Source: Synergistaceae bacterium (GTDB lineage Bacteria > Synergistota > Synergistia > Synergistales > Aminobacteriaceae). Taken from it: a stretch of 38,337 nucleotides of DNA. Positions 1 to 38,337 of the stretch are shown here, piece after piece. Under the pieces are notes generated by a model. It was not told the origin of the DNA and did no database searches. It saw nothing but the letters and a program-made list of their open reading frames with translations. A program made the position numbers and the translations under genes. Location of the stretch: the NCBI GenBank assembly GCA_031272035.1, contig JAISUO010000057.1, positions 1-38,337 of the forward strand, written 5' to 3'. Each line of letters begins with the position of its first letter. The stretch's first letter is position 1.

Positions 1-13
1 TCGGAGTGTTGCC

Positions 14-157
14 ATGTCGGAGACTCTTCTGTCGGTACGAAAACAATACTACGATGACATCATACGCACGAACCCGACACAGGAAAAGTTCCGGGCAGGT
101 TGGTACAATCGGCTGAAAACTTTGGCTGAAAAGGTGGGGGTTGCCTCCCCGGTATAA
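14..157 (+). CDS. Small hypothetical protein, possibly phage-derived
   Basis: A 47-residue frame beginning MSETLLSVRKQYYDD and ending in VGVASPV. GGAG lies 7 nt before the ATG, so this start is reasonable, but the frame is open to the window edge and a longer protein cannot be excluded. It is hydrophilic with several Lys/Arg and aromatic residues, and has no signal peptide or membrane segment. I do not recognise the family. It sits 24 nt before another tiny gene on the same strand, the packing seen in late phage or integrated-element regions. Function unknown. Confidence 0.5.
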   Translation: MSETLLSVRKQYYDDIIRTNPTQEKFRAGWYNRLKTLAEKVGVASPV

Positions 158-181
158 GGCCGAGCGAGGAAGGTGATACAC

Positions 182-373
182 ATGTACGATGGGCGAAGTC
201 GATTTCGGGAACCATCGTTCGATGCGCTGCAATGCCAGATCGACGAAGCATTCGATAAAATCCGTGAACTGCGGCAATCCATGGACGACTTTAACGACAA
301 GAATGTCGTCCCCAATATGTCGGAAAAATTGCAGATTCTTTCGGAACGGATCAACGAGAACAAAAAATGCTAG
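182..373 (+). CDS. Small acidic helical hypothetical protein, possibly phage-derived
   Basis: 63 residues, MYDGRSRFREPS to INENKKC. The ATG at 182 follows a strong purine-rich site (AGGAAGGTGA) at normal distance; an in-frame GTG at 173 is inside that site and less likely. The middle (about residues 14-60) has heptad-like hydrophobic spacing and many charged residues, suggesting a short coiled coil. Its stop lies inside the next gene, which starts 7 nt earlier, so the two are probably translationally coupled. No family recognised. Confidence 0.55.
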   Translation: MYDGRSRFREPSFDALQCQIDEAFDKIRELRQSMDDFNDKNVVPNMSEKLQILSERINENKKC

Positions 374-516
374 AGGAGCACATCAAGATCGATCCGCCGG
401 CAAGCATCTGGCTGTCCGGAAAAGTGATGATCGTTCTGGCGGCCGCAGCCGCGATCATCGGGGCTGCCTGGGTGCAGGCATATATCGTGCCGCTTTTCGT
501 CCGCCCGCATCCATAA
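367..516 (+). CDS. Small single-span membrane protein, holin-like in size
   Basis: 49 residues. A short cytoplasm-like N-terminus (MLEEHIKIDPPASIW) is followed by one hydrophobic segment around residues 20-45, rich in Ala/Ile/Val, and a short basic tail. The ATG overlaps the last 7 nt of the preceding gene, typical of phage late genes. Size and topology would suit a small holin or a spanin-like or membrane-anchor protein, but that is inference from shape and context only; I recognise no family motif. Confidence 0.5.
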   Translation: MLEEHIKIDPPASIWLSGKVMIVLAAAAAIIGAAWVQAYIVPLFVRPHP

Positions 517-534
517 GTCGGACAGGAGTAATCA

Positions 535-632
535 GTTACAATGGTAAAAGGGAAACTCAGAGTGTCGGTTCCATCTCATCCCAAAGACGCAGCAACCTGA
601 CATCAAAAAAATTTGTTACAAGGGTGTTACAA
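535..632 (+). repeat. Three GTTACAA copies near tRNA-Val
   Basis: GTTACAA occurs at 535-541, 615-621 and 626-632; the last two are 11 nt apart. They lie between the phage-like small genes and the 3' end of tRNA-Val. Closely spaced direct repeats next to a tRNA 3' end can be arm-type integrase sites, but no integrase gene is in the window, so this role is speculative. Confidence 0.4.
541..600 (+). CDS. Very short frame, possible truncated gene start
   Basis: A 19-codon frame (MVKGKLRVSVPSHPKDAAT) with AGGAG about 11 nt upstream of the ATG. It may be the 5' end of a gene lost when the mobile element decayed or was cut at its boundary, or it may be chance. It lies between the tiny membrane-protein gene and the tRNA terminator. 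No assignable function; low confidence. Confidence 0.2.
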   Translation: MVKGKLRVSVPSHPKDAAT

Positions 633-643
633 TGAAAATAAAA

Positions 644-673
644 AAGGGTTCAGGAGAAATCTCCTGAACCCTT
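644..673 (-). terminator. Intrinsic terminator of tRNA-Val
   Basis: A near-perfect hairpin with arms 644-657 and 660-673 (core GGGTTCAGGAGA). On the minus strand it is followed by a U-rich run (complement of the A-rich 634-645). It begins 9 nt beyond the CCA end of the minus-strand tRNA-Val. Plus-strand T-richness after 673 is weak, so it acts mainly on the minus strand. Confidence 0.8.
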
Positions 674-682
674 GATTTTACT

Positions 683-757
683 TGGTGGGTGATAGAGGAA
701 TTGAACCTCTGACCTCTTCCGTGTCAAGGAAGCGTTCTACCTCTGAACTAACCACCC
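683..757 (-). tRNA. tRNA-Val (anticodon GAC)
   Basis: 75 nt including an encoded CCA. The acceptor arms GGGTGGT and ATCACCC pair (one G-U), the D arm is GTTC/GAAC, the anticodon stem is CTTCC/GGAAG with loop TTGACAC giving anticodon GAC, and the T arm is AGAGG/CCTCT with loop TTCAATT. It reads GUC and GUU. It has its own promoter and terminator, so it is a monocistronic transcript. Phage-like genes lie beyond its 3' end. Confidence 0.95.
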
Positions 758-781
758 TCCTGCTGAAAAACAAACAAGAGA

Positions 782-809
782 ATTATAGCAGTTAAGCCGT
801 TTTTGTCAA
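782..809 (-). promoter_or_regulatory. Sigma-70-type promoter of tRNA-Val
   Basis: Read on the minus strand: TTGACA (804-809), 16-nt spacer, TATAAT (782-787), both consensus. The TG just upstream of the -10 makes an extended -10. Transcription would start near 775, leaving a leader of about 18 nt before the tRNA. Confidence 0.85.
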
Positions 810-955
810 CGACGGTCGGGTCACGGTATCACGGGCAGGGGGCGGCGGAGTGCTCGACAGAGGCGCGGACGGCGGGCGTCTTTGCGTCCCTTTCTCTCTC
901 CGGCGCTGTCGGTTTCGAATATCCGACATAATAAGCTTTTTCATAAAAATAAAAT

Positions 956-1969
956 TTACCGGCCACTCTTTTCCCCCATCAGATATTCTCGAAGCTCGGA
1001 GGGGATGGGGAGGGTGAAGCGCATGGGTTTCCGGGTGATGGGATGGGTGAAGGCCAGTCTCCAGGAGTGCAGAAAAACCCGTTCGGCTCCTGAGGGCGTT
1101 CGCAAAATCTCTTTTCCTCCATAGAGGGAGTCCCCCACGAGAGGGTGCCCCGCCGCGGCCATGTGGACGCGAATCTGATGGGTGCGTCCCGTAAGGAGGT
1201 CGCACAAAACCAGAGCGTATCCGGAGGCGTTCCACAGGACGCGGTATTCGGTGGCCGAGGGACGACCTCCCTCGATGACGGCCATTTTCAGGCGATTTTG
1301 AGGATGTCGTCCGATGGGGCCTTCGAGGATTCCTGACTTCCGGTCGAAGTTTCCGTGAGCGAGCGCCAGATATTTTTTTTCGATGGACCTCGTTCGAAAA
1401 TCCGTTTGCAAGAGCTCCATCGTTTTTTGTTCGCGGGCGATCAGCATGAGGCCGGAGGTGGTGGCATCCAGGCGGTGGACGATTCCCGGCCGGCGAACGT
1501 TGTTGAAGGGGCCCAGGTCGGCATAACGCCACAAAAGCCCGTGAACCAGGGTTCCCCGCCGGTGTCCCGGGGCCGGATGCACCACAAGCCCGGCCGGTTT
1601 GTTCACAACCAGAAGCCATTGGTCCTCGTGGATGACGTCGAAGGGGACGTTTTCCGGTTCAATTTCCAGAAGTTCGGGAGGCGGCATGAGGACGACGAAG
1701 GTTTCCGGCGAGGTCAGGAGCCGTGAAGGTTTCAGCTTTCCCTTCGAGCCTTCCGGAGCCTCCGCTGCGGGGCGGGAGCTTCGGACGCGGCCCTCTTTCA
1801 GGAGTTTCTGAGCGAAGGATCGGGTGATGCCCAGCGTTCGGGACAAAAAGACATCGAGGCGTGACCCGTCCGGATCGGCCTCGATGTGTTCGACACGTTC
1901 ATATTCGATCTCGTCGTCGCCGTCGAAATCTTTGTCTGCGGAAGGGTTTTCCTCAGGTTTCGGCGTCAA
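956..1969 (-). CDS. rluD: Large-subunit rRNA pseudouridine synthase, RluA/RluD family
   Basis: Isomerises uridine to pseudouridine in structured RNA, most likely 23S rRNA helix 69 if it is true RluD. An acidic N-terminal leader of about 30 residues is followed by an S4 RNA-binding domain (GSRLDVFLSRTLG region, then LLKEGRVR) and the catalytic domain with HRLDATTSGL; the Asp of HRLD is the family nucleophile. The GRTHQIRVHMA and HPLVGDSLYGG motifs follow. I place the start at TTG 1969, giving 337 residues: GGAGG lies 4 nt upstream and the TTG overlaps the ileS stop as TTGA. A longer ATG-started version would extend into ileS and lacks a ribosome site. Co-transcribed with ileS. RluA-subfamily specificity (RluC versus RluD) cannot be settled from motifs. 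Confidence 0.88.
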   Translation of the reverse strand: MTPKPEENPSADKDFDGDDEIEYERVEHIEADPDGSRLDVFLSRTLGITRSFAQKLLKEGRVRSSRPAAEAPEGSKGKLKPSRLLTSPETFVVLMPPPELLEIEPENVPFDVIHEDQWLLVVNKPAGLVVHPAPGHRRGTLVHGLLWRYADLGPFNNVRRPGIVHRLDATTSGLMLIAREQKTMELLQTDFRTRSIEKKYLALAHGNFDRKSGILEGPIGRHPQNRLKMAVIEGGRPSATEYRVLWNASGYALVLCDLLTGRTHQIRVHMAAAGHPLVGDSLYGGKEILRTPSGAERVFLHSWRLAFTHPITRKPMRFTLPIPSELREYLMGEKSGR

Positions 1970-4791
1970 CGGGCCTCCAGCACCTTCGCGCATCGGGGGC
2001 AAAGACCGTCGTTGACCGGAGTTTCGGTGTACTTCCAGCACCTGGGGCACCGGGAGCCGGAGGTGAAGGCCGCGGCCAGCTCGTAACTCGTCTCCTCGTC
2101 CCGGAACGTCTTTTCGAGGTCAGGCGCGTCCGTCCACTCGAACTTCGAGACGATGGCGATGTCCGCCATTTCGTCGAGGGTGAAGGCTTTTTCAACCTCG
2201 GCCAGGGCTTCAGTTCTTCGAACCTGAACGCGGGCCTCCAGAGAAGTTCCGATGGTTTTGGCTGCTCGCAGTTCTTCCAAAAGACGGCTGATGGCACCGC
2301 GCAGACTCAAAACTCTGTCCCACAGGGTGTCCAGGGACTCGTCGATCAGGGTTTTATTTGGTTTGGGAAAATCGCTCAAAAAGACGCTTTCCGGAAGAGC
2401 GGGGTCAATCGTCCGCATTTCCTGCCAGATTTCCTCGGCGGTGAAGCTGAGGATCGGCGCCAGCATCCGCGTGACGGCGGAAAGCGTTTCCCACATGGCG
2501 GTCTGGGCGCTGCGGCGCGTCAGGGAATCTTCCGCCTCCACGTAAAGACGGTCCTTGCTGACGTCGAGGTAGAAGGAGCTCAGCTCGGTGACGCAGAAGG
2601 AGTGAATCGCGTAGGTGGGCAGGTGGTACTCGTAGTTTTCGAAGGCCTCTCCCGCGCGTTCGATCACGCGGTTCAGGCGGCTCAGAATCCATCTATCCAT
2701 GGGCAGCAGTTTGTCCGTGGGCACGGAGTGTTTTTTCGGGTCGAAGCCATGCAGATTTCCCAGAAGGAAGCGCGCCGTGTTTCGAATGCGGCGGTACGTC
2801 TCCGAGAGGGACCGCATGATATTGGTGGAAATACGGACGTCGTTGCGATAGTCGGTGGAGGCGACCCAGAGGCGCAGAATATCCGCGCCGTATTCGCTGA
2901 CGATCTCCTGGGGATAGACGCTGTTGCCGAGGGATTTGGACATCTTGCGGCCTTCCCCGTCCAGGATGAACCCGTGGGTCAGAACCTGGCGATAGGGCGC
3001 GTGGTCCTTCACGGCCACCGCGGCCAGCAGGGAGGACTGGAACCACCCGCGGTGCTGGTCGCTGCCCTCCAGATAAATTTCCGTGGGCCACTCATGTCCT
3101 TCCCAGGTGTTCAGGACGGCGAAATGCGATGTTCCGGAGTCGAACCAGACATCAAGGATATTGCTGTCCTTGGAGACGTTGTGAGAGCCGCAGGCGTCGC
3201 AGACGGCCAGAGAACCGAAAAGCGCCTCGGGGGTCTGATCTTTGTCCCACCATATGGAACAGCCTTCGGGAGCGTTTTTCACCTTTTCCGCGAAAATTCG
3301 AATACGCTGGGACGTCAGGGAATGCTGCCCGCAGTCTCCGCATTTCAGCGCGGGGATGGGAACGCCCCAAACCCGCTGGCGGCTGAGACACCAGTCGGAG
3401 CGGTCTCTCACCATGTTGTAGATGCGATCATGACCCCATTCGGGGATCCAGCGCACTTCGTTGTCGATGACCTCCAGCGCCCGCTCCCGAAACTTCGACA
3501 CGGCGATGAACCACTGTTCCGTGGCGCGGAAGATGACGGGCTTTTTGCAGCGCCAGCAGTGGGGATAGCTGTGCATGATCGATCCGCTGCCCAGAAGGCG
3601 TCCTCGTTCTTCAATCAGGGCCAGCGCTTTTTTCCCTCCGGAATGAATGTCCATTCCCCCCAGAAGCGGGGTGTTTTTGAGGTAGTATCCGGCGTCGTCC
3701 ACGGGATTGTAGACGTCGATGCCGTATTTGACCCCGCTTTCGAAGTCTTCCGTGCCGTGCCCGGGAGCCGTGTGAACGCAGCCCGTGCCGGAATCCAGCA
3801 TGATATAGTCGGCCAGAATCAGCGGAATCTTCCGATCGTCGTAAAAAGGATGGATGGAGATCAGTCCCTCCAGTTCGGCGCCCTTGGCGGTGGCCAGCGG
3901 CGCGCCGAGAGCGATCCCCGTTTCCTTTGCCACGGCGTCTTTCAGCTCCGCGGCCAGAAGAAAGACCCTTTCGTTTGCCCCATCTGCTCCGTTTGCCTCG
4001 TAAAAACCGTATTCATAGTGAGGATGCAGCGCCACCGCCATGCTTGCCGCCAGGGTCCAGGGCGTGGTCGTCCAGATGACCACGTAAACGTCCTTTCCGG
4101 CGAGCGCGGGGTATTTTTGCGCCGCCTCCGGCATGGGGTAAGCCACGTAAACGGAGGGCGACGGTTCATCCTCATACTCGATTTCTCCCGTGGCCAGGGC
4201 CGTCTGACAGTCGATGCACCAGTAAACGGGCTTCAGACCGCGGTAAACCAGATCTCTGTCCACCATGTCGGCAAAGGCGTTCAGCTCTATGGCCTCGTAG
4301 CTCGGCTTCAGGGTGATGTAAGGGTTGTCCCACTCTCCGAACACGCCCAGACGTTTGAACTCCTCGGTCTGCACTCCGATGAACCGGGTGGCGAACTCGG
4401 TGCATTTTTTGCGGAGCAGAACGGGATCCGCGGCTTCCTTGGAGAGGTTCTCATCCTTCAGAACACGAAGCTCAATGGGCAGCCCGTGGGTGTCGTACCC
4501 CGGTACGAAAGGCGCGTAATGTCCGCTCATCAGCCTGTATTTCGGGATGAAGTCCTTGAGGATTTTGTTGAAGGCGGTTCCGATATGTATGTTTGCGTTG
4601 GCGTAGGGCGGTCCGTCGTGAAGAATGAATTTCTTTGCCCCTTTGCGCCGGGCCACCGCCTTGTGATACGTGTCGTGTTCCTGCCAGAACTTCAGGAATT
4701 CGGGTTCTCGCTTCGCAAGGTTCGCCCTCATCGGAAAGTTCGTGACGGGAAGGTTCAGCGTATCTTTGTAATCTTTGCTTTCTTTACACAT
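1966..4791 (-). CDS. ileS: Isoleucyl-tRNA synthetase
   Basis: Charges tRNA-Ile with isoleucine in the cytoplasm. 941 residues from ATG 4791 (MCKESKDYKDTLNLP), the usual length for bacterial class I IleRS. An upstream in-frame ATG at 4833 would add 14 non-conserved residues; the chosen one has a GAGGGGG-like site. Visible are the class I signature region GPPYANANIHIGT (residues 61-73; HIGT in place of HIGH), the CP1 editing domain with TTTPWT, KMSKS at about 616-620, and a C-terminal zinc finger with two CPRC pairs. Divergent from yebC across a 228-nt gap. I see no T-box leader and no convincing minus-strand promoter. Confidence 0.96.
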   Translation of the reverse strand: MCKESKDYKDTLNLPVTNFPMRANLAKREPEFLKFWQEHDTYHKAVARRKGAKKFILHDGPPYANANIHIGTAFNKILKDFIPKYRLMSGHYAPFVPGYDTHGLPIELRVLKDENLSKEAADPVLLRKKCTEFATRFIGVQTEEFKRLGVFGEWDNPYITLKPSYEAIELNAFADMVDRDLVYRGLKPVYWCIDCQTALATGEIEYEDEPSPSVYVAYPMPEAAQKYPALAGKDVYVVIWTTTPWTLAASMAVALHPHYEYGFYEANGADGANERVFLLAAELKDAVAKETGIALGAPLATAKGAELEGLISIHPFYDDRKIPLILADYIMLDSGTGCVHTAPGHGTEDFESGVKYGIDVYNPVDDAGYYLKNTPLLGGMDIHSGGKKALALIEERGRLLGSGSIMHSYPHCWRCKKPVIFRATEQWFIAVSKFRERALEVIDNEVRWIPEWGHDRIYNMVRDRSDWCLSRQRVWGVPIPALKCGDCGQHSLTSQRIRIFAEKVKNAPEGCSIWWDKDQTPEALFGSLAVCDACGSHNVSKDSNILDVWFDSGTSHFAVLNTWEGHEWPTEIYLEGSDQHRGWFQSSLLAAVAVKDHAPYRQVLTHGFILDGEGRKMSKSLGNSVYPQEIVSEYGADILRLWVASTDYRNDVRISTNIMRSLSETYRRIRNTARFLLGNLHGFDPKKHSVPTDKLLPMDRWILSRLNRVIERAGEAFENYEYHLPTYAIHSFCVTELSSFYLDVSKDRLYVEAEDSLTRRSAQTAMWETLSAVTRMLAPILSFTAEEIWQEMRTIDPALPESVFLSDFPKPNKTLIDESLDTLWDRVLSLRGAISRLLEELRAAKTIGTSLEARVQVRRTEALAEVEKAFTLDEMADIAIVSKFEWTDAPDLEKTFRDEETSYELAAAFTSGSRCPRCWKYTETPVNDGLCPRCAKVLEAR

Positions 4792-4932
4792 TAACCCCGC
4801 CCCCTCGGCTTTAAAAAACGCGCTTTGCGCCACCGCGCGATGAAAATACGTGACAATTGCGTAATACTACCATAAAAGACCGGGAGCGTATACTGCGTAT
4901 GAACGCGGAACGAGAGTTTCGCCGGTTCGGGC

Positions 4933-4966
4933 CGGAGGAATTCGTCGATCGGAGGAATCCGTCGGT
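4933..4966 (+). repeat. 17-nt tandem duplication between ileS and yebC
   Basis: Two adjacent 17-nt units, 4933-4949 and 4950-4966, both starting CGGAGGAAT and differing at two positions. They lie in the divergent promoter region. This is one of several period 13-17 duplications in the window's spacers. Confidence 0.8.
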
Positions 4967-4981
4967 CGTCGATTTATCGGT

Positions 4982-4987
4982 TATAAT
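4982..4987 (+). promoter_or_regulatory. Possible -10 element for yebC-ruvCAB
   Basis: TATAAT stands 32 nt before the yebC start codon, a sensible leader length. I cannot find a good -35 at 16-18 nt upstream (the sequence there is GTCGGT/TCGGTC-like), so this is only a partial promoter match. Confidence 0.4.
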
Positions 4988-5019
4988 AAGGAAATAATTT
5001 CTGCTATGAGGTGATTTTT

Positions 5020-5772
5020 TTGTCAGGACATTCCAAATGGGCGAACATCAAGCACAGAAAGGCAGCGCAGGATGCCCGGCGGGGCAATCTTTTCCAGAAG
5101 CTGGTCCGGGCGATTATCGTGGCAGCCAAGGAAGGCGGCGGGGATCCGGCGATGAACATGCGCCTGAAGACGGCCATCGACCGGGCCAAGGCGGTGAGCG
5201 TCCCCATGGACAACATTATTCGGGGAATCAAGAGAGGAACCGGCGAAATCGAGGGAGCGGCCTACGAGGAACTGACCTACGAAGCCTACGGCCCGGGAGG
5301 TACGGCTCTGCTCATCGAGGTCCTGACCGACAACCGCAATCGCACGACGCCTGAAATTCGCGCGCTGCTCACGCGCAACGGCGGGCAGATGGGAGAAGCG
5401 GGCAGCGTCGCCTGGATGTTCGACCGCAGGGGGGTCATCGAGGTCAAAGGGAAGGGACTGGACGAAGACGCGCTGATGTCCTGCGGACTGGATGCGGGAA
5501 TGACCGATATGGAGCCTGCGGAGGAAGGATATACCCTGTACTGCGAGCCCTCCGATCTGAACACGCTGCAGATGGCTCTCGAGAAGGCAAAATACGCGGT
5601 GGAAAGCGCCGAAACCCCCATGGTGGCAAAAACACCGGTGGAGATCACCGACGTGGACGTAGCGCGAAAGATCATCCGTCTGGTGGACGCTTTGGAGGAG
5701 CAGGACGACACGCAGAACGTCTACCCCAACTTCGACATTCCGGACGAGGTCGCCGCGCAGATCGAGGAATAG
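5020..5772 (+). CDS. yebC: YebC/PmpR/TACO1-family protein
   Basis: Cytoplasmic protein of a conserved family described as transcriptional regulators (PmpR) and, for TACO1 and some bacterial members, as helpers of ribosomes at difficult peptide sequences. 250 residues. The family start SGHSKWANIKHRKAAQD is read from TTG 5020, directly after the very strong site GAGGTGAT; the GTG at 5011 is inside that site. Family features include GTGEIEGAAYEELTYEAYGPGG and the acidic C-terminus with YPNFDIP. It is the first gene of yebC-ruvC-ruvA-ruvB, an arrangement also seen in proteobacteria. RuvC starts one base after its stop. Confidence 0.93.
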   Translation: MSGHSKWANIKHRKAAQDARRGNLFQKLVRAIIVAAKEGGGDPAMNMRLKTAIDRAKAVSVPMDNIIRGIKRGTGEIEGAAYEELTYEAYGPGGTALLIEVLTDNRNRTTPEIRALLTRNGGQMGEAGSVAWMFDRRGVIEVKGKGLDEDALMSCGLDAGMTDMEPAEEGYTLYCEPSDLNTLQMALEKAKYAVESAETPMVAKTPVEITDVDVARKIIRLVDALEEQDDTQNVYPNFDIPDEVAAQIEE

Positions 5773-5773
5773 C

Positions 5774-6310
5774 GTGGGATCGGGAGAGGCCGGCCTGATC
5801 TGTCTCGGTGTGGACCCTGGACTGGCGCGTATGGGTTACGGGCTGGTGCGGCAGAGAGGCTCCTCCGTTCAGGCGATTTGTTGGGGCTGTCTGGAGACAG
5901 GGCCGGAAACGCCCTTCGTTCAGCGGCTTCTTTATTTGTACGATGCTCTCGGGGAGCGGCTCGACGACTGCTCCCCGGATTTTATGTGCGTAGAGCGCCT
6001 TTTTTTCGGGCGCAACATTACGACGGCGGAGTACGTCTGGCAGGCCCGGGGAGTGGTGCTGCTGCTGGCCGCCCAAAGGAATCTGCCGGTTCTGGAGCCC
6101 AAGCCGAACCAGATCAAGATGGCCGTATGCGGAACGGGAACCGCGGACAAAACTCAGATTCAGCGCATGATTCAAAAGGTTCTGGGACTGGATGAGATCC
6201 CGAAACCGGACGACGCGGCCGATGCCCTGGCCATTGCTCTGACGGGGCTGGCCTTCTACAAACACGAAAAAACGATGGCGGCGCGACAAACGGCGGGAGG
6301 CAGGCTATGA
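5774..6310 (+). CDS. ruvC: Crossover junction endodeoxyribonuclease RuvC
   Basis: Resolves Holliday junctions by paired nicks, working with RuvAB during recombinational repair. 178 residues from GTG 5774, with GAGGA inside the end of yebC as ribosome site. The RNase H-fold metal ligands are present: Asp14 (GVDPG), Glu74 (CVERLFFG), and Asp147 plus Asp150 in the DDAADALAIA motif. FFGRN after the Glu also matches the family. Its stop overlaps the ruvA start as ATGA, indicating translational coupling. Confidence 0.95.
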   Translation: MGSGEAGLICLGVDPGLARMGYGLVRQRGSSVQAICWGCLETGPETPFVQRLLYLYDALGERLDDCSPDFMCVERLFFGRNITTAEYVWQARGVVLLLAAQRNLPVLEPKPNQIKMAVCGTGTADKTQIQRMIQKVLGLDEIPKPDDAADALAIALTGLAFYKHEKTMAARQTAGGRL

Positions 6311-6927
6311 TTCGCTCTCTTTGCGGCGAGGTTCTTTCGGTTACGGAGACGAATGTGGTTTTGGACGTGAACGGACTGGGGTTCGACATCAACGCCTCCA
6401 GAGGCGCTCTTTCTCTCTGTTCTCCGGGGGATCGGGTGCGGCTGACGGCCTGGCTTCAGATCTCGGAGGCGGGGGTCGCTCTTTTTGGGTTCGCCGATGA
6501 GGCGGAGCGGGAAATTTTTCTGAAGATCACGACGATCAAAGGGATAGGGGGGCGGACGGCCATGGCCGTTCTGAGCGTCCTCTCGGCCGAAGAGATTGTT
6601 CGCGCGGTTTCCATGGCCGATGTGGACTCCTTTGTGCGGGTGCCCGGGGTAGGGCGCAAAACGGCGGAGCGAATTTGCTTTGAGCTGAAAAACAGCCTTT
6701 CGACGCTGTCTTCTCTGACCCTGCCTCAGACGGGAGAGAAGAACGTACTGCCGGGGAATCGGGTTGTGGACACGGTAGGAGACGCGCTCCGCTCTCTGGG
6801 CTTTTCTCAGGGGGAGGCCGCGTCGGCTCTGGCTCTGGTTCGGGCCGCCCAGGGGGAAGATTACGATAAAATGGACGAAGAGAGCCTTTTGAGGGCGGCG
6901 CTGAAGGCACTGCATCGCAAACAGTGA
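6307..6927 (+). CDS. ruvA: Holliday junction branch-migration protein RuvA
   Basis: Tetrameric junction-binding subunit that loads the RuvB motor. 206 residues, normal length. An N-terminal OB-like domain (MIRSLCGEVLSV) is followed by two helix-hairpin-helix motifs, IKGIGGRTAMAVL and VPGVGRKTAERICFEL, then a linker and the small C-terminal RuvB-contact domain (VVDTVGDALRSLGFS). It overlaps ruvC by 4 nt and is followed 48 nt later by ruvB. Confidence 0.95.
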   Translation: MIRSLCGEVLSVTETNVVLDVNGLGFDINASRGALSLCSPGDRVRLTAWLQISEAGVALFGFADEAEREIFLKITTIKGIGGRTAMAVLSVLSAEEIVRAVSMADVDSFVRVPGVGRKTAERICFELKNSLSTLSSLTLPQTGEKNVLPGNRVVDTVGDALRSLGFSQGEAASALALVRAAQGEDYDKMDEESLLRAALKALHRKQ

Positions 6928-6975
6928 GACCTCGGCAGCCGGCGATTTTTCAGGTTTGACTGGAGACGCGGATTC

Positions 6976-8007
6976 ATGCAGGATGACAAGGACACTCGTT
7001 TTTTTTCTCCCCCCCGTTCTCCGGAGGATCTGGCCGTCAGGCCGACGACTCTGGACACGTTCATCGGGCAGGAGAAAGTCAGGGAAAAACTTCAGATTTA
7101 TATGCAGGCTGCGAAGGGCAGGGGAGAACCTCTCGACCACGCCCTGTTTTATGGTCCGCCGGGTCTGGGAAAAACCACGCTGGCGGGGATCATCGCGCAC
7201 GAAATGGGAGGCCAGCTCCGGACCACCACGGGCCCGGCTCTGGAGCGGACGGGCGATCTGGCCGCGATCATTTCCAATATCGAAAACAACGATGTTCTGT
7301 TCATCGACGAGATTCATCGTCTTCCGGCGCAGGTGGAGGAGGTTCTCTATCCCGCCATGGAGGATTTTTCCCTTCATCTCGTGGTGGGGAAGGGGCCGCT
7401 GGCAAGAACGATAAGCCTCTCTCTGCCCCGTTTCACCCTGTGCGGCGCCACCACCCGACTGGGGCTTCTGACGTCTCCTCTGCGGGCCCGTTTCGGCATT
7501 GTGGAACAGCTCACTCCCTATACGGACGAAGAACTGGTCCGGATCGTTCAGCGGGCCAGCGTGGCTTTCGACGTGAAAATTCTCGAAGAGGCCGCGGGGG
7601 AAATTGCCTCCCGCTCCAGGGGGACTCCCCGCGTGGCTCTGCGGCTTCTGCGACGGGTCAGAGACGTGGCCGCCGTCAGGGGGACGGGCGTTATAACGGC
7701 GGAAATGGCGGATCAGGCGATGGATATGCTGGAAATCGACCCGGAGGGACTGGATGAGGGAGACCGCCGTATCCTGCGCTCAATCATCGAACTGTTCGAG
7801 GGCGGGCCGGTGGGGCTGTCCACGATCGCGGCCGCTTTGAACGAGGACCCTCAGACCATAGAGGACATCTATGAGCCCTACCTCATACAGAAGGGGTTTC
7901 TGGAGCGAACGCCCCGAGGGCGCAGGGCCACTGCCGCGGCGTATGAATATCTTGGAAAACAGCCTCCCTCCGACGGGACGATCCTGCTTCCGTTTGAAAC
8001 GCATTGA
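6976..8007 (+). CDS. ruvB: Holliday junction branch-migration ATPase RuvB
   Basis: AAA+ hexameric motor that drives branch migration with RuvA. 343 residues from ATG 6976 with GGAG upstream. Walker A is GPPGLGKTT at 60-68, Walker B is FIDEIHR around 109-115, sensor 1 lies in CGATTRLG, and the arginine-finger region is [10 protein letters not shown]-terminal winged helix follows ([19 protein letters not shown] with RTPRGR). The last codons lie within the first copy of the degenerate repeat that fills the downstream spacer. Confidence 0.97.
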
Positions 8008-8073
8008 AACTTGAAACGCATTGAGGCGCAGTGACGGGCTGATTGAGACGCAGTGGCAGTTCGGGACGCGGTG
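7996..8073 (+). repeat. Five degenerate copies of an 11-nt word after ruvB
   Basis: Copies of GRRRCGCRKTG (first two GAAACGCATTG) begin at 7996, 8013, 8023, 8045 and 8063, so the spacing is irregular (17, 10, 22, 18 nt). The first overlaps the ruvB stop codon. They fill the first third of the spacer before the spoIID-like gene. Possible leftovers of repeated short duplications, or protein-binding sites. Confidence 0.6.
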
Positions 8074-8105
8074 ACAGCCCCTGAATCGAAGTACGGAACA
8101 GATAT

Positions 8106-8134
8106 TTGCAGTCCGTTCGCGCAGATGTTATTAT
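8106..8134 (+). promoter_or_regulatory. Sigma-70-type promoter of the spoIID-queA region
   Basis: TTGCAG at 8106-8111, a 17-nt spacer, and TATTAT at 8129-8134 preceded by TGT (extended -10). Transcription would start near 8141, inside the AT-rich duplicated leader, about 94 nt before the spoIID-like start. Confidence 0.65.
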
Positions 8135-8190
8135 TTTTGCACTTAATTTTTGCACTTAATTTTGAAGAACTTTAATTTTGAAGAATTTAA
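8134..8190 (+). repeat. Two consecutive tandem duplications in a leader
   Basis: A 13-nt unit TTTTTGCACTTAA is present at 8134-8146 and 8147-8159. It is followed at once by a second pair, TTTTGAAGAACTTTAA at 8160-8175 and a one-base-shorter version at 8176-8190. Both are perfect or nearly so, implying recent origin. Confidence 0.85.
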
Positions 8191-8234
8191 TGGCGCCTTT
8201 CTCAGGGGGCATCTGCGGCCGGAGGTAGGAAGCG

Positions 8235-9650
8235 TTGCGAAACAGAGTAGAGACGTTTTTTTTGACGTTGGCTTTGATTTTGTCGTTTGGGAGAACGGCG
8301 GAGGCAAGAGATATTTACGTGCGTCTGGCGGACGGCGAGTCCAGCCTCGCCATCGCTTCGGAAGGTCCGCTGAAACTCGTCGACGGCGCGAAAAAAACTC
8401 ACAGCGCGGAAAAATCGATTGTGTTGACGCGATCGGGTTCTTCAGCGGTTATGGGAAAAACGAAAATGCCTCTTCCGCTCCGAATCTCCGGCAGGGGACT
8501 TTTGAGATATAAGGGAAGACAGTATCGGGGAGAGTTTTTGCTCAGCCGGGATTTTGTTTTGATCAATACCCTCGACGTGGAGGACTACATCCGGGGAGTG
8601 CTGCCCGCGGAGGCCAGCTCCAAATGGCCGGCGGAGTACCTGAAGGTTCAGGCCATCATTTCCCGAACCTATGGCGTGCGTCAAAGCCTCAACCGGTCCA
8701 TGCGGGGATATGACGTGGGGGATACCGCTTCCGATCAGGTGTACAAGGGCGCCGGAGTGGAAACCGCCGCCACGGACCGCGCGGTGAGAGAGACCAAAGG
8801 AGAGATCGTCACTTATAACAACGGGGTGGCCTTCACGCCGTTTCACTCGGACAGCGGAGGGCATACCGCCAGCAACGCCAACGTGTGGGGAGAAAAACTC
8901 CCTTATCTGACGGGAGTGAAAGAGCCGGTGGAGTACGAGTCCCCCAATTCCTCCTGGACCGCGAAAATTCCGGCGTCCCAGATGCAGGCTGCCCTTTCCA
9001 GACTGGGAATCAGTATAGGGCAGCTCAGGGAAGTTCGCGTTTCGGAAACCGAGGGGGGAGGACGCGCGGTGAGGCTGACGTTGGCGGGAAGCGCCGGTTC
9101 CGCGGAGGTGAAGGCCAGTCGCTTCAGAATGGCGGTAGGACCCAATCTCATTAAAAGTACTCTGCTGACGGGAGACGCTCCCCTGGAGAAGTCTCCGTCC
9201 CCGACATCTCCCGCCGCGGCGAAAAAAACGGCTTCACAGACGCCTCCCAACCTCGATCTTCCCATGTCCGGCGCGGAGGAAGCCCGTCTGACGCGTATGA
9301 CGGTCGATGGGGCCTTTTCTTCGTCGGAACTGATGGATATGCTTCTGAACCCCGAAAAGCGAAAAAGTTACCTTTACCTGGGAATACAGCGGAGCGGCGG
9401 CAAAACGGACGCTGAAGCCCCCGCGGAGGACGTCGCTCTTCCTCAGTCTCTGCCCGTGTCCATGCCGGCCCTGCGTTCCGGACAGGTTATCGCGGAGGAA
9501 AACGGTTTTTTCACCTTCAGAGGCAGGGGATGGGGGCACGGCGTCGGCCTTTCCCAGTGGGGAGCTCAGGCTCTGGCCCGGCAGGGGTGGAAGGCCGAAC
9601 GCATTCTGGAATACTATTTTTCGGGAACTACCGTAAAGAAGTTTAAATAA
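8235..9650 (+). CDS. SpoIID/LytB-domain lytic transglycosylase, secreted
   Basis: Peptidoglycan-degrading enzyme of the SpoIID/LytB family, which cleaves denuded glycan strands. 471 residues. TTG 8235 is chosen because GGAGGT lies 8 nt upstream and the signal peptide (VETFFLTLALILSFG) follows directly. The SpoIID domain spans about 110-235: VEDYIRGVLPAEASSKWP with the family catalytic Glu at 126, AIISRTYGV, and HSDSGGHTA. A Ser/Pro/Ala-rich stretch (about 315-410) interrupts the domain before the conserved end GHGVGLSQWGA at 434-444. Likely periplasmic. No other sporulation genes are in the window, so a role in division or envelope remodelling is more likely than engulfment. Confidence 0.88.
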   Translation: MRNRVETFFLTLALILSFGRTAEARDIYVRLADGESSLAIASEGPLKLVDGAKKTHSAEKSIVLTRSGSSAVMGKTKMPLPLRISGRGLLRYKGRQYRGEFLLSRDFVLINTLDVEDYIRGVLPAEASSKWPAEYLKVQAIISRTYGVRQSLNRSMRGYDVGDTASDQVYKGAGVETAATDRAVRETKGEIVTYNNGVAFTPFHSDSGGHTASNANVWGEKLPYLTGVKEPVEYESPNSSWTAKIPASQMQAALSRLGISIGQLREVRVSETEGGGRAVRLTLAGSAGSAEVKASRFRMAVGPNLIKSTLLTGDAPLEKSPSPTSPAAAKKTASQTPPNLDLPMSGAEEARLTRMTVDGAFSSSELMDMLLNPEKRKSYLYLGIQRSGGKTDAEAPAEDVALPQSLPVSMPALRSGQVIAEENGFFTFRGRGWGHGVGLSQWGAQALARQGWKAERILEYYFSGTTVKKFK

Positions 9651-9660
9651 CATAAATAAA

Positions 9661-9690
9661 GTTTGGCAAAGTTTAGTTTAGCAAAGTTTC
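9661..9690 (+). repeat. 15-nt tandem duplication before queA
   Basis: Units 9661-9675 (GTTTGGCAAAGTTTA) and 9676-9690 (GTTTAGCAAAGTTTC) differ at two positions. They lie between the spoIID-like stop and the queA ribosome site. Confidence 0.85.
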
Positions 9691-9708
9691 GATAGAAGGA
9701 AGTTTTAA

Positions 9709-10803
9709 ATGACCGATATATACAGCCTGGATGCTTACGACTATGACCTGCCGGAATCGAGGATCGCGCAGACTCCGGCGGTTCCCCGGGACAGCTCCCG
9801 TCTTCTCGTCTGGCACGTTCCGGAAAATCGAACGGAAGGTCGTGTCTTCAGGGATATTGCTGAATATCTGGGCCCCGATGATTTGCTGGTTCTCAACGAT
9901 ACCCGCGTTCTGCCCGCCCGGCTCACGGGGAATAAGGTTCGGGGCGGCGGAAAGGTGGAAATTCTGCTGCTGGAACCGGTGGAAAGCGATTTTTGTCGAT
10001 GGCGGGCTCTGGTCCGTCCGGGACGCCGTCTGCCCCCAGGGTCGGAGGTTCTTGTGGGAGACCGGGTGTTGAGGATCGAGAGCGCCGAAGAGGAAGGAAT
10101 TCGCGTTTTGCGCGTCGGAACCGGACGGGAGGACGTGACGGCTTTTCTGGAGTGCCGGGGGGTGATGCCTCTGCCGCCCTACATCAAAACGAAGGGGCTT
10201 CCCCGGGAGGCGTACCAGACGATTTTCGCAGCCCGGGACGGGTCTGTGGCGGCTCCCACGGCAAGCCTTCACTTCACGGAAGACCTCGTGGAGCGGATAA
10301 GGGAGCGGGGGACATCCATCGCCTGGGTGACGCTGCACGTGGGGCTGGGAACCTTTCGTCCGGTGAAGGCGAGGGATATTCGTCAGCACCATATCCACAG
10401 CGAATACTGCGAAATGCCGGAGGCGACGGCAGAGGCCGTGAGAGCCTGCCGGAGGAGAAAGGGCAGAGTCGTGGCCGTGGGAACGACCGTGACCCGAACC
10501 CTGGAGTCCATGGCCGGGGAAGACGGGACCGTGACTGCGGGCATAAAAAATACGGATCTTTTTATCCGTCCCGGTTACGATTACAAAGTGGTGGACGCGC
10601 TGGTGACGAATTTTCATCTGCCGAAAAGCTCTCTTTTGATGCTGGTTGCCGCCTTCGTCGCGCACCTTCGCGACAGGGTTTCAGAAGATCGGGAAGCGAA
10701 AGAAAGGGACGCGCTGGAGGCCCTTCGTCGGCTCTACGCCCTGGCCGTTGCCGAAGAATACAGATTTTTTTCCTTTGGGGACGCGATGTTCATCTGTAAA
10801 TAG
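9709..10803 (+). CDS. queA: S-adenosylmethionine:tRNA ribosyltransferase-isomerase
   Basis: Transfers and isomerises the ribosyl moiety of SAM onto 7-aminomethyl-7-deazaguanine in tRNA, giving epoxyqueuosine. 364 residues, near the family length of about 340-360. Recognisable features are the N-terminal YDYDLPESRIAQTP, NDTRVLPARLTG, VMPLPPYIK, the TASLHFTEDL motif, HVGLGTFRPV and the C-terminal NFHLPKSSLLMLVAAF. ATG 9709 has AAGGAAG 6 nt upstream. tgt, its frequent partner, is not adjacent. Confidence 0.96.
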   Translation: MTDIYSLDAYDYDLPESRIAQTPAVPRDSSRLLVWHVPENRTEGRVFRDIAEYLGPDDLLVLNDTRVLPARLTGNKVRGGGKVEILLLEPVESDFCRWRALVRPGRRLPPGSEVLVGDRVLRIESAEEEGIRVLRVGTGREDVTAFLECRGVMPLPPYIKTKGLPREAYQTIFAARDGSVAAPTASLHFTEDLVERIRERGTSIAWVTLHVGLGTFRPVKARDIRQHHIHSEYCEMPEATAEAVRACRRRKGRVVAVGTTVTRTLESMAGEDGTVTAGIKNTDLFIRPGYDYKVVDALVTNFHLPKSSLLMLVAAFVAHLRDRVSEDREAKERDALEALRRLYALAVAEEYRFFSFGDAMFICK

Positions 10804-10836
10804 CTTCGGGTGAACGGCGCTCTGTTGTACCCGAAG
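10804..10836 (+). other. 8-bp inverted repeat after queA
   Basis: CTTCGGGT (10804-10811) pairs perfectly with ACCCGAAG (10829-10836) across a 17-nt loop, starting directly after the queA stop. There is no T-run, so it is not a standard intrinsic terminator. It could stabilise the queA mRNA end or be chance. The rest of the 97-nt gap before mltG holds only the mltG ribosome site. Confidence 0.35.
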
Positions 10837-10909
10837 GACTGGACTGGCCTTGAAGGAATGAAGAAGAGCCGGAGAGCAGGAGAAAAGAGGGAGTTGGAGG
10901 ATGGATTCG

Positions 10910-11950
10910 ATGAAAAAAGGTTTGTTGATTCTGATTCTGCTTCCCTTTTTGCTGGGTCTTGGGTTGGGAGCCGCGGCGTATCACATGAAGATCCCGCTCA
11001 ATTTCTGGGACAGAATCCTCCCCGTTCCCCACGGAGAAATGAAAATCGTGGTGATCCGACCCGGGCTGAACGCCCGTCAGTGCGCTCAGGCTTTCGAGGA
11101 TCAGGAGGCGATCACGGACTCCGCCTCCAAACTGGCGAAGTGGATGGTCCGGTTCGGAATAGACCGAAAAATTCGTCCGGGCCAGTATCGCGTCAACCGG
11201 ACGGACGCGTGGAACATGGCAAGACAGCTGCGCGCCACCCAACCCGTGACGTCCAGCCTCACGATCATTCCCGGAATGGATATTTTCTCTCTGAGGGGAG
11301 TGTTCGACGAGGAGCAGAACCCGACTCCTGCGAAAAATGGCGACTTACTGCAGCGGGAGATATTGGACGATCTGAACTACCCCGAGCCGATGCGTTCCCG
11401 TATTCCCTCCACCGAGGCGGGACGTATCGCGTTTTTGCTGCCGGAGACCTATTTTGTCGTGGAGGAAACGCCGAAGGATTTGGTTCGGGCTGCCAGTCAC
11501 GCCTGGTGGGACCGGTACGGAGTCGCTCTGCCTCCGGAGGTGACGTCGAAGGACCTGCGTCAGGCCGCCACCGTGGCGTCGATGGTGCAGAGAGAGGCCC
11601 TCTGGGACGACGAACGGGCGGCCATCGCGGGAGTGATCATGAATCGTCTGAAGAAAGACATGCTGCTGCAGATCGATGCCACCGTGATTTACGCCTGGAA
11701 GCTTCGGGGAAGAAATTTGACGCGGGTATTGTACAGCGACCTCACTGTGGATTCGCCGTATAATACGTATGTTGTACAGGGACTGCCGCCGGCTCCCATA
11801 TGCGTCCCGTCGGCGGAGTCCTGGGCGGCGGCTCTGGAGCCGGAGGAGAACGATTACTATTACTATGTGGCGAGGAAAGACGGGCATCATTACTTTGCTT
11901 CCACTTATGAAGAGCATCGCCGGAACACCAAAAAAGCAAGAACGGAATAG
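10910..11950 (+). CDS. mltG: Endolytic murein transglycosylase MltG (YceG-like)
   Basis: Inner-membrane enzyme that cuts nascent glycan strands and is thought to set their length. 346 residues from ATG 10910, chosen because GGAGG lies 9 nt upstream; the in-frame ATG at 10901 directly abuts that site. One N-terminal transmembrane segment (GLLILILLPFLLGLGLGAAA) is followed by a LysM-like region and the YceG domain. The key motif is ASMVQREALWDDERAAIAG with the conserved second Glu, then MNRLKKDMLLQIDATVIYA, close to the family NRLxxGMPLQxDPTVIYA, and the SPYNTY motif. Tightly followed by ftsK. Confidence 0.92.
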   Translation: MKKGLLILILLPFLLGLGLGAAAYHMKIPLNFWDRILPVPHGEMKIVVIRPGLNARQCAQAFEDQEAITDSASKLAKWMVRFGIDRKIRPGQYRVNRTDAWNMARQLRATQPVTSSLTIIPGMDIFSLRGVFDEEQNPTPAKNGDLLQREILDDLNYPEPMRSRIPSTEAGRIAFLLPETYFVVEETPKDLVRAASHAWWDRYGVALPPEVTSKDLRQAATVASMVQREALWDDERAAIAGVIMNRLKKDMLLQIDATVIYAWKLRGRNLTRVLYSDLTVDSPYNTYVVQGLPPAPICVPSAESWAAALEPEENDYYYYVARKDGHHYFASTYEEHRRNTKKARTE

Positions 11951-11966
11951 GAGCTGAAAATCGGAC

Positions 11967-14840
11967 ATGGCACTTTCTCGTAACAGAAAAATGAAAGCCG
12001 CTTTACCGAGAAAGAGACCCCCTCGCAGGCACTCCGGGACCGGAAGGTGGTTCGAATTTCTCGTTTTCCTTTTTACGGCGGGCGTCATTTTTCTGATGGG
12101 GACTTTGATGGACAGCTCGTGGACGGGTAAAAGCGGGCGTTTATTGGGTAATTATCTGCGAACGACCTGGGGAGGCGCGCTTATCGTTCCCCTGGCGTTT
12201 TTGTTCTACCTTTGCGTGGCCTGGATCGCCAAAATCCGAATTCCCCGCCCTCTGGGGCAGATTTTCGGAACGCTGCAGCTTTACCTTTCGACGGCTTTCG
12301 CTCTGGGACTGTTTAAGCAGGCTCACTGGGAGCTCGCCCCGGCGATTTTTACTCCCGGCGTCACGGGGGACGGACTGGCGCGTTTTTTCGTGCTGAATCT
12401 GGGAGCGCTGGGAACCGTTATCGTCGCCTTCGCCTCGCTGGCGCTGTCCATGATCTTTTTTGGCTTCAGGCTGCCCGCCCGGCTTTTCCGCTCCGGCGCG
12501 GGACGCTCCAGGGAAGACTCCCGAGACCTGAAATATGAGGGTTCGAAACGTGAAACTCCGAAGCGCGAAAGCGAAGCTCCCGCCTTCACCATACGGCATT
12601 TCCCCAGAGTCGCGGCTGAAGATCTGGTTCTTCCCACCGCTCCGGAGGAACCCCGAAACGAAGTTCTCGCTTCGACGCCCGTGGACGGGCTGGTTATGGT
12701 GGGGGAAGAACTGGTCGATCCCACGACCTGGCGCCCCACGGAGCCCATTGTCCCCGAGTCGATGAAAGCCGGAGAAAGCCCCGCGGAGCCGTCGCCGGAG
12801 CCTCCTGCGGGAGCCCCTGTCGTCCCGGAGGCGAAGGAAGATGCCGAAATCCGACCATCGGAAACGACATCCGAGCCTCCTGTTTTCGATGGTCCTGTTT
12901 TTGATGGGGATAAAAAAGCGGAGAACGCGACGAAGCTCTCTTTGCCTGAAGAAGGGCCTGCTGCCCCTCCTCAGACGGCCTCGGAAATTCTGGAAGGGCT
13001 TTTGGCCTCCCTGGAAGCGGAACACCTGTGGGAAAAACAGGAAGAGGGAACGACCCCGACGGAAGCTGCAACCCGGGAATACGTGGAACCTCTGCTGTCG
13101 AAATCGGAACTGGATCCGGCTCAGATCATTGAAGTCGAGGGCGTCCCAAAAATCGCTCCGGGAGAACAGGTCCAGGAGCTGAGAGCCCTTCTGACTTCTC
13201 CAGCAACGGAGGAAAGCCGGAAGGAAATAATAACAGAAGGAATAAAAACAGAGGGAATAAAAACAGAAGAAGCGAAGATTTTGGAGGACGGAACGTCGAC
13301 CGCGGTTCAGGAGGCCTACCCGGAGGTGCAGCTTCCGGAGGAGGAGGACGCCGCACGGGTTCGCGCAGGACTTTTTCCGCCGCCTCTGGATATTTTCGGC
13401 CCACCGGCGAAGGAGGGAGAGGACAACGAAGGCGACGACCTGGCCAGAGAGCAGGCGGAGACCATCGTCACCACTCTTCAGAACTTCGGGGTGAAGGCCA
13501 GCGTGGCTCATATCGTCGTCGGGCCCTCCGTGATTCAGTTTCAGCTCGAACTGGCGCCGGGCATCAAGGTCAGCAAGGTGGCCGGTCTGGCCAACGATCT
13601 GATGATGGCTCTCGCCGTAGTGTCCGTGCGGGTGGAAGCGCCTATTCTGGGACAGCGTTATGTGGGCATCGAAATTCCGAATCCCCGGCGAAGGGGGATT
13701 ACTCTGCGGTCCATCCTGGAGTCCGAGGAATTTCGGGAAAGCGAGGCGCGGCTGATTCTTCCCATGGGAGTGCGGGTCGACTCGAAACACCTGATCTGCG
13801 CGCTGGAGGATATGCCTCACCTGCTTGTGGCGGGAACCACGGGGTCGGGTAAAAGCGTTTTTACGAACACCTGCATTCTCGGGATGTGTTCTCAGCGCAG
13901 CCCGGAGGAACTGCGGCTCATTCTGGTGGACCCCAAATACGTGGAGTTCGCGATCTACGAGGGATTGCCCCACCTTCTGGCCCGTCCCGTCACGGATCCC
14001 AAAAAGGCCATCTCCGCCCTGTCCTGGGCCGTGCAGGAGATGGAAAACCGGTCGGAGTGTTTTGCCCGGGCCAAGGTTCGCAATCTGGCGTCTTACAATG
14101 AAAAGGCCCTGCCGAAGCACCGCTTCCCTCACATTGTAGTGGTGGTGGATGAGTTCGCCGACCTGATGTACACGGCGGGCAAGGAGGTGGAGGGCCTGAT
14201 CGCGCGTCTGGCCCAAAAGGCGAGAGCCGCCGGAATCCACCTCATTCTGGCGACCCAGCGTCCCTCCGTGGACGTCATCACGGGACTCATCAAGGCCAAC
14301 GTACCGGCCCGGGTGGCTTTTGCGGTGCCCTCTCAGACGGATTCCCGCACGATCATCGACACGGGGGGAGCCGAGAAACTTCTGGGCAGGGGGGACATGC
14401 TTTTTTACAGCACCCGTTATCCCCGCCCCCTTCGCCTGCAGGCGTCCTTCATCACGGAGGAGCGCACGCTGGCGTTCGTGGAGTACATGAAGAACCTTTT
14501 TGGAGAGCCCGAGTACATCGAATTCGAAGATTACGTCGCCGGAGGCGGGGGCAGTGGAGAGAACGGAACCCGCTCCGGTTCCGCCATTATCGACGATCCC
14601 AAGCTGGAGGAGGCCGTCCGGGTGGTTATGGACACGGGAATCGCCTCTGCCAGCGGTCTGCAGCGCTACCTCAACGTGGGCTACCCCAGGGCGGGGCGGC
14701 TGGTGACGGGGCTGGAGCAACTGGGCATCGTGGGGCCCCAGCCGGCAAATTCCTCGAAGCCCCGGGAAATTCTCATGGATGAGGAAAGCGCCTACGAAAC
14801 TCTGGAACGAGCCCGAAACGGAGATCCCTTCGGGGAGTAG
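11967..14840 (+). CDS. ftsK: DNA translocase FtsK/SpoIIIE
   Basis: Septal DNA pump that moves chromosomes during division and activates dimer resolution. 957 residues. The N-terminal membrane part has several spans (about 25-175), then comes an unusually Glu/Pro-rich acidic linker (about 190-480) with in-frame repeats such as EGIKTEGIKTE and VFDGPVFDG. The motor follows: Walker A GTTGSGKS at 623-630 and Walker B VVVVDEFADL (Asp about 728), with LATQRPSVDVITGLIKANVP. The C-terminal gamma winged helix contains ASGLQRYLNVGYPRAGRL, the DNA-reading module. Start ATG 11967 has GGAG about 13 nt upstream, a little far. It follows mltG by 16 nt. Confidence 0.96.
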   Translation: MALSRNRKMKAALPRKRPPRRHSGTGRWFEFLVFLFTAGVIFLMGTLMDSSWTGKSGRLLGNYLRTTWGGALIVPLAFLFYLCVAWIAKIRIPRPLGQIFGTLQLYLSTAFALGLFKQAHWELAPAIFTPGVTGDGLARFFVLNLGALGTVIVAFASLALSMIFFGFRLPARLFRSGAGRSREDSRDLKYEGSKRETPKRESEAPAFTIRHFPRVAAEDLVLPTAPEEPRNEVLASTPVDGLVMVGEELVDPTTWRPTEPIVPESMKAGESPAEPSPEPPAGAPVVPEAKEDAEIRPSETTSEPPVFDGPVFDGDKKAENATKLSLPEEGPAAPPQTASEILEGLLASLEAEHLWEKQEEGTTPTEAATREYVEPLLSKSELDPAQIIEVEGVPKIAPGEQVQELRALLTSPATEESRKEIITEGIKTEGIKTEEAKILEDGTSTAVQEAYPEVQLPEEEDAARVRAGLFPPPLDIFGPPAKEGEDNEGDDLAREQAETIVTTLQNFGVKASVAHIVVGPSVIQFQLELAPGIKVSKVAGLANDLMMALAVVSVRVEAPILGQRYVGIEIPNPRRRGITLRSILESEEFRESEARLILPMGVRVDSKHLICALEDMPHLLVAGTTGSGKSVFTNTCILGMCSQRSPEELRLILVDPKYVEFAIYEGLPHLLARPVTDPKKAISALSWAVQEMENRSECFARAKVRNLASYNEKALPKHRFPHIVVVVDEFADLMYTAGKEVEGLIARLAQKARAAGIHLILATQRPSVDVITGLIKANVPARVAFAVPSQTDSRTIIDTGGAEKLLGRGDMLFYSTRYPRPLRLQASFITEERTLAFVEYMKNLFGEPEYIEFEDYVAGGGGSGENGTRSGSAIIDDPKLEEAVRVVMDTGIASASGLQRYLNVGYPRAGRLVTGLEQLGIVGPQPANSSKPREILMDEESAYETLERARNGDPFGE
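12879..12908 (+). repeat. 15-nt tandem duplication in the ftsK linker
   Basis: Units 12879-12893 and 12894-12908 (CCTGTTTTCGATGGT and a near copy) duplicate five codons in frame, encoding PVFDG twice in the disordered linker. Confidence 0.8.
13223..13268 (+). repeat. Triplicated 15-16-nt unit in the ftsK linker
   Basis: Two clear 15-nt units, 13239-13253 and 13254-13268 (GGAATAAAAACAGAG and a near copy), with a more diverged 16-nt version at 13223-13238. They encode ITEGIKTEGIKTE. The AT-rich sequence contrasts with the surrounding GC-rich gene. Confidence 0.8.
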
Positions 14841-14865
14841 CGGCCTTCAGGAAACGATGGCCTGA

Positions 14866-14895
14866 GCGGCGATGGATTTTGCGGCGATGAAAGAG
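14866..14895 (+). repeat. 15-nt period direct repeat before the thiamine kinase gene
   Basis: GCGGCGATG occurs at 14866-14874 and 14881-14889, a 15-nt period. It lies upstream of the start I assign to the thiamine pyrophosphokinase gene, which supports treating this stretch as non-coding spacer. Confidence 0.5.
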
Positions 14896-14955
14896 CACCG
14901 GACGTCCCGTTTTTGCCTGCCTCAGATGAACGCTCAGTTTGGTCGGGAGGCGGCC

Positions 14956-15618
14956 GTGGAACAGATTCTGGTCCTGGGAGGACGCATGCCTGACGCCGCC
15001 TGGCTGAGAGAAGCCGCCTCGGGAAAGAGAGTTTGCGCGGCCGACAGCGGAGTGGATGCCTGCAGGATCGCGAATGTCCGTCCGGATCACGCGCTGGGGG
15101 ATTTTGACAGCATCGGCGATGAAGGACGTCGATGGCTGGAGCGTCTTGGCATCCGGCCCGAGCTTTATCCGGCGGACAAGGACTACACGGATTTTCAGCT
15201 CTGCCTGAAGGGCCTGAAAGGAGACATTCTGGTCACGGGGTGCTGGGGCGGGCGTTTCGATCATGCCTTCGGGAATATTTTTTCCGCTCTCTGGGGAGAG
15301 GAATGGGGTGTGCGCGTTCGGGCCTTCGCGGATGAGACGGAGGTTCTGTTTCCCCTGTTTGAAGGAGAGGCGGTGGAACTGACTTTTTACCTTCCGGTTG
15401 TCGCTCTTTCCCTTCTGCCCCTGACGGCTGTCTGCGGCGGCGTCACCGTCGAGGGCGTCAGATGGGAGCTTCATGACGCGGAACTCCCTCAGTCCCATCC
15501 ATGGACCATCAGCAACCGGCCTCTGGGAGAAAGCGTCCGGGTGAAAGCCGGAAGCGGCGTGCTGGGGGTTTATTGTCTTTTTCGGGAAAAATCCCTCCGG
15601 GCAGGGTGTAGTATATAA
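14956..15618 (+). CDS. Thiamine pyrophosphokinase
   Basis: Transfers pyrophosphate from ATP to thiamine, making thiamine pyrophosphate for salvage. From GTG 14956 it has 220 residues, the family length; GGAGG sits 5 nt upstream. The frame could start at ATG 14872, but the extra 28 residues are not conserved and have no ribosome site. Motifs: LVLGGRMPD, CAADSGVDACR, LGDFDSIGDE, PADKDYTDFQLCL, GCWGGRFDHAFGN and a C-terminal WTISNRPLGESV, matching the TPK catalytic and thiamine-binding domains. It sits alone between ftsK and metG; no thiamine riboswitch is seen. Confidence 0.9.
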   Translation: MEQILVLGGRMPDAAWLREAASGKRVCAADSGVDACRIANVRPDHALGDFDSIGDEGRRWLERLGIRPELYPADKDYTDFQLCLKGLKGDILVTGCWGGRFDHAFGNIFSALWGEEWGVRVRAFADETEVLFPLFEGEAVELTFYLPVVALSLLPLTAVCGGVTVEGVRWELHDAELPQSHPWTISNRPLGESVRVKAGSGVLGVYCLFREKSLRAGCSI

Positions 15619-15628
15619 AGTAAATACA

Positions 15629-15658
15629 TTGCAACGGTATGCTTGAAATATATATAAT
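15629..15658 (+). promoter_or_regulatory. Probable metG promoter
   Basis: TTGCAA at 15629-15634, an 18-nt spacer and TATAAT at 15653-15658 in a very AT-rich stretch just after the thiamine kinase stop. Start of transcription would be near 15665, giving a leader of about 75 nt. Confidence 0.6.
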
Positions 15659-15686
15659 TGCAATATATATGAGTGAAATATATCGG

Positions 15687-15730
15687 TGGGGCTTGAAGCC
15701 GGAAAGGCGTGAGAGTCCCCCAGGGAGGTT
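15687..15730 (+). promoter_or_regulatory. Possible structured leader of metG
   Basis: Within the GC-rich second half of the leader, TGGGG (15687-15691) can pair with CCCCA (15718-15722). Between them GCC/GGC (15698-15700 and 15706-15708) forms an inner hairpin. The ribosome site GGGAGG follows directly at 15723-15728, so folding could affect its access. It does not match any SAM riboswitch class or T-box that I know. Existence of a regulatory element is inference. Confidence 0.3.
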
Positions 15731-15739
15731 CCATAGATA

Positions 15740-17692
15740 ATGGAAAAGAAAAGTTTTTATATCACCACGCCTATTTATTACGTCAACGACATTCCCCATA
15801 TCGGGCACGCCTATACGACTATCGCCTGTGACGTGATGAGCCGCTATATGCGCATGAAGGGGTACGACGTTCGTTTTCTCACTGGGACGGACGAGCATGG
15901 GCAAAAAATTCAGACGGCTGCTGAGGCGAAGGGAATGACGCCCCAGGAGCTGGTCGATAAAATTCACGTTAACTTCAAAGAGCTGTGGAAGGTCCTGAAT
16001 ATCAGCAACGACGATTTCATCCGCACCACGGAGGACCGTCACATTCGCGTGGTTCAGGCCATGTTCAAAAAACTCATGGACCAGGACGACATCTACAAGG
16101 GAACTTACGAGGGCTGGTATTGCGTCCCCTGCGAAACCTACGTTCCGGAGTCGAGCATGGGCGAAAACCGAACCTGTCCGGATTGCGGGCGGCCTCTGAT
16201 CACCATGAAGGAGGAGAGCTACTTCTTCAGGGCCTCGAAGTACGTTCCCCAGCTTATCGAACACTACGAGAAGAACCTGCAGGGCGTGATGCCCCGTATC
16301 CGGTATAACGAGATTATGAGCTTCCTTCGGGGAGAAGTGCGGGATCAGTCCGTTTCCCGGACGACTCTGAAGTGGGGAATTCCCATCCCCGGAGACGAAA
16401 AGCACGTGGTTTACGTCTGGTTCGACGCGCTGGTCAACTACGCGACCGCCGTCGGCTATCTGGACAGTCCGGAGATGTTCCGGACGTACTGGCCTGCCGT
16501 GCGGCATATGGTGGGGAAGGACATCATTCGCTTCCACTGCGTGATATGGCCCCTGATGCTTCTGGCGCTGAAGGTCAACGTTCCGGTGTCGGTCATCGCT
16601 CACGGCTGGTGGACCGTGGACGGCGAGAAAATGAGCAAATCCAAAGGCAATGTCGTCGATCCGTTCAAAATGGCCGAGGTGTACGGCGCCGACGCGTTTC
16701 GTTACTTTTTGCTGCGGGAAGTTCCCTTCGGCAACGACGGCGATTTTTCCGAAGCGGCAATGGTGGGGCGCATCAACAGCGATCTCGCCAACGACCTGGG
16801 GAATCTGCTGAACCGCACGCTTCAGATGATCGTCAGCTATTCGGATGGAGTGGTTCCGGACGGAGGCATCCGAAGCTCTCAGGGCGCTCATCCCCTGGAT
16901 CTGGAGATTCGTGTGCTGGGCGAGAGCACCGTTGCGCTGGTCGATCAGTCGATGACCGTTTTCTCTTACGACGAAGCTCTGAAGCACATCTGGGCCTTCA
17001 TTGGCCGGGGAAATAAATACATCGACGAGACGATGCCCTGGAAACTGAACAAGGAAGAGGACACGGAGCGGCTGAAGAGTGTTCTGCACACGCTGTACGA
17101 GGTTCTGCGGCTTTCGGCCCTGCTGGTGGCGCCTTATATTCCGGAGTCGGCGGAAAAAATCTGGAAGCAGCTGGGCTGCTCCGGAACCCCTTTCGCCGCC
17201 CAGCTCAACGACTTCCGCTGGGGAGGAGGAGCGGGAACGAAGGTTGTCAAGGGGGATATTCTCTTTCCCCGAATCGACGTGGAGGCCTGGAAGAAGGCCA
17301 GAGAAGCCGCGGCAGTTCCGGAGTCGAAGGAAAAAGAGGAAAAACCCGCCCATGAACCGGAGATCGATATCGAGAGGTTCAGTTCGGTGGAGATGCGGGT
17401 AGGACAGATCGTCAAAGTGGAGGAAATTCCGCGGTCGAAAAAACTCTACAGGCTTGAAATCGATCTGGGCTACGAGCGGCGCACGATTTGCTCGGGCATT
17501 CGAGAGTTCTTCAAACCCGACGAACTGGAGGGACATCGCGTCGTCGTGGTCACGAACCTGAAGCCTGCCAAACTTTGCGGCGTGGAGAGCAACGGCATGC
17601 TTTTGACGGCGGTGGACGGAGAAGGAGATAAAGAAAGAATCGCTCTCATCGCCCCTGTGGCGGATATTCCGCTGGGCAGTCGGGTGTACTGA
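15740..17692 (+). CDS. metG: Methionyl-tRNA synthetase
   Basis: Charges tRNA-Met and initiator tRNA. 650 residues. The class I HIGH motif is in DIPHIGHAYTT near residue 20, the zinc knuckle has CVPC...CPDC (about 130-153), and KMSKS is at 297-301. The anticodon domain follows. After an acidic Lys/Glu-rich linker, a C-terminal EMAP/Trbp111-like tRNA-binding domain starts near 545 (VEMRVGQIVKVEEIP, then SNGMLL), as in dimeric bacterial MetRS. ATG 15740 has GGGAGG 11 nt upstream. It has its own promoter. Confidence 0.97.
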   Translation: MEKKSFYITTPIYYVNDIPHIGHAYTTIACDVMSRYMRMKGYDVRFLTGTDEHGQKIQTAAEAKGMTPQELVDKIHVNFKELWKVLNISNDDFIRTTEDRHIRVVQAMFKKLMDQDDIYKGTYEGWYCVPCETYVPESSMGENRTCPDCGRPLITMKEESYFFRASKYVPQLIEHYEKNLQGVMPRIRYNEIMSFLRGEVRDQSVSRTTLKWGIPIPGDEKHVVYVWFDALVNYATAVGYLDSPEMFRTYWPAVRHMVGKDIIRFHCVIWPLMLLALKVNVPVSVIAHGWWTVDGEKMSKSKGNVVDPFKMAEVYGADAFRYFLLREVPFGNDGDFSEAAMVGRINSDLANDLGNLLNRTLQMIVSYSDGVVPDGGIRSSQGAHPLDLEIRVLGESTVALVDQSMTVFSYDEALKHIWAFIGRGNKYIDETMPWKLNKEEDTERLKSVLHTLYEVLRLSALLVAPYIPESAEKIWKQLGCSGTPFAAQLNDFRWGGGAGTKVVKGDILFPRIDVEAWKKAREAAAVPESKEKEEKPAHEPEIDIERFSSVEMRVGQIVKVEEIPRSKKLYRLEIDLGYERRTICSGIREFFKPDELEGHRVVVVTNLKPAKLCGVESNGMLLTAVDGEGDKERIALIAPVADIPLGSRVY

Positions 17693-17705
17693 TGCGTCAT
17701 GGCTC

Positions 17706-18899
17706 ATGAGCGAAGCCGCCATGTCTGAATCCGATTCGAAACGATCGATTTCCAGGAGAGATTTTCGCTTCCTGCAACGGGAATTGAGCTGCTGGCGAAC
17801 TCTGGATCTGCTTTCCGAACAGCAGGCTCAGGCCCTTAAAGGACTGTACGAACCGAAACAGGGGTACATGTCCCGATTGATTATGGCTTTGGGCGCGGTG
17901 CTGATGGGACTCGGTTTTCTGAGTTACATCGCGGCGCACTGGATGGAATTCAGCCGAATATTCCAGGTCGCTCTGGTGATATTGGTTTATATGCTGTCGA
18001 TTTTTGCGGCGTGGTACATGGAGGAGGAGCTGCCCAAAACTTCGCGAGCCCTTTTGCTGCTGGGAAGTTTCATCTACGGTGGAGGCATTTTTTTGATCGC
18101 GCAGATTTTCAATGAGGGCGGTCATTACACGACGGCGCTTTTGTGGTGGATGATCGGAATTTTTCCAGCGGCGCTGCTGTTTCGGGACCGTTTGCAGCTC
18201 ACGCTGCTTCAGGTGATCGCTCTCGTTTATATTCATGGGTTCTTCTGGTCCGTCATCCGGTATTCTTACGGAGATGGCGACTTCATGAGCGTCCTGAAGA
18301 CCCTCGTCTGGCAGCCGGAGCCTCTGGCGGTTCTGTCGATTCTCTGGGCGCTCTGGTGGTTTATTGAAAGAAGAGGAAGCGTTGGTTTTCATCTGAACGT
18401 CTTTCTCGCGCTGAATATGATGACGATTCAGATTATCCGCTGTACGGATGACATGGCGCTGTTAATGATTTTTGGAGTTCTTGCGGGGTGCCTGTTCTGC
18501 CTTTGCGGTTTCGCCTTCCGGCAATGGCCGCTGGATGGGTGGGGCGTGACTCTGACGGGAGTTTGCGGGATTTCTCTGACGATTCGTGAGCTCTGGGGAT
18601 GGTCGCGCTGGAACTCTCTTTGGGGCTCTGTCGATCCCACTGTCGTCGCCGCTGTTGTGGTCTCCATTGTCCTGCTCTGGTGCATATACAAGGGCTCTAC
18701 GGGCGCGGTCGTCTTTTTTTGCGTCCTGATTCTGCGGTACTATTTCGATCGGTTTTACGACTTTATGCCCAAGGCGATGTTTTTTACCACGGGAGGGATC
18801 CTTCTGGTGGGGATGGGTTTTGGGCTTGAGAGAGTCCGAAAGCGCCGCAGGGCCTCCAAAGAACGGCAGGACCCGAAAAGAGAGGCGTCAGCGTCATGA
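17706..18899 (+). CDS. DUF2157-type multispan membrane protein
   Basis: 397 residues. The cytoplasmic N-terminus (about 1-53), ending in LSEQQAQALKGLYE, resembles the DUF2157 start in which a short helix precedes the first membrane span. About ten hydrophobic segments follow, from SRLIMALGAVLMGLGFLSYIA to the span before a basic tail (RVRKRRRASKERQDPKRE). Function is unknown for the family. It starts 13 nt after metG without a clear ribosome site; ATG 17721 is an alternative. Its stop overlaps the next start as ATGA, and the two families often occur together. Confidence 0.75.
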   Translation: MSEAAMSESDSKRSISRRDFRFLQRELSCWRTLDLLSEQQAQALKGLYEPKQGYMSRLIMALGAVLMGLGFLSYIAAHWMEFSRIFQVALVILVYMLSIFAAWYMEEELPKTSRALLLLGSFIYGGGIFLIAQIFNEGGHYTTALLWWMIGIFPAALLFRDRLQLTLLQVIALVYIHGFFWSVIRYSYGDGDFMSVLKTLVWQPEPLAVLSILWALWWFIERRGSVGFHLNVFLALNMMTIQIIRCTDDMALLMIFGVLAGCLFCLCGFAFRQWPLDGWGVTLTGVCGISLTIRELWGWSRWNSLWGSVDPTVVAAVVVSIVLLWCIYKGSTGAVVFFCVLILRYYFDRFYDFMPKAMFFTTGGILLVGMGFGLERVRKRRRASKERQDPKREASAS

Positions 18900-19456
18900 G
18901 ACGGGCCTTCAGATACCTTTTGGTTATATTGCTTCCTCTGGCGGTGCTTTTGACCAGGCCGGCGACCTCCGCTCTGGTGCTTGCTCTGGGGAAGGAAATT
19001 CGTTTGCCGGCCCTTCCCGTCGATCCCCGGGATATTTTTCGGGGTGATTACGTGGATCTGCGCTTCAATATCGAAGAAATTCCGGTGGAACAGGCGGACC
19101 CGACCCTCTTGCGACGCCTGAAGGAAGAAAAAGAGAAGACCGGCGATGCGGCTTTGTCGTCAGAGTGGGTGTATGTCGCTCTCGCGCCGGACGAAAAGGG
19201 AATTTATCGGCCTGTGCGCGTGACGGAGACTCCTTCGTCGGAGGAGATCTGTATTCGGGGACGAGTGGAGCTGTCTTACGATCAGTCGGAACTCTACATC
19301 GATTATGGAAGCTCTCTCAAACGTTTTTACGTGAAGGAAAACACCGGATTCGACCTGGAAAGAGCGGGCTGGGCGGGCAACCTGGAGGCTCTGGTTCGGG
19401 TATGGAAAAACAGAGCGGTGCTGGACCGGCTCGAAGTGACAGAGAAACGGGAATAA
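18896..19456 (+). CDS. GDYXXLXY-domain membrane-anchored protein
   Basis: 186 residues. An N-terminal hydrophobic segment (YLLVILLPLAVLLTRPATSALV) acts as signal or anchor and is followed by an exported domain containing VDPRDIFRGDYVDLRF, the motif naming the GDYXXLXY family (last aromatic is Phe here). Strongly coupled to the DUF2157 gene by a 4-nt overlap; the pair is commonly found together and probably forms one envelope system of unknown role. The gene ends 12 nt from the convergent outer-membrane protein gene. Confidence 0.8.
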   Translation: MRRAFRYLLVILLPLAVLLTRPATSALVLALGKEIRLPALPVDPRDIFRGDYVDLRFNIEEIPVEQADPTLLRRLKEEKEKTGDAALSSEWVYVALAPDEKGIYRPVRVTETPSSEEICIRGRVELSYDQSELYIDYGSSLKRFYVKENTGFDLERAGWAGNLEALVRVWKNRAVLDRLEVTEKRE

Positions 19457-19468
19457 AAAAGAGATGGA

Positions 19469-20050
19469 CTAAAAATATATTTTGAACTTGCCCTGAACGG
19501 AAAACCCGCTCAGGTCGTAATCTTTGACGTCGGAAATAAAGTTGTAGGCCGCTTCGATGTTAAACCACCGGGTGATGTCCATTCCCAGCATGAGACGTCC
19601 GCCCCAGGCGCCTCTCCATCCCGTATCGACCCCTGCCGCCCGATCCTCGAATCGTATTCCGTAACCTGCGAGCCCGATGCCGGCGTAGGGCCTCAGGATG
19701 CCCGCGTCGCTGAAGTTCCATCGCGCCTGGAGCCCCACGGGAATGATCCAGGCGTCGTTGTCGTCCTTCTCTCCATAGTAGAGTCCGAAATAGGGAGTGA
19801 GGTTGAATCCAGCCGCTTCGAAGCCGCCGGTCAGACTCTCCAGGTTCAGTGAAACCCCCAGGCTCCACCAGGCGTCTCCGAAGGCGTCCCGTGTTTTCGA
19901 GTCCGTGGGAAAATACCCATTGACGCCCGGCGACAGAAAAAACAGTTTCTCTTCCCCATGGCTTTCTTCCGCCCCGACGAAAAGAAACACAAGCAGCGTC
20001 ATCACGCAAAACAATATTCTCCGATTCGAAGGTCTGTGCTTATTACGCAT
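19469..20050 (-). CDS. Small outer-membrane beta-barrel protein
   Basis: 193 residues. A basic N-terminus and hydrophobic core (ILFCVMTLLVFLFVG) form a signal peptide, probably cut near ESHGEE. The remainder shows alternating aromatic/hydrophobic strands (FNLTPYFGLYYG, LRPYAGIGLAGYGI, GRLMLGMDITRWFNIEAAYNF) and ends KFKIYF, the terminal Phe expected for BAM-inserted barrels. An eight-stranded OmpW/OmpA-like fold is plausible from the size. It supports a diderm envelope. No strong ribosome site before ATG 20050. It is a lone gene convergent with the GDYXXLXY gene. Confidence 0.75.
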   Translation of the reverse strand: MRNKHRPSNRRILFCVMTLLVFLFVGAEESHGEEKLFFLSPGVNGYFPTDSKTRDAFGDAWWSLGVSLNLESLTGGFEAAGFNLTPYFGLYYGEKDDNDAWIIPVGLQARWNFSDAGILRPYAGIGLAGYGIRFEDRAAGVDTGWRGAWGGRLMLGMDITRWFNIEAAYNFISDVKDYDLSGFSVQGKFKIYF

Positions 20051-20317
20051 TTCTGTTTACCATATCTTTCTTTTGCCGGCCGATTTCTTTTTTTGCCGCC
20101 CGTTTCTCAATTTCTCATACCCATTACCCGTAACGTTGCTGTAATTTTGGCACCATCAGAAAAAATATGCAAGCCTGATCTCCATGAAATCCGTAGTTTG
20201 ATATTGCCTTTGTCTGTGGAGATTCGTAAAGTTATGGATATAATTCAAGGCGGTGTATCATGACGGATTTTCATGATGAATTTTCATGAGGAATGAACCA
20301 CGGCAGGGGGGAGAAAA
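20051..20317. other. Divergent intergenic region
   Basis: 267 nt between the outer-membrane protein gene and the secreted-protein gene. A TATAAT stands at 20239-20244 on the plus strand without a good -35, about 74 nt before the rightward gene. No minus-strand promoter is convincing. The right part holds the tandem repeat at 20267-20292. No reading frame or hairpin of note. Confidence 0.5.
20267..20292 (+). repeat. 13-nt tandem duplication
   Basis: Units 20267-20279 (ATTTTCATGATGA) and 20280-20292 (ATTTTCATGAGGA) differ at one base. They lie just upstream of the ribosome site of the secreted-protein gene. Confidence 0.8.
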
Positions 20318-20980
20318 TTGACAATACGGCTGAAGAGACAGTCGAAGGCGTACAGATTCCTGGCGTTCCTGGCGGGGGCGGTTCTGGCGGCGGGTTTGTT
20401 TTTGCCTGCCGGTTCCGCGTCGGCGTACGATATAGGAGGAACCTGGCTTTTGAAGGGCGGAGGATACGCGGAAAAGGGAATTTTGAGAACTGAACTGGAG
20501 GACAGCGGCAGTCTGGAGGTCCTGACGAAAACGGACAGCGGCGATCAGACGCTTTTGGGCTACAACGTTCAGGTGGAGCTCAACGCTTCGAAGCTCGGCA
20601 TCAACGCATGGGATTACAATAAAACGGTGACGCTGAGAACCCCCATTCCGATCCCCGGGGCAGATCCCACGCTGAACTCTCCTTTTGAACTGCCGGCGGT
20701 GACGGTGGATGAAATGACCTATCAGGTTACCTTCACTTCGACGACGTCCGGAACCGTTAAAATTTACGGAAATCTCGATTTGGACGTTATTGGGCGTGTT
20801 AAAATCAACTCCGAAAGCGCCATATGGAAAGAGGGAACGACGCCTCCTCATATTGAAGACAAAACCAGCGGCTGCAACGCGGGGTTTTTGTGTGCGGCAG
20901 GAATGATGACCTGTGTTTTTATCGTATTTCGGGGGCGCGGAAAGCTGCAGTCCTTTATTTTCAGGATTGAAAATCACTGA
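20318..20980 (+). CDS. Secreted hypothetical protein with Synerg-CTERM-like end
   Basis: 220 residues from TTG 20318, behind GGGGGGAG. A signal peptide (about 1-36, ASA before YDIGGTW) precedes a beta-rich domain with many Thr/Ser (about 37-180) that I do not recognise. The C-terminus has SGCNAG at 184-189, a hydrophobic stretch to about 204 and a basic cluster RGRGK at 205-209. That order matches the Synerg-CTERM putative sorting signal known from Synergistetes, as I recall it. Eleven further residues (LQSFIFRIENH) follow the basic cluster, which is unusual. Probably exported and processed or anchored at the surface. The function of the domain is unknown. Confidence 0.65.
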   Translation: MTIRLKRQSKAYRFLAFLAGAVLAAGLFLPAGSASAYDIGGTWLLKGGGYAEKGILRTELEDSGSLEVLTKTDSGDQTLLGYNVQVELNASKLGINAWDYNKTVTLRTPIPIPGADPTLNSPFELPAVTVDEMTYQVTFTSTTSGTVKIYGNLDLDVIGRVKINSESAIWKEGTTPPHIEDKTSGCNAGFLCAAGMMTCVFIVFRGRGKLQSFIFRIENH

Positions 20981-21217
20981 TTTTACGTGTTTATGTTTAA
21001 GTTTTTTTTCGAAAAACGGCTTTTTGAGTCTATTTTTTATGATTCCTGTCGAAGTGTTTTCAGGTTTCTTCATGTACAATAGAGACGTTCTCATGGAAAC
21101 GGAAGCGGGAAAACAGAAATAAAAAACGCGAAATAAAAAAACGATCAGGGAAACGATTGAGGAAGAATCAGGTCTCGTTTTTGGCGGGATGAACGTATCG
21201 ACAGGGGAGGAACAAGG
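20981..21217 (+). other. Spacer before the flagellar operon
   Basis: 237 AT-rich nt. TACAAT at 21075-21080 could be a -10, but no good -35 lies 16-18 nt upstream. I see no FliA-type promoter and no clear terminator for the preceding gene, only T-runs around 21001-21040. The tandem repeat at 21116-21143 lies here. The promoter of the flhA operon therefore remains unidentified. Confidence 0.4.
21116..21143 (+). repeat. 14-nt tandem duplication before flhA
   Basis: Units 21116-21129 (GAAATAAAAAACGC) and 21130-21143 (GAAATAAAAAAACG) are nearly identical. Confidence 0.75.
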
Positions 21218-23356
21218 GTGGCGTCTGCGGCGGGAGCGGAAATGTCCGTTCTGAAAAAAATACTTTATTACTCGGACATCGGAGTAGCTCTTTTAATGGT
21301 CCTCGTTGTCGGCATGATGGTTATCCCGCTGCCGACATGGATGGTCGACGTATTGCTGGCCTGCAACATCACTCTGGGCGTCGTCGTTTTACTCGTTACC
21401 TTCTACGTCAAACGAGCGTTGGATCTTTCCGTTTTCCCCACGCTGCTGCTCATTGTGACGCTTTTTCGCATCGCCCTCAACGTTTCGACGACCCGTCTCA
21501 TTCTGCTGAACGGATACGCGGGAGAAATCATTCTCGCTTTCGGGGACTTCGTGGTGGGGGGAAATTACGTTGTAGGAGCCGTCATCTTCCTCATCCTGGT
21601 CATTATTCAGCTTGTTGTGGTCACGAAGGGCGCGGAGCGGGTCGCCGAGGTAGCGGCTCGCTTCACCCTGGACGCCATGCCAGGAAAGCAGATGTCCATC
21701 GATGCGGATCTGAACTCGGGGCTGATTGATGAACAGGAAGCCCGGACGCGCCGAAAGGATATTCAGCGTGAAGCCGATTTTTACGGAGCGATGGATGGAG
21801 CCTCGAAGTTTGTCAAGGGAGATGCCATAGCCGGGTTGTTGATAACGATGATCAACATTCTTGGCGGCCTCGCCATAGGAGTTTTTCAGCGGGGAATGCC
21901 GGTGGGCAGGGCCGCGGCGCTCTACAGCCTTCTGACCGTCGGGGACGGTCTTGTGTCCCAGATTCCGGCTCTGCTGTTTTCCGCCGCGACGGGCGTCATT
22001 GTCACCCGGGCCGCTTCGGAGTCCGATCTGGGGCAGGACCTCGTGGGGATTTTCACCCGGTATCCGCGGCCGCTTTACATTGGCGCGGGACTTTTGTTCG
22101 CTCTTGCCCTCATTCCGGGGCTCCCCACCGTTCCTTTCATTATACTGGGAACTCTTTTGGCTGTGACGGGGTATGTTGTCGCCCGTGAAGGAACGGTCCA
22201 GGCCATAGAGGCGGGAGAAAAACAGCGACAGGGAGAGCGGGGCGGCGCTTCATCCGCCGGAACCGCGTCCGCTCCGGGGCGTCCCGCGGAGGGGCAGCAG
22301 CCCGCATCCGCCTCGTCCCCCGAAGATGTCATGCGTCTTTTGACCGTTGAACCGATGGAAGCGGAGATCGGGTACGCGATCATTCCTCTGGTGGATCCTG
22401 CCCAGGGGGGAGATATGCTGGAGCGCATCGGGACGATTCGCAAACAAATGGCCGTGGAGTTGGGGCTGATCGTGCCCCCCATCCGCATAAGGGACAATAT
22501 CCAGATCAAACCGACGGAGTATGTGCTCCGGGTCAAGGGCGCCGAGGCCGGAAGGGGCGAGCTTCTTCCCGATCATTATCTGGCCATGAACACAGGCGCG
22601 GTGGAGGAGGAACTCGTGGGCATACCGACCACGGAACCCGCTTTTGGGCTGCCCGCTCTCTGGATCTCCCCGGATCTTCGGGACAAGGCGGAATCGATGG
22701 GCTATACCGTGGTCGATGCCCCCTCGGTTTTGGCGACCCATCTGTCGGAAGTCATTCGAAAAAATGGCGCGGAACTTCTGACGCGGCAGGAGGTGCAGAA
22801 ACTCACCAATATGGTGAAGGAAAACGCGCCGGCCGTGGTGGAGGAATTGCTGGGGTCGCTTTCGCTGGGAGAAATCCAGAAAGTTCTGCAGAATCTTATA
22901 CGCGAGCAGGTTCCTATAAGAGACCTTGTAACGATTTTCGAGGCTTTGGCGGACTATGGAAAACTTTCCCGCAGCGTAGATTTTCTTACGGAGCGCGCCA
23001 GAGAGGCTTTGTCCCGGCTTATTTCTCTTAAAATTCAGGGAGCGGACGGCGTCATTACGGTGGTGACGCTGTCGCCAAACTGGGAACAGAAAATCATGTC
23101 GGCGATGGACGGGGATCTCGCAAGGGGATGGCAGTTGAACATGGATCCGCGTGAAGTACAGAAAATGATCGCCGCCATATCCCGCTCCGTCGATGATATG
23201 ATTATCCGTAATCTGCCTCCCGTCCTGCTGGTTCATCCCAACGTTCGGCTTGTGGTAAGGCGGCTTATCGAAGGAACCATTACCAATATTTTTGTGGTAT
23301 CTTACAATGAGATTGCTCATGGAATCCAAATTAAAACGGTGGGAATGGTGGAGTGA
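21218..23356 (+). CDS. flhA: Flagellar type III export protein FlhA
   Basis: Core membrane component of the flagellar export gate, where its cytoplasmic nonamer docks chaperone-substrate complexes. 712 residues from GTG 21218; GGAGG ends 7 nt upstream. About eight membrane spans occupy residues 15-320. The FHIPEP signature RFTLDAMPGKQMSIDADLNS lies in the large loop near 150-170. A Gly/Ser/Ala-rich linker (about 335-365) leads to the cytoplasmic domain ending at GIQIKTVGMVE. First gene of the flagellar/chemotaxis operon; its stop overlaps flhF by one base. Confidence 0.97.
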   Translation: MASAAGAEMSVLKKILYYSDIGVALLMVLVVGMMVIPLPTWMVDVLLACNITLGVVVLLVTFYVKRALDLSVFPTLLLIVTLFRIALNVSTTRLILLNGYAGEIILAFGDFVVGGNYVVGAVIFLILVIIQLVVVTKGAERVAEVAARFTLDAMPGKQMSIDADLNSGLIDEQEARTRRKDIQREADFYGAMDGASKFVKGDAIAGLLITMINILGGLAIGVFQRGMPVGRAAALYSLLTVGDGLVSQIPALLFSAATGVIVTRAASESDLGQDLVGIFTRYPRPLYIGAGLLFALALIPGLPTVPFIILGTLLAVTGYVVAREGTVQAIEAGEKQRQGERGGASSAGTASAPGRPAEGQQPASASSPEDVMRLLTVEPMEAEIGYAIIPLVDPAQGGDMLERIGTIRKQMAVELGLIVPPIRIRDNIQIKPTEYVLRVKGAEAGRGELLPDHYLAMNTGAVEEELVGIPTTEPAFGLPALWISPDLRDKAESMGYTVVDAPSVLATHLSEVIRKNGAELLTRQEVQKLTNMVKENAPAVVEELLGSLSLGEIQKVLQNLIREQVPIRDLVTIFEALADYGKLSRSVDFLTERAREALSRLISLKIQGADGVITVVTLSPNWEQKIMSAMDGDLARGWQLNMDPREVQKMIAAISRSVDDMIIRNLPPVLLVHPNVRLVVRRLIEGTITNIFVVSYNEIAHGIQIKTVGMVE

Positions 23357-24780
23357 TGAGGGTTGTCAATCAGATCAGCTTTGAAGCCAAAGATGACGCG
23401 GACGCCCTGAGGCTGGCCAGCGAAAGGTTGGGAAAGGACGCCGTTATTCTGTCCACGCGGGCGGTTCGCATGGGTGGTTTTATGGGTTTTTTCCAGAGAA
23501 GCGTCCTGATGGTTTCTGCCGGAATTTTACAGGACGACCAAAAAGAAGAAAAAGCGAAAAGCAGAGAAAAGGATAAAGAGGACAACGCCGCCCGGGAACG
23601 GTTGGTGGCCTTTCAAAAACTGTTGGAGTTCAAGCAGGCCACGGAGGCCAAAAATGGCCTGGGCGGTAACGGAATGGTTGTTGAAACGCCCCAGTTTCAG
23701 TCCGTTGCGCAAAGAGCGCCTGCGGAGGGAGCGAGAGTCATTTATTCTCCCCAGGGGATCCGGAAGGACGTGCAGGAGGTCGACAGCGTGTATCTTTCCC
23801 GGGAGGGCCTCGACAACGTTGGCCGTCAGGAGAAGATGCCGGAGGAATCGGACAGCCACAAGCTTCGGGAGGAAGTGGAAGATCTCTCAAAGCGGCTCAA
23901 TTCTGTTTTGTCCCGTCTCGATCAGGTGAAAAACGCGGATATCGCCGGACATAAAATTTTTGAGGCGGGCCTTCCCGGTATTGTTCCGGCCGTTCCGAAA
24001 AGCGTCGAGGCCATAGAGTCGGACGATATTTACCGGAGGCTTCTTGATACGGAAGTGGATCCTGGCTACGCGCGGCGCCTGGTGGAGGAGTACAGAGCGA
24101 AAGATAACAGGGAACCTTTTGAAAAGTGGCTGGTTTCGAAGGTTCGCTGCGCTTCCAGTATGCCGGGGGACGTCATGGGAGGACGCAAGGTCATGCTGCT
24201 GGGTCCCACGGGAGTGGGAAAGACCACGACCATAGCGAAGCTGGCCGCGATACAGGCGTTATGGGAGCATCGAAACGTGCTGTTGCTGACCAGCGACACC
24301 TACAGAATAGCCGCCGTGGATCAGCTTCGGACCTACGCCAAAATATTGGGCGTGCCCATAGAGGTGATTTTCGAAGCGGAAAATTTTGCGGAAATCCTCG
24401 AAGCTCATTCAAACGCGGAGCTCATTCTGCTGGATACGGCGGGGCGGGGTCAGAGGGACCGCAAAAACCTTGAGGCTTTTGAAACTCTCTACGACGTGTT
24501 CAGGCCCGATGCGGTTCATCTGGTTTTGTCCGCCAACATGAAGTACAGAGACATGCTGGACGTCGTCGACCGGATGGCGGTGGTTCCCATTTCTCACGTT
24601 ATCTTCACCAAGCTGGACGAAACGGTGAGCTATGGGGCGCTGTTCAACATTTTACAGGCTCTTGAACGTCCCGTATCCTTTTTTACCACGGGGCAGAACG
24701 TTCCCAATGACATCGAAGTGGCTTCAGGGGCGCGTTTTGTGAGTCTGTTGCTGGGAGAAGAAGGCAGGAAAGACGCATGA
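23356..24780 (+). CDS. flhF: Flagellar biosynthesis GTPase FlhF
   Basis: SRP-type GTPase that helps place flagella and recruit basal-body parts. 474 residues from ATG 23356, overlapping the flhA stop (TGATG); a GTG at 23353 is an alternative. The N-terminal B domain starts MRVVNQISFEAKDDADALRLA, followed by a charged variable region. The NG domain has GPTGVGKT at 283-290, LLTSDTYRIAAVDQLRTYA, DTAGRGQRD and TKLDE. It overlaps flhG by 4 nt (ATGA), consistent with the FlhF-FlhG working pair. Confidence 0.95.
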   Translation: MRVVNQISFEAKDDADALRLASERLGKDAVILSTRAVRMGGFMGFFQRSVLMVSAGILQDDQKEEKAKSREKDKEDNAARERLVAFQKLLEFKQATEAKNGLGGNGMVVETPQFQSVAQRAPAEGARVIYSPQGIRKDVQEVDSVYLSREGLDNVGRQEKMPEESDSHKLREEVEDLSKRLNSVLSRLDQVKNADIAGHKIFEAGLPGIVPAVPKSVEAIESDDIYRRLLDTEVDPGYARRLVEEYRAKDNREPFEKWLVSKVRCASSMPGDVMGGRKVMLLGPTGVGKTTTIAKLAAIQALWEHRNVLLLTSDTYRIAAVDQLRTYAKILGVPIEVIFEAENFAEILEAHSNAELILLDTAGRGQRDRKNLEAFETLYDVFRPDAVHLVLSANMKYRDMLDVVDRMAVVPISHVIFTKLDETVSYGALFNILQALERPVSFFTTGQNVPNDIEVASGARFVSLLLGEEGRKDA

Positions 24781-25709
24781 GCCGGTCAGATATGGTTTTT
24801 CCCGACCAGGCAAGGGAGCTGCGACGCATAGTCGAACTTCACCGGCAGGAAAATCGTCCCGCCGGAAATCCCGGGAACCTGAAAACTCTGTCCGTTCTCA
24901 GCGGAAAGGGCGGCGTGGGCAAGAGCAATCTTTCGCTGAACCTGGCCTGTGCTCTGGGGGAGCAGGAGCAGAGGGTCGTTCTTATGGACGCGGATCTCGG
25001 CCTGGCCAATCTGGATATGCTCTGCGGCATTACCGCAAAATACAATATTTCGCACCTGATCGATGGAAGCCGATCGATAGACGATGTTCTCATCGAATTC
25101 GCGCACAATGTGTGGATTCTGCCTGGCGGGTCGGGAATACGGGAACTGGCGGATTTGAACGAAGAACAACTGATGGATCTGATTGATACCCTTGCGGTTT
25201 TGGAGGATCGTGCCGATATTTTAATTGTCGATACGGGGGCGGGGCTTCACAGAAGCGTCCTCACTTTCGCCTGGGCGGCGGATACGGCAATTTTGGTGAC
25301 GACGCCTGAACCTACGGCCATACGCGATGCTTATGGTGTTCTGAAGGCCCTCAGAACGTCGCCGGAAGTTGCCGGAAAAACGGACATCGCTTTTGTTGTC
25401 AACATGGCCGGCAGCGAAGAAGAGGGTATTGAAGTCGCCACTCGCATCCGCATGGCGGCCAATCGTTTCCTGGGGTTGTCGATACACTATATAGGCTGTA
25501 TTTTGAAAGACGATCTGGTTGGAAGAGCTGTGCGCATAAGGAAGCCATTTTATCAGCTTTACCCCGCTTCCCGGGCCTCGGAGTCCATAAGGAAACTTGG
25601 ATACGCCCTGATGGGGACACCTGAAAAAGGGGTTGCTAATTTTAATCCACCGCGGGGTTTGAAAGCATTTTTCTTCAGGCTGACCCGAGGATATTTCATG
25701 GAGAGGTGA
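24777..25709 (+). CDS. flhG: MinD-like ATPase FlhG (YlxH/FleN)
   Basis: ParA/MinD-type ATPase that limits flagellar number and stimulates the FlhF GTPase. 310 residues. The N-terminal DQARELR at 10-16 matches the DQAxxLR motif by which FlhG activates FlhF. The deviant Walker A GKGGVGKS is at 43-50, followed by LMDADLGLANLD and DTGAG. The C-terminus is amphipathic and basic (RGLKAFFFRLTRGYFME), suitable for membrane contact. Tightly coupled to flhF and to the PilZ gene. Confidence 0.95.
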   Translation: MSRSDMVFPDQARELRRIVELHRQENRPAGNPGNLKTLSVLSGKGGVGKSNLSLNLACALGEQEQRVVLMDADLGLANLDMLCGITAKYNISHLIDGSRSIDDVLIEFAHNVWILPGGSGIRELADLNEEQLMDLIDTLAVLEDRADILIVDTGAGLHRSVLTFAWAADTAILVTTPEPTAIRDAYGVLKALRTSPEVAGKTDIAFVVNMAGSEEEGIEVATRIRMAANRFLGLSIHYIGCILKDDLVGRAVRIRKPFYQLYPASRASESIRKLGYALMGTPEKGVANFNPPRGLKAFFFRLTRGYFMER

Positions 25710-25711
25710 GC

Positions 25712-26404
25712 ATGAATACGGAATTTGAACAGTCTCAGAAACTGCTTGAAGAGCTGGTGGGCTCCAAAATAGAACTGATAATAACCTCAGGGCTTTATAA
25801 GGGGACGTATCCTTCTCGTATCGAAGAACTGGAAAACGGTCTGCTGGGAGTGGCTCACCCCATGGTGAAGGGCGCGCTTCTGCCCGCGCTTCGAAGCACG
25901 GAACTTCTGATGAAAGTGGAATCCAGCACCTGTTTTTATCAGGCGATGGTTCTGGTGTTACGGAGTACGATCAACGTCACGTTCCCTGTTTTGTGGCTGA
26001 AGATGCTGACGGTTCTGGAGAAAGTTCAGCGCAGAATGTTTGTCAGAGTCCCGTCTGCCATGAAGGTTGATCTCTGCTTTGTGGGATGTGACACGGAACT
26101 GCCGGAGGGAACGACGCTTCCTCCCGGAGAATGGATTTCCGCCAGGGTTTCTGACATCAGCCTGGGAGGCGCCGGGATTGTACTGAAAGAAACTCAGGCC
26201 GGCTTTTGCCTGGAAGGCGGTCGATATATTTTACAGCTCAGCGTCGGTAATGTAACCTTTTTTATTATCGCAAAAATGGTTAAAATATTACAAAAGAACC
26301 CGGGGTCTCTGGAAGCGGGAGTTGCCTATGAAGGACTTGCGGCTTTTACAGAAAAAATCCTGGGCAGTTATATCAGGCAGCAGGAACTTATGACGCGAGG
26401 TTGA
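25712..26404 (+). CDS. PilZ-domain flagellar brake protein, YcgR-like
   Basis: 230 residues from ATG 25712, with GAGGTGA across the flhG stop; GTG 25706 is an alternative. The N-terminal YcgR-type domain (about 10-100) precedes a PilZ domain. RRMFVR supplies the c-di-GMP-binding Arg pair (107-108, with 112), and DISLGG at 148-153 is the second half of the binding motif. By family it slows or stops the flagellar motor when c-di-GMP is high. Equivalent position to ypfA/ycgR-like genes in other flagellar operons. Some Cys residues (CFVGCD) are inserted between the two motifs. Confidence 0.85.
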   Translation: MNTEFEQSQKLLEELVGSKIELIITSGLYKGTYPSRIEELENGLLGVAHPMVKGALLPALRSTELLMKVESSTCFYQAMVLVLRSTINVTFPVLWLKMLTVLEKVQRRMFVRVPSAMKVDLCFVGCDTELPEGTTLPPGEWISARVSDISLGGAGIVLKETQAGFCLEGGRYILQLSVGNVTFFIIAKMVKILQKNPGSLEAGVAYEGLAAFTEKILGSYIRQQELMTRG

Positions 26405-26411
26405 CGTTTAT

Positions 26412-27476
26412 ATGAATGGATCGAAGATCAGGGTACTCGTTGTGGACGACTCTGCTTTGATGCGCAGAATGCTGGGGGATATTCTGGCGGCGGATCCGCG
26501 TATAGAGGTTGTCGGTATGGCCCGGGACGGGCGTGACGGTCTTGCCAAGGTGAAGTCTCTGTCTCCCGATGTGGTGACGCTGGATGTGGAGATGCCCAAT
26601 ATGGACGGCCTTTCCATGCTGGAAGAGCTCATGAAGGAGCATCCCATGCCTGTCATCATGGTCAGCAGCCTCACGAAAGAGGGCGCTCAAACCACCCTGC
26701 GGGCCCTTGCTCTTGGTTGTGTGGATTTTGTCGCCAAACCTTCTGCGTCGATTTCTCTGGACATTAAGGAGGTGGGGGCGGAACTCATCGCCAAGGTCAT
26801 CATGGCCAGCACGGCGCTGGTACGGCCTTCCGTGAGAAAAGAGCCCCCTTCGCAGCCGGAGCAGGCCCCACAGAAGGTAATACCTTCCCCTGCCAGAGGA
26901 GGGCGGCGGGACATCGTGGCCATAGCGGCCTCGACGGGGGGACCTGTAGCGCTGCAGCAGCTCCTGGCCAGGCTTCCGGGAAATTTCCCTCTTCCTCTGG
27001 TGATTACTCAGCACATGCCTAAAGATTTTACGGCGTCTTTTGCCAAACGCCTCGATTCCCTTTCCGAACTGTCGGTGAAGGAGGGACGGGAGGGAATGGA
27101 ACTGGCGCCGGGATGCGCCGTTATTGCCCCGGGAGGCAGCCATCTGATCATAAAGCGCAAGGGGGGCGTTCCCTGTTGTTCTCTCTCGGATGCCCCTCCG
27201 CTGTTGTCTGTAAAACCTTCTGCGAATATAATGTTTTTGAGTGTGGCGGACGAATTTGGCGGTAAAGCCGTGGGCATCATCCTGACGGGCATGGGGAGAG
27301 ACGGTGCGGACGGTGCGGTGGCTCTCCGCTCAAAAGGAGCTTATATTATTGCGGAATCTCAGGAGACCTGCGTCGTTTATGGTATGCCGAAGGCCGCTGT
27401 GGAAGCAGGGGTAGTGGATGAGCTTCTGCCGCTTTCGGAAATTCCGGGCGCGCTTCTGAAGAGTATAAAAGCATAG
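26412..27476 (+). CDS. cheB: Chemotaxis protein-glutamate methylesterase CheB
   Basis: Response regulator that demethylates and deamidates chemoreceptors when phosphorylated by CheA. 354 residues. The receiver domain has Asp12-Asp13 and phosphoacceptor Asp58 (VVTLDVEMPNMDG). A Pro-rich linker follows (about 139-165). The methylesterase domain has the catalytic Ser174 (AASTGGP), His201 (ITQHMP) and Asp297 (TGMGRDGADG). It lies 7 nt after the PilZ gene and 67 nt before cheA; that gap holds only the cheA ribosome site and short ATAGA repeats. Confidence 0.97.
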   Translation: MNGSKIRVLVVDDSALMRRMLGDILAADPRIEVVGMARDGRDGLAKVKSLSPDVVTLDVEMPNMDGLSMLEELMKEHPMPVIMVSSLTKEGAQTTLRALALGCVDFVAKPSASISLDIKEVGAELIAKVIMASTALVRPSVRKEPPSQPEQAPQKVIPSPARGGRRDIVAIAASTGGPVALQQLLARLPGNFPLPLVITQHMPKDFTASFAKRLDSLSELSVKEGREGMELAPGCAVIAPGGSHLIIKRKGGVPCCSLSDAPPLLSVKPSANIMFLSVADEFGGKAVGIILTGMGRDGADGAVALRSKGAYIIAESQETCVVYGMPKAAVEAGVVDELLPLSEIPGALLKSIKA

Positions 27477-27543
27477 ATAGAATAGATACGCAGGAAAGTC
27501 TGTAAAAGAGTTTTGGAATTCACGAGTTTGGGGATGATGGACC

Positions 27544-29646
27544 ATGACTGAAATGGATATGAGTCAATATCTGGGAGCTTTTTTGGATGAAGCGGGCGAT
27601 AATTTGCAGCGCCTGGACGATCTCTTGCTGGAACTGGAAAAGGATTCCACAAATATAGAGGTCATCAATGAAATTTTTCGCTCCGCCCACACGCTGAAGG
27701 GCATGTCGGCCACCATGGGTTTCGAGAAAATGGCGGGGCTGACACACGCGTTGGAAGATCGTCTGGATGCCGCTCGAAAGGGAACCCATCACCTCAACGA
27801 TGCCGACATGAATCTCATGTTTTCTTCCCTTGATACCATGCAGGCCATGGTCGACTCCATCCGGGAGGGCGGGAATGACGCCCATATCGACGTGTCGGAA
27901 CTGGTGTCGTCTCTGCGCAATATTATAGAGACCCCGCCGGCGGGAGGCAAGGCTGCTGCTCCGGCTCCAAAGGAAGAGAAAAAAAGCGGAGAAGAAAAGA
28001 AACTCGATTCAGACGCTTCTTTGTCGAAACAGGAAGTGGAGTGGGTTGAAGAAGCGGAAACAATTGGAATGAGGGTTTTCAGGATCCATATTATTCTCAG
28101 CGAGACCTGTCTGCTGAAGGCGGCCCGCGCCTATATGGTCGTCAACCGCCTGGAGGAAATGGGAGACGTTATCAAAACAGAACCTTCCGTGGAATCTCTG
28201 GAGAACGAGGATTTCGAGCTGGATTTCACTATCGTTCTGGCCACTTCCGAGAAAGAGCCGGATGAAATCCGGAAAGCGGTGGAGAGGATCAGCGACATCG
28301 AGAAAGTGGAGATGGAAGAGCTGAAAGAAGACCAGAAGACCGCTGCCCAGGGCGAAAGCACCGAAGGAAGCGCTCCGAAGCAGGAAACCGCCGCCGCGCC
28401 TTCTCCGGAGGGAGCTTCCGCGAAGAAACCCGCTCAGGAGGATCCTGCCCATCATCCGGCCGGCATCCCCAGAGTCGAGTCGAAAAAGGGCAGTCAGACC
28501 GTGCGCGTCGACATCGGTCGTCTGGACAAACTGATGAATCTGGTGGGAGAGCTGGTCATCGGTCGGGCCCGGATCGAAAGGCTTGTGCAGGAAGCCCGTC
28601 TTCGTGAATTTGATGAACCCCTCTCTCAATTGGGCCGGATTTCGGGGGATATTCAGGAACTGGTGACGAAACTGCGCATGGTTCCGGTGTCCTTTACCTT
28701 CGATCGATTCCCGAGACTCATTCGGGACCTTTCAAAATCTCTGGGAAAAGAGGTCGAACTGGTTCTCGAAGGGCAGGATACGGAACTGGACCGTACCGTC
28801 ATAGACGAAATCGGCGATCCGATGGTCCATCTCATCCGAAACTCTCTGGACCATGGAATCGAAACGAAGGAAAAGCGTCGGGAGCTGGGAAAACCGGAAA
28901 AGGGAACCCTGAAGATTTCCGCCTACCAGGAGGGCAGCGGAGTCATCATTGAAGTGACGGACGACGGTCAGGGCATGGATCCCGCAAAAATCAGGAAAAA
29001 GGCCATAGAACGGGGCTTCCTGACGGAAGAGAGCGCGGCTTCCATGTCAGCTGAAGAAATTATTCAGGTCGTTCTTCTGCCAGGATTCAGCATGTCGGAG
29101 ACCATCACGGACATATCGGGCAGAGGCGTCGGAATGGATGCCGTGAAAACCAAGGTGGAATCGCTGGGCGGTCAGCTGGATCTGGTTTCCCGTGCAGGAG
29201 TGGGAACCAGTGTTTATCTGCGTCTGCCGTTGACGCTGGCGATCGTTCTGTCCCTGCTGATCAAGGTGGGCAACGAAACCTATGCGATTTCTCTGGAAAA
29301 TGTGGAAGAGACCATTCTGGTCAAACGGGAGAATATCAAGACCGTACACGGTGCGCCGGCGACGCTGCTGCGGGGAGAGGTGCTTTCTCTGAGCGATCTT
29401 GGAGATGTCCTCGGAACCGAAGCGGAGAGTTCTCATCGGGACGAATATCCGGTCGTGGTGGTCAAGATCGGTAAGAACAAGATCGGATTTATCGTGGACG
29501 CTCTTATCGGGCAGCAGGAAATCGTTATTAAATCTCTGGGCAGATTCCTGTCAAAAATCAAGGGAATTGCGGGTGCGACAATTCTTGGAGATGGTAATGT
29601 AGCGCTTATACTGGATGTAGCTTCACTTTATAGTACCAAGGTTTGA
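27544..29646 (+). CDS. cheA: Chemotaxis histidine kinase CheA
   Basis: Central kinase of the chemotaxis array. 700 residues with the full domain order. The P1 HPt domain has phosphoacceptor His49 in SAHTLKGMSATMGF. A P2 CheY-binding domain lies at about 160-260, and a Glu/Ala/Pro-rich linker at 265-315. P3 dimerisation contains DKLMNLVGELVIGRARIE. The P4 ATPase has the N box (HLIRNSLDHGIE), DDGQGMDP and GRGVGMDAVK. The P5 CheW-like domain closes the protein (VGNETYAISLENVEETI). P5 needs a CheW adaptor partner, which is not encoded here. Confidence 0.97.
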   Translation: MTEMDMSQYLGAFLDEAGDNLQRLDDLLLELEKDSTNIEVINEIFRSAHTLKGMSATMGFEKMAGLTHALEDRLDAARKGTHHLNDADMNLMFSSLDTMQAMVDSIREGGNDAHIDVSELVSSLRNIIETPPAGGKAAAPAPKEEKKSGEEKKLDSDASLSKQEVEWVEEAETIGMRVFRIHIILSETCLLKAARAYMVVNRLEEMGDVIKTEPSVESLENEDFELDFTIVLATSEKEPDEIRKAVERISDIEKVEMEELKEDQKTAAQGESTEGSAPKQETAAAPSPEGASAKKPAQEDPAHHPAGIPRVESKKGSQTVRVDIGRLDKLMNLVGELVIGRARIERLVQEARLREFDEPLSQLGRISGDIQELVTKLRMVPVSFTFDRFPRLIRDLSKSLGKEVELVLEGQDTELDRTVIDEIGDPMVHLIRNSLDHGIETKEKRRELGKPEKGTLKISAYQEGSGVIIEVTDDGQGMDPAKIRKKAIERGFLTEESAASMSAEEIIQVVLLPGFSMSETITDISGRGVGMDAVKTKVESLGGQLDLVSRAGVGTSVYLRLPLTLAIVLSLLIKVGNETYAISLENVEETILVKRENIKTVHGAPATLLRGEVLSLSDLGDVLGTEAESSHRDEYPVVVVKIGKNKIGFIVDALIGQQEIVIKSLGRFLSKIKGIAGATILGDGNVALILDVASLYSTKV

Positions 29647-29660
29647 CGAAGGAGACAGTC

Positions 29661-30296
29661 ATGCTGGATTTGAGTTCGTTCAACAATCTGCAACTGGATG
29701 CCATTCGAGAGGTCGGCAACATAGGAACGGGCAACGCCGCCACTGCATTGTCGAAACTTTTGTCCTGCATGATTGATATGGATGTTCCCAAGGCGGATCT
29801 GGTGTCCATTTATTCGCTGGCGGAATACTATGATTACGGAGACCCCAACGCGACGGTTGCGGCGGTTTTTGTCCGCTCTTTGGGGGAATTCGGCTGCAGT
29901 TTGATTTTTATACAAAATGAAGAAGACTCATCAATGATGGTGGATCTTCTTCTCAAACAGCAGTTTGGAGATGCGGTGCCCGCAGATCTTCCTCAGGAAA
30001 TGCGGGACAGCGCTCTTTCCGAGGTCGGCAATATTATTCTGAGTTCGTTTTTGAACGCGATCAATATGCTGATTGGGACGAAACACCAAATATCTGTGCC
30101 GGGCGTCGCTCATGACATGCTGGCGTCCATTCTGGAAGTGGTGGCGTCCATTTTTGGGCAGATGGGTGAGATGGCTCTGCTCGTCAATACAGAACTCCGG
30201 ATAGGCGATGGCAGTCGCCATATTTCGGGGAATATCATCATGTTGCCGGATCCTGACGCGCTGGAGCTTCTCCTGAGAAAGCTGCAGGTTCTGTAG
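29661..30296 (+). CDS. cheC: CheY-P phosphatase CheC
   Basis: Dephosphorylates CheY-P and controls CheD in Bacillus/Thermotoga-type chemotaxis. 211 residues from ATG 29661 with AAGGAG 6 nt upstream; the TTG overlapping the cheA stop is less likely. Both phosphatase centres are intact: Glu17/Asn20 in REVGNIGTGNAA and Glu121/Asn124 in SEVGNIILSSFLNAI. Followed 2 nt later by cheD, its partner. Confidence 0.95.
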   Translation: MLDLSSFNNLQLDAIREVGNIGTGNAATALSKLLSCMIDMDVPKADLVSIYSLAEYYDYGDPNATVAAVFVRSLGEFGCSLIFIQNEEDSSMMVDLLLKQQFGDAVPADLPQEMRDSALSEVGNIILSSFLNAINMLIGTKHQISVPGVAHDMLASILEVVASIFGQMGEMALLVNTELRIGDGSRHISGNIIMLPDPDALELLLRKLQVL

Positions 30297-30298
30297 TC

Positions 30299-30787
30299 AT
30301 GGAAAACACCTATCATGTAGGGATGGCGGATCTTGTCGTGGCTGTGGCGCCGGCAAAACTTGTGACTCTGGGGCTGGGATCCTGTATCGGTCTGGTGATC
30401 TTCGATTCTATCGCCAAAGTTGCGGGAATGGTGCATATTATGCTTCCGGACAGCCGCGGGGCCCGCACGACAGAAAAAATCGGGAAATTTGCGGACACCG
30501 CAGTTCCTGCGCTTATCGATGAAATGATAAAAAAAGGAGCTTCGAAGGCGCGCATGAAGGCCAAAATAGCGGGGGGAGCGCAAATGTTTGCCCTGCCTGG
30601 CGCGCCTACCGATTTTTTAGCGGTTGGAAGCCGCAACGTGAAGGAAACCACGGCGTTTCTGGCCAAAGCGGGTATCCCGCTGATCGCCTCGGATACAGGC
30701 GGCAACAAGGGGCGGACAGTTGAATTTTCAACGGATACGTGGATGTTGACAATTAAAACTTTGGGTAAGGGCAAGGCGGAAATATAG
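30299..30787 (+). CDS. cheD: Chemoreceptor glutamine deamidase CheD
   Basis: Deamidates receptor Gln residues and in Bacillus/Thermotoga systems binds CheC to boost its phosphatase activity. 162 residues. The catalytic Cys29 (GLGSCIGLVIFD) and His46 (GMVHIMLPDS) are present, as is the Thr-containing motif (SDTGGNKGRT). There is no separate ribosome site before ATG 30299, so translation probably depends on coupling to cheC 2 nt upstream. Confidence 0.95.
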   Translation: MENTYHVGMADLVVAVAPAKLVTLGLGSCIGLVIFDSIAKVAGMVHIMLPDSRGARTTEKIGKFADTAVPALIDEMIKKGASKARMKAKIAGGAQMFALPGAPTDFLAVGSRNVKETTAFLAKAGIPLIASDTGGNKGRTVEFSTDTWMLTIKTLGKGKAEI

Positions 30788-30806
30788 CGGAGGAGGTGAA
30801 AATTCC

Positions 30807-31550
30807 TTGGGTTCAGAAATTCCTGATGCTGAACTTTGGCGTGAATACGGCAGACAACCTGCGGCGGAACACAAGGAACGAATCGTTAAGCGATACCTCC
30901 CGCTTATCCGGTATGTGGTCGGTCGTATGGCTGTTTCCGCCCCGGCAGGGCTGGATTATGAAGACCTTCTGAGTTTTGGAGTTTTTGGGCTCCTTGACGC
31001 GATTGACAGATTTGATCCTTCCAGAGGTTATTCCTTTCAGACTTTTGCCGTTCCCCGAATTCGGGGGGCCGTGTTGGATGAATTGCGTAAGTATGACTGG
31101 ATTTCCAGGACAGGTCGTGAAAAACTTCAAAAATTGAACAGAGCTATAGAAAAAGTGCTGCAGGATAAAGGAAAAGTGACGGATGCCTGGCTCAGAGAGG
31201 CTATGGGTGTCGATGAAAAAACATATCGGGAAACGCTTGAGCTTTCCAGTCGGAGTTATATCGTTTCTCTTGATGAAGTAATTTCTCTCGAAGAGGGAGA
31301 GGTCAACCTCGACGGCGTTCTGGCCGACGAGTCGGAAGACATCGCTTCTTCTCTGGAGAATCAGGACGACATCAGCCGTATTACGCTGGCTTTGAAGCAA
31401 CTCCCCGAAAGGGAGATGCAGGTGCTCTCGCTTTATTACTACGAGGGACTGACCCTGAAGGAGATCGGCCGTATTTTAGGAGTGACGGAATCGCGAATCT
31501 CCCAGATTCATGGCCGGGCGATAGCAGAATTGAGAGCGTTGCTCGTTTAG
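30807..31550 (+). CDS. fliA: FliA/SigD/WhiG-type RNA polymerase sigma factor
   Basis: Sigma-28 family factor that directs late flagellar and chemotaxis genes. 247 residues from TTG 30807, 8 nt after the full consensus site AGGAGGTG. Region 2 has YLPLIRYVVGRM, DLLSFGVFGLLDAIDRFDP and FQTFAVPRIRGAVLDELR. Region 3 follows with WISRTGREKLQKLNRAIE. Region 4 carries the helix-turn-helix LTLKEIGRILGVTESRISQIH. Its place after cheCD mirrors sigD at the end of the Bacillus fla/che operon. I see no matching sigma-28 promoter in the window. Confidence 0.94.
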   Translation: MGSEIPDAELWREYGRQPAAEHKERIVKRYLPLIRYVVGRMAVSAPAGLDYEDLLSFGVFGLLDAIDRFDPSRGYSFQTFAVPRIRGAVLDELRKYDWISRTGREKLQKLNRAIEKVLQDKGKVTDAWLREAMGVDEKTYRETLELSSRSYIVSLDEVISLEEGEVNLDGVLADESEDIASSLENQDDISRITLALKQLPEREMQVLSLYYYEGLTLKEIGRILGVTESRISQIHGRAIAELRALLV

Positions 31551-31593
31551 TATAAAAGTAAAAGGACTGTGACCTGTAAAGGAGGCCCCGGCA

Positions 31594-33183
31594 GTGAGTG
31601 AGGAGATTGCGAGAATAGAAGCCGACTCGGAAGGAGTATGGATTTCGGCTCTGACCGATGATTTGACGTCGCGTTCCGTCGCGGATCTGTTGCGCGCTAA
31701 AGGTATTCGAAAATATGACGAAAAAGCGATAGAAGACTTTGTGCGTCAAAAATATCGCACCCGCCGGAAAATCGCTGGACGTAATCCGGAAGATGAGCAT
31801 TGCGCGGAATTTACGGTGCAGGTGGATAAAAGTTCTTTGAGTGCCACAGTGACGGTGGAGCCGCCCTTTTTTATCCATCCCTGGCCTGAAAGAAAAGAGA
31901 TTGAAGAGGCGCTGAAGCAAAAGGATGTCGTTTTTGGAATTGATGAAGATGCCTTGGAAAAACTGGTTTCTCTGAAAATATATGGCGAACCTGTGGTGAT
32001 TGCCCGGGGAAAGGAGCCTTGTCCGGGAGAGAATGCCCGAATCGAACTGTTGCTGGACCCCGACAACGTTCCGCAGGTGAATGAGGATGCGCAAAAAATT
32101 GACCACCGAACGAGGAGTATTTTCGTCAACGTAAAGAAAGGCGATAAAATTGCCGTCAAATACCCCGCCACTCAGGGAGAGGACGGCATGTCCGTACTGG
32201 GGACTGTTATCAAAGCCGCGGCGGGGAAGGATACGAATTTTTCCTTCGAGAGCGGACTGGAACCTTCCGAGGATGGTCTCGCCCTCTTTGCCTCGATTGA
32301 CGGTCGTCTTTCCCGCAAAAACGGGAAACTCATCGTTCTCCCCGAGCTGGAGGTCAAAACGGACGTGGATTTTGGCGTGGGAAACATCAATTTTTCAGGA
32401 AGTGTGAAGGTTGAAGGCTCCGTGCGGGAGGGATTCGAGGTCATTGCCGGAGGAAACGTGGAAATTCGCGAGATGGTGGAGGGCGCCCGCATCGAGAGCG
32501 TTGGGGACATCACCATAAAGGGCGGGGTTCGCGGTATGGGGAAGGCCCATATTCGTGCGGGGGGAACCCTGACGGCGGATTTTGTGGATCAGGCGTCGAT
32601 TTTCAGCGACGGAGACATAAAAATCAAAAACGCGATTCTTCACAGTGACGTTTCGGCCCAAAATTCGGTGACGGTGTTGGGCGGGCAGAAATCCCAGATC
32701 GCGGGCGGAAGGATTCAGGCGGGAGTTTCTGTGGTCTGCCAGACCCTGGGCAGTGAAATGGGGACGAAAACGGAAGTGATCGTGGGACTTCCTCCCGTTC
32801 AGGCCGAGCGTCGCAAGGAGCTGCAGGCGCAGATCGCCCGGGATAAGGACAACATTGAAAAACTGGACGCGAATCTCGTTTTTTTGAAGAAACAGGACGC
32901 CGCGGGGGTGCTGGACGAGGGAAAACGCGCCCTGATGCTTACGGCCACTAAATCGAAGTTCCAGCTTCAGGCGGAACTGAAGGCGCTGGAAATTGAACTG
33001 CAGGAACTGGAAGAGCGCCTGGAACTCAGCAAGGCCAAGGGCGTGGTTCGTGTCAAGGATATTTGTCATCCGGGGGTTAGTATCACGATAAGGGGCTCGG
33101 TGTATGTGGTGCGTGAACCTTTTAAATTTTCGTCGTTTGTTTATGAAGGCGGGGAGGTCCGCCTGAAGTCTTTCGACTCTTGA
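31594..33183 (+). CDS. FapA family protein (DUF342)
   Basis: 529 residues from GTG 31594 with AAAGGAGG upstream. An N-terminal domain (about 1-180) is followed by a beta-helix-like core of repeated short strands (SGSVKVEGSVREGFEVIAGG, VEGARIESVGDITIKGGVRG, HIRAGGTLTADFVDQ). A coiled coil comes next (about 410-490, with LQAQIARDKDNIEKLDANL), then a small C-terminal beta part. The family, called flagellar assembly protein A in databases, has also been linked to polar localisation and cell-surface functions; the exact role is not settled. It takes the place of ylxL/swrB downstream of the sigma gene. Confidence 0.85.
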   Translation: MSEEIARIEADSEGVWISALTDDLTSRSVADLLRAKGIRKYDEKAIEDFVRQKYRTRRKIAGRNPEDEHCAEFTVQVDKSSLSATVTVEPPFFIHPWPERKEIEEALKQKDVVFGIDEDALEKLVSLKIYGEPVVIARGKEPCPGENARIELLLDPDNVPQVNEDAQKIDHRTRSIFVNVKKGDKIAVKYPATQGEDGMSVLGTVIKAAAGKDTNFSFESGLEPSEDGLALFASIDGRLSRKNGKLIVLPELEVKTDVDFGVGNINFSGSVKVEGSVREGFEVIAGGNVEIREMVEGARIESVGDITIKGGVRGMGKAHIRAGGTLTADFVDQASIFSDGDIKIKNAILHSDVSAQNSVTVLGGQKSQIAGGRIQAGVSVVCQTLGSEMGTKTEVIVGLPPVQAERRKELQAQIARDKDNIEKLDANLVFLKKQDAAGVLDEGKRALMLTATKSKFQLQAELKALEIELQELEERLELSKAKGVVRVKDICHPGVSITIRGSVYVVREPFKFSSFVYEGGEVRLKSFDS

Positions 33184-33206
33184 TGTGTAACGGAGGATGA
33201 TGAGAC

Positions 33207-33557
33207 ATGCTTCAGCCTGTAAACCTCCAGCTGGCCCACTTCAACATTGAACACAGCGCTCAGATTTCGAAGGATGCCCTTGCCGCGGCGCAGCAAACCG
33301 GGCAGGGACAGGAAGTGGCGCAGGAAAGCGTGAAGCGGACGCAGATGGTTCAGGCTGGACTCGCGGCGACGGAGCCTCGAAAAGTCCAGCGTCGGGAGGA
33401 AGATGAGCGGGAGCGCCGCCGGGAAGAACAAAGACGATTTTCTTCCGGCGGAGAAGACTCCTTCGAAGGGTTCGGCGATGCTCAGGAAGACGCGTCTCTG
33501 GACAGAGCGGAAAAGAAAAAGGATGCGCCGTCGGGAAAAGTGGATTTCTACGCCTGA
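33207..33557 (+). CDS. Small highly charged hypothetical protein in the flagellar operon
   Basis: 116 residues from ATG 33207, with GGAGG 10 nt upstream. The N-terminal half (about 1-55) is Gln/Ala-rich and may form amphipathic helices (ISKDALAAAQQTGQGQEVAQ). Then comes a run of Arg/Glu (about 60-80) and a Gly/Asp/Lys-rich disordered tail ending GKVDFYA. No signal peptide or membrane span. I do not recognise it. Co-directional and close to fapA (23 nt) and the next gene, so probably part of the same operon. Confidence 0.6.
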   Translation: MLQPVNLQLAHFNIEHSAQISKDALAAAQQTGQGQEVAQESVKRTQMVQAGLAATEPRKVQRREEDERERRREEQRRFSSGGEDSFEGFGDAQEDASLDRAEKKKDAPSGKVDFYA

Positions 33558-33581
33558 CCGGTGTATTCCGGGGGTGAGGTT

Positions 33582-34130
33582 GTGGCAGCTGCGAGCAACA
33601 GTTTAGGATATATCGTAATCGATGGGATGGATGGGCTTTTTCGAGGAGCTTCGCTGGTGGTGGATTTCAGGGGAATTCCTATGGATTTTCGTTATACGGA
33701 CCCGATCCGCCCCTCACGCCTGGAGCGTATTTTATATGGCAATGCCCTTGACGTCTATCTTCGAGAGGAGCTTATTTTGGAAAGCCTCATCGAAGCCGTC
33801 GAAGTCAAGCCGACATTGTGGATCTGCAGAGACGCCGATCTCGTGGTTCCCCTGCGGTCTCAGACGAAAGGCAAATCCGTATTTTTATCGCCTTCCGGAC
33901 GTTCGCCCATGGAAGCGGCCGGAGAGGTGGAAAATACGGGGGAAGAGGGTATTTACATGATTCAGGCCGATTCCGTGAGCGCTCCTCTGCGGGCGGCCTT
34001 TCCGGGATCCGCGAAAGAGGACGAGGTTCGTCAGATTGCCGGTGTGCTGGTGGACGCTGCCAAAACGATGGAACTCCTGGAGCCTTTCGGACGTATTCAG
34101 AAAGCCCTGGTCTCCCTGACGGAGGAATGA
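33582..34130 (+). CDS. Hypothetical protein in the flagellar operon
   Basis: 182 residues from GTG 33582; GGGTGAGG lies just upstream, while the in-frame GTG 33561 has no ribosome site. Mixed alpha/beta composition with LGYIVIDGMDGLFRGASLVVD, FRYTDPIRPSRLERILYG and a C-terminal helical part. No membrane span, no signal peptide, no recognised catalytic motif. The paired phrases 'VEVKPTLWICRDADLVVPL' and 'KGKSVFLSPSGRSPM' look like an ordered domain. It may be lineage-specific. It follows the charged protein by 24 nt and precedes the next unknown gene by 3 nt. Confidence 0.65.
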   Translation: MAAASNSLGYIVIDGMDGLFRGASLVVDFRGIPMDFRYTDPIRPSRLERILYGNALDVYLREELILESLIEAVEVKPTLWICRDADLVVPLRSQTKGKSVFLSPSGRSPMEAAGEVENTGEEGIYMIQADSVSAPLRAAFPGSAKEDEVRQIAGVLVDAAKTMELLEPFGRIQKALVSLTEE

Positions 34131-34133
34131 GCT

Positions 34134-34742
34134 TTGCCGGTTGGGCAGGACATAAAAGATTATTTTTCCCGCCATTTTCTGGGGAGAATAAAAATAAAAA
34201 ATCTGAATTGTGCTATGGAGCCGTTGCAGGTTGTCGCTCTGCGTCGGGAGGTGAAAACGTATCCGATTCGTACAAAAATGAACGTCATAGGTTCCGCATT
34301 TTTTACGTTTTCAGGCGTTGCCTGCTCCAACAGAGGATTCCGTTTTTCCGGAGAGCTGGTAAAGACCAGAGGTGCGAAAATTGCCCGCTATATTCCTGAA
34401 GAAATACGGATTCGCAGTGTCACATGGCTGAGGGCAAAAGTGCGCAGCGACAAAAAACGGATGGAAGTGCTTCCTCAGGAGCGGACAAGCCGTTTGCAGT
34501 GGCAGCGTTTGCGTCCTCAACAACGGGGAGAGGTTCTTCTGGCGTGGTTTGGCCCTATCGTCGAAGAGGCAATTGTCAAATTGACGCTGAACAAGCAACA
34601 GGGAACTCTTTTAATCTGGTATAATCCGCAGAGCAGACATTTCAACGCCAGTGGATTATATTTATACAGACGGCTGGGTATCGGTGAGAATTTGGAATGG
34701 CGCTGGGTTTCGTTTTCTTCGGCAGAGGCGCTTAAAATATAA
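34134..34742 (+). CDS. Hypothetical basic protein in the flagellar operon
   Basis: 202 residues from TTG 34134; GGAGG inside the end of the previous gene serves as ribosome site. Very basic, with clusters such as KIKNLN, LRREVK, SDKKR and RLQWQRLRPQQR. No membrane span or signal peptide. The C-terminal half has strand-like WRWVSFSS and TLLIWYNPQSRHFNASG. A nucleic-acid or acidic-partner role would suit the charge, but I recognise no family. It is 20 nt from the S1-domain gene, so probably the same operon. Confidence 0.6.
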   Translation: MPVGQDIKDYFSRHFLGRIKIKNLNCAMEPLQVVALRREVKTYPIRTKMNVIGSAFFTFSGVACSNRGFRFSGELVKTRGAKIARYIPEEIRIRSVTWLRAKVRSDKKRMEVLPQERTSRLQWQRLRPQQRGEVLLAWFGPIVEEAIVKLTLNKQQGTLLIWYNPQSRHFNASGLYLYRRLGIGENLEWRWVSFSSAEALKI

Positions 34743-34762
34743 TCGGGGGGTTCGTAATACTA

Positions 34763-35191
34763 ATGGTTGAGGAGAAGAAGGCAGAGACTTCTTCGGTTCG
34801 GGTAGGTGACCTGACTGAGTGTACAGTGGAACAGATCATGCCTTATGGCGCGTTTGTGAGGCTGCCGACGGGACAGAAAGGAATGGTGCATATCTCCGAG
34901 CTTTCTTTCAATTTCGTGAAAAAGGTCGAGGATATACTCTCGTTACAACAGACCGTCAAAGCCAGGGTGATCAAAATCGACGAAAAAGGACGTATTGACC
35001 TTTCTCTGAAAAAGGTCGAAGAGCGTCCGTTGATTCAGGCGCCTGTAACGAAGGAAGACAAGGACAGCTTTGAGAAAAAAATGGCTTCTTTCCTCAAACT
35101 CAGTGAATCCAAAATAGCGGATTTGAACAGTAAGCTGAATTCCTCCAAATCAGGAAGAAAAAAATCGGGGGGCGGCAGACCCAAAAGCTGA
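34763..35191 (+). CDS. S1 RNA-binding domain protein
   Basis: 142 residues. A single S1 (OB-fold) domain occupies about 10-80: VRVGDLTECTVEQIMPYGAFVRL, GQKGMVHISELS, then IDLSLKKVEE. The rest is a Lys/Ser-rich tail ending SGRKKSGGGRPKS, likely disordered. It resembles the YugI/general-stress 13-type or YabR-type single-S1 proteins that bind RNA or ribosomes. ATG 34763 has a GGGGGG run about 12 nt upstream. Last gene before the intrinsic terminator at 35360. Confidence 0.85.
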   Translation: MVEEKKAETSSVRVGDLTECTVEQIMPYGAFVRLPTGQKGMVHISELSFNFVKKVEDILSLQQTVKARVIKIDEKGRIDLSLKKVEERPLIQAPVTKEDKDSFEKKMASFLKLSESKIADLNSKLNSSKSGRKKSGGGRPKS

Positions 35192-35326
35192 ATAAACAGT
35201 TTGCAGACCTTATAAATAAAGAAACATTGAATTTCTATTGAAGTGGATTATTGAAGTAAATTTGAAATTATAAAAGTGAAGTTAAAATTGTACTCAAACT
35301 TGAGCTTGAACTTTAAAAAGAGAAAC
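35192..35326 (+). other. AT-rich spacer with repeated TTGAA words
   Basis: 135 nt very rich in A/T with many imperfect repeats of TTGAA/ATTGAAGT (for example near 35226-35256). TATAAA is present around 35268 but no -35 at correct spacing. No hairpin here; the terminator follows at 35360. Composition differs sharply from the flanking genes. Confidence 0.5.
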
Positions 35327-36007
35327 ATGTTCCCGAAGGTTTTTGTATCGGATTTGGCCGGGGAGAGAAAAAATCTCCCCTTTTTTTATCAATCCCTGAG
35401 ACGAAACGACTCCGCGATCCTGCTGCGCCAGATGCGAGGAAAAAAGTTCGCCCCCGCTATTATTGCCGGAGTGGGAGAGCGGTGCTGTTTTGGTTGTCCG
35501 AGGGTGATCGTGTGCTCCCCCCTGCGGGGATTTTCCCCCTTTCCCACGTCTTTCTGGCTGACCTGTCCCTGGCTCCTGCGTATCATCGGGACAGCCGAGT
35601 CCGGAGGAGGAGTGGCTGAACTGGAATCCTGGATAGAAGAGCGGGGGTATGACGCGTGGATTGCCTTCAATGTGTTGCATCAGAGGTTGCGGCTTGCGAT
35701 GTTGTCCCCGGTGCGTCAGAAATTTCTGCGATCTTACAAAGCGCGGCTTTTTGATTCCCTTCGCCGGGGTGGTGTGGGAGGTATTCGCTGTCAGGGGAGC
35801 GTTTTGGAACGTGAAGTTCACGTAAAATGTCTGCATCTTCAGGTGGCTTCATGGCTGACCCTGAGATACCATCCAGGAGAACTCTGGCTTGCCGAAAACG
35901 GTCTGGGGCAGGACTGTGACGGAAAAATGTGTGATCTTTGTGTGGGGGAGGAAGACGAACGGTGTGGAAAGGACGTTTTAAGGAAGAAACGGAACAGGTC
36001 GTTCTGA
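35327..36007 (+). CDS. DUF501 family protein, start uncertain
   Basis: From ATG 35327 it has 226 residues; from ATG 35432 it would have 191. The DUF501 core is clear: RQMRGKKFAPAIIAGVGERC, CFGCPRVIV, then FSPFPTSFWLTCPWLLRIIG, matching the family pattern of a Cys-containing turn followed by PFPTxxWLTCP. A C-terminal Cys-rich part (CDGKMCDLCVGEEDERC) could bind metal. Function of DUF501 is unknown. An intrinsic terminator lies at 35360-35387, inside the frame of the longer version, while homology appears to begin upstream of the second ATG. Neither start has a good ribosome site. The gene overlaps argH by 46 nt. Confidence 0.7.
   Translation: MFPKVFVSDLAGERKNLPFFYQSLRRNDSAILLRQMRGKKFAPAIIAGVGERCCFGCPRVIVCSPLRGFSPFPTSFWLTCPWLLRIIGTAESGGGVAELESWIEERGYDAWIAFNVLHQRLRLAMLSPVRQKFLRSYKARLFDSLRRGGVGGIRCQGSVLEREVHVKCLHLQVASWLTLRYHPGELWLAENGLGQDCDGKMCDLCVGEEDERCGKDVLRKKRNRSF
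35360..35387 (+). terminator. Intrinsic terminator after the flagellar-region operon
   Basis: A 7-bp perfect stem GGGGAGA/TCTCCCC (35360-35366 and 35374-35380) with an A-rich 7-nt loop and an immediate run of seven T (35381-35387). It is 168 nt after the S1-domain stop. Because the DUF501 frame may already have begun, it could instead be an attenuator. Confidence 0.85.
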
Positions 36008-37380
36008 AGTTTTCACAGTCTTTGGATGTGGACTGGAGACTTTACGATCATGATATTCGGGGCAGTATCGCTCATGTGCGGATGTTGGGGGCCGTCGGGC
36101 TTCTGGAGAACGGCGAGGCCGAACGGATTGAGGAAGGCCTCCGCACGGTGCGTGAGGAAATCCGCAGAGGGGAGTTCCAACCCTCTGAGAGCCTCGAAGA
36201 TGTCCATATGAATATCGAAAGCCGCCTGACGGAGCTGTTGGGCCCTGCGGGAGCAAAAGTCCATACGGGACGAAGCCGCAACGATCAGATCGCGACGACG
36301 GTGCGTCTTTACCTGAAAGATCGTCTTATGGATTTGCAGGAGGCTCTTTTTGCCTTGTTGTCCGCATTTTTGGACAGGGCGGAAAATCAGGTCGATATTG
36401 TTGTACCGGGCTATACGCACCTTCAGCAGGCTCAGCCTGTTTCCATGGGACATTACTGGATGGCGTGGTTCGAGGCGTTTTCAAGGGACTGCAACCGGCT
36501 GGAGTCCGCGTTTGCCGCGCTTTCCGAATGCCCGTTGGGCGCGGGGGCCCTGGCGGGGTCCACTCTGCCTCTCGACCGGGAGATGACCTCTCGGCTGCTG
36601 GGGTTCGACGGACCAACGCGTAACAGTATGGATACGGTAGCGCAGCGGGATTACATGGCGGATATTCATCATTTTGCCGCGCTCTTTGCCGTTCATGCCA
36701 GCCGTCTTGCCGAAGATCTGGTCATTTACTCCACGCAGGAGTTTGGGTGGATGAAGCTTCCCGACTCCTTCTGCACAGGCTCCAGTATCATGCCCCAGAA
36801 AAAAAATCCGGACGTACCGGAGCTGATACGCGGCAGGACAGGAAAAGTTCTGGGTCACATGTTGGATCTGCTGGTGACGATGAAAGGGATCCCCATGTCC
36901 TACGATCGGGACCTGCAGTCGGACAAATGGGGGCTTTTCGAATCTCTTGGAACTGTTGACGGAATATTGGAGGTTTTGATTCCTCTGATTCTGAGGACAG
37001 AAGTGGACGAAACGACAGCCCGTGCCGGACTGGGCCGTGGTTTTGCTCTTTCCACCGACATCGCGGAGTACCTCGTGAGAAAGGGAATCCCCTTCAGGGA
37101 CGCGCATTGGAAAGTTGGAAAACTTGTGAAATACTGTATTGATGCGAAGAAACGCTTTGAAGACCTGACTCCTGAAGAATGGAAGGAACAGCTTCCCGAA
37201 GCAGGGGAGGATCTTCTTCCCCTTCTGACCCTGGAGCAAAGCGTGGCGCGGCGTCAGACCTTCGGAGGGACTGCTTTCAATCAGGTTCGGACGCAGATTG
37301 CTGAAGGGCAAAAATGGCTTTCCGGTAAAAAAGAAGCCGTGGATGTTCTTAGAAAAAAATGGGAAAGTTACGCTCTGTAA
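35962..37380 (+). CDS. argH: Argininosuccinate lyase
   Basis: Splits argininosuccinate into arginine and fumarate, the last step of arginine synthesis. 472 residues from GTG 35962 (VWKGRFKEETEQVVLKFSQS), the family start, with GGAGG 10 nt upstream. The superfamily signature GSSIMPQKKNP is at 273-283, the catalytic Ser lying within it. HTGRSRNDQIAT and HLQQAQPVSMGHY are also typical. The start lies inside the 3' end of the DUF501 gene. argG and other arginine genes are not nearby. Confidence 0.96.
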   Translation: MWKGRFKEETEQVVLKFSQSLDVDWRLYDHDIRGSIAHVRMLGAVGLLENGEAERIEEGLRTVREEIRRGEFQPSESLEDVHMNIESRLTELLGPAGAKVHTGRSRNDQIATTVRLYLKDRLMDLQEALFALLSAFLDRAENQVDIVVPGYTHLQQAQPVSMGHYWMAWFEAFSRDCNRLESAFAALSECPLGAGALAGSTLPLDREMTSRLLGFDGPTRNSMDTVAQRDYMADIHHFAALFAVHASRLAEDLVIYSTQEFGWMKLPDSFCTGSSIMPQKKNPDVPELIRGRTGKVLGHMLDLLVTMKGIPMSYDRDLQSDKWGLFESLGTVDGILEVLIPLILRTEVDETTARAGLGRGFALSTDIAEYLVRKGIPFRDAHWKVGKLVKYCIDAKKRFEDLTPEEWKEQLPEAGEDLLPLLTLEQSVARRQTFGGTAFNQVRTQIAEGQKWLSGKKEAVDVLRKKWESYAL

Positions 37381-37439
37381 TAAAACGATTTTTTAGGTAT
37401 TATCAGGGAAAACCAGCTCGAAAAATACGGCTCAGGGAC

Positions 37440-37468
37440 TTGACAGAGCAGAACTGCACCTGTAAAAT
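37440..37468 (+). promoter_or_regulatory. Sigma-70-type promoter of the Thr-Tyr-Thr tRNA cluster
   Basis: TTGACA at 37440-37445, a 17-nt spacer and TAAAAT at 37463-37468. The first tRNA begins at 37505, so the leader is about 30 nt. Confidence 0.88.
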
Positions 37469-37504
37469 GCTGATTTGTACTGTGAGATAGCCGAGATGAG
37501 GCTT

Positions 37505-37580
37505 GCCGGTGTAGCTCAGTTGGTAGAGCAGCTGACTTGTAATCAGCAGGTCGTCCGTTCAAGTCGGATCGCCGGCTCCA
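37505..37580 (+). tRNA. tRNA-Thr (anticodon TGT)
   Basis: 76 nt with encoded CCA. Acceptor GCCGGTG/CGCCGGC, anticodon stem CTGAC.../GTCAG-type with loop CTTGTAA, giving TGT. First of three tRNAs in one transcript. Confidence 0.95.
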
Positions 37581-37599
37581 ATCAGTAAAAGTTTTAAGG

Positions 37600-37685
37600 G
37601 GTGGAGTGGCCGAGTGGTCAAAGGCAACAGACTGTAAATCTGTCGGCTAGCGCCTACGTTGGTTCGAACCCAACCTCCACCACCA
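37600..37685 (+). tRNA. tRNA-Tyr (anticodon GTA)
   Basis: 86 nt with encoded CCA and the long variable arm expected of bacterial tRNA-Tyr. Acceptor GGTGGAG/CTCCACC, anticodon loop CTGTAAA giving GTA, T loop TTCGAAC. Lies 19 nt after tRNA-Thr(TGT). Confidence 0.95.
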
Positions 37686-37693
37686 TTTTATAA

Positions 37694-37769
37694 GCCGACT
37701 TAGCTCAGCAGGTAGAGCACATCCATGGTAAGGATGGGGTCTCCGGTTCGAGTCCGGAAGTCGGCTCCA
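37694..37769 (+). tRNA. tRNA-Thr (anticodon GGT)
   Basis: 76 nt with encoded CCA. Acceptor GCCGACT/AGTCGGC, anticodon stem CATCC/GGATG with loop ATGGTAA, giving GGT. Lies 8 nt after tRNA-Tyr. Order Thr-Tyr-Thr before tuf recalls thrU-tyrU-glyT-thrT-tufB of enterobacteria, minus the glycine tRNA. Confidence 0.95.
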
Positions 37770-37778
37770 GCGTTTCGA

Positions 37779-37816
37779 AGAGATCCGGCCTTCCGATTTC
37801 GGCGCGGGTCTCTTTT
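37779..37816 (+). terminator. Terminator of the tRNA cluster
   Basis: AGAGATCCG (37779-37787) pairs with CGGGTCTCT (37805-37813), 9 bp with one U-G. An inner GCC/GGC extends the stem, and TTTT follows. It lies 10 nt after the last tRNA. Confidence 0.75.
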
Positions 37817-37888
37817 GCGTAAGCGTTGAGAATAAAACGGCGTCGGAAGATTTTTCGGATCGCCCGGAGATTGTTCCGGCAAAGCCCC

Positions 37889-37918
37889 TTGAGGGCGGAT
37901 ATTCCCCATACGTATTAT
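37889..37918 (+). promoter_or_regulatory. Probable tuf promoter
   Basis: TTGAGG at 37889-37894, an 18-nt spacer and TATTAT at 37913-37918. This would give a short leader of about 20 nt before the tuf start with its GGGAGG site (37931-37936). Confidence 0.55.
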
Positions 37919-37944
37919 GGGAGAAAACAGGGGAGGCTCAAGAG

Positions 37945-38337
37945 ATGGCAAAGGCGAAGTACGAGTTCCCCGGGGACGACATACCGATAATTCGGGGATC
38001 GGCGTTGAAGGCTTTGGAGTCGGACGCGGACGACGAGTGGACGAAGGGCATAATCGAGTTGATGGACGCGTGCGACAATTATATCCCGACGCCGGTTCGC
38101 GAGACGGAGAAGCCGTTCCTGATGCCGATAGAGGACGTGTTCACGATAACTGGCCGCGGCACGGTAGTTACTGGCAGGGTTGAGAGAGGAATCATCAAGC
38201 CGGCGGACGAAGTGGAGATAGTCGGAATAAAGGATACGCAGAAGACTGTGGCGACGAGCCTTGAGATGTTCAGGAAGATACTGGACAACGCGCAGGCAGG
38301 AGACAACGTGGGAGTGCTTTTGCGCGGCACAGGCAAG
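37945..38337 (+). CDS. tuf: Elongation factor Tu lacking most of its GTPase domain, 3' end beyond window
   Basis: 131 codons to the window edge with no stop. ATG 37945 follows GGGAGG by 8 nt. The frame starts MAKAK, the normal EF-Tu N-terminus, and continues at once with [20 protein letters not shown], which in a normal EF-Tu lies near residue 175 at the end of domain 1. Domain 2 then follows intact ([45 protein letters not shown]). The P loop GHxDHGKT, DCPGH and NKxD motifs are all absent, so the product cannot bind GTP. Either a true in-frame deletion of about 170 codons in one of two tuf copies, or an assembly artefact between tuf copies. Ile codons are unusually often ATA. It would be non-functional as EF-Tu. 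Confidence 0.85.

Follow-up and report, generated by a model that had tools for sequence, protein, structure and literature searches.

The locus described here raises the question of whether an exported protein of the Synergistota, whose C-terminus resembles the Synerg-CTERM sorting signal and then runs on for a further 11 residues, carries a signal that is still in use or is a surface protein in decay. The gene lies in a window of 38,337 bases (the whole stretch of DNA that was analysed), which is contig C57 of the 3.18-Mb, 98.35% complete genome G000. The parts of the gene and of its product, here called the cargo protein, are as follows.

20306-20313, + strand: GGGGGGAG, 5' of the TTG start of the cargo gene
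20318..20980, + strand: probably exported cargo protein of 220 amino acids with a Synerg-CTERM-like end, TTG start, supported by orthologues
20318..20425, + strand: signal peptide, residues 1-36, ending in ASA before YD, read by eye from the sequence
20426..20866, + strand: mature domain, residues 37-183 (about 147 amino acids), probably all-beta according to alignments and a low-confidence AlphaFold model
20867..20884, + strand: signature motif SGCNAG, residues 184-189, with the Cys codon at 20873-20875, supported by orthologue conservation
20885..20929, + strand: hydrophobic segment FLCAAGMMTCVFIVF, residues 190-204, by Kyte-Doolittle
20930..20944, + strand: basic cluster RGRGK, residues 205-209, read from the sequence and aligned to KRGRKRRE of the same-genus orthologue in genome G002
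20945..20977, + strand: extra 11-residue tail LQSFIFRIENH, lineage-specific by alignment with G002
20978-20980, + strand: stop codon

By eye, the N-terminus has several Lys/Arg residues at its start, followed by a hydrophobic core and the ASA-YD junction, and alignments of the mature domain place a GxW close to its start and a conserved W170 close to its end. The three-part C-terminus does exist, as does the extra tail after it, and the succession of SGCNAG, hydrophobic segment, RGRGK and 11 further residues reads just as the first-pass annotation of this DNA had described it. The best 15-residue stretch has a mean Kyte-Doolittle value of 2.43, the median over 59 orthologues being 2.03. No frameshift or stop was seen inside the cargo domain, and promoter-like and terminator-like sites around the gene showed no excess over shuffled sequences. 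With a probability of roughly three in four, the cargo protein is an exported, beta-rich protein that ends in a divergent Synerg-CTERM signal which still works. Since the tag has been conserved in evolution and the genome carries a predicted tag-cutting enzyme, this is most likely a surface protein in use and not one in decay.

Orthologues and the Synerg-CTERM signature

A search across 185 genomes of the phylum matched 61, of which 59 are true carriers (the window genome and 58 others), comprising 48 of the 81 genomes in the window's taxonomic family and 11 from another family of the same order. The two that were set aside, G093 and G171, had matched solely through their Synerg-CTERM ends, and the counts likewise exclude an additional G100 fragment (L103) and a weak further match in G080. 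The Gly-Cys pair before the hydrophobic end (residues 185-186) is invariant in all 59 C-termini, a count drawn from unselected tails and alignments because the patterns used to locate the motif already demanded GC. The triplet is SGC in 56 of the 59, GGC in two and WGC in one, and a Gly stands at +3 from the motif Cys in 51. This conserved set, right before the hydrophobic segment, corresponds to SGC[ND]xG, the signature of Synerg-CTERM. The extra Cys and Met remarked on earlier in the hydrophobic part are indeed present, but they are no anomaly, since a second Cys within 20 residues after the motif Cys is found in 8/59 orthologues and a Met in 36/59. Beyond the best hydrophobic stretch, 13 of the 59 have a single Lys/Arg and one has none. 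A collection of named genomes yielded no relative when scanned with the cargo protein alone; scanned with an orthologue, it returned a single match, the orthologue's own record, which belongs to a Synergistaceae bacterium and bears out the earlier placement in the Synergistota.

When tested against TIGR04564, the curated Synerg-CTERM model, the 34-residue C-terminal piece ending at RGRGK scored 7.3 bits, and since the cut-off is 22.5 the cargo protein falls outside Synerg-CTERM by that model. A 47-residue C-terminal piece gave no TIGR04564 match at E<=10, and an artificial consensus-like sequence, used as a control, scored 51.8 bits. The word "diverged" in the first-pass annotation was well chosen. 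The cut-off level is reached by 6 of the 59 orthologue tails, one of them from the same genus, and 53 fall below it, the limit of E<=8.5e-5 applied here being our own choice, set to match about 22.5 bits. Among ten tails examined, the three listed individually scored 25.7 (same genus), 23.2 and 23.1 bits, and at E<=10 the model matches 28 of 48 orthologue tails. No other sorting model matched the 59 tails at E<=8.5e-5; weak cross-matches to the MYXO-CTERM models all lie below cut-off. In the reverse test, a profile built from the 59 tails, the cargo protein's own included, matched the window genome at 15 further places (E<=1), 10 of which overlap TIGR04564 places, and it reached unrelated proteins of that genome with E values of 3e-5 (the best), 7e-5 and 2e-4. 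The two unrelated proteins caught by the full-family profile, those of G093 and G171 with frames of 364 and 841 amino acids, had likewise matched through their Synerg-CTERM ends only.

Ordinary Synerg-CTERM proteins are plentiful in the same genome. TIGR04564 has 20 matches there at E<=10, nine of them above cut-off, and individual reading of the C-termini left about 16 that are genuine, each Gly-rich before a Cys, a hydrophobic stretch, a Lys/Arg-rich cluster and the stop, with 21-30 residues after the Cys. The first-pass annotation had held that its proposal would fall if the model gave no hit and no other protein of the genome had the same ending; the cargo protein itself has no TIGR04564 match over the cut-off, but the genome has nine. 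The cargo protein shares with the Synerg-CTERM/MrtS system the Cys signature, the hydrophobic segment, the basic cluster, a probable export signal and the phylum. It differs in a score far below cut-off, in the extra Cys and Met, in the 11-residue extension and in having a single Gly ahead of the Cys, most other ends in its genome having two or more. As a separate observation, near-identical Synerg-CTERM ends sit close to contig ends (L003, L007 and L015, on contigs C5, C11 and C69 of G000), and for this reason paralogous copies may break the assembly and may hide further substrates.

Constraint on the domain and freedom of the tail

The cargo domain is under purifying selection. Against two same-genus copies it has a pN of 0.24-0.26 and a pS of 0.58, computed with the signal/domain split at residue 41/42 (the likely cleavage site is 36/37), which corresponds to a dN of about 0.3 vs a dS of about 1.1, the latter near saturation. 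For the transmembrane part and tail after the motif, pN rises to about 0.56-0.58. In these comparisons, the domain and the motif are constrained and the tail is free to change. The G002 orthologue terminates immediately past its basic cluster. After that cluster, aligning the DNA of the two genes gives small gaps and, further on, no conserved sequence, so the 11-residue extension is lineage-specific. Across the 59 orthologues, between 20 and 52 residues follow the Cys (median 24), the length in G001 being a lower bound as its C-terminus ends at a contig edge. At least 34 are found in five, namely the cargo protein (34) and four others (34-52). The extra tail thus looks like tolerated variation. 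An overlap with the next gene, of the kind present in genus g16, was ruled out as its origin, as flhA starts about 240 bases downstream.

In g16, which belongs to the same family, the cargo gene stands between an AIRC-like gene and mreB, which is followed by flgF, flgG, flgA, flgH and flgI. The cargo frame overlaps the mreB start codon in 33 of 34 loci, by 14 bases in 25 and by 19 in eight, and in the remaining locus a 6-base gap separates the two (the 3' ends concerned are those of L060, L062-L076 and L085-L102). The ribosome-binding site of mreB lies inside cargo codons that coincide with the basic cluster or immediately precede it, and the cargo protein ends in, for example, FVRN or FCSGQI, which is the start of mreB read in another frame (either of two). 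The overlap and the internal ribosome-binding site suggest translational coupling. Because the final residues are the mreB start out of frame, the content of the tail in g16 is not selected at the protein level; the extreme C-terminal sequence is largely dictated by mreB, in keeping with a segment that is cleaved away and lost.

MrtS and the proposed fate of the cargo protein

The first-pass annotation knew of no established processing enzyme for the signal, and here the record can be amended. The window genome has a single CPBP (PF02517) protein, and it is MrtS, with 239.6 bits to NF040589 against a cut-off of 130 and with the catalytic motifs EETFYR and HALCN intact; the NCBIfam entry names MrtS as the Synerg-CTERM protease. 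This role of MrtS is itself a prediction, reportedly by Haft in 2024. The rhomboid-like protease that had been suggested as a partner was absent, with no rhomboid match in the 98.35% complete window genome and positive controls in 14 of 14 genomes. The type II secretin GspD is present (381.6 bits, cut-off 351.35).

Across the phylum, MrtS scores above cut-off in 125 of 185 genomes, in 70 of the 81 genomes of the family and in 54 of the 59 cargo carriers, the five carriers without it (G001, G031, G076, G086 and G100) being 64-88% complete. In the 115 well-assembled genomes (completeness of 90% or more, contamination of 5% or less), the cargo gene occurs in 36 of the 82 with MrtS (85 minus G106, G107 and G108, whose matches are below cut-off) and in none of the 33 without MrtS above cut-off, an association with a Fisher p of 3e-7 when genomes are treated as independent and relatedness is ignored. 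All 48 cargo carriers of the window's family have TIGR04564 matches. Four genomes that are 96-99% complete (G006, G023, G032 and G015) are without MrtS, TIGR04564 matches and cargo alike, and G060 (93% complete) has TIGR04564 matches yet neither MrtS nor cargo.

Other explanations were weighed against this evidence. The C-terminus could be a plain single-pass membrane anchor that is never processed, its conserved Cys serving a disulphide or a metal. The low scores of the cargo tail and of most orthologue tails, the thin basic cluster in some of them and the possibility of C-terminal anchors on other exported proteins would all agree with this. Such an anchor is nonetheless unlikely, as it would leave unexplained why conservation falls on the very residues that make up the Synerg-CTERM signature, why six tails score at cut-off level, why profile matches to the Synerg-CTERM ends of unrelated proteins are reciprocal and why the gene tracks MrtS. 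A different sorting system, such as rhombosortase/GlyGly-CTERM or the like, could be invoked on the strength of the sub-cut-off MYXO-CTERM matches, but, on the searches for rhomboid and CPBP proteases, is highly improbable in a genome that has no rhomboid and whose CPBP protein is MrtS and not of another Mrt subfamily, and in a family for which TIGR04564 is the sole match at E<=8.5e-5.

Decay within the lineage would have the loss of a stop codon or a small indel past the basic cluster add the 11 residues, with a pseudogene to follow. The early end of the G002 protein and the small DNA gaps at that point are what such an event would leave behind, and the other Synerg-CTERM proteins of the genome have a stronger context around the motif. 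The domain, however, is free of frameshifts and stops and under purifying selection, SGCNAG is intact, four other orthologues have 34-52 residues after the Cys, and nearly all g16 loci end in an out-of-frame mreB start. Decay is therefore improbable and was rejected on the evidence of selection and orthologues; the "decaying" of the first-pass annotation does not agree with conservation across 59 genomes.

For a diverged, functional signal, the closest experimental parallel lies in the MYXO-CTERM system. Among the papers searched, none uses "Synerg-CTERM", and the one directly useful paper was PMC11980579. Passages of that paper report that cleavage of TraA by MrtX was shown by experiment and depends on conserved cysteines, and they give as the authors' working model that lipidation precedes cleavage and that export is by type II secretion. 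In those passages, MYXO-CTERM and MrtX resemble the present case in an invariant Cys, a hydrophobic helix, a basic end and an intramembrane protease of the CPBP family; the signature and the phylum are different, and no match of a cargo-family tail to the MYXO-CTERM models reaches cut-off. GlyGly-CTERM and rhombosortase, as they appear in the same passages, share the tripartite architecture, but the cargo signal has an invariant Cys and the window genome lacks a rhomboid.

What the analysis shows directly is the anatomy of the gene, the conservation of its orthologues, the likeness of the tail to Synerg-CTERM, the presence and co-occurrence of MrtS, the presence of GspD and purifying selection. 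By analogy with MYXO-CTERM, we infer cleavage, lipidation and a surface location for the cargo protein. It would be exported by Sec, and signal peptidase would take off the N-terminal peptide, after which the C-terminal hydrophobic segment would anchor the protein to the inner membrane, leaving the basic cluster and the extra tail on the cytoplasmic side. The cysteine of SGC would then be modified, probably lipidated, and MrtS, a glutamic intramembrane protease, would cut just after or near it, so that the hydrophobic segment, the basic cluster and the tail are discarded. The protein would remain lipid-anchored and might reach the surface via the type II secretion system. The extra tail would be tolerated because whatever follows the cut is discarded and is nearly free to vary as long as it is hydrophobic and then basic.

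It is possible, if doubtful, that this is a new, widespread exported family of the Synergistota (59/185 genomes) with a relaxed signal in which only SGC and hydrophobicity matter to MrtS, the part after the hydrophobic stretch being so free that in one genus the start codon of mreB and its ribosome-binding site have replaced it; that there are more MrtS substrates than annotated; and that the recurrent position ahead of mreB-flgFGAHI or flhA points to envelope assembly for cell shape or flagella. The true substrate set may be larger than annotated because the standard model misses most cargo members, and the list of likely MrtS substrates would gain a single-copy family from two families of the order, mostly missed by TIGR04564. 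Natural variation suggests that what counts in the signal is Gly-Cys and hydrophobicity, not the downstream part. The cargo protein would be a handy test substrate in this respect, since cleavage by MrtS in spite of the tail would leave the signature and the hydrophobic segment as the elements recognised.

The orphan domain and the gene neighbourhood

The domain had been called unrecognised, and so it stayed: neither the protein nor its domain had a noteworthy match in Pfam, NCBIfam or PDB sequences, and 47 family members gave no trustworthy match in Pfam. On these searches it appears to be an orphan that matches no known family. AlphaFold, in two runs with two sequences only, gave mean pLDDT values of 51.5 and 36.7, and the better model is nearly all-beta in the domain. 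Foldseek with this low-confidence model found nothing at E<=0.001, the best match being a LolA at E 0.023 and a TM of 0.20.

The cargo gene lies directly before flhA in five loci from three genera; in a fourth genus it precedes mreB-flgFGAHI. Its neighbours in other lineages are OsmC/met transport, a thioredoxin-like gene or an ArnD-like deacetylase. Because the neighbouring genes vary in this way, a function in flagella or cell shape is at most a lead, and co-occurrence with FlgI says little, as FlgI is nearly universal in the genomes examined (72 of the 81 in the family). The window genome's own mreB-flgFGAHI cluster (L168, on contig C110 of G000) has no copy of the cargo gene, so its position differs between the flagellar loci of related genera. 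In the second family, the ArnD-like deacetylase precedes the cargo gene (L156, L163 and L165), and in L156 the pair is itself preceded by a PmtA-like methyltransferase and a flavodiiron-like protein. Three further features of the window were noted.

17706-19456, + strand: overlapping pair of DUF2157 and GDYXXLXY genes
19469-20050, - strand: small protein resembling an outer-membrane beta-barrel (OMP_b-brl, under the gathering score), immediately upstream of the cargo gene
37505-37769, + strand: tRNA cluster Thr-Tyr-Thr

In each of the three genomes of the genus, the OMP_b-brl-like gene is a neighbour of the cargo gene.
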